Below are positions 1 to 64,000 of a stretch of DNA of 64,000 bases, piece by piece. Source of the DNA: Pseudofrankia inefficax (GTDB lineage: Bacteria; Actinomycetota; Actinomycetes; Frankiales; Frankiaceae). The notes below the pieces were generated by a model. It made no database searches. It had not been told where the DNA came from and saw nothing but the letters and a program-made list of their open reading frames with translations. Both the position numbers and the translations under genes were made by a program. Positions within the stretch are counted from its first letter, which is position 1. Every line of letters begins with the position of its first letter. Location of the stretch: NCBI RefSeq assembly GCF_000166135.1, contig NC_014666.1, positions 6,510,001 to 6,574,000 on the forward strand. Direction: 5' to 3'.

Positions 1-2
1 AC

Positions 3-704
3 TGCGCGCCGGTCCCTGGTGGCTACCGGCTCACCGGCCACAAGGGCCTGGTCGTCGAGGCGCAGTCGGCCGAATGGCTGCTCGTGACGGCCGGGACGCC
101 CGACGGGCCGACGCAGTTCCTGCTACGGGCCGACACCCCCGGGGTGACCGTGGAGGTGCTGGCCGGCCTGGACCTCAGCCGCCGGCTGTGCCAGGTCCAC
201 TTCGACGACGTCGAGGTCACCGACTCCGCGCTGGTGGGCACACCCGGTGGCGCGGCGGCGGCCGTCGAGAGCCAGCTGCGGCTGGCCAGCGTGCTCAGCG
301 CCGCCGAGACCGTGGGCGCCATGCAGTACCTGTTCGACCTGACCGTGCAGTACTGCAAGGACCGGACCGCGTTCGGCCGGCCGATCGGCTCGTTCCAGGC
401 GGTCAAGCACCAGCTGGCCGACACCAGCCTGGCGCTGGAGATGAGCCACGCCGTGGCCACCGCGGCGGCGCGCGACTCCCAGCGGGAGACCGACGGCGCG
501 GCGCACGCGGCGAGCATGGCGAAGGCGTTCGTCGGCGACGCGGCGGTCGAGCTCGCGCACAAGTGCTGGCAGCACTTCGGCGGCATCTCCTACACCTGGG
601 AGCACGACTTCCACCTCTATCTCCGTCGGCTGACCACCGACCCGGCGCTGTACGGATCGCCGACGTGGCACCGGGAACGGCTCTGCCAGCTCGCCGGCCT
701 CTGA
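3..704 (+). CDS. Acyl-CoA dehydrogenase, C-terminal part (5' end outside window)
   Basis: The frame is open from the left edge and begins in the middle beta-domain of an acyl-CoA dehydrogenase (visible GGYRLTGHKGLVV, where substrate and FAD meet). It continues through the C-terminal helical bundle, with TAFGRPIGSFQAVKHQLAD and KCWQHFGGISYTWEHDFHLY typical of the family. It would be a FAD flavoprotein introducing an alpha-beta double bond into an acyl-CoA. An internal GTG at 84 is not the real start because homology runs upstream of it. A second acyl-CoA dehydrogenase follows after 42 nt. Paired genes of this kind often form heterocomplexes in actinobacteria (steroid FadE pairs); whether these two do is inference. 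Confidence 0.9.
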   Translation, partial: CAPVPGGYRLTGHKGLVVEAQSAEWLLVTAGTPDGPTQFLLRADTPGVTVEVLAGLDLSRRLCQVHFDDVEVTDSALVGTPGGAAAAVESQLRLASVLSAAETVGAMQYLFDLTVQYCKDRTAFGRPIGSFQAVKHQLADTSLALEMSHAVATAAARDSQRETDGAAHAASMAKAFVGDAAVELAHKCWQHFGGISYTWEHDFHLYLRRLTTDPALYGSPTWHRERLCQLAGL

Positions 705-746
705 TTCACAACAGGCTCTGAGGCCGAAGGGAAACGAGGAACCACG

Positions 747-2009
747 ATGACCGACACACCGGAGATCGCGCGCTACCGCGCGGCGGCGAGGCAGTGGCTC
801 GCCGCGAACCTCGAGGCACGCGACCCGAGCCAGCCCCACAACGTGCGCGGCGCCGGCGAGCTCAGCCCCGAGGAGTACCGGGCCGAGCGGGCCCTGCAGA
901 AGAAGCTCTACGAGGCCGGGTACGCGGGCATCAACTGGCCGAGCGAGTACGGCGGCCAGGGGCTGACCGACCAGCACGCCCGCGTCTTCGCCGAGGAGGC
1001 GGTCCAGTACCGCACGCCCGAGCTCGGCCACGCGGGCGGGACGACCTACGGGCCGTGCGGGCAGACCATCGTCCGGCACGGCTCACCCGAGTTCCTGACC
1101 AGGCACGTCCCCCGGATGCTGGCCGGCGACGAGCTGTTCGTCCAGCTGTTCTCCGAGCCGAGCGCCGGCTCCGACATGGCCGGCATCACCACCCGGGCGG
1201 TGCGCGAGGGCGACCGGTGGCTGATCACCGGGTCGAAGATCTGGACGAGCGGCGCCCACTACGCCGACTACGGGATGTGCCTGGCCCGCACCGACTGGGA
1301 CGCGCCCAAGCACCGCGGCCTCACCTGGTTCGCCGTCCCGCTGCGGGCCAAGGGCGTGGCCATCCACCCGATCCGCGAGATCACCGGCGACGCCGAGTTC
1401 TGCCAGGAGTTCCTCGACGAGGTCGAGGTCGGCGACGAGGACATCATCGGCGAGATCAACCAGGGCTGGACCGTCGCGCAGACGCTGCTGCTGGTCGAGC
1501 GGGGCGCCGGTCGCGACGACCCGCTGAACATGCCGGCGGCCCAGCCCGCCGTCATCGACCCGCAGTTGCTCAGCCTGACCCGGGCCGCCGGGCGGGCGCA
1601 GGACCCGGTCGCCCGCCAGACCGTCGCGCGGATCCACACGGCCGACTGGGCCAAGGCCATGCTCGGGCAGCGGATCACCGGACTGCTCCGATCGGGCGAG
1701 AAGCCCGCGGCCGGCGTCGCCTCGTACTGGAAGCTCGCGGCCGGCATCTACAACCCGGAACGGGCCCGCCTCGTCCTGGAGATCGGCCAGGGCCTCGGCC
1801 TCGTCTGGAAGGACGGCGACGAGGAGGGAAACCGCGCGGCCCTGGACTACCTGAACAGCCGGGTCTGGTCGATCGCCGGCGGCTCCAACGAGATGCAGCG
1901 CAACGCGATCAGCGAGCAGGTCCTCGGCATGCCCCGGGAGCCGAGCTTCGACAAGGGAAAGCCGTTCCGGGAGGTCGTGAACAACGCCCGCGAGTGGCTG
2001 AAGTCCTGA
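747..2009 (+). CDS. Acyl-CoA dehydrogenase, 420 aa
   Basis: Full-length FAD-dependent acyl-CoA dehydrogenase. The ATG at 747 has a purine-rich ribosome site (GGAAACGAGGA) just upstream. The N-terminal helical domain contains GINWPSEYGGQGL. The middle domain has the FAD/substrate motif LFSEPSAGSDMAG. The C-terminal bundle ends with SRVWSIAGGSNEMQRNAISEQVLGMPREP, where the residues after GGSNEMQR are typical of the family. It follows another acyl-CoA dehydrogenase on the same strand at 42 nt, so the two are probably co-transcribed and may assemble together. The substrate is not readable from sequence; the many CoA enzymes nearby suggest a bulky or branched acyl-CoA. Confidence 0.93.
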   Translation: MTDTPEIARYRAAARQWLAANLEARDPSQPHNVRGAGELSPEEYRAERALQKKLYEAGYAGINWPSEYGGQGLTDQHARVFAEEAVQYRTPELGHAGGTTYGPCGQTIVRHGSPEFLTRHVPRMLAGDELFVQLFSEPSAGSDMAGITTRAVREGDRWLITGSKIWTSGAHYADYGMCLARTDWDAPKHRGLTWFAVPLRAKGVAIHPIREITGDAEFCQEFLDEVEVGDEDIIGEINQGWTVAQTLLLVERGAGRDDPLNMPAAQPAVIDPQLLSLTRAAGRAQDPVARQTVARIHTADWAKAMLGQRITGLLRSGEKPAAGVASYWKLAAGIYNPERARLVLEIGQGLGLVWKDGDEEGNRAALDYLNSRVWSIAGGSNEMQRNAISEQVLGMPREPSFDKGKPFREVVNNAREWLKS

Positions 2010-2023
2010 CCGGGTAGCCAACG

Positions 2024-2042
2024 CGCCGCCATTTTCGCGGCG
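2024..2042. terminator. Small hairpin after acyl-CoA dehydrogenase gene
   Basis: CGCCGC and GCGGCG arms (6 bp) enclose a 7-nt loop containing TTTT, 15 nt after the stop of the preceding gene. It is a weak candidate terminator; there is no U-tract after it. Confidence 0.35.
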
Positions 2043-2182
2043 ACACCACGAATTGAGGCGCGAAGCCGCCTCGACCGTTTGCGCGCCCTGCTGCCGGCGG
2101 GGTGCTCGTAAGCGCGCCTTATTGCTGACCGAAGTGCGGGCCACGACACCCCCGGCGGGGTGGCGTCCGACGCCCGACATAG

Positions 2183-2197
2183 TTAGACTCAGTCCAA
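2183..2197. promoter_or_regulatory. Near-palindrome upstream of amidohydrolase
   Basis: TTAGACTCAGTCCAA is a near-perfect dyad (TTrGACT-n-AGTCyAA) 36 nt before the TTG start at 2233, in the most AT-rich stretch of a 223-nt spacer. Its size and place fit an operator for a dimeric regulator. It does not match the ACCGnnCGGT motif found at 31-46 kb. Confidence 0.35.
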
Positions 2198-2232
2198 ATA
2201 CACGGTATCCGTGAACTACCTAGGAGGGCCCG

Positions 2233-3522
2233 TTGACCGACACGCCTCAGCTCGGATCACGCGGTATTTACGTGGCGGATGTCGAGCAGAGCCTCCCGTA
2301 CGGCATTTTCGATGCCGACCATCACCTGTACGCCCCGGCGGACGCGGTGACGCGATACCTGGCTCCCGAGATGGTTGAACGGGCCTGGCTGCCGGGCGAG
2401 CCGCGCATGCTGACCGAGGAAGAGCACGACGAGGACGTCGACCACGAGCGCCGGACGCTCGGTGTGCACTCCGCGCCCGAGGGCGGCTTCGGCGGTGTCG
2501 ACCTCTCCCAGGTTTCCGGGATGGACGGGAACATCCCGATCCCGGGCGCGATGCTCAACAAGCTCAACCCGATGAAGGACCTCGACCAGCTCAGCCGCGA
2601 GCAGCTCATCGAGCGGTACAACGCCATGCGGCCGGCCTTCGAGAAGAAGGACCCGCGGCTGGCCCTCATGGACCTGCAGAACGTCGAGCTCGCCGTCCTG
2701 CACACGGTCGGTACCGGCTGGGAGAGCGCCTTCGGCCGGGGCGACATCGAAGCCGGCTACGCCGTGAACCGGGCCTACAACGACTGGCTCTTCGAGGACT
2801 GGGGCTTCGCCCACGAGAACCGCATCCTGGTTCCGGTGCCGATCCCGCTGCTGGACGTCGACTATGCGGTCGCCGAGCTCAAGCGGTCGCTGGAGCGCGG
2901 CGCGAAGTTCGTCGACCTGCAGCCCGGCCCGGCCTGGAACGGCCGGTCGCCGTTCGACCCGTACTTCGACCCGTTCTGGAATCTCGTCAACGAGTCCAAC
3001 ACCCGGGTCGCCGTCCACCTCGGCGGGACCTACGCGCGCCACGGCGCCGAGTGGGGCGAGAAGGCCGACGCCCGCTACGTGGAGTTCAACGGGTTCCAGT
3101 GGGTGTCCTACTGGGGTGACCGTCCGATGATGGACACCCTGACCTCGATGTTCTACCACGGCATGTTCGGCCGCTTTCCCAACATCAAGGTGCTCATCGC
3201 CGAGTTCGGAACGGTCTGGCTGCCGTATCTGCTCCGCAAGCTGGACCACGCGATGCTGCTCGGCCGCAAGCCCAAGTGGGGCACGCTGCCGGGCCGGCCG
3301 TCCAGCGTCTTCAAGGAGCGGTGCGTCATCGCCCCGTTCCCGGAGGAGGACATCAACCGCGGTATCGACACCGTCGGCGCCGACTGCCTCGTCTTCGGGT
3401 CGGACTTCCCGCACTCCGAGGGCGTTCCGGACCCGATGCAGTACGTCGCGCTGCTCAAGGATCTGGACGACGCGACGATCCGCAAGATCATGCGGGACAA
3501 CCTCGTCCGCTTCATGGGCTGA
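2233..3522 (+). CDS. Amidohydrolase-related (COG2159-type) metal-dependent hydrolase, 429 aa
   Basis: TIM-barrel hydrolase of the amidohydrolase 2 group, whose members hydrolyse or decarboxylate ring or acyl compounds using a divalent metal. The N-terminal metal motif is FDADHHLYAP, a later strand carries VAVHLGG, and the C-terminal metal Asp lies in VFGSDFPHSEG. The start is TTG at 2233, chosen because TAGGAGGG lies 5 nt upstream and the next in-frame start would lose the domain. A second, more distant paralogue lies at 45840-47087. A hairpin and a CoA-transferase gene follow. The substrate is unknown; in similar actinobacterial catabolic clusters such genes accompany CoA-thioester degradation. 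Confidence 0.85.
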   Translation: MTDTPQLGSRGIYVADVEQSLPYGIFDADHHLYAPADAVTRYLAPEMVERAWLPGEPRMLTEEEHDEDVDHERRTLGVHSAPEGGFGGVDLSQVSGMDGNIPIPGAMLNKLNPMKDLDQLSREQLIERYNAMRPAFEKKDPRLALMDLQNVELAVLHTVGTGWESAFGRGDIEAGYAVNRAYNDWLFEDWGFAHENRILVPVPIPLLDVDYAVAELKRSLERGAKFVDLQPGPAWNGRSPFDPYFDPFWNLVNESNTRVAVHLGGTYARHGAEWGEKADARYVEFNGFQWVSYWGDRPMMDTLTSMFYHGMFGRFPNIKVLIAEFGTVWLPYLLRKLDHAMLLGRKPKWGTLPGRPSSVFKERCVIAPFPEEDINRGIDTVGADCLVFGSDFPHSEGVPDPMQYVALLKDLDDATIRKIMRDNLVRFMG

Positions 3523-3545
3523 CCGACCAGCGCCGCACCGTGCCT

Positions 3546-3569
3546 CCACCGCCGTAACCCGGGCGGTGG
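3546..3569. terminator. Hairpin after amidohydrolase
   Basis: CCACCGCC and GGCGGTGG arms (8 bp) with an 8-nt loop lie 24 nt after the stop codon and before the next gene's ribosome site. It is a candidate terminator or processing hairpin without a U-tract. Confidence 0.45.
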
Positions 3570-3631
3570 GGGCGCGGTCGTTATGGTCCGGACAGCGATC
3601 CGTCCTGCCCACGGTCTGCGAGGAGAAAGCC

Positions 3632-4756
3632 ATGCCCGACCCGAAGCTGCCCTTGACCGGCGTCACGGTACTGGACCTCACGCGGCTGCCGCCCGGGGCG
3701 TTCTGCACCGTGCTGCTCGCCGACTTAGGCGCGGACGTGATCCGGGTCGAATCGCCCAAGGGGCGGATGTTCGACGGCCCGATCGGGCTGAACCGCGGCA
3801 AACGCTCGGTCGCGGTCGATCTGCGTCATCCACGCGGACTTGAGGTGCTCCGACTCCTGGCCGCGCACGCCGATGTTCTGGTGGAGAACGAGCGGCCCGG
3901 CGCCCTGGACGAGCGGGGTTTTGGCTACTCCCACGCCTCGAAGGAACTGCCGAAACTCATCTGGTGCTCTATTTCCGGCTACGGCCAGGATGGCCCGTAC
4001 GCGCAGTGGTCTGGGCACGATCTGTCGTTCGCGGCCCATTCTGGCCTGCTGACCGGCCTGAGCCCGGAGCTGCCCTGGCACCCGCAGCTGATCCTGCCGA
4101 TTCCGATCGGGGCCCTGATGGCCGGCGTCGGAATCCTCGCGGCGCTGCGGGAGCGGGACCAGACCGGTGCGGGGTGCCAGCTCGACATCAGCCTCTCTGA
4201 GTCCGCGACCTGGCTGCTCTCCTCGGCGGATGGAACGTTCGACCGCGGCGGGCGGGGCGTCCCGATCGGCCCGGACCGGCGCCTGTATGCCTGTGCGGGT
4301 GGGACCTGGGTCGCGGTGACGGCCGCCGAGCCCCGCACCTGGGGGGCGCTCTGCGACGGGCTCGGCCTGCCGGACCTGAAGGGCTCGCTGCACCGGTGGG
4401 ACGACCCGGACGGCGTGACGCGGCGGCTCGCGGCTGTCTTCCTGACCCGCCCGGCCGAGGACTGGGTCGCCGAGCTCGGGCCGCAGGGCGCCAGCGTGGT
4501 GCGGGTGAACCGGGGGCCGGACCTGACCAGCGACCCGCACGCGACCGCGCGCGGAGTGCTCCAGCAGGTCGGGGACCTGCTGGTCCCGCGCACCCCGATC
4601 AGGATCCGCGACGAGGACGGCCCACGGCCCCCCGCGGAGACCTACCCGCCGCCCCCGGCCGGCGCGCACACCCGCGCGGTGCTGGAAGAGGCCGGACTGG
4701 CCCCGGCCCTCATCGACGAGCTGGAGGAGTCCGGCGCCGTCGGGCCGGACAGCTGA
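3632..4756 (+). CDS. Family III CoA-transferase-like protein (CaiB/BaiF), apparently lacking the catalytic Asp
   Basis: Family III CoA-transferases move CoA between acyl groups, or in the racemase branch epimerise 2-methylacyl-CoAs, using an active-site Asp. This 374-aa protein has the N-terminal fold signature (LTGVTVLDLTRLPPG, LLADLGADVIRVESPKG) and the later ILAALRERDQTGAG segment. The ATG at 3632 is chosen because AGGAGA sits 6 nt upstream; the longer frame from 3566 has no ribosome site. Around residues 152-164 the sequence is LILPIPIGALMAG, with no Asp where family members have D four residues or so before the conserved Gly. It may therefore be inactive, act as a partner subunit, or use another mechanism. 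It is convergent with another CoA-transferase gene. Confidence 0.85.
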   Translation: MPDPKLPLTGVTVLDLTRLPPGAFCTVLLADLGADVIRVESPKGRMFDGPIGLNRGKRSVAVDLRHPRGLEVLRLLAAHADVLVENERPGALDERGFGYSHASKELPKLIWCSISGYGQDGPYAQWSGHDLSFAAHSGLLTGLSPELPWHPQLILPIPIGALMAGVGILAALRERDQTGAGCQLDISLSESATWLLSSADGTFDRGGRGVPIGPDRRLYACAGGTWVAVTAAEPRTWGALCDGLGLPDLKGSLHRWDDPDGVTRRLAAVFLTRPAEDWVAELGPQGASVVRVNRGPDLTSDPHATARGVLQQVGDLLVPRTPIRIRDEDGPRPPAETYPPPPAGAHTRAVLEEAGLAPALIDELEESGAVGPDS

Positions 4757-4758
4757 CA

Positions 4759-4833
4759 TGATCGCCGTTTGCGCCCTCTGGTGGTTGCGATCGAGCCCCG
4801 ATTACAACCACCAGAGGGCCGAAACGACGATCA
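4759..4833. repeat. 75-bp inverted-repeat element, copy A
   Basis: This element begins TGATCGCCGTTT and ends with the reverse complement pattern (GAAACGACGATCA). Near-complementary arms of about 28 nt (GCCCTCTGGTGGTTG paired with CAACCACCAGAGGGC) surround a ~20-nt centre. It lies between two convergent stop codons (4756 and 4880). Related copies are at 14023, 15766, 22463, 51234 and 60585. It could form a strong hairpin and serve as a bidirectional terminator. Confidence 0.9.
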
Positions 4834-4879
4834 CTCGGGCCGAGCCGGGCTGAGCCGGGCCGGCGTCGGCGTCGGCGGG

Positions 4880-7297
4880 CTAGGTCAGGCGCTGGAGCTG
4901 GGGAAGGGCGTCGGGTAGGCAGATGACGTTCTCGCTGGCCAGCGTCTTCATCTCGGGCTCGGTTACGCCCAGCTCGGCCAGGATCTCGACGGCCTGCGAG
5001 CCGACCGCGCCGGGGCTCGCCCCGACCCGCGGCGGTGTCTCCGAGAGCCACCGCCCGATGCCAGGCCGCGCGACGTCCTCGCCGTCCAGGCCGCGTTCGA
5101 AGTAGACGACGCCCCGCCGGTGCAGGTAGGCGACCGCGTCGTCGATGGGGACGAGGATCTGCACGGCGATGCCGGCCTCCGTCAACAGGGCCACCCAGTG
5201 GTCGGCCGGCTCGTCGGCGAACCGGGAGGCCAGCATCTCGGCCAGGACTCCGCCCGGGTTCCGCCAGCTGTAGTCCGACTGGCTGCCTTCCAGGCCCGTC
5301 GCGCGCAGCAGCGCGACCAGCTCCTCCCGGCGCGCCGCGAGGAAGATCCACCGATCCTTGGTGGCGTAGAAGCGGTACAGCGCGTGGGCGCCGTACTCGT
5401 TGCGCAGCCGGTCGGGACCGCCGTCCCTCACATCACCATCCCTCACCTCACCGTCCCGCAGGTCACGGTCGGTCACCTGCGCCTCGGCCGTGAGGTAGGC
5501 GGCCTGGTGCAGCGTCGAGCCCTGGGCGAGCGAGGCGCCGACCTTCTGGCCGCCACCGCCGCGCAGCCGCGCGAACAGGCCGACGGCCACCGCGTAGGCG
5601 CCGAGGATCCCGGTGTCGGCGTCGTTGATCGGCGTCGGCTGATAGAGCGTCCAGCCGAAGCGTGAGCCGTAACGCCAGCTCATCCCGGTCGCCGCGTTGC
5701 ACTGGTTCTCGTAGCCGCGGCGGTGCGCCCACGGGCCGGTGAGGCCGTAGGCGGTGATGGAGCAGTAGACGAGCCCCGGGTTCAGCCGGCTGGCGCGGTC
5801 GTAGTCGATGCCGTACCTGGCCTGCGACTTCGGCGTGAAATTGGTGACGAGGACGTCGGCGGCCCGGATCAGGTCGCCCGCGAGCCGCCCGCCCGCCTCG
5901 CTCTTCGCGTCCAGCAGGATGGTGCGCTTCCCCCGGTGCAGCTGGCCGACGATCCCGTCGGTGACCGCGGGAACCGTGTTGCCGACCTTGATGACGTCGG
6001 CGCCGAAGTCGGCCAGCAGCCGGGCCGCGGTCGGGCCGGCCACGGCCTGGCTGACGTCGATGGCCTGGTAGCCCTCCAGGGGTAGGTCGATCGCGCCCAC
6101 GGCCGGCCCGCCCAAAGGCGTGGGCCCGGCGGGGATGGCGCCGAGCTCGGCGAGGATCGCGGCGCGGTCCTGATCGGGCAGGTGCCGCGGCCGGGGTGCC
6201 GGGACCGCGGCCAGGTCGAAGCCGCGCCCCGGCAGGACGATCGGGCCGGCCAGCGGGTCATCGAGCGTCACGACGGCGCCGGACTCGGCCGCGTGCTCGG
6301 TGGCGACCCACTGCGCCGGAGTACGGACCATGGAGACCGGCATCTCCGCCTTGGCCGCGACCTCGTCCCACCAGGTCGCCGGGTGGCTACGGACCAGCTC
6401 GGTGAACATCGCCATGGCGGTGTCCCGCTTCGCCCGCGAGAACGTCCGGGCCGCGACGTCGATCAGCCCGAGGCGCTCCCACTCCGGCGCGACACCTGCG
6501 GCCACGAGCAGCGGGATGACGAACTTCGAGTAGGGCGACAGGTCGATCATCCCGCCGTCGGCGCAGGTGTAGGTCAGGTCGCGCAGCATGTGGTTGTCGC
6601 CCATGAGCGGGTTCTCGTAGACCCGCATGCCGAGCATCGTGCTGTAGGCCTCGGCGTAGGCCTCCGCGAGCGGGACCTCGACCCGCTGCCCGCGCCCGGT
6701 GCGCTCGCGGGCGATCAGCGCCATGACGACGGACACCGCCCCCATCAGGCCGCCGAAGTTCGACGCCGTGGTGATCGGGGTGAACAGCGGGGCCGCGGGG
6801 TCCTGGACCGTCGCCTTGTTGCGGCCGGACGGGTCCCAGTGCTCCCTGAGCGGCCGGTACCCGGCGACGGCCGTCTGGATCACGCCTTCCCAGCCGGCCA
6901 GGCCGGCCTTCTCGTCGTCGGACGCGAAGCCGGGCAGCGAGCAGTAGACCAGCCGCTCGTTGAGGTCCCGCGCCGCCGCCGGGCCGAGGCCGAGCCGGTC
7001 CATCACGCCCGGCCGGAAGTTCTCGACCACGACGTCGGCACGCGCCACGAGGTCCCGGGCGGTGGCCCGGTCGGCCGCACCACGCAGGTCCAGCGTGATC
7101 CGCCGCTTGCTCCGGTTGAAGAACGCGTCGGTCGGCCCGGGCGAGCCGGCGGAGCGCGGGGAGTCGACGTGCACGACGTCGGCCCCCGCCTCGGCCAGCA
7201 GCAGCGCCGCCAGCGGCCCCGCGATCTGGTGGCCGAAGTCCACCACCCGGACCCCGGCCAGGCCCGCGCCGGGCTGGCCGGGGCTAGTTGACGGCAC
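4880..7297 (-). CDS. Double-domain family III CoA-transferase, about 805 aa
   Basis: Two complete CaiB/BaiF domains lie in one chain. The first starts at GVRVVDFGHQIAGPLAALLL and the second at EGYQAIDVSQAVAGP, after roughly 390 residues. The GTG at 7297 is chosen because it overlaps the end of the upstream ligase gene by 14 nt; extension to 7375 would run far into that gene. The C-terminal half keeps the expected catalytic Asp (PINDADTGIL). The aligned position in the N-terminal half (ITTASNFGGLMG) is Ser, so only one active site is likely. Normal family members are interlocked dimers, so this is probably a single-chain pseudodimer. A low-complexity RDG-rich insert (DLRDGEVRDGDVRDG) lies in the second half. 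It is likely co-transcribed with the ligase. Confidence 0.88.
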   Translation of the reverse strand: MPSTSPGQPGAGLAGVRVVDFGHQIAGPLAALLLAEAGADVVHVDSPRSAGSPGPTDAFFNRSKRRITLDLRGAADRATARDLVARADVVVENFRPGVMDRLGLGPAAARDLNERLVYCSLPGFASDDEKAGLAGWEGVIQTAVAGYRPLREHWDPSGRNKATVQDPAAPLFTPITTASNFGGLMGAVSVVMALIARERTGRGQRVEVPLAEAYAEAYSTMLGMRVYENPLMGDNHMLRDLTYTCADGGMIDLSPYSKFVIPLLVAAGVAPEWERLGLIDVAARTFSRAKRDTAMAMFTELVRSHPATWWDEVAAKAEMPVSMVRTPAQWVATEHAAESGAVVTLDDPLAGPIVLPGRGFDLAAVPAPRPRHLPDQDRAAILAELGAIPAGPTPLGGPAVGAIDLPLEGYQAIDVSQAVAGPTAARLLADFGADVIKVGNTVPAVTDGIVGQLHRGKRTILLDAKSEAGGRLAGDLIRAADVLVTNFTPKSQARYGIDYDRASRLNPGLVYCSITAYGLTGPWAHRRGYENQCNAATGMSWRYGSRFGWTLYQPTPINDADTGILGAYAVAVGLFARLRGGGGQKVGASLAQGSTLHQAAYLTAEAQVTDRDLRDGEVRDGDVRDGGPDRLRNEYGAHALYRFYATKDRWIFLAARREELVALLRATGLEGSQSDYSWRNPGGVLAEMLASRFADEPADHWVALLTEAGIAVQILVPIDDAVAYLHRRGVVYFERGLDGEDVARPGIGRWLSETPPRVGASPGAVGSQAVEILAELGVTEPEMKTLASENVICLPDALPQLQRLT

Positions 7298-8831
7298 GGT
7301 CGCGGCCCTCCCAGTAGGGGGCGCGCAGCTTGAACTTCTGCAGCTTCCCGGTAGCGGTCCGCTCCAGCGCGTCACGCAGCTCGACGGACGTGGGGCACTT
7401 GTAGTGCGCCATCCGGTCCCGGCAGAAGGCGATCAGCTCGGCCGGCTCGACCCGCTCCCCCGGCCGCAGCACGACGAGGGCCTTCACGGTCTCGCCCCAC
7501 TTCGGGTCGGGCACCCCGATCACGGCGGCCTCGGCCACCGACTTGTGCAGGTACAGGCAGTCCTCGACCTCGATCGACGACACGTTCTCGCCGCCGGTGA
7601 TGATCACGTCCTTCTTCCGGTCCGTGATCGCCAGCGTCGCGCCGTCGAGGGTCCCGCCGTCGCCGGTGTGGAACCAGCCGTCCTCGATCGCGAGAGCGGT
7701 CTGCTCCGGCTGCTCCCAGTACCCGTCGAAGACGTGGTTCGAGCGAGCCATCACCTCGCCGGAGGGGTCGAGCCGCAGCCGCACACCCAGCGCCGGGACG
7801 CCGGCCTGCGCCAGCAGCCGCGACCGCTCGTCGACGGCCAGGCCGTCCCACTCGGCCCGGGACCGGTTGATCGTCAGCAGCGGCGCGGCCTCGGTGAGGC
7901 CGTAGATCTGGATGAACTCCCAGCCCAGCAGCTCCTCGACGCGCGCGACGACGGCGCTGGGCGGCGGCGCGCCGGCGACGACTATCCGGACGGTGTCGCG
8001 CCCCGGGACCGGCTGGCCGGCCTCCAGCCGCGCCGCGGCGGCGTCGAGGATCGAGGCGACGACCGCGGGGGCGCCGCACAGCAGCGTCACGCCCTCCCGC
8101 TCGACCCGGGACAGGATGTCCTCGCCGTCGATCTTGCGGATCGCGACGTGGGTGCCGCCCATGCCGGTCACCGCGAAGGGCATCCCCCAGCCGTTGACGT
8201 GGAACATCGGCAGCGTGTGCAGGATGACGTCCCGGTCGGTCACCGTGGTGTGCCAGCCGAACGAGACCGCGTTGAGCCAGTTGTTGCGGTGGGTGAGCCG
8301 CACGCCCTTGGGGCGCGCGGTCGTCCCGGACGTGTAGTTGATCGTGCAGACCGCGTCCTCGTCGGGCTCCCAGGCCACCGGCGTCGCGCCGGGCGCAGCC
8401 TCGGCGAACAGCTCGGCGTCGGCCACGCCGTCCAGGACGATCCGCTCCTTCGCCTTCACCCCGGACAGCACGTCGTCCAGCTCCGGGTCGACGAGCAGCA
8501 CCGACGCGCCCGAGTGCTCCACGATGTAGGAGACCTCAGCCGCGGTCAGCCGGTAGTTGATCGGCACCAGGACCCGGCCGTACCCGCTCACCCCGTAGAA
8601 GCTGATCAGGAAGCGGGCGCAGTTCGGCGACACGATCGCGACGCGCTCGCCGGCGGGGACTCCCAGCCGGTCCAGCGCCAGCGCCATCCCGCGGGCCCGC
8701 GCCGCCACCTCTCGATAGGTGAGCCGCCCGAACGAGCCGGGCCGGCCCGGCTCGTCGACCACCGCGAGGCGCTCCGGGTACACCGCCTCGGCCCGATCCA
8801 GAAAGTCCGCGACCGTCAGGGCAACCTTCAT
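7284..8831 (-). CDS. AMP-forming acyl-CoA ligase, 515 aa
   Basis: ANL-superfamily ligase that activates a carboxylic acid with ATP and CoA. The P-loop motif YTSGTTARPKGV, the A5 motif IYGLTEAAP, the A7/A8 region GWFHTGDGGTL and the C-terminal lysine region RTATGKLQKFKLR are all present at family-typical spacing. The ATG at 8831 has an excellent AGGAGGG site. Its end overlaps the double CoA-transferase gene by 14 nt, so the two are translationally linked and probably handle the same acid and CoA ester. It is divergent from an enoyl-CoA hydratase gene. The substrate class (fatty, aryl or cyclic acid) cannot be read from sequence. Confidence 0.92.
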   Translation of the reverse strand: MKVALTVADFLDRAEAVYPERLAVVDEPGRPGSFGRLTYREVAARARGMALALDRLGVPAGERVAIVSPNCARFLISFYGVSGYGRVLVPINYRLTAAEVSYIVEHSGASVLLVDPELDDVLSGVKAKERIVLDGVADAELFAEAAPGATPVAWEPDEDAVCTINYTSGTTARPKGVRLTHRNNWLNAVSFGWHTTVTDRDVILHTLPMFHVNGWGMPFAVTGMGGTHVAIRKIDGEDILSRVEREGVTLLCGAPAVVASILDAAAARLEAGQPVPGRDTVRIVVAGAPPPSAVVARVEELLGWEFIQIYGLTEAAPLLTINRSRAEWDGLAVDERSRLLAQAGVPALGVRLRLDPSGEVMARSNHVFDGYWEQPEQTALAIEDGWFHTGDGGTLDGATLAITDRKKDVIITGGENVSSIEVEDCLYLHKSVAEAAVIGVPDPKWGETVKALVVLRPGERVEPAELIAFCRDRMAHYKCPTSVELRDALERTATGKLQKFKLRAPYWEGRDRAVN

Positions 8832-8854
8832 CAGCCAGTCCCTCCTTTGACCGG

Positions 8855-8877
8855 GTTGAAACTAGCGGTTCTTCAAC
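8855..8877. promoter_or_regulatory. Inverted repeat between divergent ligase and enoyl-CoA hydratase genes
   Basis: GTTGAA and TTCAAC arms flank an 11-nt centre in a locally AT-rich part of the 136-nt divergent spacer, 24 nt from the ligase start. The position fits an operator controlling the ligase and perhaps the divergent gene. No regulator gene is adjacent, so the partner is unknown. Confidence 0.35.
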
Positions 8878-8967
8878 TTAGTGTAAATATGGGCGGCAAC
8901 GGTCCAGGCTGGGCGGGCACAGGCCCCGGCCAGGACGGGTTCCAGTGGGCAGGGTGGAAAGGCGCTG

Positions 8968-9894
8968 ATGATCGACTCGAAGTACCGGTACATCACGTAC
9001 GAGTCCCTGGACGACGGGACGATCGTGCGGATCATGCTCAACCGCCCCGAGACGAGGAACGCCCAGAGCCGGGGTCTCCTGGTGGAGCTGGGCGAGGCTT
9101 TCCTGCGGGCCGAGGCGGACGACACGGTCCGAGTCGTGATCCTCGGCGGCCACGGCCCGATGTTCTCGACGGGCCACGACATGGGCTCGAAGGAGGGACG
9201 GGCGGACCACGCGCCCGGGCCGAACCAGCACCCGTCGGCGACCGTCAACGGCGCGACCCGCCAGGGCGCGGAGAAGCTGATGCTGCAGGAGTGGCACCAC
9301 TTCTTCGAGAACACCCGCCGGTGGCGCAACCTCCGCAAGATCACCATCGCGGCGGTGCACGGGCAGGTCTACGCCGCCGGCCTCATGCTGATGTGGGCCT
9401 GTGACCTGATCGTCGCGGCCGAGGGGACGACCTTCGCCGACATGGTCGGGACCCGGCTCGGCATGTGCGGGATGGAGTACTTCGCGCACCCGTGGGAGTT
9501 CGGCCCGCGCAAGGCCAAGGAGCTGCTGCTGACCGGCGACTCCATCGACGCCGACGAGGCGCACCGGCTCGGGATGGTCTCCAAGGTCTTCCCGGCGGAC
9601 GAGCTGGCCGACAGTGCCGTGGCCCTGGCCCGGCGCATCGCGGGCATGCCCACGATGGCCGCCCTGATGATCAAGGAGTCGGTCAACCAGACCGTCGACA
9701 ACCAGGGCTTCTACAACGCGCTGAACGCCTGCTTCACGCTGCACGAGCTGAACCACGCCCACTGGGCCTGGGTCCACCAGGGCGGTTTCCCGGTCGCGAC
9801 GCCGGCCGAGGACGGCGTCCCGGACTGGCGGACCAGCCCGCCCGTGCTCCCGGCGCTGCGTGGCTTCGCCGCGGCCCCCGACCCGGTCGGTTGA
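8968..9894 (+). CDS. Enoyl-CoA hydratase/isomerase family protein, 308 aa
   Basis: Crotonase-fold enzyme acting on enoyl-CoA thioesters. The first oxyanion-hole region reads FSTGHDMGSKEG and the second is VHGQVYAAGLMLMWACDLIVAA. Compared with ordinary crotonases of about 260 aa it is longer, mainly because of a loop of about 35 residues after the GHDM motif (rich in Gly, Pro and His) and a C-terminal extension. The start is ATG 8968 with GGTGGAAAGG upstream. The next gene begins 5 nt after the stop. The function could be hydration, isomerisation or another crotonase reaction. Confidence 0.88.
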   Translation: MIDSKYRYITYESLDDGTIVRIMLNRPETRNAQSRGLLVELGEAFLRAEADDTVRVVILGGHGPMFSTGHDMGSKEGRADHAPGPNQHPSATVNGATRQGAEKLMLQEWHHFFENTRRWRNLRKITIAAVHGQVYAAGLMLMWACDLIVAAEGTTFADMVGTRLGMCGMEYFAHPWEFGPRKAKELLLTGDSIDADEAHRLGMVSKVFPADELADSAVALARRIAGMPTMAALMIKESVNQTVDNQGFYNALNACFTLHELNHAHWAWVHQGGFPVATPAEDGVPDWRTSPPVLPALRGFAAAPDPVG

Positions 9895-9898
9895 CGCC

Positions 9899-10882
9899 AT
9901 GGAGAACACGGTGAGCGCTGAGGCCGCCGAAGTCGACCTTGACGCGAGAATTCGTTGCAGCGACTGGTCCCGGGTCACCTCGCTGTCCCCGGCCGGGACC
10001 GCTGGGACCTACCCCGGCTACCTGCTCGTCGAGCTCCCGCTGCCCTGGCCCCGCGATGTCGCCGAGGCCCCCGAGGCCGCCGCGCTCGCGCCGCTGCTGG
10101 CCTCGACCGGCTACCGGCTGCAGGCCGTCGTCCCATCGGACCCGGCGGCGGCGCCCGCCGAGCGTCGGGTGATCCTGCACGCGCGCCCGCCCGGCCAGCG
10201 GTGGTTCGCCGGCTACCGCCGGTTCGAGCGCCCGGTCGGCGTGTCGCTGCCCGAGGCCGTCGCCGACCTGCTCGCGGCCGCCGCCGAGCCGGGGCCGTCG
10301 CGTCTCGAAGCGCCGGCGATCGACGTCCTGGTCTGCGGCCACGGCACCCGGGACAGCTGCTGCGGCCGGCTGGGCGCCGGGCTCACGGCCCGGCTCGGCG
10401 CCGTCGCCGCGCCGGACGGCGTGACGATCTGGCGGACGAGCCACCTGGGTGGCCACCGGTTCGCCGCGACCTTCCTGCTGCTGCCGGAGGGCACGTCCTG
10501 GGCCTACGGCGACGTCGAGCTCGTCGAGACCGTGCTGCGCCGCAAGGGCGACTTCGACGCCGTCGCCGGCTACTACCGCGGCTGCTCGGGCGTCGACGGC
10601 CCGCAGGCGCAGGCACTGGAGGGCGAGGTCGCGCGCCAGGTGGGCTGGAGCCTGTTGGACTCGCCCAGGACCAGCACGTTCGACGGCTCGCGCGCGGACC
10701 TGACCTGCGTGTATGACGGCGAGACGGTCACCTGGTCCGCTCAGGTCGGCAAGGGCCGTGCCGTCTCGATGCCCGACTGCCAGAGCCCGCCCTCATCCGC
10801 GACCAAGACCCAGTCCGAATGGGCGGTCTCGGCGATCACTCGCGACCAGCACCTGCCATCACCTGACGGAGGAACCACATGA
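9899..10882 (+). CDS. Sucrase/ferredoxin-like family protein, 327 aa
   Basis: The chain matches the sucraseferredoxin-like family, a thioredoxin-fold group related to 2Fe-2S ferredoxins. The cysteine-rich loop VCGHGTRDSCCGRLG and the downstream WRTSHLGGHRFAATFLLLP segment are its hallmarks. Role in this family is poorly defined; an electron-transfer or redox role is plausible next to an aldehyde dehydrogenase and a P450. The ATG at 9899 is chosen because it lies just after the hydratase stop; a GTG at 9911 is an alternative. Its stop overlaps the next start as ATGA, so translation is coupled to the aldehyde dehydrogenase. Confidence 0.8.
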   Translation: MENTVSAEAAEVDLDARIRCSDWSRVTSLSPAGTAGTYPGYLLVELPLPWPRDVAEAPEAAALAPLLASTGYRLQAVVPSDPAAAPAERRVILHARPPGQRWFAGYRRFERPVGVSLPEAVADLLAAAAEPGPSRLEAPAIDVLVCGHGTRDSCCGRLGAGLTARLGAVAAPDGVTIWRTSHLGGHRFAATFLLLPEGTSWAYGDVELVETVLRRKGDFDAVAGYYRGCSGVDGPQAQALEGEVARQVGWSLLDSPRTSTFDGSRADLTCVYDGETVTWSAQVGKGRAVSMPDCQSPPSSATKTQSEWAVSAITRDQHLPSPDGGTT

Positions 10883-12345
10883 CTTTCGCGGGACTGAACG
10901 TCGCCAAGCTGCTCATCGACGGTCAGCTCGTCGATGCGGAGGGTGGCGCCACCTACGAGAACATCAACCCGGCGACCGAACAGTCGATCGGCGTCGCGGC
11001 GGATGCCTCGACAGGCGACATCGACGCGGCCATCGCCGCGGCCCGCAGGGCCTTCGACGAGACCAGCTGGAGCACGGACGTCGCCCTGCGGATCCGCTGT
11101 CTGCGTCAGCTGCACGAGGCGCTGTCGAAGCACGCGGAGCCGTTCAAGGCGATGATGACCGCCGAGGTGGGCCTGCCCACCAAGATGGTCGGCTCGACGT
11201 TCGACATGCCGGTCGAGAACGTCGGCTGGGTGACCGACCTGCTGGAGAAGTACGAGTTCAGCCAGGACCTGGGCCTCGGCAGCATCGAGGGCTTCGGCGC
11301 GCACCGCTGGACCGAGCGGGAGCCCTATGGGGTCGTCGGCGCGATCGTCCCGTGGAACCAGCCGCTCCAGGTCGCCCTGGCGAAGGTGGCGCCGGCGCTG
11401 GCCGCCGGGAACACGGTGATCCTCAAGGGCCCGCCGACCACTCCGTGGTGCGTCAGCGCCCTGGGCAAGCTCGTCGCCGAGTACACGGACATCCCGGCCG
11501 GCGTCTTCAACGTCATCACCAGCTCGGCCAACGATCGGGGCGAGGAGCTGATCACCGACCCGCGGGTCGACCTGATCAGCTTCACCGGCTCGACCGCCGT
11601 CGGCCGTCGCATCATGGAACTCGGCGCCCAGACCGTGAAGAAGTGCTTCCTGGAGCTGGGCGGCAAGTCCCCGAACATCGTCTTCGAGGACGCCAACCTG
11701 CAGCAGGGGATCGGCATGTCGACCTTCATGGTCTGCCTGCACGGCGGCCAGGGCTGCGCCACGCTGTCGCGCCTGCTGCTGCCGCGGTCCATCTTCGAGC
11801 AGGGCGTGCAGATCGCCACCGCGATGCTCTCGGCGATGCCGTACGGCGACCCGCTCGACCCGAACAACGTGATGGGCCCGCTGAACAGCGCCCGGCACCG
11901 GGACAGGGTCGAGGCCATGGTCGACCGGGCGGTCGCCGCCGGCGGCACGCCGATTCTCGGCGGACGGCGCCCACCGCAGCTGGAGACCGGCTACTACTTC
12001 GAGCCGACGCTGTTCGCCGACCTGCCGGAGGACGCGGAGATCGTCCAGAACGAGGTCTTCGGCCCGGTTCTCGTCATCCAGGCGTTCGAGGACGAGGACG
12101 ACGCGGTCCGGATCGCGAACAACACCATCTTCGGGCTTTCCGGCGCCGTCTTCTCCGGCGACCACGAGAAGTCCAAGCGGGTGGCCCGCAAGGTCCGCGC
12201 CGGCACGATGATCGTCGACGGCGGCATCTACTACGGCTCGGACGTCCCCTTCGGCGGTTACAAGCAGAGCGGCATCGGGCGCGAGATGGGCCAGATCGGC
12301 TTCGAGGAGTACCTCCAGGTCAAGGCGCTGTGCGAGCCGGCATGA
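10879..12345 (+). CDS. NAD(P)-dependent aldehyde dehydrogenase, 488 aa
   Basis: A standard-length aldehyde dehydrogenase oxidising an aldehyde to the acid. Catalytic elements are visible: Asn160 in VPWNQPLQ, Glu259 in ELGGKSPN, and nucleophile Cys293 in HGGQGCATLSR. The C-terminal EVFGPVL and the closing GGYKQSGIGREMG are also present. The start overlaps the preceding stop by four bases (ATGA). A P450 gene follows after 76 nt, so hydroxylation and aldehyde oxidation may belong to one pathway. The substrate is unknown. Confidence 0.94.
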   Translation: MTFAGLNVAKLLIDGQLVDAEGGATYENINPATEQSIGVAADASTGDIDAAIAAARRAFDETSWSTDVALRIRCLRQLHEALSKHAEPFKAMMTAEVGLPTKMVGSTFDMPVENVGWVTDLLEKYEFSQDLGLGSIEGFGAHRWTEREPYGVVGAIVPWNQPLQVALAKVAPALAAGNTVILKGPPTTPWCVSALGKLVAEYTDIPAGVFNVITSSANDRGEELITDPRVDLISFTGSTAVGRRIMELGAQTVKKCFLELGGKSPNIVFEDANLQQGIGMSTFMVCLHGGQGCATLSRLLLPRSIFEQGVQIATAMLSAMPYGDPLDPNNVMGPLNSARHRDRVEAMVDRAVAAGGTPILGGRRPPQLETGYYFEPTLFADLPEDAEIVQNEVFGPVLVIQAFEDEDDAVRIANNTIFGLSGAVFSGDHEKSKRVARKVRAGTMIVDGGIYYGSDVPFGGYKQSGIGREMGQIGFEEYLQVKALCEPA

Positions 12346-12421
12346 CCGTCAGCACCACAGGTCCCGGCGCCCCGGGAGCAGCAGTGTTATCCGCACGTGT
12401 ACCTGTTGAGAGGAACTCCAC

Positions 12422-13612
12422 GTGAGCGCCGCCACGGAGATCTACTACGACCCGTACGACTTCGCGATCGACGAGAACCCGTACCCGGTCTGGAAGCGCA
12501 TGCGCGAAGAGGCGCCGCTTTACTACAACGAGCGCTACGACTTCTACGCGGTCTCGCGCTACGCCGACGTCGAGGCGATCTCGGTCGACTGGCAGACGTA
12601 CACGTCGTCCAAGGGCATCCTCATGGAGATGGTCAAGGCGGGGATTCCGACCCCGCCCGGCCTCTTCATCGCCGAGGACCCGCCCGAGCACGACATGCAC
12701 CGGCTGATCCTGAGCCGGGCGGTCACCCCGAAGCGGGTGCTCGTGCTGGAGAACCGCATCCGCGAACTGTGCGCCGAGTACCTCGACCCGCTGGTCGGCA
12801 GCGGCCGGTTCGACCTGATGCAGGACTTCGCCAGCCAGCTTCCGATGCGGGTCATCGGCGCCCTGGTCGGCATTCCCGACGAGTACCTGCTGACCCTGCG
12901 CGACCAGGTGGAGGAATCCGCCCGGCTCAAGGAGGAGAAGCCGCAGGAGGAGCAGCGGCTGCCCAGCATCGGCGAGCCGTACGCGCCCTTCCTGGAGTTC
13001 AAGAAGGCCAATCCCGCCGACGACTTCCTGACCACGCTGATCGAGGCCCGGTTCAAGGACGTCCTCACCGGTGAGCAGCGTGGCCTGTCCGACGCGGAGA
13101 TCCTCAACTACGTCGGCATGCTCTACGCCGCCGGCGTCGAGACCACGGCCAGGCTGATCGGCTGGCTCGGCAAGACCCTCGCCGACAACCCCGACCAGCG
13201 TGCTCTGGTGGTGGCGGACAAGTCCCTGATCCACAACACGGTCGAGGAGACGCTCCGCTACGAGGTGCCGTCGCCGATCCAGGTGCGGGTGACGACCAGG
13301 CCCGTCGAGCTGCACGGCCAGACCGTGGAGGCCGGGAAGATCGTCACCTTGCTGACCGGCGCGGCCAACCGCGACCCGGCCGCCTTCCCGGACCCGGACA
13401 CGTTCGACATCCGCCGGAAGATGGACGCCCACATGACGTTCGGCAAGGGCGTCCACTACTGCTTCGGCGCCGCGCTGGCCCGCATCGAGGGCCGGATCGC
13501 GCTGGAGGAGATCCTGGACCGCTTCCCGAAGTGGGACCTCGACCTGTCCGGTGCCGAGCTCATCCACACGGCCACGATCCGCGGCTACCACAAGCTGCCC
13601 GTGGTGCTCTGA
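12422..13612 (+). CDS. Cytochrome P450, 396 aa
   Basis: Soluble bacterial class I P450 monooxygenase. The I-helix motif is AAGVETTARL, the K-helix ExxR is EETLRYEVPSP, and the haem loop TFGKGVHYCFGAALAR carries the ligand Cys347. The length is normal. The start is GTG at 12422 after a weak AGAGGAA site. No ferredoxin is directly adjacent, so electrons would come from elsewhere, possibly the ferredoxin at 40624. It sits between an aldehyde dehydrogenase and a small unknown protein, with a strong hairpin after it. The substrate is unknown. Confidence 0.95.
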   Translation: MSAATEIYYDPYDFAIDENPYPVWKRMREEAPLYYNERYDFYAVSRYADVEAISVDWQTYTSSKGILMEMVKAGIPTPPGLFIAEDPPEHDMHRLILSRAVTPKRVLVLENRIRELCAEYLDPLVGSGRFDLMQDFASQLPMRVIGALVGIPDEYLLTLRDQVEESARLKEEKPQEEQRLPSIGEPYAPFLEFKKANPADDFLTTLIEARFKDVLTGEQRGLSDAEILNYVGMLYAAGVETTARLIGWLGKTLADNPDQRALVVADKSLIHNTVEETLRYEVPSPIQVRVTTRPVELHGQTVEAGKIVTLLTGAANRDPAAFPDPDTFDIRRKMDAHMTFGKGVHYCFGAALARIEGRIALEEILDRFPKWDLDLSGAELIHTATIRGYHKLPVVL

Positions 13613-13627
13613 CCAGGCTGGACCGCC

Positions 13628-13663
13628 CCGGCCGGCCAGGCCCGTTCGAGCCTGGCCGGCCGG
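13628..13663. terminator. Strong hairpin after P450 gene
   Basis: Perfect 14-bp arms (CCGGCCGGCCAGGC and its complement) enclose an 8-nt loop, 15 nt after the P450 stop. Transcription into the small downstream gene may be reduced here. Confidence 0.65.
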
Positions 13664-13687
13664 CGTCCCCGACAAGGAGAGACAACG

Positions 13688-13996
13688 TTGCAGATCAAGA
13701 GCGGCGCCCGGCTCCGTAGCCAGGTAGACGCCACCGAGCTCGTCGTCGTGCGCCCGATTCCCGGGGATGTCGAGCTGACCTGCGGCGGCCACCCGGTGGT
13801 CGACATCAAGGCCGAACCGAGCCCCGGCCTGACCGCCCTGGCCAGCGCCACCGGCGGGACGCTGCAGGGCAAGCGCTACACCCTCGCCGACACCGGTCTG
13901 GAGATCCTGGTGACCAAGGCCGGCACGACCTCCCTGGCCATCGGCGCCGAGCAGTTGGTCCTCAAGGAAGCCCGCCCCCTCCCCGCCAGCGACTGA
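13688..13996 (+). CDS. Small unknown protein, 102 aa
   Basis: The TTG at 13688 has AAGGAGA 7 nt upstream, which decides the start. Codon use matches neighbouring genes. The product starts MQIKSGARLRSQ and shows beta-rich segments (ELVVVRPIPGDVELTCGG, GLEILVTKAGTTSLAIG), with a single Cys in TCGG. It has no membrane segment or signal peptide. I do not recognise a family. Its position behind a P450 suggests an accessory role, but this is inference from context only. Confidence 0.6.
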   Translation: MQIKSGARLRSQVDATELVVVRPIPGDVELTCGGHPVVDIKAEPSPGLTALASATGGTLQGKRYTLADTGLEILVTKAGTTSLAIGAEQLVLKEARPLPASD

Positions 13997-14022
13997 CCCC
14001 GGCGCGGCCCTCGCCGGCGGCT

Positions 14023-14097
14023 TGATCGCCGCCTCCGCCCTCAACTGGTCGTGAGAAGGCCGCAATCGCAGCCACCCGAGGGCCGAGACGGCGATCA
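14023..14097. repeat. 75-bp inverted-repeat element, copy B (degenerate left arm)
   Basis: TGATCGCCG begins the element and GGCGATCA ends it. The right arm GCCACCCGAGGGCCGAGACG is well conserved, while the left arm (CCGCCCTCAACTGGTCGTG) has drifted, so pairing is weaker than in copies A, D and F. It lies between convergent genes. Confidence 0.8.
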
Positions 14098-14181
14098 AGC
14101 CCCGCGCCGGAACGGCGCGACAGCGTCAGGCCCGACGATGTCGAACAGGTTGCCCTCGGGGTCTGCGGCCTCGTAGCGGAT
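14095..14181 (-). pseudogene. Remnant of a VOC/glyoxalase gene (C-terminal end only)
   Basis: On the minus strand this encodes GIRYEAADPEGNLFDIVGPD, the terminal strand of a VOC-superfamily protein, ending at a TGA that overlaps repeat copy B. Reading upstream, an in-frame TGA occurs about four codons before GIRYE and no VOC sequence continues. A 32-bp stretch (14132-14163) is identical to the end of the intact VOC gene (14440-14471), so this is a duplicated or decayed paralogue tail. Confidence 0.7.
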
Positions 14182-14202
14182 CCCTCTCGTGGATCACGCG
14201 TC

Positions 14203-14338
14203 AACGCCCGTTTCCCTACCCATCTGGCGATCACACGCGCCCTACTCCACCCCCGAACGCCATGATCGCGAACTGCGCAGGGAAACGGGCGTTCCGTGCC
14301 CCGATTTGCACCTTTCCTCCCTGCGCAACTAGCGATCA
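14203..14338. repeat. Divergent 76-bp inverted-repeat element plus inverted half copy
   Basis: The full element is 14263-14338. It opens TGATCGCGAACTGCGCAGGG and closes with a matching arm (CCCTGCGCAACTAGCGATCA). Its length and TGATCGC/GCGATCA ends match the 75-bp family, but its internal arms differ. At 14203-14233 AACGCCCGTTTCCCT...CGATCA repeats the left half of that element in reverse orientation. Confidence 0.7.
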
Positions 14339-14393
14339 TGACTGGCCGGGGGCTCGACGCCGGGCCAAGATCCGCGTCTGGGTAGGGAATCCG

Positions 14394-14423
14394 GCGTGGA
14401 TACGCCCGGTGGCGTATCCACGC
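14394..14423. terminator. Perfect 13-bp hairpin downstream of VOC gene
   Basis: GCGTGGATACGCC and its exact complement enclose a 4-nt loop (CGGT), 9 nt beyond the stop of the minus-strand VOC gene. It is a likely terminator without a U-tract. Confidence 0.7.
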
Positions 14424-14432
14424 TGGGGCCTG

Positions 14433-14759
14433 TCAGGCGCCGACGATGTCGAACAGGTTGCCCTCGGGGTCGGCGAGGGTTGTCCAGACCGAGTGGTCGG
14501 CCACCCGCTTCGCGCCGAGGCCGATCGCCCGGTCGACCTCGGCCGAAGGGCTGGCCGCGGCCAGGTCGAGGTGCAGCGCGTTCTTGCCGGGCGTCCGGTC
14601 GGGGACGCGGGCGAAGCCGATCGGGGGCGTCGCCGCGACCGTGGCCCAGTCGGCGCTGGCGCCGTCGTCGATCGGCGCGCCGAGCAGCTCGGACCAGAAG
14701 CGGGCGAGCGCGAGCGCGTCGGCGCAGTCGACGACGACGCTGGCAAGGGCGATTGACAT
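14433..14759 (-). CDS. VOC/glyoxalase-like protein, 108 aa
   Basis: A single vicinal-oxygen-chelate module starting MSIALASVVVDCADALALA, with a typical NALHLDLAA strand and ending DPEGNLFDIVGA. VOC proteins include glyoxalases, dioxygenases and antibiotic-binding proteins; one module of this size normally dimerises. The ATG at 14759 has GAAGGGA upstream. It lies 58 nt downstream of a MerR gene on the same strand, so the regulator may control it. A decayed copy of its 3' end lies at 14095-14181. Confidence 0.85.
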   Translation of the reverse strand: MSIALASVVVDCADALALARFWSELLGAPIDDGASADWATVAATPPIGFARVPDRTPGKNALHLDLAAASPSAEVDRAIGLGAKRVADHSVWTTLADPEGNLFDIVGA

Positions 14760-14817
14760 CGGAGATTCCCTTCGTTCGAGCAAGGCGCGTCCAAGCCAGG
14801 CGGCCTGGACGGTCGGG

Positions 14818-15642
14818 TCAGGCGGCCTGGACGGGCCAGTAGACGTCGGTGCGGTAGGACGCCGGATCGGGGGTCTCGGCCGGTCCGACGCGGTAGAACT
14901 CGCGGATCGGGTCCGAGAGCCCGACCGCGTGGCGGACGACGTGGCTGCCGAGGGCGCCGTACGTCCGGTCGAAGTCGTCGAACCCACCGAGGTGTTCCGC
15001 GACGGCGAACCGCCCGCCGGGAAGCTCGGTGCTCGCCACCCCGTCCGGTGCACCCGAGCGGGCCCCAGCCCGCACCGGCACGAAGGCGACGATCTCGCCG
15101 CGCTCGTCCTCGAAGTACTCCCGCGCCCAGGTCGCTCCATGCGGACCGGCCGCGCGCACGCCGGCCTGGCCGAGCGCGGCGTCGAGGCGAAGCCGGGCGT
15201 CGTCGTACCACCGGCCCGCGCCGGCCGCGTCGACGACCGCGCGCAGCGCGAAGACCGGCTGTGCCGGCACCTCCACGAAGGTCACCGCGAGCGGCGACGC
15301 GGGCGAGAGCAGCTCGCGCAACGAGGCGACGACGGCCCGTGTTCGGGCGAGCTCGGCCTCCATCCGTTCGAGATGCGCCCGCAGCGTGGCGTCGCGCGAC
15401 GCCACATCCGGGGCGAGCAGGACGGCACGGACGTCGGCCACCGGCATGTCGAGGTCGCGCAGGCGCCGGATCAGGTGCGCTCGTCCCACCTGGTCCAGCG
15501 AGTAGCGGCGGTAACCGGTCGACGGGTCGATCGACGCCGGCTCCAGCAGGCCGACCTCGTGGTAGTGGTGCAGCGTCTTCACGCTCAGATAGGTGAGCCG
15601 CGAGAACTCACCGATCGGCACGACGTGGGCTGGCTCGAACAT
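14818..15642 (-). CDS. MerR-family regulator with GyrI-like effector domain, 274 aa
   Basis: The N-terminal winged helix-turn-helix of the MerR family is clear (IGEFSRLTYLSVKTLHHYHE, then GYRRYSLDQVGRAHLIRRL). A coiled dimerisation helix follows, then a C-terminal segment from about residue 115 resembling GyrI/AraC-type small-molecule-binding domains (VTFVEVPAQPVFALRAVV). BmrR- and TipA-like proteins share this layout and respond to hydrophobic drugs. The most likely target is the VOC gene just downstream. No Cys-rich metal motif is present, so metal sensing is unlikely. Confidence 0.88.
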   Translation of the reverse strand: MFEPAHVVPIGEFSRLTYLSVKTLHHYHEVGLLEPASIDPSTGYRRYSLDQVGRAHLIRRLRDLDMPVADVRAVLLAPDVASRDATLRAHLERMEAELARTRAVVASLRELLSPASPLAVTFVEVPAQPVFALRAVVDAAGAGRWYDDARLRLDAALGQAGVRAAGPHGATWAREYFEDERGEIVAFVPVRAGARSGAPDGVASTELPGGRFAVAEHLGGFDDFDRTYGALGSHVVRHAVGLSDPIREFYRVGPAETPDPASYRTDVYWPVQAA

Positions 15643-16014
15643 GGCCCCAGCCTCACCCCTCCGGTAACCGGAGGGTCAAGCCGGGTCATCGCGCTCCGGC
15701 CCACCGCCGCCCTTCGTGGCCTCAGCCGGCTGAGCGCCGAACCGGTCGTGGCCCGTCGGTGCCTGTGATCGCCGATTTGGCCCTCCGGTGGTCATAGACG
15801 GACCCAGACGACAACCACCAGAGGGCCAAAGTAACGATCAAGGCACCAACGGGCGGTCGCCAGCTCAGGGCTCGGGCGCCAGCGGCTACCAGCCTTGGCC
15901 AAGCCGCGCCGGACAGGCCGGGGGCGAATCCGGGCTGGCCGGCGCGGCGGTCTGGCCGACGATCTTGCCGACTGCCGGCGACATGGCCGGAGGGCGGGGG
16001 GAGACCGCGCCTGG
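15643..16014. other. 372-nt spacer upstream of MerR gene
   Basis: It holds the MerR promoter region (with AACCGGAGGG-type repeats near 15660-15675), one 75-bp repeat element (15766-15840), and about 170 nt of GC-rich sequence before the alcohol dehydrogenase stop in which I see no gene. Confidence 0.55.
15766..15840. repeat. 75-bp inverted-repeat element, copy C
   Basis: Starts TGATCGCCGATTTGGCCCTC and ends AGGGCCAAAGTAACGATCA. The arms GGCCCTCCGGTGGT and ACCACCAGAGGGCC pair with one mismatch. It lies behind the alcohol dehydrogenase stop and upstream of MerR, both on the minus strand. Confidence 0.88.
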
Positions 16015-16947
16015 TCAGGGCTCTACGACGACGCGGAAAGTGCCCTTGGATCTGTCTCGGGCGGCCTCGAAGGCGGCGGGGGCGTCGTCGATCGGGTAGC
16101 GGCCCGTGATCAGCAGTTCGGGCAGCTCGGGGCGGGCGACCAGGAGGTCGGCGACCTCGGCGAACTCGCGCCGGCCGTCGGGGCTGCCGCTGTACCCGAG
16201 CGAGGGCCGCAGCGCGACCTCCTTCAGCGCCAGCTTCGAGTGCGGCAGCGCGGTGTCCTCGAAGATCCCGACGTAGACCACGGTTCCCCGCTGCCGAGCG
16301 AGCTCGATCGCCCGGTGCAGGGCGGCCTCGCTGCCGCCGGTCTCGATGACCACGTCATAGAGACCACGGGGCTCGCCCGCGCCGAGGCGTTCGCGGGCCG
16401 CGTGCTGGTGCGGATGGCGAGCCTCGACGGCCACCTCGACGGCGCCCAGGGCCTGGGCCGCGGCGGCGGCGAGGATGCCGATCGCGCCGGCCCCGACGAC
16501 CGCGACCCGGCTGCCGGGCCCGACCCCGCCGAGCCGGCAGGCGTGCCAGGCGACCGACCCGGGCTCGACCAGGCAGGCGTTCCGGACCGCGAGCCCGGCG
16601 GGCAGCGTCAGCAACGCGCGGCGTGGAGCGCGGAAGTACTCGCACATCCCGCCGGGCGCGGTCATCCCGAGCGCGGTCTCCAGCAGGTTCGCGCAGAACT
16701 GGTAGTTGCCGTCTTCGCAGTGCTCGCAGTGCCCGCAGCCGGTGATCGCCTCGACGGCGACGGGGGTGCCGTCACCGAGGACTCCGGCGATCTCGTGGCC
16801 GGCGATCTGCCGGCTCCCGTAGCGCAGGTAGAGGAAGTCCGAGGCGCAGATGCTGACCGCGGCCACCTTGACCAGCTCACCGTCGCCGGTCGGCTCCTCG
16901 ACCTCGACAACCTCGACACCTGGCGGCGCGTTGCGGACCGCCTTCAT
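16015..16947 (-). CDS. Zinc-dependent medium-chain alcohol dehydrogenase, 310 aa
   Basis: An MDR-superfamily NAD(P)-dependent alcohol or polyol dehydrogenase. The catalytic-zinc Cys is in SICASDFLY and the His in AGHEIAG. The structural-zinc loop CGHCEHCEDGNYQFC has four cysteines. The Rossmann motif is VAVVGAGAIGILAAA. At 310 aa it is slightly short for the family (340-350). The ATG at 16947 overlaps the stop of the upstream VOC gene (ATGA), so it is the third gene of a coupled operon with a DUF35-thiolase fusion and a VOC protein. Substrate unknown. Confidence 0.92.
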   Translation of the reverse strand: MKAVRNAPPGVEVVEVEEPTGDGELVKVAAVSICASDFLYLRYGSRQIAGHEIAGVLGDGTPVAVEAITGCGHCEHCEDGNYQFCANLLETALGMTAPGGMCEYFRAPRRALLTLPAGLAVRNACLVEPGSVAWHACRLGGVGPGSRVAVVGAGAIGILAAAAAQALGAVEVAVEARHPHQHAARERLGAGEPRGLYDVVIETGGSEAALHRAIELARQRGTVVYVGIFEDTALPHSKLALKEVALRPSLGYSGSPDGRREFAEVADLLVARPELPELLITGRYPIDDAPAAFEAARDRSKGTFRVVVEP

Positions 16948-17441
16948 GCGCCCGCCTCCTGGACGTCGGCCGGCGTCGCGGCGAGAAGCACCTGCATGTC
17001 GCGCAGCACCGAACGGTTGACCACTTCGATCCGCAACCCGGTGCCGGTCGTGTGGTACGCGAACCCGCTCGGCCGGGTCGGGCCCCTGCCGCACATCTCC
17101 AGCGGCAGGCCGGCCTCGGCCAGCGCCCGGGACGACGCGACGAGGTCGTCCACGAAGTAGCCGATGTGGTGGATCCCGCCGCCTGGCGCCGGCACCCAGG
17201 TCGTGCCGGGGACCTGTTCGATCAGTTCCAGGAGCGGCTCGTCCAGCGAGTAGACCATCCGCAGCGGCACCGCCGACTCGCCTGCCGGGGTCCAGACGCC
17301 GGTCAGGTGCTCGACCACCGGCCTCCACCGGTAGCCGGCCAGCCAGGTGAGCTGCTCCATCGAGGCGCGCAGGTCCTCGACCACGACGCAGGCGTGGTAG
17401 AGGTCCGCCGCGTGCAGGGGCAACGGGCAGGGCTGATCCAT
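16944..17441 (-). CDS. VOC-superfamily protein, 165 aa, methylmalonyl-CoA epimerase-like
   Basis: A vicinal-oxygen-chelate protein with two beta-alpha modules (DLYHACVVVEDLRASMEQLT and IHHIGYFVDDLVASSRALA). His and Glu residues at metal positions (YHAC, LLELIEQV, IHHIGY) resemble methylmalonyl-CoA epimerase or glyoxalase proteins. Its start abuts the stop of the DUF35-thiolase fusion, and its stop overlaps the alcohol dehydrogenase start. That context suggests isomerisation or hydration of a CoA ester intermediate, but this is inference. Confidence 0.85.
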   Translation of the reverse strand: MDQPCPLPLHAADLYHACVVVEDLRASMEQLTWLAGYRWRPVVEHLTGVWTPAGESAVPLRMVYSLDEPLLELIEQVPGTTWVPAPGGGIHHIGYFVDDLVASSRALAEAGLPLEMCGRGPTRPSGFAYHTTGTGLRIEVVNRSVLRDMQVLLAATPADVQEAGA

Positions 17442-19145
17442 CTAGGACCTCCGCAGCAGGATCGCGCCGGCGGGGGCGAGCCCACCGGTGCTGACGGCGA
17501 CGGCCGAGCAGCCGTCGACCTGGCGGGCTCCGGCCTCACCGCGCAGCTGGACCACGGCCTCGTGGATCATTCCCATGCCGTGGGTGCGGCCGGCCGAGAG
17601 CTGGCCTCCGTGCGTGTTCAGCGCGACGACCCCGCCCTCGCGGGCGATGTTGTGGCCGCCGGCGACGAAGTCGGCCGCCTCGCCGATGCCACAGAACCCC
17701 AGCGCTTCCAGCCAGGACAGGCAGTTGAAGCTGAACCCGTCGTACAGCTCGGCCACCTGGACGTCGGCCGGCCGCAGCGAGGTGCGTGACCACAGATGGG
17801 CCGAGGGCCCGAGCGTCTGCGGTTCGTGGCTCATCGTGCTCTGGTGCCAGAGGAACCGCTCGGTCGTCTGGGTGCCGACCGCCTCGACCAGAACCGGGGG
17901 GTTCGCCAGGTCGGGCGTCGTCTCGACCGCGGAGACGACGCAGGCGAGGCTCGCGTCCATCGGCACGTCACAGTCGTAGAGCCCGAACGGGGTCGTGATC
18001 ATCCGGGCGCCGAGGTAGTCGTCCATCGTCAGTGGCTCGCGGTAGACCGCGTGCGGGTTGAGTGCCGCGTTCGCGCGCTGGTTGATCGCGATCCAGCCGA
18101 GCGCCTCGCGCGTCGCGCCGTAGCGGTGGAAGTAGTTCGAGGCGATCATCGCCAGGTTGATCGCGACCGAGCCGACCCCGTACGGCGCGACGTAGCCCTG
18201 CGCGCCTTCGACCCGCCCGACCCGGCCGATGCCGTAGGGGCTGCCACCGCCGGGGTTCGCCGCCCGCGCCCGAGCGGCGTACGTCGCCTGCCAGACCGTC
18301 CGGAAGCACAGGACGTGGCGGGCCAGCCCGCTGGCGACGGCGAGCATCGCGGCGACGACGGCGCCGCCAGGGCCGAAGGTCTCCGAGCCGCCGTTGTACC
18401 AGGTCGGCCGGATGCCGAGGGCGTCCGCGACCGCGGTCACGCCACCCTCGGTGAAGCCGCCGATCAGCTCGCCGCCGGGGAAGGTGGACAGCCCGTCGAT
18501 GTCGGACAGCTCGAGACCGGCGTCCGCCACCGCGTCCTTGGCCGCGGCGACGGCCAACGTGATCGGCGGCAGCATGAGCCGGCGCCCGACCGGGGACATC
18601 CCGATCCCGGTGATCGCCACCCGGTCCTCGAACTTGTCGGTCCGCGCCATCGGCCGGATCCGGCCGGCATGCTCGGCCGGGGAGATCGGGTCGTCGGGCA
18701 GATCCCCGACCACTGTGCCGGCGGTGTCTCGGACCGGTGCGAACACGGGTAGCCAGACGTCCTCCGCCGGCTCGAACCGGACCCGCACCCGCATCCCGAC
18801 CGCGGCCTCGTCGAGCGCGACGTCGACCAGGTTCGTCACCAGCCGCACCCGCGGGTCGTCGTCAAGGGCGACCCACGCGACGACGAACGGCGGCGGGAAG
18901 GCGGGCTCCCACGGCTGGTGGTTGACGGTCGTTCCCACGACCGTGCCGAGCCCGCTGACCTCGGCCGGGTCGAGGCGCTCCGAGTGGCAGTAGCAGCAGA
19001 CCGGCTGTGGCGGGTGCACCAGCGACGCGCAGTCCCCGCAGCGCTGGATCCGCAGGACACCGTCTCGGCCGGCCGTCCAGAAGAAGCCGTTGAGATCGTC
19101 GAGCGCCGGCAGGGGGCGGGGTGGAGGGCCCGCGTCGGACGTCAT
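17442..19145 (-). CDS. DUF35 OB-fold protein fused to thiolase-like lipid-transfer protein, 567 aa
   Basis: Residues 1 to about 165 are a DUF35 protein: a zinc ribbon (Cys36-x2-Cys39, Cys50-x2-Cys53) followed by an OB fold (FVVAWVALDDDPRVRLVTNL). From about residue 175 a thiolase-fold Ltp/SCP-x-like domain begins (DRVAITGIGMSPVGRR). It continues to NTHGGQLSAGRTHGMGMIHE at the end. In cholesterol side-chain degradation, Ltp2 and a DUF35 partner are separate proteins forming a retro-aldolase. Here both parts are in one chain, which supports a carbon-carbon lyase role. ATG 19145 is chosen; a TTG two codons upstream is possible. First gene of a three-gene operon. Confidence 0.87.
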   Translation of the reverse strand: MTSDAGPPPRPLPALDDLNGFFWTAGRDGVLRIQRCGDCASLVHPPQPVCCYCHSERLDPAEVSGLGTVVGTTVNHQPWEPAFPPPFVVAWVALDDDPRVRLVTNLVDVALDEAAVGMRVRVRFEPAEDVWLPVFAPVRDTAGTVVGDLPDDPISPAEHAGRIRPMARTDKFEDRVAITGIGMSPVGRRLMLPPITLAVAAAKDAVADAGLELSDIDGLSTFPGGELIGGFTEGGVTAVADALGIRPTWYNGGSETFGPGGAVVAAMLAVASGLARHVLCFRTVWQATYAARARAANPGGGSPYGIGRVGRVEGAQGYVAPYGVGSVAINLAMIASNYFHRYGATREALGWIAINQRANAALNPHAVYREPLTMDDYLGARMITTPFGLYDCDVPMDASLACVVSAVETTPDLANPPVLVEAVGTQTTERFLWHQSTMSHEPQTLGPSAHLWSRTSLRPADVQVAELYDGFSFNCLSWLEALGFCGIGEAADFVAGGHNIAREGGVVALNTHGGQLSAGRTHGMGMIHEAVVQLRGEAGARQVDGCSAVAVSTGGLAPAGAILLRRS

Positions 19146-19287
19146 GGCCAAATAATATATTTTCGACTTGAGACTTGCTACTTTAGATCCGGCGAGTCCG
19201 GATCCGGCTGGCGGAGACCTGACCAGCGCGGATGCCGCGATCGCGGATCTTGTGACGTGCGACAGTGGCCGACCACGGAGGCGCTAC
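19146..19287. promoter_or_regulatory. AT-rich divergent promoter region
   Basis: The 142-nt spacer between the minus-strand fusion operon and the plus-strand acyl-CoA dehydrogenase starts with AAATAATATATTTT (19150-19163), the most AT-rich stretch in this part of the window. It very likely holds the -10 region for the minus operon. I could not assign a clear -35 box or operator palindrome. Confidence 0.5.
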
Positions 19288-20592
19288 GTGTGGGAGTTCG
19301 AGACCGAGCCTGAGTTCCAGGAGAAGCTCGACTGGGCCGAGAGGTTCGTCCGGGAAGAGGTCGAGCCGCTGGACGCGCTCTGGCGGCACCGGGTGTTCGA
19401 GCGCCCGATCGACCCGACCATCGGAAGGATCGTCGGCCCGCTCAAGCAGCAGGTGCGCGACCAGGGGCTGTGGGCCTGCCACCTGGGCCCCGAGCTCGGC
19501 GGCCCGGGCTACGGCCAGGTGAAGCTGGCCCTGCTGAACGAGATCATCGGGCGGGCCGCCTGGGGGCCGGTCATCTTCGGTACGGCGGCGCCCGACACCG
19601 GCAACGCCGAGATCCTCGCCCACTACGGCACCGAGGAGCAGAAGCGCCTCTACCTGAAGCCGCTGCTGGACGGCGACATCGTCTCGTGCTTCGCGATGAC
19701 CGAGCCACAGGGCGGTTCCGACCCCCGGGTCTTCACCACCCAGGCCGTCCTGGACGGCGACGAGTGGGTGATCAACGGCCTGAAGTTCTTCGCGTCGCAC
19801 GCCAAGTGGGCCGCGTTCTACATCGTCATGGCCGTCACGAACCCGGACGTCGACATCCACCGCGGCGCGTCGATGTTCATCGTGCCGAAGGAGACGCCGG
19901 GCATCGAGATCGAGCGCAACATGGCGCTGTTCGGCCACGAGCCGGTCGGCGAGGGCACCCACGGCCTCGTGCGCTTCACCGACGTGCGCGTGCCGGCCGA
20001 GAACATCCTCGGCGGCGAGGGCCAGGCGTTCGCGATCAGCCAGACCCGGCTCGGCGGCGGCCGCATCCACCACGCGATGCGCACGGTCAGCCAGGCCCGC
20101 CGGGCGCTGGACATGATGGTCGAGCGGGCACTGAGCCGCGAGACCCGGGGCAGCCTGCTCGCCAAGAAGCAGTCCGTCCAGAACTACGTCGCCGACTCCT
20201 ACGCCGAGCTGATGCAGTTCCGCCTCTTCGTGCTCTACGTCGCCTGGCGCATCGACAGGATGAAGGACTACCAGGCCGTCCGCCACGACATCGCCGCGGT
20301 GAAGGTGCTGACCCCGCAGGTCATGCACAACATCACCCAGCGGGCGCTGCAGGTGCACGGCGCGCTGGGGACGACGAGCGACCTGCCGCTGAACGAGTGG
20401 TTCTCCGGCTCGATGATCCTCGGCCTCGCCGACGGCCCGAGCGAGGTCCACCGCCTCACGGTCGCCCGCGCGGTCCTCGCCCAGGGCAAGCCGGCCGAGG
20501 GCATGTGGCCGACCGCGTGGCTGCCGCTGCGGCAGGAGGCGGCCCGCAAGAAGTGGGCCGAGTTCCTCGACGCCGACGAGGTGAACGCATGA
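19288..20592 (+). CDS. Acyl-CoA dehydrogenase, 434 aa
   Basis: FAD-dependent acyl-CoA dehydrogenase of the long-chain/APH-linked type. The GTG at 19288 is preferred because GGAGG lies 6 nt upstream and the protein then begins VWEFETEPEFQEKL, a normal start. The longer frame from 19168 encodes unlike residues. Motifs are CFAMTEPQGGSDP in the middle domain, FFASHAKWAAFYIVM, and NEWFSGSMILGLADGPSEVH at the C terminus. Its stop overlaps the start of a phosphotransferase gene (ATGA). The same pairing occurs in eukaryotic ACAD10/11, where kinase and dehydrogenase cooperate on 4-hydroxyacyl-CoA. Confidence 0.92.
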   Translation: MWEFETEPEFQEKLDWAERFVREEVEPLDALWRHRVFERPIDPTIGRIVGPLKQQVRDQGLWACHLGPELGGPGYGQVKLALLNEIIGRAAWGPVIFGTAAPDTGNAEILAHYGTEEQKRLYLKPLLDGDIVSCFAMTEPQGGSDPRVFTTQAVLDGDEWVINGLKFFASHAKWAAFYIVMAVTNPDVDIHRGASMFIVPKETPGIEIERNMALFGHEPVGEGTHGLVRFTDVRVPAENILGGEGQAFAISQTRLGGGRIHHAMRTVSQARRALDMMVERALSRETRGSLLAKKQSVQNYVADSYAELMQFRLFVLYVAWRIDRMKDYQAVRHDIAAVKVLTPQVMHNITQRALQVHGALGTTSDLPLNEWFSGSMILGLADGPSEVHRLTVARAVLAQGKPAEGMWPTAWLPLRQEAARKKWAEFLDADEVNA

Positions 20593-21623
20593 CGACCGAG
20601 ACGCCGAGCATCGACGTCGCCGCGCTGGGGGCCTGGCTGGACACGCTCGACCTGCCGGGGAGCGGCCTGCCGGTCGAGGCGCGGCTGCTGTCCGGCGGGC
20701 GGCAGAACGAGATCTTCGAGATCCGCCGGGGCGACTTCGCGGCCGCGCTGCGCCGGCCACCCGTGGCCGCCCCGGCCGAGCGCGACGCCGGCATCCTGCG
20801 GGAGTGGCGGCTCATCGAGGCACTGACCGGGACCGACGTGCCGGTCGCCGACGCCATCGCCGCCTGCCCGGACCCGACCGTGCTCGGGCGACCGTTCTAC
20901 CTGATGGACGTCGTCGACGGCTGGTCGGTCATGAACACGCCAGGCTGGTGGCCGGAGCCGTTCGACACCGACCGCGCCGCCCGCGACCAGCTGGCGTACG
21001 AGCTGATCGAAGGCATCGTCCGGATGGGCGCCGTCGACTGGCGGGCCCGCGGCCTCGGTGACCTGGGCCGGCCGGACGGCTACCACGACCGGCAGGTCGA
21101 GCGCTGGACCCGCTTCTACCAGCGCATCCGGGCCAGGGAGATCCCCGGGTTGGACGAGGCGACGGCCTGGCTGGCCGTACACCGGCCGCTCGATTTCGTG
21201 CCGGGCGTCATGCACGGCGACTACCAGTTCCCCAACGTGATGTTCCGCCACGGCGCGCCCGGCCGGCTCGCGGCCATCCTCGACTGGGAGATGGGCACGG
21301 TCGGCGACCCGAAGCTGGACGTCGCCTGGGCGCTGCACAGCTGGCCGGAAGACCCGGACGGCCCGTCGGACAACGAGTTCCTGGTCGGCATGCCGGGCCG
21401 CGCCAAGCTGCTGGACTTCTACGCGGAGCGCTCGGGGCGGCAGGTCGACGACTTCGACTACTACCTCGTACTGGCAAAATGGAAACTCGCGATCGTCCTC
21501 GAGCAGGGCTACCAGCGGGCGAACGGCGATCCCAAGCTCGAGGACTTCGGCGGCTACGTGGTCACGTACATGCGGGAGGCGGCCGACATTGCCGAGTCGA
21601 GCGACTACCCCGCGGTGTCGTGA
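20589..21623 (+). CDS. APH-family phosphotransferase linked to acyl-CoA dehydrogenase, 344 aa
   Basis: A kinase-fold protein of the aminoglycoside phosphotransferase/choline kinase group. The Brenner-type catalytic loop is MHGDYQFPNVMF and the metal-binding segment is AILDWEMGTVGDPKLD. The N-terminal lobe has LLSGGRQNEIFEI. Despite the family name, the context argues against antibiotic resistance: it overlaps an acyl-CoA dehydrogenase gene by four bases, and in ACAD10/11-type systems the kinase phosphorylates 4-hydroxyacyl-CoAs so that the dehydrogenase domain can complete the conversion. That role here is inference. Confidence 0.88.
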   Translation: MTTETPSIDVAALGAWLDTLDLPGSGLPVEARLLSGGRQNEIFEIRRGDFAAALRRPPVAAPAERDAGILREWRLIEALTGTDVPVADAIAACPDPTVLGRPFYLMDVVDGWSVMNTPGWWPEPFDTDRAARDQLAYELIEGIVRMGAVDWRARGLGDLGRPDGYHDRQVERWTRFYQRIRAREIPGLDEATAWLAVHRPLDFVPGVMHGDYQFPNVMFRHGAPGRLAAILDWEMGTVGDPKLDVAWALHSWPEDPDGPSDNEFLVGMPGRAKLLDFYAERSGRQVDDFDYYLVLAKWKLAIVLEQGYQRANGDPKLEDFGGYVVTYMREAADIAESSDYPAVS

Positions 21624-21748
21624 CCGAGATCTGTCGTGACGGAGATGAGGACATCGGTGGCAACGGCCCCGACCGGGCTCACCGCCGTGTTCGGGCCGCT
21701 TCGGCCCGGCGCGGCGGCGACGCCGGCTGACCGGGCGGCGAGCCAGCC

Positions 21749-22441
21749 GTGAGCACCCATGACGTCGACCCGAGGCTTGCCTCGGGTCGACGCCCCTACG
21801 GCAACCTCAAGGACGAGGCCGCGAGCTTCCTCCGCGACGCGATCGTCTCCGGTGCGCTGCCGCCGCACAGCAAGATCGACCAGGACCAGGTCGCGGACAC
21901 GCTCGGGATCAGCCGGGCCCCGGTCCGCGAGGCCCTCATCGAGCTGGCGCAGAAGGGCTTCGTCGACGCGATACCGCGCCGCGGCGCGTTCGTCGCCGCG
22001 GTGACCGTCGAGGACATCGAGGACCACTACGAGGTGGTGGCGCTCGTGTCGGCGATGACGGCGAAACGGGCGGTCAAGCGGCTGACCCCGGCCCAGATCG
22101 ACGAGCTGCGCCGGCTGGACCAGGAGATCGCCGCGACCACCGACGTGGTCCGGGTACGGGACCTCGACCGCCGGTTCTTCCACCTGATCGCGAACGCGGG
22201 CCGGTCACCGCGCCTCGACACGATTCTGCGGTTCCTCGGCGGCGCCCTGCAGGGCAGCTTCTACTTCGACGCGCCCGGCTGGGCCCCGCACGAGGCCACC
22301 TACCGGCAGCAGATGCTCGGCGCCATCGATGCGGGCGACGTACTGGCCGCGGCCCGGATCAGCGAGGAGCACGTCCGCCGCTGCGCCACCCTGTCCGTCG
22401 ACCACCTCCGCTCCCGCGGCTACTGGCCCGACGCCGCCTGA
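21749..22441 (+). CDS. GntR-family regulator with FCD domain, 230 aa
   Basis: The N-terminal winged helix (LRDAIVSGALPPHSKIDQ, then ADTLGISRAPVREALIELAQ) and C-terminal all-helical FCD domain (DLDRRFFHLIANAGRSPRLD, with His residues for metal or ligand) define the FadR subgroup. These regulators respond to organic acids or acyl-CoAs. The likely start is GTG at 21749. It lies 125 nt downstream of the dehydrogenase-kinase pair, which it may regulate. A 12-bp perfect inverted repeat occupies codons about 6-15, an odd location. A repeat element follows the gene. Confidence 0.88.
   Translation: MSTHDVDPRLASGRRPYGNLKDEAASFLRDAIVSGALPPHSKIDQDQVADTLGISRAPVREALIELAQKGFVDAIPRRGAFVAAVTVEDIEDHYEVVALVSAMTAKRAVKRLTPAQIDELRRLDQEIAATTDVVRVRDLDRRFFHLIANAGRSPRLDTILRFLGGALQGSFYFDAPGWAPHEATYRQQMLGAIDAGDVLAAARISEEHVRRCATLSVDHLRSRGYWPDAA
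21764..21791. promoter_or_regulatory. Perfect inverted repeat at start of GntR gene
   Basis: GTCGACCCGAGG, loop CTTG, then CCTCGGGTCGAC: a perfect 12-bp dyad 15 nt after the GntR start codon. It could be a translation-attenuating mRNA hairpin or a DNA operator for autoregulation. Confidence 0.5.
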
Positions 22442-22462
22442 GCGGTAGCACCTTGGCGCTGG

Positions 22463-22537
22463 TGATCGCGGTTTACGCCCTCGTGTGGTTGCGATAACGC
22501 CCCAATCACGACCACCCGAGGGCCCAAACGGCGATCA
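22463..22537. repeat. 75-bp inverted-repeat element, copy D
   Basis: Starts TGATCGCGGTTTACGCCCTC and ends GAGGGCCCAAACGGCGATCA. It lies between the convergent GntR and ligase genes (stops at 22441 and 22579). Confidence 0.9.
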
Positions 22538-22578
22538 AGGGCCAGCCTGCGAAGCCGGACCGCGGCTAGGTGGCCGGG

Positions 22579-24120
22579 CTACGACGCCGCGGCCTCGGGG
22601 GCTTCTCTCAGCTCGGCGAGGGTGCGGCGGTTGATCTTGCCGGACTCGGCGCGGCCGACGTCGTCTACGAGCTCGAAGGTTCTGGGCACCTTGTAGGGCG
22701 CGAGGTGGCCGCGGCAGTGTGCGCGCAGGGCGTCGGTGAGGCCGTCGCGCTCAGCCTCGGGCCGGGGCTGGACGATCGCGTGGACCCGGCGGCCCCACTC
22801 GGGGTCGCGCAGGCCGATCACGACGGCGTCCTCGACGTCGGGGTGGCGCAGCAGCGCCGCCTCGACCTCGGAGACGTAGACGTTGGCGCCGCCGGTCTTG
22901 ACCAGGTCGGTCCGGCGGTCGGCGATGTAGAGGTAGCCGTCCTCGTCGACCCGGCCGAGGTCCCCGATCGACTGGTAGCCACCGGGCAGGGTGCGCGGCG
23001 CGGCGGCGCCGACGTACCGGACCTCGCGGGTCCCCTGGACCGGACGGAAGTAGAGCTCGCCGACCTCGCCGGCCGGCAGGGGCGCGCCGTCCTCGCCGAC
23101 GACGAGGATCTCGGTTCCCACCGGGCGCCCGACGCTGCCCGGGTGGCGCAGCCACTCGTCGCCGCGGATCTGGGCGCTGCAGACTCCTTCGGAGGATCCG
23201 TAGCCCATGATGAAGCGCTCCGGGCCGACCAGGTCGATCCATTCTCGGACCACCCACTCGGGGCAGGCGCCGGCGCCCTGGATGACCCGGCTGAGGCTGG
23301 ACAGGTCCCGGTCGCGGATGCTCGGGCTGCGTAACAACCGGATCAACATGGTCGGCACGAAGGCCGCCATCATGACCCGCTCGGACTCGATGAGATCCAG
23401 CACCACTTCCGCGTCGAAACGGGAGACCAGAACGTTCCGGTAACCATCGACCAGGGTGTGGTGCAACATGGCGAAGCCCTGGGTGTGATAAAGCGGTGAG
23501 CAGACCAGATTGACGGGATGGCGCGCGCCGGCGTTCTCATGGAAAAGCGCGGCGCCGACCGAACGCGCGCCGGTGGGCACCACCGTCGACGCCGAGGAGG
23601 CGATCAGCTTCGGCGCCCCGGTCGAGCCGCCCGACGCGATGAGCCAGGCCGGGTTCGCCACGACAGGCGCCGGGTTCGCCACGGCGGGTGGGAGCGCAGC
23701 GGCCGGTCCCTCGCCGTCGCTCAGCAGCCGCGCGGCGGAAATCTCCTGGTCGGCGCCGGGCTCGCGGCCCACGAGGACGAGGGCGGGACGGGCGAGGGCG
23801 ACCAAGCGCTGGCGTTCCGGTGCCGGCAGGTCCGGGCGCAGCGGCAGCACCGTGGCACCCAGCCGCCACGCGCCGAGCGTGCACAGAACGTGCGCGGCGC
23901 CATTGGGCAGCTCGACGCAGACGATGTCTCCCGGGCGAATACCGAGCTCGTTCAGGTGTGCGGCGGCGAGAGTACTGCGCCGGGAGAGCTCGCCCCAGGT
24001 AAGGGTTTCACCACCTAAAGCCGTGGTCCTCAGGGCAACGATTTCCGGATCGGCGGCGGCGAGCTCGTCGATACGCTCCGGCCAGGTGAGGTGACCGACC
24101 GGCGCGATAATTCCCGTCAT
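22579..24120 (-). CDS. AMP-forming acyl-CoA ligase, 513 aa
   Basis: ANL-superfamily acid-CoA ligase. The nucleotide loop is ASGGSTGAPKLI, a mildly unusual version of the SGTTGxPK motif. The A5 motif reads MGYGSSEGVCS, and near the C terminus are SIGDLGRVDEDGYLYIADRR and SGKINRRTL with the catalytic Lys. Length is normal. The ATG at 24120 faces the promoter region of a divergent aldehyde dehydrogenase. The substrate is unknown; an aryl or short cyclic acid is possible. Confidence 0.9.
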   Translation of the reverse strand: MTGIIAPVGHLTWPERIDELAAADPEIVALRTTALGGETLTWGELSRRSTLAAAHLNELGIRPGDIVCVELPNGAAHVLCTLGAWRLGATVLPLRPDLPAPERQRLVALARPALVLVGREPGADQEISAARLLSDGEGPAAALPPAVANPAPVVANPAWLIASGGSTGAPKLIASSASTVVPTGARSVGAALFHENAGARHPVNLVCSPLYHTQGFAMLHHTLVDGYRNVLVSRFDAEVVLDLIESERVMMAAFVPTMLIRLLRSPSIRDRDLSSLSRVIQGAGACPEWVVREWIDLVGPERFIMGYGSSEGVCSAQIRGDEWLRHPGSVGRPVGTEILVVGEDGAPLPAGEVGELYFRPVQGTREVRYVGAAAPRTLPGGYQSIGDLGRVDEDGYLYIADRRTDLVKTGGANVYVSEVEAALLRHPDVEDAVVIGLRDPEWGRRVHAIVQPRPEAERDGLTDALRAHCRGHLAPYKVPRTFELVDDVGRAESGKINRRTLAELREAPEAAAS

Positions 24121-24147
24121 GAACAGATCCTACGGCCGGGGCGCACG

Positions 24148-24181
24148 GACATTCCACGGAATGATGGCCGGCGGGAATGTC
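24148..24181. promoter_or_regulatory. Operator-like inverted repeat upstream of ligase
   Basis: GACATTCC and GGAATGTC (8-bp perfect arms) are separated by 18 nt, 28 nt upstream of the ligase start. An inner ATTCC-AC-GGAAT dyad overlaps the left arm. It may bind a dimeric repressor of the ligase. Confidence 0.4.
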
Positions 24182-24355
24182 GGGCACTGATTTCGGACCG
24201 GCGGGCGACGCCCGGTGACGGCCGCCCGGACGCTGTCCGCCAGCTGGATCGACGTGTCGCCGAGGTGGGCGTGGGCAGGCCTCGCGACGGCCAGGACGAT
24301 CCGCCGAGGAAACCCAGCCGCCGCACCGGTTCCGAGCGCGCGTCCGTCGAACCCC

Positions 24356-24385
24356 TTGACCCTCGGGCCGGCCACGCGCTAATCA
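24356..24385 (+). promoter_or_regulatory. Likely sigma-70-type promoter for aldehyde dehydrogenase
   Basis: TTGACC and TAATCA boxes are separated by 18 nt and end about 57 nt before the ATG at 24443. This is the best match to a housekeeping promoter in the spacer. Confidence 0.5.
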
Positions 24386-24442
24386 GACGTTCAGTGCCGG
24401 CGATCCGTGGCCGGCACGCCGACGCAGACGCGGAGGATCCCC

Positions 24443-25849
24443 ATGACCGACGTTTCGATGATCATCGACGGTGAGCGCCGAGCGGCGCCGTCTACCTTCG
24501 GTGTCGTCAACCCCGCGACGGGCGCGGTCCACGCCGAGGCGCCGGACTGTTCGCGCGAGCAGCTCGACGAGGCATTCGCCGCCGCGTCGAAGGCCTTCGT
24601 GAGCTGGCGCCAGGACGAGGACGCCCGCCGCGCGGCGCTGAAGGCCGCCTCGGCGGCCATGCGGGCCGCGGGTGACCGCATCGCCCCGGTCCTGACGGCC
24701 GAGCAGGGCAAGCCGCTGAAGTCGGCGTACATGGAGGCGGCCGGCTCCAGCTACTGGCTGAAGTACTTCGCCAACCTGGAGCTGCCCCGCGAGGTCATCC
24801 AGGACGACGCCCGTGCCCGCGCCGAGGTGGTGCGCCGCCCGATCGGCGTCGTCGCCGCGATCACCCCGTGGAACTTCCCGGTCATGCTCGCGACCTGGAA
24901 GATCGCCCCCGCGCTGCTCGCCGGCAACACGATGGTGCTCAAGCCGTCGCCGTTCACCCCGCGCAGCACGCTGCTGATGGCCGAGATCCTCAGCGAGGTG
25001 CTCCCGCCCGGCGTCCTGAACGTCGTCTCCGGCGGCGACGAGCTGGGCCGGTGGATGACCGCCCACCCGGTCCCCCGCAAGATCAGCTTCACCGGCTCGG
25101 TCGCGACCGGGAAGCACATCGCGACCTCCGCCGCTCCGGACCTCAAGCGCGTCACGCTGGAGCTCGGCGGCAACGACCCGGCGATCCTGCTCGACGACGT
25201 CGACCCCGAAGCGATCGCCGGGAAGCTGTTCGCCGGCGCCTTCGACAACAGTGGGCAGATCTGCTCGGCCATCAAGCGCGTCTACGTGCCGGAGTCGCTG
25301 CACGACGCCGTCGTCGAGGCGCTGGCCGCGCGGGCCGCCGCGGCGAAGGTCGGCGACGGCATGGACCCGGAGACGGAACTCGGGCCGGTGCAGAACCGGC
25401 CTCAGTTCGAGCGGGTCCGCGACCTGGTCGCCGAGGCGCTCGCGGGGGGCGCGAAGGCCGCCACCGGGGGCGCGCCCCTCGACGGGCCCGGCTTCTTCTA
25501 CCAGCCGACCGTGCTGACCGGCGCCGCCGAGGGCACCCGGATCGTGGACGAGGAGCAGTTCGGCCCCGCGCTGCCCGTCATCCCCTACCGGGACGTCGAC
25601 GAGGTCGTCGCCCGCGCCAACGCCACGATGTTCGGCCTGTCCGGCTCGGTCTGGTCCGCCGACCCCGACCGGGCGGGTGCCGTCGCCGAGCGCCTCGACT
25701 GCGGGACGGCCTGGGTCAACGCCCACGTCGCCCTCGGCCCGCACCAGCCGTTCGGCGGGTTCAAGTGGAGCGGCCTCGGCGTGGAGAACGGCCCCTGGGG
25801 CCTGGCCGGCTTCACCGAGATCCAGGTCCAGTACCGCGCCAAGGGCTGA
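24443..25849 (+). CDS. NAD(P)-dependent aldehyde dehydrogenase, 468 aa
   Basis: A standard aldehyde dehydrogenase. Catalytic residues are Asn144 in TPWNFPVML, Glu240 in LELGGNDPAI, and Cys274 in NSGQICSAIKRVYV. The C-terminal VALGPHQPFGGFKWSGLGVE segment is typical. ATG 24443 is chosen because GGAGGA lies 6 nt upstream; the frame from 24407 has no ribosome site. It is only distantly similar to the aldehyde dehydrogenase at 10879. It is monocistronic, with a strong hairpin after it. The substrate is unknown. Confidence 0.94.
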   Translation: MTDVSMIIDGERRAAPSTFGVVNPATGAVHAEAPDCSREQLDEAFAAASKAFVSWRQDEDARRAALKAASAAMRAAGDRIAPVLTAEQGKPLKSAYMEAAGSSYWLKYFANLELPREVIQDDARARAEVVRRPIGVVAAITPWNFPVMLATWKIAPALLAGNTMVLKPSPFTPRSTLLMAEILSEVLPPGVLNVVSGGDELGRWMTAHPVPRKISFTGSVATGKHIATSAAPDLKRVTLELGGNDPAILLDDVDPEAIAGKLFAGAFDNSGQICSAIKRVYVPESLHDAVVEALAARAAAAKVGDGMDPETELGPVQNRPQFERVRDLVAEALAGGAKAATGGAPLDGPGFFYQPTVLTGAAEGTRIVDEEQFGPALPVIPYRDVDEVVARANATMFGLSGSVWSADPDRAGAVAERLDCGTAWVNAHVALGPHQPFGGFKWSGLGVENGPWGLAGFTEIQVQYRAKG

Positions 25850-25861
25850 GGGCTGAGGCGA

Positions 25862-25892
25862 GTGGCCCGGCTCCGCGCGGGAGCCGGGCCAC
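25862..25892. terminator. Bidirectional hairpin terminator
   Basis: Perfect 13-bp arms (GTGGCCCGGCTCC and complement) with a 5-nt loop lie between the convergent stops of aldehyde dehydrogenase (25849) and CoA-transferase (25905). Confidence 0.75.
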
Positions 25893-25904
25893 CCTGCCGT
25901 CCGT

Positions 25905-27122
25905 CTAGGCGACGACGCCGTTGACCTTCAGTTCCACGATGGCGTCCCAGTCGAAGCCGAGCTCGGCGAGGATCTCGTCGCCGTGCTCGTTGAACTCGGG
26001 GGCGTGGCCAGCGGGCGCCGCCTTCCCGCCGAACCGCACCGGTGCTGCGACCATCTGGAACGGCTTGCCGGCCGCGGTCTGGGTGTCCTGGATGTAGCCG
26101 TTGGCGACCGACTGCGGGTCGGCCGCCGCCTCCAGGGTGTCCTGGACGACGGTCCACTGGCCGTCGAAGTCCGCGAGCAGCTCGCGCCACTCGGCCAGCG
26201 GGCGAGCGGAGAACACCGAGCGCAGGACGTCCCCGGCCTCCAGGCCGTTCGCCATCAGCGTCTGGTGGCTGTCGAACCGGGGGTCGGTCGCCAGCTCGGG
26301 CCGGCCGACGGCCGCGCACAGCGCCGGCCAGTACTTGCCCGCCTGCAGGCAGCACAGCGCGACCCAGCGCCCGTCCGCGGTCTGGTAGTTGGCGACCAGC
26401 GGGTTCGTCCGCATCATCTCCGCGGGCGGCGGCTGCCAGGGCACGTTCATCAGGAGCGACAGCGCGAACGCCTGGCCCATCGCCCACATCCCGGTGCCCA
26501 GCAGCGAGACGTCGACCTCGGTCGTCTCGCCGGTCCGCTCCCGGTGGAACAGCGCCCCCATGATCCCGCCGGCGATCGTCATCGCGCCGATCGAGTCGCC
26601 GAACCCCGGCCCGGGCGGCGAGACCACCTGGCCGTACTCGGGCCGGCTGAGCCCGACGGCCGTGCCGGACCGGGCCCAGAAGGCCAGCGAGTCGTACGAG
26701 CCACGGTCGGCGTCGGGGCCTTCCTCGCCCTGACCGGTGCCGCTGGTGTAGATGATCCGCGGGTTGTGCGCGCGCACCGAGTCCAGGTCGATCTTGAGCT
26801 TGTTCCGGACCCGGGGCAGCTTGTTGGTGAGGAAGACGTCCGACGTGGCGATCAGCCGGTGCAGGACGTCGAGGCCCGCCTCGCTGGTCAGGTCCAGGCC
26901 GAGGCTGCGCTTTCCGCGGTTCGAGTGCTCCAGGAGCACGTGGACGTCGGAGGGAAGATCCACCACGCCGCTGGACGCGAGGCCCCGCATCGCGTCGCCG
27001 CGCTCGACGTGCTCGATCTTGATGACCTCGGCGCCCCAGTCCGCCAGCAGCGCGGACGCCGCCGGGACGAAGGTGTGCTCGGCGACCTCAAGAATCCGAA
27101 CACCGTGCATGATCGCCGTCAT
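25905..27122 (-). CDS. Family III CoA-transferase (CaiB/BaiF), 405 aa
   Basis: A single-domain family III CoA-transferase starting MTAIMHGVRILEVAEHTFVP and containing LLADWGAEVIKIEHVERGD. Unlike the protein at 3632, it keeps the expected active-site Asp in GFGDSIGAMTIAGG. It also has ALFHRERTG, the conserved segment before the C-terminal part. It would exchange CoA between carboxylic acids or act as a racemase. ATG 27122 is used; ATG 27110 (MHGVR) is an alternative. It lies downstream of the mycofactocin-type SDR gene but is separated from it by a strong hairpin. Confidence 0.9.
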   Translation of the reverse strand: MTAIMHGVRILEVAEHTFVPAASALLADWGAEVIKIEHVERGDAMRGLASSGVVDLPSDVHVLLEHSNRGKRSLGLDLTSEAGLDVLHRLIATSDVFLTNKLPRVRNKLKIDLDSVRAHNPRIIYTSGTGQGEEGPDADRGSYDSLAFWARSGTAVGLSRPEYGQVVSPPGPGFGDSIGAMTIAGGIMGALFHRERTGETTEVDVSLLGTGMWAMGQAFALSLLMNVPWQPPPAEMMRTNPLVANYQTADGRWVALCCLQAGKYWPALCAAVGRPELATDPRFDSHQTLMANGLEAGDVLRSVFSARPLAEWRELLADFDGQWTVVQDTLEAAADPQSVANGYIQDTQTAAGKPFQMVAAPVRFGGKAAPAGHAPEFNEHGDEILAELGFDWDAIVELKVNGVVA

Positions 27123-27309
27123 CGACCATCTCCCTTGCTGTAGGCCGCTACGGGCCAGAAATGAGCCACCAGGCGCCCGAGCCCGCGCAACGGCGCAGGT
27201 AGATCACCTGAAGCGGCCGCCCCGGCAACGCTAGACGGATGCTCAGCGCAATGTCGAACAGTTGCCCAAATCGTCCCGGGGCCGAGCTGGGCCGGGAGTC
27301 GTGGAACAC

Positions 27310-27354
27310 CCGCGGGGTGCCGGCCGGGCCGCTCGGCCGGTCGGCACCCCGCGG
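27310..27354. terminator. Long hairpin after SDR gene
   Basis: Perfect 13-bp arms (CCGCGGGGTGCCG and complement) enclose an inner GGCCGG/CCGGCC-rich stem, 18 nt after the SDR stop on the minus strand. It is a strong terminator candidate. Confidence 0.75.
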
Positions 27355-27372
27355 CTGGTGTCCGGCCGCGGA

Positions 27373-28209
27373 TTACTTGATCAGCGTGCCGGCGTCGACC
27401 GGCAGGGTCACGCCGGTGATGAACCGGGCCTCGTCGGAGCACAGGAACAGCGCCGCGTTGGCGATGTCCTCGGCGTCCACCCACGGCGTGGGCAGCACGT
27501 GCAGGGCCTGCGACCGCGCCGCGAAGTCGTCGACGGTCGGGTTCTCCAGCTCGGGGCAGAACATCTTGTAGGTGAGGTCGTGCAGCACCATCGGCGTGCT
27601 GACCTGGGTGGGATGCAGCGAGTTGACCCGGATGCTGTGCCGGCCGAGCTCCAGCGCCAGGGTCCGCATGATGCCGACCACGCCGTGCTTGGCCGTGACG
27701 TAGTGGCCGACGAACTGGTTGGCCGACAGCCCGCCGACGGAGCTGGTCAGCACGATCGAGCCGCCCCGCCTGCCGGCGATGATGTGCGGGATCGCGACCT
27801 TCGTGGACAGGAAGACACCGGTCATGTTGATGTCGATCGTGTCCTGCCAGGTCTGGTGGTCCATCTTGTGCATCAGCGAGCCGTTGGGACCGATGCCCGC
27901 GTTCGCGATGACGATGTCGAGCCGCCCGAACTGGGCCACCCCGTCGTCCACCACGGCCTTCATCGCGTCGTAGTCGCGCACGTCCGCCTGCACGGCGTGG
28001 ATGCGCCGGCCGGTCTTCTCCACGAGCCGGACCGTCTCGGCCAGGTCCTCCGGCGTCGACATCGCGAACGCCACCCGCGGGAGCTGCTGGCAGACGTCGA
28101 TCGCGATGATGTCGGCGCCTTCCTGGGCCAACCGGACGGCGTGGGCACGCCCCTGGCCGCGCGCGGCGCCGGTGATGAAAGCGACCTTGCCCTCGACTCT
28201 TCCCGCCAT
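27373..28209 (-). CDS. Mycofactocin-coupled-type short-chain dehydrogenase, 278 aa
   Basis: An SDR with Rossmann motif ITGAARGQGRAHAVRLAQEG, the NAG motif IVIANAGIG, the Ser of LTSSVGG and the active-site YVTAK. An insertion of about 25 residues after the second strand (QQLPRVAFAMSTPEDLAETV, then GRRIHAVQADVRD) is the signature of SDRs that hold NAD so tightly that mycofactocin is needed to recycle it. No mycofactocin biosynthesis gene is in this window. The start is ATG 28209 with GAGGGAAC upstream. Likely oxidises a secondary alcohol. Confidence 0.9.
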   Translation of the reverse strand: MAGRVEGKVAFITGAARGQGRAHAVRLAQEGADIIAIDVCQQLPRVAFAMSTPEDLAETVRLVEKTGRRIHAVQADVRDYDAMKAVVDDGVAQFGRLDIVIANAGIGPNGSLMHKMDHQTWQDTIDINMTGVFLSTKVAIPHIIAGRRGGSIVLTSSVGGLSANQFVGHYVTAKHGVVGIMRTLALELGRHSIRVNSLHPTQVSTPMVLHDLTYKMFCPELENPTVDDFAARSQALHVLPTPWVDAEDIANAALFLCSDEARFITGVTLPVDAGTLIK

Positions 28210-28335
28210 CGTTCCCTCGCTGTTCTGTCGCGCGGGCCGCCGCCACGGCCCCACAAGATCATGCTGAGCGACTGCCAAGCACGTCTGCTCGGTGTCTAGC
28301 ACCACGCGGACCGGCTCTCAAGGGATCGAGCGGCC

Positions 28336-29847
28336 TCAGCCGAGGAACGGCTCCCAGATCCGGCGGGAGACGGCCTCGGGGTCGGCGACGACGTCGATCG
28401 GGACGTCCCAGCGGCGGACGAGGCCGCCCTCCCCGGAGCCGACCACGCCACCCTCGGCGGAGCCGGCCACGCCACCTTCGGCGGAGCCGGCCACGCCACC
28501 TTCGGCGGAGCCGACCACGCCACCTTCGGCGGAGCCGAACTCGGGCCAGCCGGGGTCACCGTCGGTGGCGAACGCGAGCCAGGCCCTGCGGATCTCCTTC
28601 GACAGCACGACGGCCTCGGCCGGCGTCGGGCTGCCGAGCAGCAGGTCGGTCATCCCGCCGTCCAGGTTCCCGAACGTCAGGCCGACCTCGATGCCGTGGC
28701 AGGCGCCGAGCGCGCCGCCGAACGCCGGAGAGGGCCAGGTGAACTCGTAGCAGAAGGCCCGGCCGGGGTGGTGCCGCGCGCACCACAGCGACGGCATCCG
28801 GAAGATCCGGTCGCTCAGCACCAGGTTGTGCAGGTCGAGGTCGGAGATGCCGGGGTGGGCGGCGCGGTACTCGGCCAGCGCCGACGGCGGCAGTCCGAGG
28901 CCGGCCGCGGTCGCCGCGGGGTCGGCCGTGGTGAGCCCCTCCAGCATGGCGAAGAGCCGGAACTCGTCCCGGGTGAAGCCGACGACCAGGTCGACCTCGG
29001 CGCGCAGGTGATGCCAGGGCAGCCCGAGGACCAGCTCGCCGTCCAGCACCGGCCCGTACGGGGTGATCTCGCCCGGCCGGCCCTGCACGGCGTGGATCGC
29101 CTCGGCCGGGACGGCGGCGAACCCCTCGGCCGTGGCGGGCACCCCGAGCGCCGCGGCGATCCGGCCGGTGACCGCGAGGGCCTCAGCCTCGGTCTTCACG
29201 GTGCCGGCGACACTCTGCCCGATCGCCCGGCGGAACAGCCCGCGGCCGGCCTCGGCGGCGACCAGGGTCACGACGGACGTGGCCCCGGCCGACTGGCCGA
29301 ACACCGTCACATTGCCCGGATCACCGCCGAACGCCGCGATGTTGTCCTGGACCCAGCGCAGCGCCGCGAGCTGGTCGCGCAGCCAGCGGTTGGCGGGCCG
29401 GCCGGGCAGCGCGCCGAAGCCCTCCAGGCCGACCCGGTAGTTCAGGGTCACCACGACCGCGCCACCGGCGGCCAGTACCGCGCCGTCGTAGTCGGGCTGG
29501 CTGCTGGAACCGATGATGAACGCGCCGCCGTAGAGCCAGACCAGGACCGGCAGGCCGCCCGCCCCCGGATCGGGGGTCCAGACGTTCACGCTCAGGCAGT
29601 CGTCGCCGTCACCGGGCGCCCACAGCGGCGTCGGCGCGCCGACGAACGCCGGCTGCGGGACGCCCGGGCTGAACCGGGTAGCGTCCCGCGTCCCGTCCCA
29701 GCGCTCGGGCTCCCCCGGCGCCTCGAACCGGGCGGGCCCCGCGATCGGCGCCGCGTACGGAATGCCCTTGAAGGCGTGCACACCGCCGACGGCCGTGCCC
29801 CGTACGGTGCCGTGGGTGGTCAGGACGGTAGGCGCCTCGCTCGGCAT
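28336..29847 (-). CDS. Type B carboxylesterase, 503 aa, with internal minisatellite
   Basis: An alpha/beta-hydrolase of the type B carboxylesterase family. The oxyanion region is VWLYGGAFIIGSS, the nucleophile is Ser186 in VFGQSAGATS, and the catalytic His region is ACHGIEVGLTFG. No signal peptide is visible, so it is probably cytoplasmic. Near the C terminus, an 8-residue unit GSAEGGVV/A occurs four times plus one degenerate copy, encoded by a 24-bp tandem repeat. The repeat lies after the fold's last helices and is probably a flexible linker. The substrate is an ester of unknown nature. Confidence 0.92.
   Translation of the reverse strand: MPSEAPTVLTTHGTVRGTAVGGVHAFKGIPYAAPIAGPARFEAPGEPERWDGTRDATRFSPGVPQPAFVGAPTPLWAPGDGDDCLSVNVWTPDPGAGGLPVLVWLYGGAFIIGSSSQPDYDGAVLAAGGAVVVTLNYRVGLEGFGALPGRPANRWLRDQLAALRWVQDNIAAFGGDPGNVTVFGQSAGATSVVTLVAAEAGRGLFRRAIGQSVAGTVKTEAEALAVTGRIAAALGVPATAEGFAAVPAEAIHAVQGRPGEITPYGPVLDGELVLGLPWHHLRAEVDLVVGFTRDEFRLFAMLEGLTTADPAATAAGLGLPPSALAEYRAAHPGISDLDLHNLVLSDRIFRMPSLWCARHHPGRAFCYEFTWPSPAFGGALGACHGIEVGLTFGNLDGGMTDLLLGSPTPAEAVVLSKEIRRAWLAFATDGDPGWPEFGSAEGGVVGSAEGGVAGSAEGGVAGSAEGGVVGSGEGGLVRRWDVPIDVVADPEAVSRRIWEPFLG
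28442..28537. repeat. 24-bp tandem repeat inside esterase gene
   Basis: Four tandem 24-bp units (28442, 28466, 28490, 28514) differ by only one or two bases, with a degenerate fifth before them. The period keeps the frame and encodes GSAEGGV plus Val or Ala. Such arrays vary by slipped replication. Confidence 0.9.
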
Positions 29848-30024
29848 ACAGCCACCTCCGCGGTCCGGCGCGGGCGGGCACCCACGCTGCGCAGTCGGCG
29901 GCCGCGGGCGGAGCCACCCGACGCCTGGCCCCGCGAACTCACCGTCTCTGGGCCGAGTCTCTGCGCGTGGTGCCGAATTATCCAGACAGGACGGGTCAAG
30001 GACCCGGAAAGCCGGCCGCCCCGG

Positions 30025-30954
30025 TCACTCCGCCGGGAAGAGGTGGGCCATGAAGTGGGCCGACCAGTCCACCGGGTCGGCGGGCACGTAGTAGCCCTTC
30101 TCGTCGTTGATGGCCGCCCAGTTCGCGGCGATGTCCTCGACGCCGACCTGGGCGGGCTCAGGGCTGAGAAAGCCCTCGGTGACGCCGACGAAGAGCCGGG
30201 AGAACCGGCCGCCGCCGGCCAGGTAGACCTCGCCGCTGACGTCGCAGCTCTCATGCCCGAGGTAGGCGACCATCGGCGCCACGGCGGCGGGATCCAGCTC
30301 CGGGATCGGGCGGAAGTCGGCGCTCGCCGCCTCGCCACCGGGCTTTCCGGCCAGCCGCGTCAACGCGTTCGGGCCGATGCAGTTCACCTTGATGTTCCTG
30401 CCGGCGGCCGACGCGGTCATGCTCCTGGCCATGCCGAACATGGACGCCTTCGCCGTCGCGTAGCCGAGGTTGTCCTCCAGCCCGAACATGCCGATGGACG
30501 TCGTCAGCACGATGCGGCCGTAGTCCTGCTCCAGCATGTGCGGCCACGCGGCGCGCGCGGTGTTGAACGAGCCCTTCACGTGCACGTTCAGGTGAGATTC
30601 GAGGTTCGCCAGGTCGGCGTCGGGCAGGCCAGCCCACACCATGTTCCCGGCGTTGTTCACGACGACGTCGATGCGCCCGAACTCGGCCAGCGCGGCGTCG
30701 ATGACCGACTGGCCGCCCTCGGCCGTCGAGACGTCGCTGAAGTTCGCGACCGCGGCGCCGCCGGCCGCGCGGATCCGGTCGACGACCTTTGTCGCCGGCG
30801 CCGTGTTGGCGCCCTCTCCGGTCGGCGAGCCGCCGAGGTCGTTGACGACGACCTTGGCCCCGAGCTGGGCGAACAGCACCGCGTACGCACGGCCGATGCC
30901 GCGCCCGGCGCCCGTCACGGCCACGACGCGACCGTCGAAGGTGAACCTGCTCAT
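30025..30954 (-). CDS. Short-chain dehydrogenase, MFE-2-like, 309 aa
   Basis: An SDR resembling the 3-hydroxyacyl-CoA dehydrogenase part of peroxisomal multifunctional enzyme 2. It shows the Rossmann motif VTGAGRGIGRAYAVLFAQLG and the long loop NDLGGSPTGEGANTAPATKV. Also present are VNNAGNMVW, LTTSIGMFGLEDNLGYATAK (Ser, Tyr, Lys catalytic residues) and a C-terminal extension. It would oxidise a hydroxyacyl-CoA. The ATG at 30954 faces an operator-like ACCGnnCGGT site and a divergent NTF2-like gene, so both may share one regulator. Confidence 0.9.
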   Translation of the reverse strand: MSRFTFDGRVVAVTGAGRGIGRAYAVLFAQLGAKVVVNDLGGSPTGEGANTAPATKVVDRIRAAGGAAVANFSDVSTAEGGQSVIDAALAEFGRIDVVVNNAGNMVWAGLPDADLANLESHLNVHVKGSFNTARAAWPHMLEQDYGRIVLTTSIGMFGLEDNLGYATAKASMFGMARSMTASAAGRNIKVNCIGPNALTRLAGKPGGEAASADFRPIPELDPAAVAPMVAYLGHESCDVSGEVYLAGGGRFSRLFVGVTEGFLSPEPAQVGVEDIAANWAAINDEKGYYVPADPVDWSAHFMAHLFPAE

Positions 30955-31000
30955 CGGCTGGTTACCGTTCCTCTCGGCTGTGGGGCTGGGCTAGTCTCTG

Positions 31001-31023
31001 TTGGACCGACCGGTCAGTCAAAC
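31001..31023. promoter_or_regulatory. TetR-type operator candidate, site 1
   Basis: GACCGACCGGTCAGTCAAAC lies between the divergent SDR (start 30954) and NTF2-like (start 31044) genes. Its core ACCGACCGGT (31005-31014) and the right flank CAGTCAAAC match the sites at 33270 and 37537. Confidence 0.65.
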
Positions 31024-31043
31024 GACCAACGGGAGACGGCAAG

Positions 31044-31436
31044 ATGAGCTCCGACTACGGCGACGCCGCGGCGCGGATCCGGGACACCATCGCGGCCTAT
31101 GCGCAGGCGGTGGACGACGCCCGCACCGAGGACATCGTCGCCACGTTCCTGCCCGACGGCTGGGCGTCCTTCCCTGGCGCGGAACCGGCCCGGGGCCACG
31201 AGGGCATCCGGGCGACATACTCCGCCCTGACCTCGGACCGGGTCCAGCGGCACGTCGTCACCAACATCCTGATCAGCGACTTCGACGGCAAGTCGGCCAA
31301 GGTGACCAGCGACCTGCTCTTCCTCGTCAAGGGCGAGAAGGGCTGGTCGGTCCGGCTCGTCGGCCGCTACACCGACCACCTGCGCCAGGACGGCGAGGCG
31401 TGGCTGTTCGAGAGCCGCGAGCTGGTCTTTCTCTGA
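31044..31436 (+). CDS. SnoaL/NTF2-like protein, 130 aa
   Basis: A small cone-shaped NTF2-fold protein (RIRDTIAAYAQAVDDARTED, FLPDGWASFPG, GHEGIRATYSAL). The C-terminal sheet includes RLVGRYTDHLRQDG. Members include ketosteroid isomerases, dehydratases and ring-hydroxylating dioxygenase small subunits; an isomerase or dehydratase role is possible but the catalytic residues are not diagnostic. The ATG at 31044 has GGGAGAC upstream. It is divergent from an SDR and shares its putative operator. Confidence 0.85.
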   Translation: MSSDYGDAAARIRDTIAAYAQAVDDARTEDIVATFLPDGWASFPGAEPARGHEGIRATYSALTSDRVQRHVVTNILISDFDGKSAKVTSDLLFLVKGEKGWSVRLVGRYTDHLRQDGEAWLFESRELVFL

Positions 31437-31448
31437 CCTGACCGAGAG

Positions 31449-31474
31449 CCGGGGCCACCGACTGGCGGCCCCGG
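31449..31474. terminator. Hairpin between convergent genes
   Basis: CCGGGGCC and GGCCCCGG arms (8 bp) with a 10-nt loop lie between the stop of the NTF2-like gene and the stop of the monooxygenase gene (31492). Confidence 0.55.
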
Positions 31475-31491
31475 CCCGGTCGACGTTCGGG

Positions 31492-33090
31492 TCAGGCAAG
31501 GAAGCCCGCGTAGTCGCCCTCGGCGGTCTTCGTCATTACCCGCAGCAGCACCGGGCGGCCGGCCGGGTTCAGCAGGAACCGGCGCGGCTTGCCCGGCACG
31601 TTCTCGCCGTAGTACTGGCCGTGCTCGACGAAGCTGGAGTACGGCAGGGCCTTCGCCATCGTGTCGGCCCACCGTTCCTCGACCTCCAGCGGGACCTCGA
31701 CGCGGGTCTCACCACGCTCGCGGGCGTGGTTCAGCAGGTCGGCGACGAAGTCGACCTGGTCGCCGCCGTAGCGCGGGTTGTTGCCCGCCGCCCCGTGCGG
31801 GCCGCCCGGGAAGAAGAAGTTCGGGAACTGGTGGCACATGACGCCGAGGAAGGTGCGCGGGCCGTCGGACCAGTACTCGTTCAGCGACAGCCCGCCCACG
31901 CCGCGGATACCCATCCGCAGCATCGCCCCGGTGCCGAAGTCGAAGCCGGTCGCCCAGACGACGAGGTCGAACTCCCGAAGCCCGTCGGTCGTCTCGATGC
32001 CGGTCGGCGTGATCCGGACGAACGGCGTCTGCCGGGTCGAGACCAGCTCGACGTTCGGCTTGTTGAACATCTCGTAGAAGCCGGCGACGAACGGCGGCCG
32101 CAGGGCGCCGTAACCGTGGTCCGGAACAAGCCGGTCGGCGACGGACTGGTCGGCGACGATTCCGCGGATCTTCTCCTCGAGAAAGTCGCACCACTCCTTG
32201 TTCGCCTTCGGGTCCAGCACCATGTCGTCATAGTTGCTGGACATCTTGGCGAACCCGGGGCTGTTCCAGATGGTCTCGTAGAACGCCCAGCGGTCGTCCT
32301 TCGAGTCCTCGAAGGTCTTGCGGCCCGACGGCTCGTGCAGGAAGCCGGCGACCGCCACCGCGAGGGCGTCGCGAATCTTCTCGTAGCTGCCCTTGAGCTC
32401 GGCCTGCTGCTCGGCCGAGATCGGGTGGTTGTTCAGCGGGGTGCACCACGACGGGGTGCGCTGGTACACGGTCAGCGACGCCGCCTCGTCGGCGATCAGC
32501 GGCGCGACCTGCACACCGCTGGAGCCGGTCCCGATGACCGCGACCCGCTTTCCGGCGAGTTCCACGGGCTCCGCCGGCCAGCGGCCGGTGTGGTACTGCT
32601 CGCCGGTGAACGTCTCGCGGCCGGGGATGTCCGGGTAGAACGGCACCGAGAGCACGCCCGTCGCGCTGACCAGGTAGGTGGACTGGACGACGTGCCCGTC
32701 CTCGGTCCGCGTGGTCCAGGTCCGCGACTCCTCGTCCCAGTCGGCGGCGACGACCTTGCTGCCGAACCGGATCGACTCGCGCAGGCCGAACCGGTCGACC
32801 ACGTGGTTGACGTAGCGCTCGGTCTCGGGCTGGCCGGCGAACTCCTCGGTCCACTCCCAGTCCCGCCAGAGCTCCGGGGAGAAGAGGTAACCGTAGGTGT
32901 AGCTCTCCGAGTCGAAACGGCACCCCGGGTAACGGTTCCAGTACCACGTACCGCCGGCCCCGTCACCCTGCTCCAGCAGTTGCACGGAGTACCCGTCCTG
33001 GCGCGCACGGTAGAGCTGGTTGATACCGAGGATGCCCGCACCCACGATGACGATGTCGACGCGTGCTTGTCCCATGTCTCCTACAGCCAC
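31492..33090 (-). CDS. Type I Baeyer-Villiger monooxygenase, 532 aa
   Basis: FAD- and NADPH-dependent monooxygenase converting ketones to esters or lactones. Both type I Baeyer-Villiger fingerprints are present: GGTWYWNRYPGCRFD and FTGEQYHTGRWP. The first Rossmann motif is VIVGAGILGINQL and the second is VAVIGTGSSGVQVA. Length is normal for cyclohexanone-monooxygenase-like enzymes. The start is uncertain: GTG 33090 or ATG 33075, both close to a GGAG. It is divergent from an acyl-CoA ligase, with two ACCGnnCGGT-type sites between them. A ring ketone is a likely substrate; the lactone could be opened by the nearby hydrolases (inference). Confidence 0.95.
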   Translation of the reverse strand: MAVGDMGQARVDIVIVGAGILGINQLYRARQDGYSVQLLEQGDGAGGTWYWNRYPGCRFDSESYTYGYLFSPELWRDWEWTEEFAGQPETERYVNHVVDRFGLRESIRFGSKVVAADWDEESRTWTTRTEDGHVVQSTYLVSATGVLSVPFYPDIPGRETFTGEQYHTGRWPAEPVELAGKRVAVIGTGSSGVQVAPLIADEAASLTVYQRTPSWCTPLNNHPISAEQQAELKGSYEKIRDALAVAVAGFLHEPSGRKTFEDSKDDRWAFYETIWNSPGFAKMSSNYDDMVLDPKANKEWCDFLEEKIRGIVADQSVADRLVPDHGYGALRPPFVAGFYEMFNKPNVELVSTRQTPFVRITPTGIETTDGLREFDLVVWATGFDFGTGAMLRMGIRGVGGLSLNEYWSDGPRTFLGVMCHQFPNFFFPGGPHGAAGNNPRYGGDQVDFVADLLNHARERGETRVEVPLEVEERWADTMAKALPYSSFVEHGQYYGENVPGKPRRFLLNPAGRPVLLRVMTKTAEGDYAGFLA

Positions 33091-33135
33091 ATCGCAGTAG
33101 TGCCCGCACCGGCTATGGTGGTGCCCGCACCGATC

Positions 33136-33154
33136 TTTTGTACCAACCGGTCCA
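33136..33154. promoter_or_regulatory. TetR-type operator candidate, site 2
   Basis: TTTTGTACCAACCGGTCCA lies 46 nt upstream of the monooxygenase start. Core ACCAACCGGT has one change from ACCGnnCGGT. The TTGTACC flank is identical to sites 3, 4 and 5. Confidence 0.6.
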
Positions 33155-33269
33155 TAGAGGAGCTGACCGTATCCGACCCCTCCAGGAGGGTCAAGGAGTC
33201 AAGGTCCCGCCCCAGGCCGGGTGGTATCGACCATTGAATCGGCGGCTCAATACCGCTACCGTCACGCTG

Positions 33270-33289
33270 TTTGTACCGGGCAGTCAAAC
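33270..33289. promoter_or_regulatory. TetR-type operator candidate, site 3
   Basis: TTTGTACCGGGCAGTCAAAC lies 15 nt upstream of the ligase start at 33304. It combines the TTGTACC flank of site 4 with the CAGTCAAAC flank of site 1. Confidence 0.6.
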
Positions 33290-33303
33290 CAAGGGCAGGC
33301 GAG

Positions 33304-34851
33304 ATGAGTACTCCGGACATGAACTGGGTCGGCGTCCTGGAGCACCACGCGGCCCGCGCTCCCGAGAAGCCATTCGCCCAGTACGAGGGCGAGACGGTGA
33401 CCTACCGGCAGGCGCTCGACCGCGCCGCGGCCGTCGCCGCCGGCCTGCGCGAGCGCGGCATCGGCCGGGGTGACGTCGTCGCGCTGCTGGCGTACAACAG
33501 CACGGACTTCCTGACGACGATCTTCGCGGCCAACCACCTCGGCGCGATCGTCATGCCGCTCAACTGGCGGCTCGCGGCGCCCGAGCTGGAGTACATCCTC
33601 GATCACGCCCAGGCCCGCGCGCTCGTGGTGGACGAGGACCTGCTCGCCCTCGGGGCCGACGCGACCAAGCAGTTCCCCGACCTCGCGCGCGTCGTGCGGG
33701 CGCCGCAGGCGCCGGACGGGTGGACGCGGTTCGACGACCTGGCCGCGGGATCGGCGGGCCCGGTCGGCTCGGACGGCCCGGCGGAACGGCGGCAGGTCGC
33801 CGGCGACGACATCCAGCGGCTCATGTACACCTCGGGCACGACCGGGCGCCCCAAGGGCGTGATGATCACCTACGCCAACCTCGCCTGGAAGAACTACGCC
33901 CACATCACCGAGTTCGGCTTCACCGCCGCGGACATCGGCCTCGCCTGCGGCCCGCTCTACCACGTCGGCGCGCTCGACCTGGTGACCACGTCGATCATCG
34001 CCGTCGGCGGGACGACCCACATCCACCGGACGTTCGACGCGGCCCGCGCGGTCGACGACATCGAGGCCTCGCGGATCACGGTCGTCTGGCTGGCCCCGGC
34101 GATGGTCCGCGCGATCCTCGACCTTCCCGGGATCGAGGACCGCGACCTGTCCAGCGTCCGCGTCCTGATCGGCGGCGGCGAGAAGATGCCGCTCCCGCTG
34201 ATCGACCGGATCCAGAAGGTGTTCCCGTCCGCGTGGTTCGCGGACGCCTACGGCCTCACCGAGACGGTCTCGGGCGACACGTTCCTCGACGCCGCCAGCA
34301 TCCGGGCCAAGCGCGGCAGCGTCGGGCGCGAATGCCTGTACCTGGAGCTCGACATCTGGGACGACGCCGGCCGCTCGCTGCCCGCCGGTGAGGCCGGCGA
34401 GATCGTCCTGCGCGGGCCCAAGGTCTTCAAGGGCTACTGGCGCGACCCCGAGGCGACCGAGCGGGCCTTCGCCGGCGGCTGGTTCCACACCGGCGACATC
34501 GGCATCCGCGACGAGGACGGCTACGTCTTCATCGTCGACCGGCTCAAGGACATGATCCTCTCCGGCGGCGAGAACATCGCCGGCTCCGAGGTCGAGCGCG
34601 TCCTCTACGAGCACCCGGCGGTGCTCGAGGCAGCCGTCATCGGCCGCCCCGACGAGAAGTGGGGCGAGGTGCCGGTGGCGTTCGTCGCGCTGCGGCCGGG
34701 AACCTCGGCGACCGCCGACGAGCTGGTCGAGCACTGCCGCGGCAGCCTCGCGAAGTTCAAGGTGCCGAAGGCCGTGACGTTCATAGAGGCGCTCCCCCGC
34801 AACCCGTCGGGCAAGGTCCTCAAGCGCGAGCTACGGAGCCCGACCAGCTAG
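33304..34851 (+). CDS. AMP-forming acyl-CoA ligase, 515 aa
   Basis: ANL-superfamily ligase. It carries MYTSGTTGRPKGVMITY (ATP loop), DAYGLTETVSG (A5), GWFHTGDIGIRDEDGYVFIV (A7/A8) and NPSGKVLKRELR with the C-terminal catalytic Lys. ATG 33304 is used, with GGCGAG upstream; ATG 33319 is possible. It is followed after 79 nt by a P450 on the same strand, and divergent from the Baeyer-Villiger monooxygenase. The operator-like site 3 lies immediately upstream, so it is probably controlled by the local TetR protein. Confidence 0.93.
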   Translation: MSTPDMNWVGVLEHHAARAPEKPFAQYEGETVTYRQALDRAAAVAAGLRERGIGRGDVVALLAYNSTDFLTTIFAANHLGAIVMPLNWRLAAPELEYILDHAQARALVVDEDLLALGADATKQFPDLARVVRAPQAPDGWTRFDDLAAGSAGPVGSDGPAERRQVAGDDIQRLMYTSGTTGRPKGVMITYANLAWKNYAHITEFGFTAADIGLACGPLYHVGALDLVTTSIIAVGGTTHIHRTFDAARAVDDIEASRITVVWLAPAMVRAILDLPGIEDRDLSSVRVLIGGGEKMPLPLIDRIQKVFPSAWFADAYGLTETVSGDTFLDAASIRAKRGSVGRECLYLELDIWDDAGRSLPAGEAGEIVLRGPKVFKGYWRDPEATERAFAGGWFHTGDIGIRDEDGYVFIVDRLKDMILSGGENIAGSEVERVLYEHPAVLEAAVIGRPDEKWGEVPVAFVALRPGTSATADELVEHCRGSLAKFKVPKAVTFIEALPRNPSGKVLKRELRSPTS

Positions 34852-34930
34852 CCAGTCCCGAAGACCTTGACTCTTCGGCCGGCCGCCACCACTCTCCCAG
34901 CGACAACCCCGCCAGGGAGGACGTGAGGCC

Positions 34931-36202
34931 ATGTCGGTCGTAGCCGGTGCCGGGCCAGGTCAGGCCGTCGACGACATCGACCTGTCCGACCTGTCGTTCT
35001 GGGTCCGGCCGCGGGCCGAGATCGACGCGGCCTTCGCGTTGCTGCGCGGGACGCCGTCGTTGCCCTTCTACGCGGAGCCAGAGCCGGCCAGCGAGATGAT
35101 CGAGTCCGGGCCCGGCTACTACGCGGTCACCCGGCACGCGGACATCGTCCGGATCAGCTCCGAGCCGGGAACCTTCTCCTCCGCCCGCGGCGCGACCTCG
35201 ATCCCGGACCTGCCCCCGGAGTTCCTGGAGTTCTTCGGCGGAATGATCAATATGGACCCGCCCCGGCATCACCGACTGCGCCGGATCGTCTCCCGCGCGT
35301 TCACGCCGCGGTTCATCGCCCAGACCGAGGACGACATCGCCGCGCTCGCCCGCGGGATCGTGACCGAGCTGCGCGACGAGGGGCCGGGCGACTTCGTGTC
35401 GCGGGTCGCGGCCCGGCTGCCGCTGGAGGTCATCTGCCGGATGATGGGCCTGCCGCCCGAGCGCTACGGCGACGTCTTCCGCTGCACCAACGTCATCCTC
35501 GGCTCCGGCGACCCCGACTTCGTCCCCCCGGGCGCCGACATCGTCGCCGCGCTGCTGGGCGCCGGAGCGGAGCTCGCCGAGCTGCTCCACGAGATGGCCG
35601 TCCGCCGACGGGCCGACCCGACGAACGACCTGACCACCGCGCTCGCCCTCGCCGAGGTGGACGGCGAGCAGCTCGACAACGCCGAGATCGTCTCGTTCTT
35701 CATCCTGCTGCTGGTCGCCGGGAACGAGACGACCCGCACCGCGATCAGCCACGCGCTGCTGGCGCTGACGGCGTTCCCGGAGCAACGGGACATCTGGCGC
35801 GACGACCTGGCTGGCGTGAGCCGGACGGCCGTCGAGGAGATCGTGCGCTGGTCGAGCCCGGTGCGTTGGATGCGCCGGACGGTCACAGCAGACGTCGACC
35901 TCGCCGGCCAGCGGCTTCAGGCTGGCGACAAGGTCCTGCTGTTCTACTCGTCCGCGAACCGCGACGAGGCGGTCTTCACCGACCCCGACCGTTTCGACGT
36001 CCGCCGCGACCCGAACCCGCACCTGGGCTTCGGCGGCGCGGGTCCGCACTTCTGCCTCGGCGCCCACCTCGCCCGCCGCGAGATCTCCGTCATCTGGCGT
36101 GAGCTGCTCACCCAGCTCCCCGACCTCCACGCCTCCGGCGACCCCGAATGGCTCGCCAGCAGCTTCATCAACGGCGTGAAGCGACTGTCAGCGGACTGGT
36201 AG
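34931..36202 (+). CDS. Cytochrome P450, 423 aa
   Basis: Soluble P450 monooxygenase resembling the CYP125/142-like and linalool-hydroxylase-like actinobacterial groups in overall pattern. The I-helix is LLVAGNETTRTAI, the ExxR region is VEEIVRWSSPVRWMRR, and the haem loop is HLGFGGAGPHFCLGAHLAR with Cys375. The N-terminal segment DPPRHHRLRRIVSRAFTP is characteristic. It follows the ligase gene by 79 nt and is probably co-transcribed with it. Redox partners would be encoded elsewhere, possibly at 40624. Confidence 0.95.
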   Translation: MSVVAGAGPGQAVDDIDLSDLSFWVRPRAEIDAAFALLRGTPSLPFYAEPEPASEMIESGPGYYAVTRHADIVRISSEPGTFSSARGATSIPDLPPEFLEFFGGMINMDPPRHHRLRRIVSRAFTPRFIAQTEDDIAALARGIVTELRDEGPGDFVSRVAARLPLEVICRMMGLPPERYGDVFRCTNVILGSGDPDFVPPGADIVAALLGAGAELAELLHEMAVRRRADPTNDLTTALALAEVDGEQLDNAEIVSFFILLLVAGNETTRTAISHALLALTAFPEQRDIWRDDLAGVSRTAVEEIVRWSSPVRWMRRTVTADVDLAGQRLQAGDKVLLFYSSANRDEAVFTDPDRFDVRRDPNPHLGFGGAGPHFCLGAHLARREISVIWRELLTQLPDLHASGDPEWLASSFINGVKRLSADW

Positions 36203-36395
36203 GACCCCGGCCCGGGACCTGGCTGGCTTCACAGGCAGGAGGGTGTGACGGGGGTGCCGGCGAAGCGCGGCCGCCGGCCCGCCGGCACGTTGGTGCGGTC
36301 AAGGACCGGCTAGTCCGGCTGCCGGCGGCGTACTCGGCCCCGCCGGGCCGGCCCTCTCCGGGCCGGGCCTGCCGGCCGGCCGGCCGGGACGAGGG

Positions 36396-37445
36396 CTAGA
36401 CCGTCGCGACGGGGGTGAGGGGGCTGCCGGCGGTGCCGGGGAGGCGCAGGGGTGGGGCGGTGAGCAGGAAGCTGGTGCGGTTGTGCTCGCGCAGCCAGGC
36501 GGCCAGGTCGTTGAGGTACCAGAGCTCGCCCAGCGGCACACCGAGCTTGAACAGGCACAGCTTGTGGATCGGCAGCAGCGTGTGCGGCTCGGGGCTCGCG
36601 GGCGCCCAGCCCTCGACGGCGTAGTTGTCCGCGATCAGCGCCGACATCCCGGAGTCGATGATCCACTGCAGGATCTCGTCGTCCTGGGCGTCGAGGTAGG
36701 GGTACATCGCCTGGATGCGGCTGTCGTCCGGCTTGCCGTTCCACTCCAGGATCTTGGTGGCGAACCCGGTGTGGATGAGGACCATGTCGCCGGGCCGGAT
36801 GTCGACCTTGTCGGCGTCGATGATCTCGCGCAGGGTCTTCATGCTGACCGCGTGCCACTCCTCGGTCTGGCCGAGGTGATGCGCCACGTCGATCAGGACG
36901 GCGCGGCCCTGCACGCCGTGCGCCGCCATGTGCTCCATGCCGAGGTGCTTGGCGAAGCTGACGCTGCCGCTGCCGTCGCCCTTGGCGTCCTCCTTCGGCC
37001 CGATCACGTCCTCGCCGGGCCGGAAGCCGTTGTAGTACACCGGCTCGTCGACGCCGTCGCCGTCCGCGTCGAAGAGCCCGCCCTGGTGGACCAGCGCGTC
37101 CCACTGGGTCGAGTACTGGAGCCAGAGGGTCACCATGTCGTCGGACCACAGGTCGGTGAAGGAGTAGTGCAGCTTCTCCTTCGCGACGACGTTGAAGAAC
37201 GTGTCCGCGTTGTGCTTGAGGTCCTCGGTGGGACGCAGGATCGGCGGGTAGCGGCGCTGGTTGAGCCCGCTGCCGCCCGGAAGGTCGAGCGGGAGGCTCA
37301 ACGAGAACGCGACGCCAGCCTGGACCTCGCGGACACCCTCCAGCACCTTCTGCGAGGTGATCAGGTTGATCCGGCCGAGCTCGTCGTCGTCGCCCCAGTC
37401 ACCCCAGGTCGAGTCCTCCGGACGCTGCTTCCACCGCTTCGTCAC
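36396..37445 (-). CDS. Cyclase family (kynurenine formamidase-like) protein, 349 aa
   Basis: A metal-dependent hydrolase or cyclase of the family including kynurenine formamidase and isatin hydrolase. The signature reads TQWDALVHQGG, where other members have H-x-G-T-H-x-D, so the metal-ligand set is partly altered. Later GRAVLIDVAHH and MVLIHTGF strands match. The protein is longer than bacterial formamidases (about 210 aa), as in the actinobacterial subgroup. The ATG at 37445 is divergent from a TetR gene, with operator site 4 between them. It may open a lactone or lactam; this is inference. Confidence 0.85.
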   Translation of the reverse strand: MTKRWKQRPEDSTWGDWGDDDELGRINLITSQKVLEGVREVQAGVAFSLSLPLDLPGGSGLNQRRYPPILRPTEDLKHNADTFFNVVAKEKLHYSFTDLWSDDMVTLWLQYSTQWDALVHQGGLFDADGDGVDEPVYYNGFRPGEDVIGPKEDAKGDGSGSVSFAKHLGMEHMAAHGVQGRAVLIDVAHHLGQTEEWHAVSMKTLREIIDADKVDIRPGDMVLIHTGFATKILEWNGKPDDSRIQAMYPYLDAQDDEILQWIIDSGMSALIADNYAVEGWAPASPEPHTLLPIHKLCLFKLGVPLGELWYLNDLAAWLREHNRTSFLLTAPPLRLPGTAGSPLTPVATV

Positions 37446-37536
37446 AATGCCTCCATCAAGCCCGCGTCCAGCGTCACGCCCGGGCCGGCCACCGCCGTGC
37501 CACGGCCGGCTGACTGCCTCAGCGAACGTAGCCAGC

Positions 37537-37555
37537 TTTGTACCGGTCGGTCAAC
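37537..37555. promoter_or_regulatory. TetR-type operator candidate, site 4
   Basis: TTTGTACCGGTCGGTCAAC lies between the divergent cyclase (start 37445) and TetR (start 37639) genes. Its core ACCGGTCGGT is shared with site 6. Its place next to a TetR gene suggests autoregulation. Confidence 0.7.
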
Positions 37556-37638
37556 TTCAGGCCGCGTATCCTGACCGGGCAGGACCCCAGGGGCGAGCAC
37601 CAGGCGAGCACAGGCTGAACGGAGCGACGACGACGGCC

Positions 37639-38328
37639 ATGACCGAGGTCCAGGTTCGGCGCAGCGCCAAGTGGGAGCTCAGGCGCCAGGCAATCATCGA
37701 CACCTCCGCCCACGTGTTCGCCCAGCGCGGCTTCCACGCGACCAGCACGGCCGAGCTGTGCCAGGCCAACGAGATCGGCAAGGGCGCGCTCTACTACTAC
37801 ATCGGCTCCAAGGAGCAGCTCCTCGTCGCCATCCACGACCGGGTGATGGACGAGGTCCTGCTGTCCGCGGACCGGGTGGCGAGCACCGGTGGCACCCCGC
37901 CCGAGCGGCTCGCCCTGCTCGGCGCCGGGCTCCTCGATGTGATCCACAGCTTCCCCGACCACGTCTGGGTCTTCCTGCACGAGTTCCCGGCCCTCACCGG
38001 CGCCAACGCCGAGGTGTTCCGGCGCCGGCGCCGGGAGTACGAGCAGCGCGTCGAGCAGCTCTTCGAGGAGGGCCAGCGCTCGGGCCACTTCCGCGCGATC
38101 GACCCGCCGATGGCGGCGAAGGCGTGGCTCGGGATGCACAACTACACGTATCTGTGGATGCGCGCCGGTGGCCGGGTCGGCGTGCAGGATCTCGCCGCGC
38201 AGTACGCCGACATCTTCGTGCGGGGCATCTCGAACCCGCTGGTCGGCGGCGCGGCGGCCACGCCGTCGACCGGCGCGGCCGCCCCGGCCCAGCCTGGCCC
38301 GAAGAAGCGGGGCTACGGCGCGGCGTAG
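37639..38328 (+). CDS. TetR-family regulator, 229 aa
   Basis: A one-component repressor with an N-terminal helix-turn-helix (AIIDTSAHVFAQRGFHATST, then CQANEIGKGALYYYIGSKEQ). The C-terminal ligand-binding domain is followed by an Ala/Pro-rich tail of about 25 residues. The pattern is close to KstR2/FadR-like TetR proteins that sense acyl-CoA or steroid-derived CoA esters. It is the only TetR gene inside the 31-46 kb catabolic block, and operator-like site 4 lies in its promoter region, so it is the natural candidate for controlling the six ACCGnnCGGT sites. Its 3' end overlaps the convergent SDR gene by 16 nt. Confidence 0.9.
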   Translation: MTEVQVRRSAKWELRRQAIIDTSAHVFAQRGFHATSTAELCQANEIGKGALYYYIGSKEQLLVAIHDRVMDEVLLSADRVASTGGTPPERLALLGAGLLDVIHSFPDHVWVFLHEFPALTGANAEVFRRRRREYEQRVEQLFEEGQRSGHFRAIDPPMAAKAWLGMHNYTYLWMRAGGRVGVQDLAAQYADIFVRGISNPLVGGAAATPSTGAAAPAQPGPKKRGYGAA

Positions 38329-39062
38329 CCGCCGTCAACGACGATCGCCGACCCCGTCGTCCAGCGGGAGGCGTCGCTGGCCAGGTAGGAGTAGGCGCCG
38401 ACCAGGTCGTCGGCCGAGCCGAGCCCGAGCGGGTGCTTCGACGCGATCGCGTCGACCGCCGCCTCCGACAGCTCCTTGTGCATCCCCGACAGGAAGGTGC
38501 CGGGGCAGACCGCGTTGACCCGGATGCCGTCGCGGGCGTACTCGACCGCGGCCACCTTGGCCAGCTGGATCACCCCGGCCTTGGTGACGCAGTACGGCCC
38601 GGAGTGGCTCCACGCCGTCATGCCGGCGACGGACGCGGTCAGGATGATCGACCCGCTGCCCTGCTTGCGCATCGGGCCGACGGCCGCGTGGACCGCGTTG
38701 ACCGCGCCCATCACGTTGATCCGGAACGAGCGGTCCCAGTCCGCGGTCGTGAGGTTGTGGATGCGCCCGTTCTGCGCGAGCACGCCCGCGTTGCTGATGA
38801 GCACGTCGAGCCGGCCGAAGCGCTCGACGGCGTGGCGCACGACCGCCTCGACCTGCTCCAGCTCGCCGACGTCGGCCAGCGCGGTCTCCACAGTCGCCCC
38901 GGCGCCCGCCACGCTCTCGGCCGCGGCCTTCACCGCCGCGTCGTTGACGTCGGACAGCACGAGGTCCGTGTCGGGCTCGCTCGCCAGCTTGCGGACGAGG
39001 GCACCGCCGAGGGTGCCACCCGCGCCGAGGATCACAACCACGCGTCGCTGCTCGGTCATCAA
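38313..39062 (-). CDS. Short-chain dehydrogenase, 249 aa
   Basis: A classical SDR with Rossmann motif VILGAGGTLGGALVRKLA, ISNAGVL, and the catalytic Ser in LTASVAG with YCVTK. The C-terminal VDGGYAAP closes the fold. Length is normal. It follows a second SDR by 4 nt on the same strand, as last gene of a five-gene minus-strand run starting at the P450 (42123). Its 3' end overlaps the convergent TetR gene. The likely reaction is alcohol-ketone interconversion of a pathway intermediate. Confidence 0.92.
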   Translation of the reverse strand: MMTEQRRVVVILGAGGTLGGALVRKLASEPDTDLVLSDVNDAAVKAAAESVAGAGATVETALADVGELEQVEAVVRHAVERFGRLDVLISNAGVLAQNGRIHNLTTADWDRSFRINVMGAVNAVHAAVGPMRKQGSGSIILTASVAGMTAWSHSGPYCVTKAGVIQLAKVAAVEYARDGIRVNAVCPGTFLSGMHKELSEAAVDAIASKHPLGLGSADDLVGAYSYLASDASRWTTGSAIVVDGGYAAP

Positions 39063-39066
39063 ACCC

Positions 39067-39849
39067 TCATTTCAGTAGGTAGCCGCCGTCGACGTTGAAG
39101 ACGGAGCCGGTGACGAACTCCGCGGCGGCCGAGGCCAGGAACAGGTAGGTCCCGACGAGGTCGCCGGGCCGTCCCCATCGCTCCAGCGCCGTGTGGCCGA
39201 GGACGGCCTGTTCCAGCTTCTCGTTGGACTTCCAGCCGGCGGCCAGCGGCGAGTCGAACCAGCCCGGCGCCACGACGTTCACCGTGATCCCGCCGTTGGC
39301 GAGGTCCAGGGCCAGTGCCTTGGCCATGCCGACCAGACCGGCCTTGGACGCGCTGTAGGCCGCGAGGCCGCGGGCGGGCCGCTCCCCCAGCACGGACCCG
39401 GTGAAGATCAGGCTTCCGCCGTTCTTGCCCATCACCCGGGCGGCCGCGCGGGCGCCGAGGAAGGCCCCCGTGAGGTTGACCTCCAGGACGTCCCGCCAGA
39501 CCTGCGGGTCGGTCTTCAGCGGTCCGGCGACAACGGGCGAGATGCCGGCGTTGCAGATCCACACGTCGACCCCGCCCCAGGCGGCCACCGTGCCGTCGGC
39601 GACCGCCTCGTTGAAGTCGGCGTCGCGCACGTCACCGCTGAACTGCAGGACCGGGCCGGGCAGGGCGGCGGCGACCGTCTTGAGGTCTCGCTCGGTCCGC
39701 GCGACAAGGGCGACGCTGGCGCCGGCACGCGAGAACGCGTGCGCGAGCAGCTCGCCAAGGCCACGGCCGGCGCCGGTCAGCACCACGCGCTTGCCGCGGA
39801 CGTCGCCCGGGTTGGGGAAGGTCTCGGGAATCTCGATGCGGTCCGTCAT
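39067..39849 (-). CDS. Short-chain dehydrogenase, 260 aa
   Basis: A classical SDR with VVLTGAGRGLGELLAHAFSR, ICNAGISP, FTGSVLGE and YSASKAGLVGMAKAL. ATG 39849 is chosen because it overlaps the enoyl-CoA hydratase stop as ATGA. The product begins MTDRIEIPETFPNPGDVRGK. Two SDRs in tandem that are clearly different in sequence suggest two separate oxidation steps. Located between an enoyl-CoA hydratase and the SDR at 38313. Confidence 0.92.
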   Translation of the reverse strand: MTDRIEIPETFPNPGDVRGKRVVLTGAGRGLGELLAHAFSRAGASVALVARTERDLKTVAAALPGPVLQFSGDVRDADFNEAVADGTVAAWGGVDVWICNAGISPVVAGPLKTDPQVWRDVLEVNLTGAFLGARAAARVMGKNGGSLIFTGSVLGERPARGLAAYSASKAGLVGMAKALALDLANGGITVNVVAPGWFDSPLAAGWKSNEKLEQAVLGHTALERWGRPGDLVGTYLFLASAAAEFVTGSVFNVDGGYLLK

Positions 39850-40631
39850 TGCGCGCTCCATCGGGGAGGCCGCTTCTCGATGAACGCGGCGAGGCCTTCC
39901 TTGGTGTCTGCCGAGCCGAGCAGGGCGTCGAACTCCCGGTCCGACATCGCCCGCAGCGCCTCGTCGTCGGCCGTCGCGGCGGCCCGCATGACGCGCCGGC
40001 TGGCCCGCACGGCCAGCGGCGCGGCGGCGGCGATCCGCTCGGCCACCCGCAGCGCCTCGTCGAGCGAGGCGCCGGGCTCGACCAGCCGGCTGACCAGGCC
40101 GAGCGCGAACGCGCGCTGGGCGTCGATCGGCTCGCCGGTCAGGATCGCGTCCATCGCCACGGCCTGGCCGACCGCCCTGGGCAGCCGGAACAGGCCGCCG
40201 GACGACGCGATCAGGTTGCGCGTCACCTCGGCGAGCCCGAACGCCGACCGGGTGCTGGCCACGACCACGTCGGCGGCCAGCACGATCTCCAGGCCGCCGG
40301 CGGTGGCCAGCCCGTCGACCGCGACGACGACCGGCTTGACCCGCTCGCGGAACGCGAAGCCCGCGAAGCCGCCCCGCTCGGTGAACAGGGTGTCGAGCTG
40401 GCCCGACTCGATCGCCTTGAGGTCGGCGCCGGCGCAGAACACCGGGCGGGCCTGGCCCGAGGAGTTGGCGCACAGCACGCCGACCCACAGGTCGGGGTCG
40501 TTCTCCAGGGTGTCGATCGCCGATTCCAGGGCGGCGGCGACGTCACGGTTGACGGCGTTGCGCGCCTCGGGCCGGTTCAGTGTGATCACCGCGACGCGTC
40601 CCCGCGTCTCGATGAGGACGGCGTCAGTCAC
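39846..40631 (-). CDS. Enoyl-CoA hydratase/isomerase, 261 aa
   Basis: A crotonase of ordinary length. The oxyanion-hole residues are in FCAGADLKAI and ATAGGLEIVLAADVVVAS. The following AFGLAEVTRNLIASSGGLFR places a Glu (in AEVT) and a second acidic position is not obvious, so hydratase versus isomerase cannot be settled. The gene overlaps the ferredoxin gene by 8 nt and the downstream SDR by 4 nt, so the group is translationally coupled. Confidence 0.92.
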   Translation of the reverse strand: MTDAVLIETRGRVAVITLNRPEARNAVNRDVAAALESAIDTLENDPDLWVGVLCANSSGQARPVFCAGADLKAIESGQLDTLFTERGGFAGFAFRERVKPVVVAVDGLATAGGLEIVLAADVVVASTRSAFGLAEVTRNLIASSGGLFRLPRAVGQAVAMDAILTGEPIDAQRAFALGLVSRLVEPGASLDEALRVAERIAAAAPLAVRASRRVMRAAATADDEALRAMSDREFDALLGSADTKEGLAAFIEKRPPRWSAQ

Positions 40632-40818
40632 GGGCGACCGAGATGGCCTGCGTCGGGCAGCCGGTCACCGCGCTGGCCAGCTCCGCGTCCGAGTCACCGT
40701 CGGGGTCGACGACGGTCGCGATCGCGTCGTCGTCCAGGTCGAAGGTGTTCGGCGCGTAGATCAGGCACTGCCCGGAACCCATGCACAGGTCACGGTCGAT
40801 CGTTATGTGGCGAGCCAC
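40624..40818 (-). CDS. P450-type 3Fe-4S ferredoxin, 64 aa
   Basis: A small ferredoxin with LCMGSGQCLIYAP and a later GCPTQAI. Three cysteines in this arrangement indicate a 3Fe-4S cluster, as in ferredoxins that serve actinobacterial P450s. It lies 30 nt downstream of the P450 gene at 40849-42123, and is the only ferredoxin of this kind in the window, so it may serve several P450s. No ferredoxin reductase gene is nearby. Confidence 0.93.
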   Translation of the reverse strand: MARHITIDRDLCMGSGQCLIYAPNTFDLDDDAIATVVDPDGDSDAELASAVTGCPTQAISVARD

Positions 40819-40848
40819 GTTGGTCCCTCCCGAGGGGCCTCGTCGGCG

Positions 40849-42123
40849 TCAGGCAGTGGGGGTCAGCTCCACATGCAGGTTCATCAGGCCGTGGAACAGG
40901 TACGTCGGCATGTACTGGTAGCGACGAGCGTCGGCCGGCCCGTGGGCCTCCTCGGAGATCGTGATCGCCGAGGTGCGGTCGAAGAGCCGCTCCAGCACGA
41001 TGCGGACCTCGGAGCGGGCCAGCGGCGCGCCGGGGCAGGTGTGCGCGCCGTGCCCGAAGGCCAGGTGGCGGCGCGCGTTCGGGCGCTCGATCCGCAGCTC
41101 GTCCGGGTTCTCGAACTGGCGCGCGTCCCGGCCGGTCGCGGTGTGCATCAGCAGGACGACGGTCCCGGCGGGCAGCTCGACGCCGCCGACGCTGGTCGTC
41201 CTGCGCACCAGCCGGAAGGCGCTCTTGATCGGCCCCTCCAGGCGCAGCGACTCCTCGATGAAGCGCGGGATGAGGTCACGGTTGTCGCGCAGCTGCTGCT
41301 GCAGCTCCGGGCTGTCACCGAGCAGCCGCAGGCACGCCCCGAGCAGGCGCACGGTGGTCTCCTGGCCGGCGGCGAACATGTTGGCGCCGATCCGGGCCAC
41401 GTCGAGCAGGTCGGGGGTGGTCCCGTCGGGGAACGTCGCCTCCGCCATACCGGTCAGGACGTCGCCCTGGGGGTTGGTCCGGCGGCTGCCGATCCGCTCG
41501 ATGAAGTAGTCGTAGATCGGGTCCAGCGTGTGGTGCCCGGCGTTGGCGCCGCTGACGTTGCCAGGCATGTCACCGATCCCGGTCGCCTCCAGCAGCTGCG
41601 GGTGGTCCTCCTCGGGAACTCCGAGCAGGTCCGCGATGACCAGCAGCGTGTAGGGCTGGGCGAAGTCGTTGATGAACTCGCAGCGGCCCTTGGCGAGGAT
41701 CACGTCGAGCTGGCGGTCGGCCAGCCGCCACATGAACTCCTCGTTCTCCTTGAGCCGCTTCGGCGTGATCAGGCCCATCAGCAGCGCGCGGTGGAACGTG
41801 TGCTTCGGCGGGTCGAAGGTGACCAGCTGGTCGCTCTGCGGCAGCACGTCGCGGTGCGCCTCGATCAGCTCGGAGATGTCGTCGCCGACGCCCTTGATCG
41901 GGACGGGGAAGGCCGGCCGCGGCCCGGCGATCAGGTTGCAGGACGAGAACGTGTCCGGGTCCCGGAAGACGGTGAGCGCCTCCTCCCAGCCGGAGACCAT
42001 CGCGACGCCGTAGTTCGGCTCCAGCCAGATCGGGCGGTCGGACAGCAGGAAGTTGAAGTACGCCCACGGGTCGACGGCGACCTGCGGGTCGCGGAAGAAG
42101 TTGACCGTGCTCAGGTCCGTCAT
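40849..42123 (-). CDS. Cytochrome P450, 424 aa
   Basis: Soluble P450 with I-helix FAAGQETTVRLLG, ExxR region IEESLRLEGPIKSAF and haem loop HLAFGHGAHTCPGAPLAR with Cys363. The ferredoxin gene lies directly downstream, a normal bacterial P450-ferredoxin pair. It heads the run P450, ferredoxin, enoyl-CoA hydratase, SDR, SDR. No ACCGnnCGGT site is found in its 199-nt upstream spacer. The substrate is unknown. Confidence 0.95.
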   Translation of the reverse strand: MTDLSTVNFFRDPQVAVDPWAYFNFLLSDRPIWLEPNYGVAMVSGWEEALTVFRDPDTFSSCNLIAGPRPAFPVPIKGVGDDISELIEAHRDVLPQSDQLVTFDPPKHTFHRALLMGLITPKRLKENEEFMWRLADRQLDVILAKGRCEFINDFAQPYTLLVIADLLGVPEEDHPQLLEATGIGDMPGNVSGANAGHHTLDPIYDYFIERIGSRRTNPQGDVLTGMAEATFPDGTTPDLLDVARIGANMFAAGQETTVRLLGACLRLLGDSPELQQQLRDNRDLIPRFIEESLRLEGPIKSAFRLVRRTTSVGGVELPAGTVVLLMHTATGRDARQFENPDELRIERPNARRHLAFGHGAHTCPGAPLARSEVRIVLERLFDRTSAITISEEAHGPADARRYQYMPTYLFHGLMNLHVELTPTA

Positions 42124-42322
42124 CTGACTGCTCCGCTTCGGTCGTGCTCGGGGTCGGGGGGCGGGTCTGTCTCCTCCGGCCGGCTGGCGCCCCGGTCAGC
42201 CGGCGGGTTGGTGTTCCAGGTCGTCACGCGACGGGCGCTTGGACGAGACGCCCGCCCGATCGGCGGGCCGGGGTCCGCGGACCTGGCGCGGGCCCGGCGG
42301 TCGGGGCTGGGCCCGGGTGGGG

Positions 42323-44293
42323 CTAGGCGCCGGCTGACTCGCGCACCGCCGCGGCGATCCGTTCGACGCTCGGCAGCCAGGCGCGTTCGAGCGACGGCGC
42401 GTAGGGCGCCGGCGTCGCCTCGGCCCCGACCCGGATCACGGGGGCGTCGAGTGTCCAGAAGCCCTCGCGCACCGCGGCCGCGGCCAGCTCCGCGCCCACC
42501 CCGAACGGCGTCACCGCCTCGTGCGCGATGACGAGCCGGTTCGTCCTGGCCAGCGAGCCGAGCACCGTCTCGTAGTCCAGCGGCGCGATCGTCCGCAGGT
42601 CGATGACCTCGACGCTGATCCCCTCGGCGGCCAGCTGCTCGGCGGCCGTCAGGCAGTCGTTCACCATCCGGGAGTAGGACACGAGCGTGACGTCCGTGCC
42701 CGGCCGGCGGATGGCGGCCTTGCCGAGCGGCACCAGCGCGTCCGGCTCGGGCCGCGGCCCCTTGCGGCCGTAGAGCAGGCGGTTCTCGATGAAGATCACC
42801 GGGTTGGGGTCGCGGATCGCGGCGCGCAGCAGGCCGTAGGTCTCCGCCGGCGTCGACGGCATGACGACGGTGAGCCCGGGAATGTGCGCGAGCAGGGCCT
42901 CCAGGCTCTGCGAGTGCTGGCTGCCGGACGAGCGGCCGGCCCCGAACTGGGTCCGGATCACCAGCGGCAGGCTGACCGCCCCGCCGCTCATGAAGCGCAG
43001 CTTCGCGGCCTGGTTCATGATCTGGTCCAGGCAGACGCCGATGAAGTCGAGGTACATGACCTCGACCACCGGGCGCATGCCGGCCATCGCCGCCCCGACC
43101 GCCGTCCCGATGACCGCGCTCTCCGAGATCGGCGTGTCCCGCACCCGGCCCGGGTACCGCGCGGCGAGCTTGCGGGTGAGCCCGAAGACGTTGCCGCCGG
43201 CGCCGACGTCGATGCCCGCGACGAAGACGTCCGGGTCGTGGCCGAGCTCGTAGTCGAGCGCCTCGTGCACCGCGTCCATCGTCCGGAAGATCTCGCCAGT
43301 CGGCGCCGGCGGCTCGGCCACGGCCTCCCGCGGGCTGGAGACGAAGTGGTGCAGCGTCTCCGGCTCCGGCTCGGGTGCCTCGGAGGCCGCCGCGACCGCC
43401 TTCTCGATCTGCTCGTCGATCTCCCGGTCGATCGCCGCGACCTGCGTCGGCGCCATCCGGCGCGCGAGGACCACCAGCGGGTCGCGGGCCTTCCAGGTGT
43501 CGACCTCGGCGACGTCCCGGTAGGCCTCGGGGTCGCCCTCGTAGTGGCCGTGCCAGCGGTAGGTCTCGGCCTCGAAGAGCAGCGGCCGCGCGCCGAGGCG
43601 CAGGTCGCGCACGTGCCGCGACATGGCCTGCGCCACGGCGACGACGTCGTTGCCGTCGACGTGCGCGTACCGGATGCCATAGCCCTGGGCCCGGTCCGCG
43701 AGCGATGAGCGGCTCTGGTCGGCCGCCGGCGAGAACTCGGCGTAGTGGTTGTTCTCGCACAGGAAGATCACCGGCAGGTCCCAGACCGAGGCGAGGTTGA
43801 CCGCCTCGTGGAACATGCCCTGACCGACCGCGCCGTCCCCGAAGAACGCGACGACCACGCCGCCCGACGCGCGCAGCTGGGCCGCGGTGGCCGCGCCGGC
43901 GGCGATCGGCAGCCCGGCCGCGACGATGCCGTTCGCGCCGAAGATTCCCTTGCGCGGGTCGGCGATGTGCATCGAGCCGCCGCGGCCGCGGTTCGTGCCG
44001 GTCTCGCGGCCCATCAGCTCGGCGAACATCTCGGTGACGTCGAGGCCCTTGGCGATGCAGTGCCCGTGGCCGCGGTGGGTGGAGGTGATCACGTCCCGGT
44101 CGTCCAGGGGCCAGCACGCCCCGACGGCCGAGGCCTCCTGGCCGATCGACAGGTGCAGGAAGCCAGGAATCTGGCTGTCGCGGTAGAGCACCGACGCGCG
44201 TTCCTCGAAGCGTCGGATCAGCCGCATCCGCCGGTAGAGCTCACCCAGCGTCGCCGGGTCGAGACCGGCCTCTTCCACGTCGATGGACGTCAC
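42323..44293 (-). CDS. Fused alpha-beta E1 dehydrogenase (thiamine diphosphate dependent), 656 aa
   Basis: Both halves of a 2-oxoacid or acetoin dehydrogenase E1 are joined in one chain. The alpha part (residues 1 to about 340) has the thiamine motif GDG (152-154) to NN (181-182). The beta part follows from about residue 350 (EIFRTMDAVHEALDYELGHD) to the end. Separate chains are usual in bacteria. The start is GTG 44293, because GGAAGGAAGG lies about 9 nt upstream. No E2 or E3 gene is present nearby, so it may share those subunits. A tandem repeat occupies its leader. Divergent from an acyl-CoA dehydrogenase. Confidence 0.92.
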   Translation of the reverse strand: MTSIDVEEAGLDPATLGELYRRMRLIRRFEERASVLYRDSQIPGFLHLSIGQEASAVGACWPLDDRDVITSTHRGHGHCIAKGLDVTEMFAELMGRETGTNRGRGGSMHIADPRKGIFGANGIVAAGLPIAAGAATAAQLRASGGVVVAFFGDGAVGQGMFHEAVNLASVWDLPVIFLCENNHYAEFSPAADQSRSSLADRAQGYGIRYAHVDGNDVVAVAQAMSRHVRDLRLGARPLLFEAETYRWHGHYEGDPEAYRDVAEVDTWKARDPLVVLARRMAPTQVAAIDREIDEQIEKAVAAASEAPEPEPETLHHFVSSPREAVAEPPAPTGEIFRTMDAVHEALDYELGHDPDVFVAGIDVGAGGNVFGLTRKLAARYPGRVRDTPISESAVIGTAVGAAMAGMRPVVEVMYLDFIGVCLDQIMNQAAKLRFMSGGAVSLPLVIRTQFGAGRSSGSQHSQSLEALLAHIPGLTVVMPSTPAETYGLLRAAIRDPNPVIFIENRLLYGRKGPRPEPDALVPLGKAAIRRPGTDVTLVSYSRMVNDCLTAAEQLAAEGISVEVIDLRTIAPLDYETVLGSLARTNRLVIAHEAVTPFGVGAELAAAAVREGFWTLDAPVIRVGAEATPAPYAPSLERAWLPSVERIAAAVRESAGA

Positions 44294-44321
44294 CGCCTGC
44301 TGCCTTCCTTCCGGCCGGGTT

Positions 44322-44423
44322 GGCCTTCGGCCAAGATCGGGCCCAGTAGCCTTCGGCCAAGATCGGGCCAGTGGCCTATGGCCACGAGCGGGCCCAGCGG
44401 CCAACGGCCAGGTACGGGCCGTG
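44322..44423. repeat. Four imperfect 25-27-bp tandem repeats in E1 leader
   Basis: Units begin GGCCTTCGGCC, GCCTTCGGCC, GGCCTATGGCC and GGCCAACGGCC and continue with a CGGGCC element. Each contains a GGCC-n3-GGCC dyad. The array lies 28 nt upstream of the E1 start, within the divergent spacer. Confidence 0.75.
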
Positions 44424-44484
44424 ATCTTCTGGGGCCAGGTGCGGTCGCGTAGGCCACCGCTTGACATCGAGCGACAACGCGCCA

Positions 44485-44506
44485 TTCTTGTACCGCTCGT
44501 TCCAAA
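44485..44506. promoter_or_regulatory. TetR-type operator candidate, site 5
   Basis: TTCTTGTACCGCTCGTTCCA lies 33 nt upstream of the acyl-CoA dehydrogenase start. Core ACCGCTCGTT is one base from ACCGnnCGGT, and the TTGTACC flank is exact. Confidence 0.55.
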
Positions 44507-44538
44507 ACACAACCCTTTGCAGCTGCGGGAAGGCGACC

Positions 44539-45699
44539 ATGGACTTCGATCTCCCCGAGGAGACGCTCGCCCTGCAACGCGTGTGCCGAGAGTTCGCGGC
44601 CAAGGAGATCGAGCCGTACGCGGCCGACTGGAGCGAGCGCGAGTACTTCCCGGCCGAGCTGTTCGGCAAGCTGGCCGATCTCGGCGTCATGGGCATGCTG
44701 ATCGACGAGGAGTACGGCGGCACCAACGCCGGCTACGTCAACTACGTGGCCGCGATGGAGGCCATCGGCGGGGCCGACCAGTCGATCGCGGCCGCCTGGA
44801 ACGCGCACTCGACGATCGCCTCGCTGCCGCTGGCCGCGTTCGGCACGCCCGAGCAGAAGAAGCGGTGGCTGGAGCCGCTCGCCACCGGCCGCAAGCTCGG
44901 CGCCTTCGGCCTGACCGAGCCGACCGCCGGCTCCGACGCCGCCTCCATCCGCACCCAGGCCCGCCGCGACAACGGCGGCTGGCTCATCAACGGCACCAAG
45001 ATGTTCATCACCAACGCGGGGACGCCGATCAGCCTCGGCGTCACGATCCTCGCGGTCACCGGCGTCTCGGACGACGGCAAGAAGCGCTACGGCACCTTCT
45101 TCATCCCGGACGGCACCCCGGGCTACGAGAAGGGCAACGCGCTGCGCAAGCTCGGCTGGCACGCGATGGACACCCGCGAGCTGGTCTTCCGCGACTGCTG
45201 GATCCCCGACGACCACCTGATCGGCGAGGAGGGCAACGGCCTGCGCCAGTTCCTGGAGGTGCTCGACGGCGGACGGATCAGCGTGGCGGCGCTCGGCCTC
45301 TCGCTGGCACAGACCGCGCTCGACCTGGCGCTGCGGCACGCGAACGAGCGCGAGCAGTTCGGCTCGAAGCTCAGCCGGTTCCAGGCGATCGGGCACAAGC
45401 TCGCCGACATGGCCACCGAGATCGAGGCCGGCCGCGCGCTCGTCTACCGCGCCGCGTGGCTCGGCGACCAGGGCCGGCCGTTCAGCAAGGAGGCGGCGAT
45501 GGCGAAGCTCTACACCTCCGAGCTCGCCAACCGCGCGGCCAGCGCGAGCGTCCAGATCCACGGCGGCTACGGCTACGTGCGCGAGTCCGCGATCTCCCGG
45601 TTCTACGCCGACGCCAAGGTCCTGGAGATCGGCGAGGGCACCAGCGAGATCCAGCGCAACGTCATCGCTCGCATGATCACGACGACCCCGCGTCACTGA
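44539..45699 (+). CDS. Acyl-CoA dehydrogenase, 386 aa
   Basis: Full-length FAD-dependent acyl-CoA dehydrogenase of short/branched-chain type. It contains FGLTEPTAGSDAAS, NGTKMFITNAG, the C-terminal bundle and the ending EIGEGTSEIQRNVIARMI. The catalytic base region is QIHGGYGYVRESAISRF. The ATG at 44539 has GGGAAGG upstream and gives the normal family N terminus; the longer frame from 44461 runs through operator site 5. Divergent from the fused E1 gene. Probably under control of the local TetR regulator. Confidence 0.93.
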   Translation: MDFDLPEETLALQRVCREFAAKEIEPYAADWSEREYFPAELFGKLADLGVMGMLIDEEYGGTNAGYVNYVAAMEAIGGADQSIAAAWNAHSTIASLPLAAFGTPEQKKRWLEPLATGRKLGAFGLTEPTAGSDAASIRTQARRDNGGWLINGTKMFITNAGTPISLGVTILAVTGVSDDGKKRYGTFFIPDGTPGYEKGNALRKLGWHAMDTRELVFRDCWIPDDHLIGEEGNGLRQFLEVLDGGRISVAALGLSLAQTALDLALRHANEREQFGSKLSRFQAIGHKLADMATEIEAGRALVYRAAWLGDQGRPFSKEAAMAKLYTSELANRAASASVQIHGGYGYVRESAISRFYADAKVLEIGEGTSEIQRNVIARMITTTPRH

Positions 45700-45796
45700 C
45701 CTGCGGGGACGCGCCGTCGGCCCGCAGGCGGTCGCGTCCCAAGAATACTTTGAAGGCCAACAGTATTGACGCCGCCTATCGGGCGGGCGTAGACAG

Positions 45797-45815
45797 GATT
45801 CGACCGGTCGGTACA
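45797..45815. promoter_or_regulatory. TetR-type operator candidate, site 6
   Basis: ATTCGACCGGTCGGTACAG carries the exact core ACCGGTCGGT. In reverse orientation it reads GTACCGACCGGTCGAA, matching sites 3-5. It lies 24 nt upstream of the amidohydrolase start. Confidence 0.6.
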
Positions 45816-45839
45816 GCCCGACCCGATGGGGTGGTGTGA

Positions 45840-47087
45840 ATGTCCAAGGACTTCGTCGTCTCGGCCGATGGGCACATCCTGGAGCCGATCGACCTCTTCA
45901 AGACCCGCATGCCCGAGCACCTGCGCGAGCGTGCGGTGTGGGAAGAGGACTTCGAGGTCGAGCCCCTCGTCGAGGGCGGCGCCCGGGTCTTCCGGCGGCT
46001 GCACACCCCCGGCTTCGACGGCTGGACGATCTCCCGCTACCGGCAGACCTCCGGCCGCACGCCCGAGGGCGACCCGGAGCACATCCTCGAGGACCTCGAC
46101 TCCGACGGCGTCGACGCCTGCGTCATGCACCCGAACCTGTCGATCTTCGGGCTGTACTCCGACGACCACGAGCTCTCGATCGCGCACGCCCGGGTCTACA
46201 ACGGGTACCTCATCGAGCGGTTCCTGCCCTACCGGGACCGGATCGCCCCGACCTGCCCGATCCCGCTGACCGACATCGACGACGCGGTCGCCGAGATCGA
46301 GCGGGTCACGAGCGCCGGCTTCAAGACGCTGCTGCTGCCGGGCATCCCGCCGACCACGTACTGGGACCCCGAGCTGGACCGGGTCTGGAACGCGGCCAGG
46401 GACGGGGGCGCGCAGATCTTCTTCCACACCCAGACCGGTGGCGTGAAGATGAAGAACCCGTCGTCCTCGACGATGCGGGTCGTCAAGGAGAACGCGCGGC
46501 AGGTGAACCAGCCGGTCACCCCGAAGTCCGCCGCCGAGCGCCTCTACACCCAGTCCGTCCTGTCGACGCTCGTGCCGCAGAAGGTGATCTGCGACCTGAT
46601 CGGCGCCGGCGTGCCCGAGCGCTTCCCCGAGCTGCACTTCAGCCTCATCGAGTTCAACGCGCACTGGCTGAGCTCGCTCGTGGGCGCCATGGACAAGGCG
46701 TGGACGACCGGCATCGGCCAGGACTCGGACTGGTGGATCGGCTCCTGGGACGACGACGCCCCGGCGACCGTCGAGGGCCAGAGCACGATGTCCCGGATCT
46801 TCCTGCTGAACGAGAAGTGGCCCTACCCGCTGATGCCGAGCGAGTACGTCCAGCGCCAGTTCCACGTCTCGTTCTCCGACGACCCGGCCGCCGTCGCCGC
46901 CCGCCACGTCACCGGCGTCAGCTCCCTGATCTGGGGCAGCGACTACCCGCACGCCGAGGGCACGTTCCGGCGCAGCCAGGAGCTCATCGCCGACCAGTTC
47001 AAGGGCGTCCCGGACGACGAGCGCAAGGCGATCGTCGGCGGCACGCTGGCCGACGTCCTCGGCTTCAAGCAGCCGGCCACGGTCTGA
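45840..47087 (+). CDS. Amidohydrolase-related (COG2159-type) hydrolase, 415 aa
   Basis: Metal-dependent TIM-barrel hydrolase. The N-terminal metal motif appears as VVSADGHILEPIDLF, and the final Asp is in IWGSDYPHAEGTFRRS. Other strands include LIEFNAHWL. It is a distant relative of the protein at 2233, from which it differs in the N-terminal metal motif. The ATG at 45840 follows GGGGTGGTG. Operator-like site 6 lies just upstream. A ring-opening, decarboxylating or hydrolytic step late in the pathway is possible. Confidence 0.88.
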   Translation: MSKDFVVSADGHILEPIDLFKTRMPEHLRERAVWEEDFEVEPLVEGGARVFRRLHTPGFDGWTISRYRQTSGRTPEGDPEHILEDLDSDGVDACVMHPNLSIFGLYSDDHELSIAHARVYNGYLIERFLPYRDRIAPTCPIPLTDIDDAVAEIERVTSAGFKTLLLPGIPPTTYWDPELDRVWNAARDGGAQIFFHTQTGGVKMKNPSSSTMRVVKENARQVNQPVTPKSAAERLYTQSVLSTLVPQKVICDLIGAGVPERFPELHFSLIEFNAHWLSSLVGAMDKAWTTGIGQDSDWWIGSWDDDAPATVEGQSTMSRIFLLNEKWPYPLMPSEYVQRQFHVSFSDDPAAVAARHVTGVSSLIWGSDYPHAEGTFRRSQELIADQFKGVPDDERKAIVGGTLADVLGFKQPATV

Positions 47088-47147
47088 CTGCGCGCCCGAC
47101 TGACTGCGCGCCCGACTGACACCGCGCCCGACTGACACCGCGCTAGC
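47084..47147. repeat. Four 16-bp tandem repeats over stop codon of amidohydrolase
   Basis: Units CTGACTGCGCGCCCGA (twice), CTGACACCGCGCCCGA and CTGACACCGCGCTAGC run from 47084 to 47147. The first contains the stop codon of the amidohydrolase gene, and the array ends 9 nt before the MarR start. Confidence 0.85.
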
Positions 47148-47156
47148 CTCAGTCCG

Positions 47157-47714
47157 ATGCCCAAGCGCTGGAACCGCGACCCCATCCAGGCGGCCTACGA
47201 CCTCTGGGTGGGCAAAGGGTGGGAGGACACCGCCGACGGCATGACGGCGGTGACCTCCCTCCTGCGGGTCCATCAGCTGCTCACCCAGCGCGCCGACGCG
47301 ATCCTCGCGTCGGTCGAGCTGACGTTCGCCCGCTACGAGGTGCTGGTCGTCCTCTACTTCAACGAGGACGCGGTGCCGCTGTCGTACCTGGCGCAGGCGC
47401 TGCAGCTGCACCAGGCGAGCGTCACGAACCTGGTCGACAAACTGGAGAAGCAGGGCTACCTGGAGCGGAAGGCGCATCCGTCCGACCGCCGTGTCACGCT
47501 GGCCCAGATCACCCGCACCGGGCGGGCCCGCACCCGCACGGCCATCCGGCGGCTGAGCTCCGAGCTGTACGCGCAGCTCGGGCTCACCGTCGAGGAGACG
47601 CGGGCGCTGGTCACCATCTTCGCGAAGATGCGGCACGCCTGGGGCGACGTCGAGGAGAACGGAGAGGCCGATGCCGCTGGCGCTCTGCTGCATGTCGCAC
47701 AGTCCACTGCTTGA
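47157..47714 (+). CDS. MarR-family regulator, 185 aa
   Basis: A winged-helix dimeric regulator with LTFARYEVLVVLYFNEDAVP, the recognition helix ALQLHQASVTNLVDKLEKQG and wing ERKAHPSDRRVTLAQI. MarR proteins of this type regulate aromatic degradation genes in response to phenolic ligands. It overlaps the extradiol dioxygenase gene by 44 nt, which makes that gene its obvious target. The start is ATG 47157. Confidence 0.9.
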   Translation: MPKRWNRDPIQAAYDLWVGKGWEDTADGMTAVTSLLRVHQLLTQRADAILASVELTFARYEVLVVLYFNEDAVPLSYLAQALQLHQASVTNLVDKLEKQGYLERKAHPSDRRVTLAQITRTGRARTRTAIRRLSSELYAQLGLTVEETRALVTIFAKMRHAWGDVEENGEADAAGALLHVAQSTA

Positions 47715-48609
47715 CATCACGACCCAGAGCGACGAGCTGGAGGCGTCCGTCCGCGGGGCGCTCGGCACCGCGCGGGACTTCGCCGCGACCGTCGATCCCG
47801 ACGTCGTCGTCGTGTTCGTCCCGGACCATTTCAACGGCTTCTTCTACCGGACGCTGCCGCCGTTCTGCCTCGGCGTCGCCGCCAGCGCGATCGGGGACTA
47901 CAACAGCCTGGCCGGCGATCTGGCCGTGCCGACCGCGCTGGCCCGCGAGCTGGCCGCCGCCGTCCTCGACGCGGGTGTCGACCTGGCGGTCTCGCACCGG
48001 ATGCAGGTCGACCACGGCACGGCGCAGCCGCTGCGCGAGCTGTTCGGCACCCTGGACGCGCGCCCGGTGATCCCGATCTTCCTCAACGCGGCGGCACCGC
48101 CGCTCGGGCCGTTGTCGCGCTCCCGGGCGCTGGGCGCGGCGATCGGGCAGTTCTTCGCCGGACGTGACGAGCGGGTGCTCTTCCTCGGCTCCGGCGGGCT
48201 CTCGCACGACCCGCCGGTCCCGCAACTGGACACCGCTCCCCCGCCCGTGGCCGAGCGGCTCGTCTCCGGTCGTCCCCTCACCGCCGAGGAGGCGGAGCGC
48301 AAACACGTGGGCGCCATCGCCGAGGGCAAGGCGCTGGCGGCGGGCACGAGCGCACGGCTGCCGCTGGCGCCGGACTGGGACGAGCACGTCCTCGACCTGC
48401 TCGGCGCGGGCAAGCTGTCCGAGCTCGACGGCTGGACCAACGACGAGATCGGCGCCCACGGCGGCGGCGCCCACGAGATCCGCACCTGGCTCGCCGCCCA
48501 TGCCGCGCTCGCCGCGGCCGGGCGGTACGAGGTCGCCTACCGCTACTACCGCCCGGTCCCGGAGTACATCGCCGGCTTCGCGGTCACCACCGCGCTGCCG
48601 GCGGCCTGA
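47671..48609 (+). CDS. mhpB: Class III extradiol dioxygenase, MhpB-like, 312 aa
   Basis: This resembles 2,3-dihydroxyphenylpropionate 1,2-dioxygenase, which cleaves the catechol ring of 3-(2,3-dihydroxyphenyl)propionate with Fe(II). Family motifs are extensive: CCMSHSPLLD, DHFNGFFYRTLPPFCLG, HRMQVDHGTAQPL, GSGGLSHDPPVP, GAHGGGAHEIRTW and YRYYRPVPEYIAGF. The His of SHSPL and of DHFNGFF are the expected metal ligands. The start is ATG 47671 after GGAGAGG, overlapping MarR by 44 nt. The partner genes of the pathway (MhpC, MhpD, MhpA) are not adjacent, so the physiological substrate may differ. Symbol assigned by motif match only. Confidence 0.9.
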   Translation: MPLALCCMSHSPLLDITTQSDELEASVRGALGTARDFAATVDPDVVVVFVPDHFNGFFYRTLPPFCLGVAASAIGDYNSLAGDLAVPTALARELAAAVLDAGVDLAVSHRMQVDHGTAQPLRELFGTLDARPVIPIFLNAAAPPLGPLSRSRALGAAIGQFFAGRDERVLFLGSGGLSHDPPVPQLDTAPPPVAERLVSGRPLTAEEAERKHVGAIAEGKALAAGTSARLPLAPDWDEHVLDLLGAGKLSELDGWTNDEIGAHGGGAHEIRTWLAAHAALAAAGRYEVAYRYYRPVPEYIAGFAVTTALPAA

Positions 48610-48619
48610 CCTGTTCGGT

Positions 48620-48649
48620 CTGCCCTCGCGCGGCGCTGCGCGAGGGCAG
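48620..48649. terminator. Hairpin after extradiol dioxygenase
   Basis: Perfect 12-bp arms (CTGCCCTCGCGC and complement) with a 6-nt loop, 10 nt after the dioxygenase stop and before the convergent TetR gene stop. Confidence 0.7.
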
Positions 48650-48702
48650 GCCGTTCAGTCGGTTCGGGCGGCTCGCGCACGCTCGCTCTCGGGTACATGA
48701 CG

Positions 48703-49467
48703 TCAGGTGCCGTCGTTGACGAAGCGACTGGCCACACCGTCGAGGAAGAGCGCCATCCCCTGACTGAAGACGTCGTCAGCGGACGCGGCCAGGAACGTCG
48801 GCCCGGCCTTGCGCAGCGCCGCGAACTGGTTGGCGGGCAGGCTTTCCCCAAACGCGGCGCGCTCGTCGGCTCCCGCGGCTCCGTCCGGCCCGCGGCCACC
48901 GCCACGCTGGATGGCGGCAGCACCGAACACGAAGTCGATCAGCGCGGTGGTCGCGTACGTGGCCTGCTCGTCGGTGAGCCCCGCGTCGAGGAACAGGCCC
49001 AACGCGGCGTCGATGATCCGCAGTGTGTTCGGTCCCCAGATGGCCCTGCCCAGCGCGGCCGACGGGGGCAGCGGCTGGTCGATCAGGATCCGCCGCATCT
49101 CGCGCATGAGCTCCTCGACGCCGGCCCTCCAGCCGCCGCCGCCGCGCCCGATCCGCACGTCACCCAGATAGTGATCGGCGATCAGGACGATCAACTCGTC
49201 ACGGCTGGCGATGTGCTGGTAGAGCGAGCCGCTGCTGGTGGCGAGCCGATCGGCGACGGCACGCACGGTCAGCGCCTCGAACCCGTGCTCACGCAGCACG
49301 TTCAACGCCGCTTCCACGACGCGAGCGGTGGACAGTCCGCCCGCGCGCGGCCTGCGGCGATCCGCGGCCGCGGCCCGCTCGGCCCACCAACGGCTCGACC
49401 CGGGCTGGGGCGTCCCGGCCTCGGGCCTTCCGGGCGCCGCGCGCGACGGCCCCGCTACGTCCTCCAC
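48703..49467 (-). CDS. TetR-family regulator, 254 aa
   Basis: An N-terminal helix-turn-helix (LSTARVVEAALNVLREHGFE, then VADRLATSSGSLYQHIASRD) follows an unusually long basic, low-complexity extension of about 50 residues. The rest is a long ligand-binding domain typical of the TetR C-type. The start is GTG 49467, though a start further in cannot be excluded. It is divergent from an SGNH-hydrolase lipoprotein gene, and two copies of a 13-bp palindrome lie in the spacer, so it probably represses both its own and that gene. Confidence 0.87.
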   Translation of the reverse strand: MEDVAGPSRAAPGRPEAGTPQPGSSRWWAERAAAADRRRPRAGGLSTARVVEAALNVLREHGFEALTVRAVADRLATSSGSLYQHIASRDELIVLIADHYLGDVRIGRGGGGWRAGVEELMREMRRILIDQPLPPSAALGRAIWGPNTLRIIDAALGLFLDAGLTDEQATYATTALIDFVFGAAAIQRGGGRGPDGAAGADERAAFGESLPANQFAALRKAGPTFLAASADDVFSQGMALFLDGVASRFVNDGT

Positions 49468-49472
49468 ACCGC

Positions 49473-49532
49473 TTGACGATATGCGAGCGCTGCTCGGATA
49501 CTTCGCCGACCAGCTAATACGAGCACTGCTCG
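49473..49532. promoter_or_regulatory. Two TetR operators in divergent promoter
   Basis: CGAGCGCTGCTCG (49484-49496) and CGAGCACTGCTCG (49520-49532) are near-identical palindromes whose centres are 36 bp apart. Both have an ATA-rich edge (ATGCGAGC...CGGATA and ATACGAGC...CGAATA). On + a TTGACG (49473-49478) and GATACT box with 18-nt spacing overlaps the first operator, consistent with repression of the downstream lipoprotein gene. Confidence 0.75.
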
Positions 49533-49606
49533 AATAACCCGGCGCGGCACCGCTCGACGGGAGTCGCGCCGCGGCGCGCCCGCGCCCGTCTATCGGAGGT
49601 CAGCAC

Positions 49607-50485
49607 ATGACAGGACGCGTCGCGGCTGCGTTGGCGCTCTGCCTGGTCACGATCGGTCTCGGTGCCTGCTCCAGCGGTTCCTCGCCCACGCCGACGGCAT
49701 CGACATCACCGCCGACCGTCACCAGCGATTCGACGTCCTTAGGCGCGCCCACACCGCGCCAAGGAGATCGTTACGTCGCCCTCGGAAGCTCGATCGCCTC
49801 CGGCTTCGGGATCAGCGAGCAGGACGGGTCGTCGTGCGGCCGCTCGAACCGCGACTACTCCCAGCTCGTCGCCGCGAGATACGGGCTGAAGCTCGTCGAC
49901 GTGTCCTGCGGCGCCGCGTTCATCCCGAACGTCGTGGACACCAGGCAGGGCGACAACCCGCCCCAGCTCGACGCCCTCACCGCCGACACGAGGCTGATCA
50001 CCATCAGTGTCGGCGGGAACGACATCGTCTTCAACGGCACCGCGTTGGTCTGCGGAAACCCGGCGACCCACTGCACAGCCCCTGCCGACCTCGACGCCAA
50101 GCTGGCGGCACTGCCCGGACAGCTGCGGACCATGGTCGACGCGATCCGGGCGAAGTCACCCTCAGCCCGCATCGTGTTCGTCACCTACCCGCGGGAGATG
50201 CCCGCGACGAACTGCCCGGCGATGTCGCTGGACGACGACGAGCTCTCCATGCTCCGTTCCATGGGCGACAAGCTGGAGGCGACGTTCGTCGACGTGTTCG
50301 CCAAGTCGAACGTCGTCCTGGTCGACCCCTACGCCGCACCGGGTGATCACACGGCCTGCGCCGCCCCGTCCGAGCGCTGGACGAACGGCTTCACCGTCCC
50401 GACCGGCGAAGGATTCTCGTACCACCCGACCGCCCTCGGGCACCGCGCGATGGCGGATCTCATCGAGAAGGCCCTCGCCGGCTAG
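49607..50485 (+). CDS. Secreted SGNH/GDSL hydrolase, lipoprotein, 292 aa
   Basis: Signal peptide MTGRVAAALALCLVTIGLGA ends in lipobox LGAC with Cys21, so it is anchored to the membrane as a lipoprotein. A Ser/Thr/Pro linker follows. The SGNH blocks are YVALGSSIASGFG (catalytic Ser62, with GDS altered to GSS), SVGGNDIVF and SYHPTALGHRAMA with the catalytic His. It is an esterase or lipase acting outside the cytoplasm. The start is ATG 49607 with a GGAG site (TCGGAGG). Divergent from a TetR gene and convergent with another, overlapping its end by 4 nt. Confidence 0.9.
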   Translation: MTGRVAAALALCLVTIGLGACSSGSSPTPTASTSPPTVTSDSTSLGAPTPRQGDRYVALGSSIASGFGISEQDGSSCGRSNRDYSQLVAARYGLKLVDVSCGAAFIPNVVDTRQGDNPPQLDALTADTRLITISVGGNDIVFNGTALVCGNPATHCTAPADLDAKLAALPGQLRTMVDAIRAKSPSARIVFVTYPREMPATNCPAMSLDDDELSMLRSMGDKLEATFVDVFAKSNVVLVDPYAAPGDHTACAAPSERWTNGFTVPTGEGFSYHPTALGHRAMADLIEKALAG

Positions 50486-51159
50486 CCGTTCTGTCCGGCC
50501 GCGGCGCTCCGCGGGTCGGGGCGTCGGATCGCGCTCAGGAAAAGCTGGACGGCGTCGTGCGTCCGGCGGTCCCGCGTCTCGGCGTCGTGCAGAATTCCGA
50601 ATGACGCCATCCGCGCGGGAGCCATCGCCACCATTCCGAGGAAAAGCTCGGCCAGCTGGTCTGGGTCGTCCGCGCGGATCGTCCCGGCGGCGGCGTGCTC
50701 GCGCAGCAGGCTCGCGACGGCTTTCTGCCGCGGCCAGATGCGGTACGCCTTGTGGGCGATCTCGGGAAACCGGTCAGCCTGCGCGATCACCAGCCGCGAG
50801 AGCGCGACCATCTCGGGATCGAGCACCCGGCGCACGACGTTTTCCGCGACGGCCAGCAACGCGGTCTCCAGGTCGCTCGTGGACACGTCCTCCGCCGTTT
50901 GCGGGCTGGGCCAGTCCGGCCGCTCGATCGCCCAGTTGAGAACAGCGGAAAAGAGCTCCTCCTTGCCGCGAAACCGGGCGTACAACGACTGCTTCGTCGT
51001 GCCCGCGGACACGGCGACGTCCTCCACCGAGGTGCCCTCATAGCCGCGGGCCAGGAACAGGCGCAGGGCCGCTTCCTTGATGTCCCGTTCGAGCCGCGCC
51101 GCTTCCGCGCTGGTAGGGCGCCCACTGCCCCGGTTGGCGGGCGTCGCCGACCTCGTCAT
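50482..51159 (-). CDS. TetR-family regulator, 225 aa
   Basis: TetR-type DNA-binding domain (DIKEAALRLFLARGYEGTSV, then VSAGTTKQSLYARFRGKEEL) with a C-terminal helical domain. ATG 51159 is chosen to start MTRSATPANRGSGRPTSAEA; the frame open to 51222 runs into intergenic sequence. It overlaps the SGNH hydrolase stop by 4 nt and has no divergent partner. A 75-bp repeat element lies in its upstream region, and no clear palindromic operator was found there. The target is unknown. Confidence 0.87.
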   Translation of the reverse strand: MTRSATPANRGSGRPTSAEAARLERDIKEAALRLFLARGYEGTSVEDVAVSAGTTKQSLYARFRGKEELFSAVLNWAIERPDWPSPQTAEDVSTSDLETALLAVAENVVRRVLDPEMVALSRLVIAQADRFPEIAHKAYRIWPRQKAVASLLREHAAAGTIRADDPDQLAELFLGMVAMAPARMASFGILHDAETRDRRTHDAVQLFLSAIRRPDPRSAAAGQNG

Positions 51160-51233
51160 ACGACCAGTCTGGCAGGCGCGCCACCATCCCCGCCGGGCCC
51201 GAGGCCAGCCGCGCCGGACCATTCGCCGTTCGT

Positions 51234-51308
51234 TGATCGCTGTTTGGGCCCTCTGGTGGTCGCGAAAAGCGCCTCGCCACGACCACGGGAGGGCCCAAAC
51301 AGCGATCT
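51234..51308. repeat. 75-bp inverted-repeat element, copy E
   Basis: Starts TGATCGCTGTTTGGGCCCTC and ends GAGGGCCCAAACAGCGATCT, where the last base departs from the family. It lies between two minus-strand genes, upstream of TetR and beyond the MDR gene stop at 51356. Confidence 0.88.
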
Positions 51309-51355
51309 TGGCCCGAACGTGGCTCCGAGGCTGGCCGGCGGCCAGCGGGGGCGGG

Positions 51356-52321
51356 CTAGGGCCGGGCCACGAGTTTGCCGAAGAGGTCGCCGGCGAGCAT
51401 GGCCTGGAAGCCGGCCTGGGTCTCGGCGAGCGGGATGACCTCGTGGATCGGCGGCCGAAGATTCTGGTCGACGACCAGCCGGACGAGCTGTTCCAGGTCG
51501 TGGCGAGATCCCATGGTCGTACCCACGATCCGCAGGTTGGCCAGGTACACGCGCTCGATGTCGAGCGGCGGGTGCGATCCCGAGGTCATGCCGGCGACGA
51601 CGATGATGCCGCCGGCTCGCACGGCCTTCATCGAGTGCGCCCAGGTGGCCGCGCCGACGGTCTCGATGACCGCGTCGACCCGCTCCGGGAGGCGCGCCCC
51701 GGGCGGGAACGCCGCCGCCGCGCCGAGCGCGACGGCCCGCTCGCGCTTCTCCTCGGACCGGCCCGTCACCCACACCCGGACGCCGGCGGCCTTGCCCAGC
51801 ATGATCACCGCGGTCGCCACGCCGCCGCCGGCGCCCTGCATCAGCACCGTCGTGCCCGCGGTCGCCCCGGCCAGGACGAACAGCATGCGGTAGGCGGTGA
51901 GCCAGGCGGTCGGAAGACAGGCCGCGTGCTCGAAGGACAGCCCGGCCGGCTTCGGCACCAGGTTGCGCGTCGGCACGGCGATGCGCTCGGCCAGCCCGCC
52001 GTCATGGAAGTCCGACAGCATGGAGATCCTGGGGTCGAGCACCTCGTCGCCGGTCCACGCGGGATCGTTGATCAGCGAGTGGATCAGGACCTCGTTGCCG
52101 GACTCGTCGACGCCGGCCACGTCCGAGCCGAGCACCCGCGGCAGGGGCGCGTTCCGGGGGCCGTGGCCACGCAGCGACCAGATGTCGTGGTGGTTGAGCG
52201 ACGCCGCCCTGACCGTCACGACGCTCCAGCCCTCGGGAGCCGTCGGCTCCGGGTGCTCACCGACCTGGAGCCCCGCCAGCGGGTCGTCCGGATCCACGCG
52301 GTTCATCGTCGCGGCCAGCAT
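51356..52321 (-). CDS. Zinc-lacking MDR/quinone oxidoreductase-like protein, 321 aa
   Basis: A medium-chain dehydrogenase/reductase related to quinone oxidoreductase and enoyl reductases. The N-terminal MLAATMNRVDPDDPLAGL precedes a GroES-like domain with LNHHDIWSLRGHG and LGSDVAGVDESG, and a Rossmann segment LMQGAGGGVATAVI. The catalytic-zinc cysteine is missing, as in the quinone oxidoreductase branch. It reduces an alpha-beta unsaturated carbonyl with NADPH. Start ATG 52321 shares one base with the stop of the EthD gene (TGATG), so the two are coupled. Confidence 0.88.
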   Translation of the reverse strand: MLAATMNRVDPDDPLAGLQVGEHPEPTAPEGWSVVTVRAASLNHHDIWSLRGHGPRNAPLPRVLGSDVAGVDESGNEVLIHSLINDPAWTGDEVLDPRISMLSDFHDGGLAERIAVPTRNLVPKPAGLSFEHAACLPTAWLTAYRMLFVLAGATAGTTVLMQGAGGGVATAVIMLGKAAGVRVWVTGRSEEKRERAVALGAAAAFPPGARLPERVDAVIETVGAATWAHSMKAVRAGGIIVVAGMTSGSHPPLDIERVYLANLRIVGTTMGSRHDLEQLVRLVVDQNLRPPIHEVIPLAETQAGFQAMLAGDLFGKLVARP

Positions 52322-52680
52322 CAGCGGACGATCCCGATGTCACAGACGTCGGCGACGATCACGATTCGCTTGTCCTTGTCCATGAAATTCTCTTCATCGT
52401 CGCGCAGCACTTTCCCGTCGTCGCCAAGATACCAGCGGTTCCAGACCGCCAACTGGTCCCGGTCGACAAAACCGATCTCCGTCACACAGTCATACAACGT
52501 GTCCGTACTACCGCGCCCGAGCGTGACCGCGTGGTTCTGCACATAGTGCACGATGGCGGTCGCCACCTCGTCCGGGATTACCCGGTGAAAGAGCGGGGCG
52601 TGCCGATGCTCGTAGTAGTCGCGGAACTGCTCACGAGTCAGGTCCGGCCGTCTTTTGATGAGGGCGACGATTTTAATCAT
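52321..52680 (-). CDS. EthD-domain protein, 119 aa
   Basis: A small dimeric alpha-beta barrel of the EthD family (KIVALIKRRPDLTREQFRDY, then EHRHAPLF and HYVQNH). EthD proteins accompany P450 or other oxidative degradation systems such as that for ethyl tert-butyl ether; some are isomerases or hydrolases. The MDR gene overlaps its stop. Start ATG 52680. No P450 is adjacent, but three P450 genes lie in the window. Confidence 0.88.
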   Translation of the reverse strand: MIKIVALIKRRPDLTREQFRDYYEHRHAPLFHRVIPDEVATAIVHYVQNHAVTLGRGSTDTLYDCVTEIGFVDRDQLAVWNRWYLGDDGKVLRDDEENFMDKDKRIVIVADVCDIGIVR

Positions 52681-52912
52681 CGCGCCCGCCCGGCGGGAAC
52701 CAGCCTCTGGTCCGACGTCACCCGATCTCCTCCTCGCCGGTGTGGCACCACCGCAGGCTACCGGCCCTCTTGGCTAAAATCAACCGCAGCAGTATGATTA
52801 ACGGCACCGCCGAACGGTGACCACACCCGGGCGCGCGGCCTCCCACCCCTCGACGGAGTCGAGGAACCACAGACGTTCATGAAACCGGCGAGCCGACGGG
52901 AGCAGAACAGCG

Positions 52913-55900
52913 ATGTCTCTGATGGATGTGCGTAGCCCGGCCGAACGCCTCGCCGAGCTGACGGCGACGGACCCCGAGCTACAGGCCCTGCGGCCCGACC
53001 CCGACGTCACCGCGCGGGTCCGTCGGCCCGATCTGTCGTACCAGCAGGTCATCACGACCGTCCTCGACGGCTACGCGGCACGGCCGGCCCTGGGCCGACG
53101 CGGCTACGAGGTGATCCAGGACGAGGCGGGACGCGCCCAGCGGTCCCATCTGGCGGGCTTCGACACGATCACCTACGGAACGCTGCACGACCGCGTCCAG
53201 CGCCTGGCCGCCGCCTGGCGGCACGACCCGCGCTACCGGGTTGATCCAGGTGACTTCGTCTGCGTGCTCGGTTTCACGAGCACCGACTACGTGACGGTCG
53301 ACCTGGCGGCCGCCTACGCGCTCGCGGTGAGCGTCCCGCTGCAGGCCACCCTGGCGGCCGCGAACCTGGGCGACATCCTCACCGACACCGCGCCGACCCT
53401 CCTGGCCGCAGAGCTGGCCGACCTCACGCTGGCGGCGACGCTGGCCGGGGCGCACGCCTCGGTCCGGACGGTCCTCGCGCTCGGGTTCGACGCCCGGGTC
53501 GACGAGGACCGCGAGCGCCTCGCCGCGGCGGCGGCGGAACTCGCCAGCAACGGTTCGGCGGCGCGCCTCGTCACCCTCGACCAGGTGCTGGCCGACGCTG
53601 CCGGGCTGCCCGCGTGGGAGCCGCTGCCGGCCGCCGGCGCGGGCGCCGACCGGATGACGCTGCTCATCCACTCGTCCGGGAGCACCGGCACGCCCAAGGG
53701 CGTGATCATCACCGAGCGCACGACGAAGGCGCAGTGGGATCCCGGGGAGCGCCCGGCCCCGGTGATCCGGCTCGCCTTCGCGCCGCTGAACCACATGGCG
53801 GGCCGCAACGTCGTGTACTCGGCGCTGGCCCGCGGCGGCCGGGTGAACTTCACGGCGGCCAGCGACCTGTCCACGGTCTTCGAGGACATCCGGCTGACCC
53901 GCCCGACCGAGGTCCTGGCGTTTCCCCGGATCCTCGAACTGATCCACCACCACTTCGTCCGCCAGGTCGTCCGGCGCACGGCCGACGGCCTCGACGTCGA
54001 CGTGGCCCGCGCCGAGGTCATGCGGCTGATGCGCGCCGAGTTCCTCGGCGACCGGGTCTGCACGATCGGTGGCGCGGGCGCGCCGGTGACACCCGAGGTG
54101 GGCCGCTTCACCGAGGAGTGTTTCGGGGTGCGGCTGGGCGGCGGCTACGGCTCGACCGAGGCCGGCACGATGGCGGTCAAGGGCCGGGTCCTGCGCCCCC
54201 CGGTCCTCGACTACCGGCTGCGCGAGGTCCCGGAGCTCGGCTACCTGCTCACGGACAAGCCCTATCCGCGGGGTGAGTTCTGCGTCAGGAGCGAGCGGGC
54301 CACTCCCGGCTACTTCAAGCGGCCGGAGGCGACGGCCGCCCTGTTCGACGCCGACGGGTTCCTGTGCACCGGCGACATCGTGGAGGAACGCGGCCCGGAC
54401 CAGATCGAATGGATCGGGCGGCGCAACGACGTGCTGAAGCTCTCCCAGAGCGAGTTCGTGGCCGTCGGCGCGCTGGCCACGACGTTCGAGAACGGCAGCC
54501 CGGTCATCGACCAGATCTTCGTCTACGGCAGCTCGTCGCGTTCCTTTGTGCTCGCCGTCGTCGTCCCCAACGCCGACGTGGTGCGCGACCGCCTCGGCGG
54601 CGGCGCGACCGAGGCCGCGGTGCGCGACCTGATCCGGGCCGAGCTGCGCGCCGTGGCGTCGAAGGAGGATCTGCGGACGTTCGAGGTGCCCCGTGACTTC
54701 CTCGTCGAGCACGAGCCCTTCACCCACGAGAACGGGCTGCTCTCCAGCGTGCACAAGCGCATGCGCCCCGCGCTGGAGGCCAAGTACCGCGCTCGGCTCG
54801 AAGAGCTGTACACGGAGCTCGAACGCCGCCAGACCGAGGACCTCGTCGCGCTCCGCGATCTCGACGGCACCACCAGCGTCCTGGACAGGGTGGCCCGAGC
54901 GCTCGAGGTAGCGCTGGGCGTCACCGGCCTCGACCCGGCCGCCGAACTCGGCTTCGTCGACCTAGGCGGTGACTCACTGGGCGCGGCGACGTTCGCCGCG
55001 ATGCTGGCGGACATCTTCGGCGTCACCGTGCCGGTCAGCGCGATCCTCAGCCCCGCGGGCGGCCCACGGAGCTGGGCTGCTCTGATCGAGTCCGCTCTCG
55101 ACCCGTCCGTCACCCGGCTCGCGACCTTCGAGCGCGTGCACGGCCCGGGTGCCCGCCGCCTGCGCGCCACCGACCTGGGTCTCGCCGCCTTCCTCCCGGC
55201 CGGCACGCTCGCGAACGCGCCGGTCGAACCGCCGCCAGCGGTGTCCACCTGCGTGCTGCTCACCGGGGCCACGGGTTTCCTCGGTCGCTTCCTGTGTCTC
55301 GACTGGCTCGAACGCCTCGCGGTGACCGGCGGGACGCTCGTCTGCCTGGTGCGCGCGACCGACGAGGCCGCGGCCAGGCGTCGTCTCGCCGCGGTGTTCG
55401 ACACCGATCCCGACCTGCGGCGGCGGTTCGCCGCGCTGAGCGACGCCCGGTTGGAGGTCGTCGTCGGCGACGTCGCGCAGCCGTGGCTGGGGCTGACCGA
55501 GCAGGAGTTCGACCGCCTGGCGCGGGACGTGGACCGGATCGTCCATCCGGGCGCGCTCGTCAACCACGTCCTGCCGTACGAGGACCTGTTCGGACCGAAC
55601 GTCGCCGGGACGGCGGAACTGGTCCGGCTGGCGCTGACGCGGCGGCAGAAGCGCTTCGACTTCGTCTCGTCCGCCGCGACCACCTATCTGATCGACCAAG
55701 ACCCCTCAGCGGACGATGCGGACTCGGTGCCTGATGAGACCGCGCCGCTGCTCGATGAGATCGACCTCGACCGGTTCCGAATGGGCTACGGCGTCAGCAA
55801 ATGGGCGGCGGAGCAGGTCCTGCTGCAGGCGCACCGCGAGTTCGGGCTGCCGGTGAACATCTTCCGCGGCGACATGATGCTCGCGCACCAGCGGTACCGG

Positions 55901-56443
55901 GGGCAGATCAACGTGCCCGACGTCTTCACCCGGCTGCTCACGAGCGTCGTTCTGACCGGGCTCGCGCCGGCCTCGTTCTACCGGTCCGGAGCGACGGCCC
56001 AAGCGCACTACGACGGCCTCCCGGTGGATTTCGTCGCCGCGGCGATCGCGGGAATCGGTGCCCAGCCGAACGACGGCTTCGGCTGCTATCACGTCATGAA
56101 CCACCACGCGGACGACGGCATCTCGCTCGACACTTTCGTGGAGTGGATCGTCGAGGCGGGCTACCCCGTCGAACGGGTGCCCGACTACGGCGTCTGGCTG
56201 GACCGCTTCGAGACCAAGCTCAAGGCGCTGCCGGAGGCGAAGCGCCAGCACTCGTCCCTGTCGGTCCTGGCCTCGCTGCGCACGCCCCGCCCGGTCGAAC
56301 CGATGCCCGGCACCGAGCGGTTCCAGGCGGCCGTCGGCACCCTCCCGACCGGCCCCGCCGTACCCGGCCTGACCAGGGACTTCCTCCGCAAGTGCCTGAC
56401 CGACATGGCTCACCTCGGTCTGATCCCGCCCCTGCCAGCCTGA
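52913..56443 (+). CDS. car: Carboxylic acid reductase, 1176 aa
   Basis: Multidomain enzyme reducing a carboxylic acid to an aldehyde using ATP and NADPH. Domains in order: adenylation (about 1-640, P-loop IHSSGSTGTPKGVIIT), a carrier domain with phosphopantetheine-attachment Ser688 in DLGGDSLG, and a C-terminal reductase with nucleotide motif TGATGFLGR near residue 783 and catalytic YGVSK. Length is normal. Activity needs a phosphopantetheinyl transferase, and none is in this window. The ATG at 52913 is used; ATG 52922 is an alternative. It is monocistronic on +, preceded by a 232-nt spacer with no recognised operator, and convergent with the STAND gene. Confidence 0.96.
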   Translation: MSLMDVRSPAERLAELTATDPELQALRPDPDVTARVRRPDLSYQQVITTVLDGYAARPALGRRGYEVIQDEAGRAQRSHLAGFDTITYGTLHDRVQRLAAAWRHDPRYRVDPGDFVCVLGFTSTDYVTVDLAAAYALAVSVPLQATLAAANLGDILTDTAPTLLAAELADLTLAATLAGAHASVRTVLALGFDARVDEDRERLAAAAAELASNGSAARLVTLDQVLADAAGLPAWEPLPAAGAGADRMTLLIHSSGSTGTPKGVIITERTTKAQWDPGERPAPVIRLAFAPLNHMAGRNVVYSALARGGRVNFTAASDLSTVFEDIRLTRPTEVLAFPRILELIHHHFVRQVVRRTADGLDVDVARAEVMRLMRAEFLGDRVCTIGGAGAPVTPEVGRFTEECFGVRLGGGYGSTEAGTMAVKGRVLRPPVLDYRLREVPELGYLLTDKPYPRGEFCVRSERATPGYFKRPEATAALFDADGFLCTGDIVEERGPDQIEWIGRRNDVLKLSQSEFVAVGALATTFENGSPVIDQIFVYGSSSRSFVLAVVVPNADVVRDRLGGGATEAAVRDLIRAELRAVASKEDLRTFEVPRDFLVEHEPFTHENGLLSSVHKRMRPALEAKYRARLEELYTELERRQTEDLVALRDLDGTTSVLDRVARALEVALGVTGLDPAAELGFVDLGGDSLGAATFAAMLADIFGVTVPVSAILSPAGGPRSWAALIESALDPSVTRLATFERVHGPGARRLRATDLGLAAFLPAGTLANAPVEPPPAVSTCVLLTGATGFLGRFLCLDWLERLAVTGGTLVCLVRATDEAAARRRLAAVFDTDPDLRRRFAALSDARLEVVVGDVAQPWLGLTEQEFDRLARDVDRIVHPGALVNHVLPYEDLFGPNVAGTAELVRLALTRRQKRFDFVSSAATTYLIDQDPSADDADSVPDETAPLLDEIDLDRFRMGYGVSKWAAEQVLLQAHREFGLPVNIFRGDMMLAHQRYRGQINVPDVFTRLLTSVVLTGLAPASFYRSGATAQAHYDGLPVDFVAAAIAGIGAQPNDGFGCYHVMNHHADDGISLDTFVEWIVEAGYPVERVPDYGVWLDRFETKLKALPEAKRQHSSLSVLASLRTPRPVEPMPGTERFQAAVGTLPTGPAVPGLTRDFLRKCLTDMAHLGLIPPLPA

Positions 56444-56447
56444 CGCC

Positions 56448-56467
56448 GGGGTAGCGAGTCGTACCCC
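56448..56467. terminator. Short hairpin between convergent genes
   Basis: GGGGTA and TACCCC arms (6 bp) with an 8-nt loop fill most of the 26-nt gap between the reductase stop and the STAND gene stop. Confidence 0.5.
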
Positions 56468-56469
56468 CA

Positions 56470-59400
56470 TCAGGGCCACCAGGCCTGGGAGCGCCGAAGA
56501 GCCGAGATCACCGAGGCGCCCACGGCCTCCGCGGCTACCACCTTGTCACGCAACATGATGAGGACGACGCGCATGATCGTCGATCGACCGTCCAGGGAGG
56601 CCGTCGTCAGGGTCTGGCGGAGGACCTCGTCACGCTCGACGGCAGGCAGGTGCGGCAGCAGGCCGGCGAGCGCCTCGGCCCGCAGGCGCAGGAGGTCGAC
56701 GGCGTACGCGGCGGCGAGTGCCTGGCGCAGAACCGGCGCACGGTCGCGGGCCGGCATTTGTGCCGCGAGGTTGGCCAGGCTCCGCGCCCAGACATAGGGC
56801 TGGTCAACGGTGACGTCCGGCAGGGCGTCCCGGATAAGCGCGTCAACCTCGCCGGCCGGCTGGCCTGTCCATTGGTCCGCCCAGAGGTACCCGTCGCCGA
56901 TGGTCCTGGCGGCGGAGAGCGCCTGACGCAGCACGCTATCGCGTTCCGGGGCCGGCACGTGTGGCGCGAGGCCGGTCAAGGCCCACGCTCGGCGCCGTGG
57001 CACGTCAATGGCGTTGGCGGCGGAGAGCGCCTGGTCGAGGACCGCGTCCGCCGCCGCGGGTAGGCATGTCGCGATATACGTCATCGCCCGCGCCCGCCGA
57101 TGGGGCGACCGAAGGGAGGCGGCCGCGGTAACCGCCTGCGCGGTTATCCGGTCTGGCGCGGAGTGCGGCGGCCAACACGCCGCCACCTGAGCGAGCGTCC
57201 TCGCCAGTAGGGCCGGCTCGGCGATCGCGACCGCGCCGGCCAACGCGCGAACGAGAAGCTGGTCGCGTTCGGTGGCCGGTGAAGCGACCGCCCCGCCAAT
57301 GAACAAGCCCGCGCGATCGTAGGGATCTTTAACGGTGGCCGCGATGGCAAGACCTCGGCGTAGAACAGCGTCGGCGTCGGACGCGGGCAGGTACGGCGCC
57401 AGGCCGATCAGGGCTCTCGCCCGCACGGAAGGCGGGTCGAGGCGTGCCGCGATCGATACTGCTCGCCCGCTCAACGCGCCGGTTAGATGCGGCGCCATAC
57501 GGATCAGCACATACGTCTGATCATGAAGTGTCATACCATTTTCATCATCCCAGAAATCGAGTACGTGTTCGGACGCGAAGATCGTTGGGGCAATTCTGTC
57601 GTCAAGCCCCCACACTTCGTGATCGATGGTCGTGGTGATATCCAGGGCCCGGTTCAGGATCTGGTCGCGTTCAGCGGCAGGCAGATACGTGGCGAGCTCG
57701 GCTAGCTTCAATGCCTTGAAATAGGGCATCAGCGGCTCGTCCGCCAGGGCAGCCGCGACGTCCCGCAGAATCGGGTCGCGTTCGGACGCGGGCAGTTGCG
57801 GCGCGAGGTCGATCAGGGCCTCAATACGCTCGTACGGCCCCCTCAGGGCCGTGGCGACGGCCAAGGCTTGGCGAAAGATTACCTCGCGATCGGTGACGGG
57901 CAGGTAGGGCGTCAGTCCGATCAGAGCTTCGACCCGGAGATGCGGGTCAGGGGTCGCCTGAGCGTAGGCCAGAGCATGGGCCGGCAGCCAGATCCGATTT
58001 TCAACCAACAGGGCGATCAGTTCGGCTGGGATATTTTCCGCGAGGCTCGCGATCGAACCGATCAACAGGGAATAGGTGACCAGCCTGACAAACATTGTGG
58101 CGTCGTCCGCCGGGGCCTGGCCCTCGGTGTATTTCGAGGCAGCACGGATGGACGCCAGGTAGACGTTGGCCGTCCCCTGGTTCTCGTGAGCCGCGTGCCA
58201 GATGTTCACGGCCCTGCCGTCCGGGCCTTCGCCCCCGAGAGACAGGAGACGGTCGACGATGACGAGGCTGTCGGCGGCGAGCAGATGCTCGACGAGCGAG
58301 GTCAGGCCATACCTGTCGAGGTCATCGCGAGCGCCGCCGTCCCGGAGGCGGGGCAGATCGTCCGCCAGTCCGCCCCAGCGGTCGAGCAACCAGGCCGCGA
58401 GTCTGCCGTGAAGGCCCGCGAGCTGGTCCCGGGTCAAGGCGCCTCTGGCGAAGTCGAACAACAGGTCATGGAGGGTGACCGTCGAGGTCGCCCGATCGAG
58501 CCGGAGCAGGCTGCGCCGCGAGAACAGGTCCAGGAGATCCTCGGCGTCGAGGCCGTCGAGGCCGCCGGTGAGATTCCAGAAGCCCAGGACGACCTCGGCC
58601 GGAACAGGGCCGCGGCCTTCGAAGGCCGCGAGCTCACGGAACCGCTGCGCCTGGGCCTCCGGCAGGGCCCCGACCGAGGCGTCGAGCGCGACGAGAAGAG
58701 AGGGATGCGGATAGTGGGGAAAGCGGGCCTTGATGGCGTCGAGGTCGGCGCGGCGCAGGCGTTCGGCCACGGTCTCCCAGCGGCGGCCCGTTCCGACCAT
58801 CGCGCCGGTGAGCGCCAGCGCGAGGACCAGACCGTCACATCGTTTCAGGACGAGATCGGCCGCGGGCGGTAGATCCTCTACCTCACAACGGGCATACGAG
58901 GCCAGAATCCGCCGAGAGGTCATCGGATCGGCGGTCGCCAGCTCGTAGACGTCGGCGTCCCCGTAAAGAGTGTCCCGGGATCGGGTGGTGACAAGGATGC
59001 GCGTCCCCGCGGGGACCTGGAGCGCGTCGAGGACGCCGATGTCCCACACGTCGTCGAGGACAAGCAGGGCACGCGCGTCGACGAGCACCTCGCGCAGCCG
59101 GCGCGAGCCGTCAGCCGGGTCGAGCACCTGAGCACGGTCCCCGAACGCGGTCAGAACCTCGCCGAGAAGGCTGATCGGATCCGGACGCTGGCCGACGCCA
59201 AGCCAGAGGATCCCGTCAGGGAATGCCTCCCGCACGGCGGGGTCGTGCGCGATCGCCATCGCGAGCGTCGACTTGCCCACGCCGCCCATGCCGACGACCC
59301 CGACCACCTGACTGGCGCTGCCCGCGACCAGCCTCGTCCGGACGGCCGCCGTGTCCACGGTCCGCTCGACGAAGAAGGCCGGAAGCGTCGGCACCCAGGC

Positions 59401-59691
59401 TGGTGCTGGTATCAGGCGTCGGCGGCTGGCTCCCCCCGTCGCCGCGGTGGCGAACACGGGATTCGCCGGCCACCGTTCCGCGGCCGCCGCGAGCAGGCGA
59501 CGGCGCCCGTCGGCGACGAGGCCACCTTCCAGCTTCTCCGCCACCTCGCGCCAGAACGTGTCGGCGTCGATCATCCACACGGGCATTCGGCCTGGCCGCC
59601 AGCCGGCGGCGACGAGCAGGTGACGAGCGGAAACCGGATCCGGATAAAGATCCGCGAGTTCGCGGACCTCCTCCTCCGACAGCCTGTCCAT
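56470..59691 (-). CDS. STAND NTPase with N-terminal effector-associated domain-like segment and helical repeats, 1073 aa
   Basis: Residues 1-82 resemble effector-associated domain 1 (EAD1): a helical segment with LADLYPDPVSARHLLVAAG, FWREVAEKLEGG, LLAAAAERWPANPVF. Then comes an NB-ARC/AP-ATPase module with Walker A GMGGVGKST (134-142) and Walker B LLVLDDVWD (209-217), the sensor VTTRSR, and a winged-helix segment with TLHDLLFDFARG. From about residue 585 to 1035 there are some ten imperfect 34-36-residue helical repeats with consensus ALxGLxPYLPAxERDxVLRQAL. The layout is that of bacterial STAND sensors that oligomerise on a ligand and recruit an effector through EAD-EAD contacts. No effector domain is fused. 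Divergent from an ArsR regulator and a small membrane protein. Confidence 0.85.
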   Translation of the reverse strand: MDRLSEEEVRELADLYPDPVSARHLLVAAGWRPGRMPVWMIDADTFWREVAEKLEGGLVADGRRRLLAAAAERWPANPVFATAATGGASRRRLIPAPAWVPTLPAFFVERTVDTAAVRTRLVAGSASQVVGVVGMGGVGKSTLAMAIAHDPAVREAFPDGILWLGVGQRPDPISLLGEVLTAFGDRAQVLDPADGSRRLREVLVDARALLVLDDVWDIGVLDALQVPAGTRILVTTRSRDTLYGDADVYELATADPMTSRRILASYARCEVEDLPPAADLVLKRCDGLVLALALTGAMVGTGRRWETVAERLRRADLDAIKARFPHYPHPSLLVALDASVGALPEAQAQRFRELAAFEGRGPVPAEVVLGFWNLTGGLDGLDAEDLLDLFSRRSLLRLDRATSTVTLHDLLFDFARGALTRDQLAGLHGRLAAWLLDRWGGLADDLPRLRDGGARDDLDRYGLTSLVEHLLAADSLVIVDRLLSLGGEGPDGRAVNIWHAAHENQGTANVYLASIRAASKYTEGQAPADDATMFVRLVTYSLLIGSIASLAENIPAELIALLVENRIWLPAHALAYAQATPDPHLRVEALIGLTPYLPVTDREVIFRQALAVATALRGPYERIEALIDLAPQLPASERDPILRDVAAALADEPLMPYFKALKLAELATYLPAAERDQILNRALDITTTIDHEVWGLDDRIAPTIFASEHVLDFWDDENGMTLHDQTYVLIRMAPHLTGALSGRAVSIAARLDPPSVRARALIGLAPYLPASDADAVLRRGLAIAATVKDPYDRAGLFIGGAVASPATERDQLLVRALAGAVAIAEPALLARTLAQVAACWPPHSAPDRITAQAVTAAASLRSPHRRARAMTYIATCLPAAADAVLDQALSAANAIDVPRRRAWALTGLAPHVPAPERDSVLRQALSAARTIGDGYLWADQWTGQPAGEVDALIRDALPDVTVDQPYVWARSLANLAAQMPARDRAPVLRQALAAAYAVDLLRLRAEALAGLLPHLPAVERDEVLRQTLTTASLDGRSTIMRVVLIMLRDKVVAAEAVGASVISALRRSQAWWP

Positions 59692-59791
59692 CAGCGTTCA
59701 CCCCCGTCGCCGCGAGGCCCCGCGGCAGTCGGCGTGAACCCAACCGCATCATTCCACCGCGCGCCCGCGCTCTGCTCCGGCGCGGCGGCGT

Positions 59792-59820
59792 TTGACTTCC
59801 ACCTCCGGCACATGCAAACT
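59792..59820 (+). promoter_or_regulatory. Likely promoter for ArsR gene
   Basis: TTGACT and CAAACT boxes are 17 nt apart, ending 27 nt before the GTG at 59848. The region around 59790-59830 is less GC-rich than its surroundings. The STAND gene starts 100 nt away on the other strand. Confidence 0.5.
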
Positions 59821-59847
59821 TTTCCTTGCTGGTGCCAAGGAGGTGTT

Positions 59848-60213
59848 GTGGGACAGACTGAGATCACCGGAGACGAGCTGGTTCGGGTCTTCGCGGCACT
59901 TGCCAACCCCCACCGCCTCCGGACGATCGCGGCGCTGGTCGGTGGGCGCGCCTATGTCAGCCAGCTCGCCCGGGACCTGGGGATGAGCCGTCCCCTCCTG
60001 CAGGTCCATCTGCGCCGGCTGGAGGCCGTCGGCCTCGTCTCGCCACACATCGAGGTGTCCGACGACGGCAAGGCCATGAAGTTCTACGAGGTCGCGCCCT
60101 TCGCGCTGACCGTCACGCCCGAGATTCTCGCGGCGGCCGCCGCGACCCTGACCACCGACGCGGACGGAGCGTCTGAACGGCGCTCCGCCGAATCACGCGA
60201 GAACGGAGACTGA
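59848..60213 (+). CDS. ArsR-like winged-helix regulator, 121 aa
   Basis: A small winged-helix repressor: LVRVFAALANPHRLRTIAAL, then VSQLARDLGMSRPLLQVHLR and a beta wing HIEVSDDGKAMKFYEV. No metal-binding cysteine motif (CxC or ELCVCD) is present, so it is probably not a metal sensor. The GTG at 59848 is chosen because AAGGAGG lies just upstream, although spacing is short; ATG 59812 is an alternative. The small membrane protein gene begins 1 nt after its stop, so the two are co-transcribed, and it may also act on the divergent STAND gene. Confidence 0.85.
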   Translation: MGQTEITGDELVRVFAALANPHRLRTIAALVGGRAYVSQLARDLGMSRPLLQVHLRRLEAVGLVSPHIEVSDDGKAMKFYEVAPFALTVTPEILAAAAATLTTDADGASERRSAESRENGD

Positions 60214-60214
60214 C

Positions 60215-60517
60215 GTGAACACGACGTGGGCGGACGCCGCCTCGGACGCACATTCCTGGTCGATCGACGGAATGGTGTGGACGTTCGGCTCGATGATTAT
60301 CTCGCTGTTGTTCGTCGGGCTGCTGGCCTGGTTCCTGGTGGCTCGGTCCCGCGCCAAGGTCGCCCTCAGCAAGGAATCCAGCTACCGCACCCTCGCCAAC
60401 GACGCGACCGACGCCCAGTACCAGACCTCGGAGAAACTGACGGACATCGGCAAGCAGCTCGCGGACCTGACCATCCGGTTGACCAGCGTGGAACGTCTCC
60501 TGCGCGAGGTCGAATGA
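60215..60517 (+). CDS. Small membrane protein with coiled coil, 100 aa
   Basis: One clear transmembrane segment at about residues 24-43 (GSMIISLLFVGLLAWFLVAR) follows a short N-terminal part. The C-terminal half is charged with a heptad-like pattern (TSEKLTDIGKQLADLTIRLT, then SVERLLREVE), predicted coiled coil. No family recognised. It begins GTG 60215, 1 nt after the ArsR stop. In this position it might be a membrane partner or target of the ArsR/STAND locus; this is inference. Confidence 0.75.
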   Translation: MNTTWADAASDAHSWSIDGMVWTFGSMIISLLFVGLLAWFLVARSRAKVALSKESSYRTLANDATDAQYQTSEKLTDIGKQLADLTIRLTSVERLLREVE

Positions 60518-60584
60518 CTCGGCCATGAGGCCACCGGTCACAACTCGACGCGGCGCCCCACGGAACAGCGTGCGCACCGGATGA

Positions 60585-60660
60585 TGATCGCCGTCTTGGC
60601 CCTCGCGTGGTTGTGTTCAGGGGCGCGTTTACGACCACCCGAGGGCCGAAACAGCGATCA
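60585..60660. repeat. 76-bp inverted-repeat element, copy F
   Basis: Starts TGATCGCCGTCTTGGCCCTC and ends GGGCCGAAACAGCGATCA. One base longer than the other copies. It lies between the convergent membrane protein gene and the esterase gene (60517 and 60702). Confidence 0.9.
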
Positions 60661-60701
60661 TGGCCGGGGGGCGGCGGCCGGGGCCGGGAGCCGGCGGCAG
60701 G

Positions 60702-61706
60702 TCAGGCCGGGCCCGGGGCGAAGGCGGTGGCCAGAGCCGCGTACACGTCGCGCAGGAGCTGGGCGGTGCGGGGGGTGCGCGGGACCGCGACGAAACCGCC
60801 GTGAATGACCCCGGGGTAGACGTGCAGCTCGACGGGGACGCCGTCGCGGGAAAGGCGGGCGGCGTAGGCGAGGTTCTCGTCGAGGAAGGCGTCGACGTCG
60901 CCGATGCCCAGGTAGGCCGGCGCGAGGCCGGACAGGTCGGTCGCGCGGGCCGGGGCCGCGGTCGCCGGGACGTCATCTCCCGCCAGGCCGCCGAGGTAGG
61001 CCTCCCAGCAGAGCCGGTTGGCGCGCAGATGCCACAGGCCCCAGTGGCCCGGATCCTCGATCGCGCGGATCGACGGCGTCACCTCGCGGTCGTCGAACAT
61101 GGGGTAGACGAGCAGCTGCAGAATCGGCTGCGCGCGGCCGGTGTCGCGCAGCCGCAGGCAGAGCGCGGCGGCGAGGCCGGCGCCGGCGCTGGCGCCGCCG
61201 AGGACCAGGCGCGCGGGGTCGACGCCGAAGGCCGCCGGGTCGTCGACCAGCCGGCGCCAGACCGTGTCGGCGTCGTCCAGCCCCTCCGGGTACGGATGCT
61301 CGGGCGCGAGCCGCCAGTCGACCGACACGACCGCGCAGCCGAGCTCGATGACCATCAGGTCGAAGCGGTGATCGTTCTCCTCTAGGTTGCCCATGATGTA
61401 GGCACCGCCGTGCAGCCAGAGCAGGCAGGGCAACGGCACGCCGGGGTCGGCGTCGGCGGGCCGGTACCACCGGACGCGGACGTCCGGCCGGCCGTCGAGG
61501 CCGGCGATCGTCTCGTCGGTCCTGGTCACCAGCGGGTTCGGCGGCGTCAGCGGCGCGGCCACCTTGGCGTAGGAGGCGCGGATCGTGTCGATCGAGGTCA
61601 GGTCCCAGCGGGCCAGGCTGTCGAGGATCGCCAACGTTCCCGGCTCCACCCGCGCATTCACGTCGATGGCGGGACCTTGTGAGCCTCTTGCGTCGTTTTC
61701 AGACAC
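60702..61706 (-). CDS. Alpha/beta-hydrolase of HSL esterase family, 334 aa
   Basis: A hormone-sensitive-lipase-type esterase. The HGG oxyanion motif is LHGGAYIMGN (residues 99-101) and nucleophile Ser173 is in LGGASAGAGL. The catalytic His region is VYPGVIHGGF. Start GTG 61706 (VSENDARGSQ) is preferred over the longer frame from 61760. It is monocistronic, possibly with the flavoprotein upstream. It hydrolyses small or medium esters, fitting downstream of Baeyer-Villiger oxidation (inference). Confidence 0.9.
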   Translation of the reverse strand: MSENDARGSQGPAIDVNARVEPGTLAILDSLARWDLTSIDTIRASYAKVAAPLTPPNPLVTRTDETIAGLDGRPDVRVRWYRPADADPGVPLPCLLWLHGGAYIMGNLEENDHRFDLMVIELGCAVVSVDWRLAPEHPYPEGLDDADTVWRRLVDDPAAFGVDPARLVLGGASAGAGLAAALCLRLRDTGRAQPILQLLVYPMFDDREVTPSIRAIEDPGHWGLWHLRANRLCWEAYLGGLAGDDVPATAAPARATDLSGLAPAYLGIGDVDAFLDENLAYAARLSRDGVPVELHVYPGVIHGGFVAVPRTPRTAQLLRDVYAALATAFAPGPA

Positions 61707-61850
61707 CGCGCATCCTCGCTCGATTCCAGAGCCGGACTGGCCTCGCGACAGGTAAGCCACGAGCCGGACCGACCACGAAGGGTGGCCACGGGCCCGCGCC
61801 GCGGGGACGGCGGCGCGAGCCCGGGCCTGGTCCCGATCAGCCGGTCTCGG

Positions 61851-63647
61851 TCAGCCAGCGGTCGGCTTCTCCGGGTCGACCGGCTCGATGCCCTCCTCGA
61901 TGGCCTTGATGAGCAGGGCCATGAACCGGGTGTAGAAGCGAGCCATCCGGATGAAGCCGGTGCCGAACCAGAGCCCGGGCTGGGCGGAGCGGCGCCAGGT
62001 GTTGGCGTACTCGCCGTCGGCGGCCCGGCCGTAGGCCTTGTCGATCTTCTCGGCGGCCTTGCCCAGCACGGGCTGCAGGTGCCCCCAGAACTGGTGGTAG
62101 CCGGTCGCGAAGACGATGAGCTCGACGTCGTCGAGGGTCGTGCCGTCGGTGTAGATGACCTTCTTGCCCTGGATCTCGGCCACCTCGACGCCCTGCTTGA
62201 GGTGGACCCGGCCGTCGGCGATCAGCTCTGAGGCGCCGATGTTGATCTGGTAGGCGTCCCGGCCGGACATGTGCGCGCCGATGATGCCGGTGCCGTCGGG
62301 GCCCCACTCCAGCTTGAAGCCCTGCGCCTCCAGCTGGTCGAGCAGCGGGCGGTCGGCCGCGGCCGCCTCCTTGACCAGTCGCTTGTTCAGCTCGTCCACC
62401 CGCTGGTTGGGCAGCGAATAGGTCATCTGGTCGGCGAAGTCCGGGGTGTACGGCATGTACTCGGTGAACAGCGTCGACCAGAACCGGTGGTACGACTCGT
62501 AGGTGACGACGTAGGTCGCGCTGCGCTGCAGCAGCGTGACGTCGGCACCGTGCTCGAAGAGGTCATGGGCGAGCTCGTGCCCGCTGACGCCGGCCCCGAT
62601 GACCAGGGTCTTCTTGCCGGCGAAGTCGGCGCCGTTCTGGAACTCGTCGGAGTGCGACCAGATGCCCTCGTAGGAGTCGAGCCCCTTGATCGGCGGGATC
62701 TTCGGCGCGCCGAACATGCCGCCGGCCACCACGAAGTGGCGCGGGTGCAGCTCCTGGATCGCGCCGTCCTCGCGCCGGATCTGGATCGTCCAGCGCTGCG
62801 TCTCGTCGTCGTAGTGACCGCTGAGGAACGTCGTCGAGTGCCAGATGTTGATGTCCATCAGCTTCGCGTACGACTCGAGCCAGTCCGCGAACTTGTCCTT
62901 CGGCGTGTGCGCCGGCCAGTTCGGCGGCAACGGCATGTACGGCAGATGGTCGCCGAACACCGTGCTGTGCAGCGCGAGCGACGCGTAGCGCTTGCGCCAC
63001 TGGTCGCCGACCCGGGCCTCCTTGTCGATGACCAGCGTCGAGACGTCCAGTGCGCCGAGGCGCGCGGCGATCGACAGGCCGTTGTGGCCGGCGCCGAGAA
63101 CCAGCACCGTCGGGTCGGCGTCGGCGAAGGAGGCTTCCTTCTCCCGGTCGTCGGTCCAGCGGGTCCGGCCCGGCACGACGCCGTAGACCTTCCCCTCCCT
63201 GCGGCGGTGGCGGATCAGCTCCGGGTGGTCCTGCAGGCCGATGACCTGGGTCTGCAGGATCTGGGCCCGGTAACCCTCGCCGTCCGCGACGAGCATCACG
63301 TAGCCGCGGTCGTGGCGGTCCTTGGTGGTGAAGTCGAAGAAGGCGTTGATCGCACCGTCGGTCACCACGGGCGCCTGCTCCTGGCTCACCGCGAAGTCGG
63401 CGGCCTGCCACGTCTTCGCGAGCTCCAGGAGACGCGGGACCGTCTCGTCACGCCCCACCGTGTGGTGGAAGTCCCAGAGGAAGGCCATGAAGTCACGCCA
63501 CGACGCCTCCTCGGTGAAGAGCTCAGCGAGCGCGGTCTCCGAGCCGCTCCGCACGGCCGCCGCCAGGCCAGTGACCCAACTGGCGAAAATCGGCTCCGCT
63601 TCCCGAGCGGTGAGCTCCCGCGACGCGTGGTCAACCGTCTGTGTCAT
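61851..63647 (-). CDS. NTF2-like domain fused to flavin-containing monooxygenase, 598 aa
   Basis: Residues 1 to about 145 form an NTF2/SnoaL-like domain (ALAELFTEEASWRDFMAFLW and INAFFDFTTKDRHDRGYVML). A flavoprotein follows with the FAD motif VLVLGAGHNGLSIAARLG (from about 181), the NADPH motif TLVIGAGVSGHELAHDL, and FATGYHQFWG. This resembles FMO or Baeyer-Villiger-like oxidoreductases, but no full Baeyer-Villiger fingerprint (FxGxxxHxxxW) is visible. Fusions like this occur in actinobacteria with unknown substrates. The start is ATG 63647 with AGGGAGAC upstream. A partial FAD-binding dehydrogenase follows upstream on the same strand. Confidence 0.9.
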   Translation of the reverse strand: MTQTVDHASRELTAREAEPIFASWVTGLAAAVRSGSETALAELFTEEASWRDFMAFLWDFHHTVGRDETVPRLLELAKTWQAADFAVSQEQAPVVTDGAINAFFDFTTKDRHDRGYVMLVADGEGYRAQILQTQVIGLQDHPELIRHRRREGKVYGVVPGRTRWTDDREKEASFADADPTVLVLGAGHNGLSIAARLGALDVSTLVIDKEARVGDQWRKRYASLALHSTVFGDHLPYMPLPPNWPAHTPKDKFADWLESYAKLMDINIWHSTTFLSGHYDDETQRWTIQIRREDGAIQELHPRHFVVAGGMFGAPKIPPIKGLDSYEGIWSHSDEFQNGADFAGKKTLVIGAGVSGHELAHDLFEHGADVTLLQRSATYVVTYESYHRFWSTLFTEYMPYTPDFADQMTYSLPNQRVDELNKRLVKEAAAADRPLLDQLEAQGFKLEWGPDGTGIIGAHMSGRDAYQINIGASELIADGRVHLKQGVEVAEIQGKKVIYTDGTTLDDVELIVFATGYHQFWGHLQPVLGKAAEKIDKAYGRAADGEYANTWRRSAQPGLWFGTGFIRMARFYTRFMALLIKAIEEGIEPVDPEKPTAG

Positions 63648-63688
63648 CCATCGTCTCCCTGTCACACGTAGGGCAAGAGCGGCCTGGG

Positions 63689-64000
63689 TCACCTGTCGCC
63701 GACAGAGTCGGTAGCGACACCTGAAACAACAGCGCGGTCGCGCACGGCGGCGCGCCCGGCGCTCATCCCCCACACTCCGGCGACCGCGAGGGTCGCCCCG
63801 GCACCGCCGTAGACCATGCCGGTGGGGCTGGCCATGACGTTGCCGGCGGCGTAAAGCCCGGGGATCACGTCCCCGTCGACGTCCAGGACGCGTCCCGTCC
63901 GATCGGTCCGTGGGCCGCCCTTCGTCCCGAGCAGCGACGACTCGACGCGTACCCCGTAGAAGGGCGCCGTCTCGACCGGGCCGAGCGTCGAGGCGGGCGA
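63689..64000 (-). CDS. FAD-binding dehydrogenase, C-terminal part (KstD-like; 5' end outside window)
   Basis: The frame is open through the right edge and encodes the end of a succinate-dehydrogenase/fumarate-reductase-type flavoprotein, related to 3-ketosteroid delta1-dehydrogenases. GVRVESSLLGTKGGPRTDR and GLYAAGNVMASPTGMVYGG are the characteristic last FAD-binding segments. It lies 41 nt upstream of the NTF2-flavoprotein gene on the same strand, so the two probably share a transcript. The substrate is unknown. Confidence 0.85.
   Translation of the reverse strand, partial: SPASTLGPVETAPFYGVRVESSLLGTKGGPRTDRTGRVLDVDGDVIPGLYAAGNVMASPTGMVYGGAGATLAVAGVWGMSAGRAAVRDRAVVSGVATDSVGDR

Follow-up and report, generated by a model that had tools for sequence, protein, structure and literature searches.

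Among the steroid aldolases of thiolase-like fold, enzymes that are wanted as biocatalysts, two active-site types have been dissected in the available part of the literature: Tyr/Tyr in Ltp2 and Tyr/Cys in Sal. In Ltp2 of Thermomonospora curvata (TcLtp2), Tyr294 of the YDHF motif acts as base and Tyr344 as acid, with His296 forming the oxyanion hole; in Sal of Comamonas testosteroni (CtSal) the catalytic pair is Tyr302/Cys304, with Gln352 in place of Tyr344 (PMC12329534, in the portion available). Proteins in which DUF35 is fused to thiolase superfamily members were already mentioned in 2010 (PMC2954200, likewise available in part). We regard one such fusion from the soil actinomycete Pseudofrankia inefficax, with a slight lean in favour, as a putative one-chain retro-aldolase for 3-hydroxyacyl-CoA of the DUF35/thiolase-like kind, having an active-site pair of its own, Gly470/Arg520.

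The window, the whole stretch of 64,000 nucleotides that was analysed (NC_014666.1, positions 6,510,001 to 6,574,000), encodes this 567-residue protein at 17442..19145, as identified by its open reading frame and by Pfam and PDB sequence matches. The initial annotation had placed the gene correctly and left the strand, which is minus, unstated. The start codon is taken as the ATG at 19145, upstream of which a clear Shine-Dalgarno sequence was not seen, and a TTG at 19151 is a possible alternative. Pfam finds a rubredoxin-like zinc ribbon, zf-ChsH2 (residues 23-58; 18972..19079, minus strand; E-value 2.3e-9), and an OB fold, OB_ChsH2_C (residues 62-125; 18771..18962, minus; 6e-14), which together identify DUF35 (PF12172, 37.3 bits against a cut-off of 23.2; PF01796, 52.2 bits against 27.1). 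Judged by sequence only, Cys36, Cys39, Cys50 and Cys53 of the ribbon form a C4 pattern, CxxC...CxxC, and not the C3H1 zinc site found in the DUF35 protein of Sal. A thiolase-like domain follows (residues 170-567; 17445..18638, minus), recognised by Pfam (Thiolase_C_1, 3.6e-29), PDB sequence match and model fold. The closest solved sequence to the C-terminal 400 residues is TcLtp2 (6ok1_A, 2e-50) and that to the N-terminal 130 residues is the ChsH2 DUF35 (6ok1_B, 9.2e-22), and none of the 22 distinct PDB sequences matched covers both halves in its best stretch. The Pfam and both PDB matches thus bear out the proposed union of DUF35 and a thiolase-like domain in one chain, and single-frame whole-chain homologues in many genomes rule out chance or a frame error as its cause. 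The coupling to two downstream genes that had been described also holds: the TAG stop of the fusion directly abuts the ATG of a VOC protein gene (Glyoxalase_4; 16944..17441, minus), which overlaps by ATGA with that of a zinc-dependent alcohol dehydrogenase (ADH; ADH_N and ADH_zinc_N; 16015..16947, minus).

The AlphaFold2 model of the 567-residue chain has a pLDDT of 91.9 and a pTM of 0.92, values which suggest that DUF35 is placed fixedly on the thiolase-like domain. In the structural comparison with Ltp2/DUF35 complexes that the initial annotation had proposed, the thiolase-like half fits well: VIA-align, whose list concerns the thiolase part only and has no bearing on the docking of DUF35, ranks 6ok1 first (Z 43.7, rmsd 2.3, 372 residues aligned, 34% identity). 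Sequence and model fold agree in making this a thiolase-like fold nearest to Ltp2. Close behind come the thiolase-like 4u4e (Z 42.2) and 7yvy (Z 40.4), and further on Sal (Z 39.7), SCP2-thiolases (up to 39.7), benzoylsuccinyl-CoA thiolase (38.8) and PhlABC, MucABC and CsATase (36-37). Since other thiolase-like folds score so closely, the predicted fold alone does not single out aldolases.

Sequence alignment with TcLtp2 sets Tyr468-Asp469-Gly470-Phe471 (17733..17744, minus strand) against Tyr294-Asp-His296-Phe, and Arg520-Thr-His522 (17580..17588, minus) against Tyr344-Ile-His346. Tyr468 thus stands for the base Tyr that Ltp2 and Sal share, while the oxyanion-hole His296 and the acid Tyr344 of Ltp2 have given way to Gly470 and Arg520, all three residues being present in 28 of 28 representatives of the clade described here; the Sal acid Cys304 is not kept either, Gly470 being found instead, and the Gln352 position holds Arg520. 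To obtain these representatives, distinct thiolase domains no shorter than 300 residues were taken from the window and loci L009-L111, 94 in all, and reduced at 70% identity to 47. Of the 47, 28 have Tyr-Asp-Gly, in every case with Arg at the Tyr344 position; the remaining 19 include one that is gapped at this position, and Arg occurs in 0 of the 18 others. The 28:18 ratio is not a natural frequency, since sampling went by similarity to the query. The clade is marked as well by an acidic residue at Glu255 (24 of 28 representatives versus 1 of 19 others). The initial annotation's aldolase reading, against which it had said that a loss of aldolase residues or a common fusion with an unrelated activity would count, therefore stands in part. 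It agrees with the Ltp2/DUF35-type halves, the Ltp2-DUF35 fold ranked first, the invariant base Tyr and the missing nucleophile Cys; the replacement of Tyr344 by Arg520 and of His296 by Gly470 and the absence of Cys304 go against it, both known acids being gone, so that what had been named as counting against the reading has come true by half.

In an IQ-TREE phylogeny of 48 rows with midpoint root (46 representatives and two references, with one gapped row dropped and the two trait columns left out), a branch supported at 98/94 separates the 28 YDG-R representatives from the other rows, so that the fusion does not fall inside the Ltp2 group. Together with eight rows that include TcLtp2 (94/82 among themselves) they form a group at 100/98. 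Because all 28 lie on one side of a single branch, the Gly-Arg pair changed once on this tree, and an independent covariation of Gly470 and Arg520 can therefore not be claimed; it is the constancy of the pair after a single change, not a repeated origin, that suggests that it matters. Nine of the ten fused representatives form one group (100/100) and the tenth, L054, is drawn apart; a second, separate fusion event at L054 was not adopted, as one origin is not rejected (p-AU 0.335). A DUF35 domain lies within 200 bp of 17 of the 18 unfused clade representatives, with one representative lacking it, and it is encoded upstream on the same strand in 14 (including the overlapping L032_4123), downstream in two and divergently in one. 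As the DUF35 gene is thus mostly upstream and on the same strand, the fusion follows the commonest order of DUF35 and thiolase-like genes. Among the papers listed in the literature searches there was none on the YDG-R clade, and no member of it with a tested activity was found.

The fusion is not a rarity: it is found widely among related bacteria. In a sample across the phylum, single-frame full-length versions occur in at least 9 of 198 genomes, and in one across the class in at least 27 of 197, both lower bounds since no more than seven candidates per genome were scored; in the family they occur in 21 of 35 genomes, the window's own genome being included in all three samples; in the class sample 34 genomes matched, seven of them over the thiolase part only. 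Together with the mention in 2010 (PMC2954200, part available), the class count shows the one-chain form to be common, a point that does not favour the initial annotation's interpretation. The P. inefficax genome, searched as one contig of 8,815,781 bases, holds four fused copies, of which the other three are 56-59% identical to that of the window, as well as many unfused thiolase-like genes and 22 DUF35 OB-fold places, four of them inside the fusions. One of these fused paralogues (L041:8971-10674) lacks the last of the four zinc-binding Cys in its ribbon (CPRG), and its zinc site may for this reason be altered. A pattern scan limited to a single genome from each species detected 24 loci, which belong to Frankia and its relatives, Streptomyces, Mycobacterium, Nocardia, Actinophytocola and others, 22 of these loci being one called fused gene; L024 was called in part only, and the Sphingomonas locus L032 consists of two adjacent genes without fusion. 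The linker between DUF35 and the thiolase-like domain measures 22-63 residues, with a median of 27, in 53 fused proteins (near-copies included). In Sphingobium sp. V4 (L097:7923-9527) the two frames are in register with a single stop codon between them, one substitution away from a fusion, and at L094:2552-4872 two tandem, overlapping thiolase-like genes, perhaps an Ltp3/Ltp4-like pair, lie beside a frame with two DUF35 domains.

The genomic neighbours differ widely between lineages. Among 44 loci compared, the coupled VOC and ADH form clusters of four members each (the window, L009, L010 and L012), all Pseudofrankia-like, and the two were for this reason rejected as obligatory partners of the fusion; in Streptomyces sp. 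NBC_00080 (L077) a VOC gene and a zinc-binding dehydrogenase lie near the fusion, uncoupled. In that stretch (L077:2299-12770) a conventional thiolase gene shares an overlap with the start of the fusion; MaoC, crotonase and VOC genes lie upstream, and the dehydrogenase faces the fusion downstream. Neighbours within 8 kb were counted at 28 fused loci (what remained, after dereplication at 80% identity, of the 56 in which a fused gene was called; the input was 63 loci, four of them unfused by design) against 20 control stretches of the P. inefficax genome alone, from which other thiolase loci were not purged; the search models were partly seeded from the same loci and several contigs end early. 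Read with these caveats, the counts for fused loci versus controls are 20 versus 1 for P450, 14 versus 2 for CaiB, 14 versus 4 for SDR, 11 versus 2 for ACAD, 10 versus 1 for ALDH, 8 versus 1 for HIBDH-like proteins, 8 versus 2 for amidohydrolases, 6 versus 1 for alpha/beta hydrolases, 6 versus 2 for AMP ligases and 6 versus 0 for APH, with enoyl-CoA hydratase (ECH) not clearly enriched (7 of 28 versus 4 of 20). The annotated fused loci L075 and L078, missed by the gene caller, have annotated neighbours of the same kinds, and CaiB, P450, ALDH and fusion follow in this order in three loci (L041, L143 and L146). In the 147 further neighbours covered (of 159), TetR regulators, thioesterases and transporter binding proteins are the most frequent Pfam families, and luciferase-like monooxygenases also occur; MaoC is not among the 25 commonest families, and L077 has both MaoC and crotonase. 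Directly after the fusion, three loci (L078:11601-12704, L148:4730-5839 and L149:8037-9149) encode a protein of about 368 residues, 62-79% identical between them, whose L148 copy gave no Pfam match.

Around the fusion in the window, a divergent acyl-CoA dehydrogenase gene (19168..20592, plus strand; Pfam), with an uncertain start that the gene caller sets at 19288 and in an arrangement kept in L009-L012, is followed by genes for an APH-family phosphotransferase (20589..21623, plus; Pfam) and a GntR/FCD regulator (21749..22441, plus; Pfam). Farther away lie an enoyl-CoA hydratase/isomerase (8968..9894, plus; 7.5 kb from the fusion), an Rv0768-like aldehyde dehydrogenase (10879..12345, plus; 649 bits, below the family cut-off of 775), a cytochrome P450 (12422..13612, plus; Pfam and a further family match) and a CaiB-type CoA-transferase (25905..27122, minus; Pfam), and the window as a whole holds acyl-CoA dehydrogenases, CoA ligases, CoA-transferases, an amidohydrolase and aldehyde dehydrogenases. 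A second VOC-type protein (Glyoxalase_6; window:14433-14759) adjoins a MerR/GyrI-like regulator.

The evidence for steroids as substrates from annotated loci is mixed and thin. Steroid-named genes are absent from four annotated fused plasmid loci, and at the unfused clade member of Rhodococcus sp. WAY2 (L111) the DUF35 gene is two genes from an annotated 'steroid 3-ketoacyl-CoA thiolase'; in L111:247-4568 this member stands in one run with the latter and an amidohydrolase. The label of a steroid side-chain enzyme in the strict sense was not adopted, because Tyr344 and His296 are replaced. On a plasmid of R. oxybenzonivorans S2-17, a benzophenone-3 degrader, the fusion lies beside a CoA ligase and a P450, with an ALDH further on; the strain was dropped as a functional lead, as the literature listings on it showed no function for the fusion.

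In our best reading the fusion would be a retro-aldolase, or a C-C lyase related to one, with an active site of a third type. Retro-aldol cleavage of a CoA ester is favoured by the DUF35 partner, the kept base Tyr, the missing nucleophile Cys and the place in the tree, and the neighbouring genes suggest hydrophobic, P450-oxidised compounds activated as CoA esters. The domains, the fusion and its spread, the conserved residues, the clade and the neighbourhood are direct results of the analysis; for the reaction, the substrate class and the roles of Arg520 and His522 we infer the following scheme. An acid from such a compound would be converted to its CoA ester by CaiB or a ligase, then desaturated and hydrated to a 3-hydroxyacyl-CoA, from which the fusion would release a short acyl-CoA together with an aldehyde or ketone, the latter to be removed by a dehydrogenase. 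Tyr468 would take the beta-hydroxyl proton, Arg520 could fill the room left by Gly470 and hold the enolate in place of His296/Tyr344, and His522, Arg520 or a bound water might deliver the proton. In this scheme DUF35 would stay docked permanently and give the substrate pocket its shape, making a separate partner or a hydratase tether unnecessary. An aldolase needs a hydratase acting before it, and the want of a regular hydratase neighbour, together with the loss of both known acids, holds our preference for an aldolase to a slight one. Somewhat short of an even chance, and offered tentatively, is the broader proposal that the YDG-R clade represents a third, as yet undescribed, catalytic type among DUF35-dependent C-C lyases, with Arg taking the place of the proton-donating Tyr or Cys. 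Enzymes of this type would shorten the side chains of diverse P450-oxidised natural products, in actinobacteria either fused or split and in proteobacteria split, as far as seen.

It is rather unlikely that the fusion instead performs a retro-Claisen or hydrolytic C-C cleavage of a beta-ketoacyl-CoA (or aryl ketone), with Arg520 holding the enolate and no beta-hydroxy substrate. The higher counts of amidohydrolases (8 of 28 fused loci versus 2 of 20 controls) and alpha/beta hydrolases (6 versus 1) would fit such a role, and nearby dehydrogenases could make the ketone first; however, all 28 clade representatives retain the counterpart of the Tyr that accepts the proton of the hydroxyl group in Ltp2 and Sal, and amidohydrolases can carry out such C-C cleavage themselves (CouO-like). 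An invariant Arg could also bind a carboxylate, as in a decarboxylase or some other acyl-CoA lyase that acts on a carboxylated acyl-CoA through Tyr468/Arg520, and weak malonyl-CoA decarboxylation is described for the related TbSLP; yet CtSal is without such activity in the available part of the same paper (PMC12329534), and with no sign of a diacid substrate seen in the sequence we consider this improbable.

A Cys-dependent thiolase or PhlC-like acyltransferase with a built-in DUF35 would have the same fold, and both PhlABC and benzoylsuccinyl-CoA thiolase use DUF35 as far as the accessible literature goes. Nevertheless, the thiolase nucleophile column, an approximate one in a gapped loop, holds Cys in 0 of 28 clade representatives (versus 2 of 19 others), the clade groups with Ltp2-like rows and the Z scores to those folds are lower. 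This assignment is thus very improbable, and identity as a thiolase proper was rejected for want of the nucleophile Cys, in so far as the aligned column can be trusted. The loss of the known acids would also be expected of an inactive scaffold or lipid-binding protein, comparable to the dead thiolase partners of multi-enzyme complexes, and PhlA has been called an inactive member of the thiolase superfamily (PMC2954200, part available), but active-site positions kept over 28 divergent representatives are not expected of dead enzymes, which makes this the least probable of the alternatives.

If the retro-aldolase reading is correct, a widespread third, Gly/Arg type tethered to DUF35 would offer a simple one-chain enzyme in which to ask why DUF35 is needed, and it could extend the choice of cleavable side chains. 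The YDG-R clade further draws attention to a large set of genes that on plasmids are annotated only in generic terms ('OB-fold domain-containing protein' or 'thiolase family protein'). The fusions in the 2010 SSO2064 paper (PMC2954200) have the same architecture and, in the portion available, are named in a list without clade, residues or function. Of the characterised systems, Ltp2-ChsH2 of T. curvata (6ok1) shares the thiolase-like fold, a C4 zinc-ribbon DUF35, the base Tyr in YD-x-F and His346 (His522 in the fusion), but consists of two chains rather than one, has His296 and Tyr344 where the fusion has Gly470 and Arg520, and belongs to a separate clade; moreover, the known DUF35 of Ltp2 is part of the hydratase ChsH2, whereas the fusion carries DUF35 on its own chain. 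Sal-Shy of C. testosteroni (9myr) likewise combines a thiolase-like fold, a DUF35 partner (Shy) and the base Tyr, and differs in that the fusion has no equivalent of Cys304, Arg at the position of Gln352 and a C4 instead of the C3H1 zinc site; similarity to it is also lower, at a Z of 39.7. Atf1/ChsH4 of Mycolicibacterium neoaurum, compared here by description only, resembles the fusion as an aldolase with a stand-alone DUF35 gene and no hydratase-DUF35, but is encoded by two genes and is 56% identical to Sal1 (PMC10398937, available part). The PhlABC/MucABC acyltransferases and benzoylsuccinyl-CoA thiolase are thiolase-fold proteins as well, with a DUF35 partner in PhlABC and benzoylsuccinyl-CoA thiolase according to the literature available, but they are built from separate chains and are structurally less similar to the fusion (Z 36-39). 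The fusion may thus work like an Ltp2 or Sal enzyme, yet be a member of neither.
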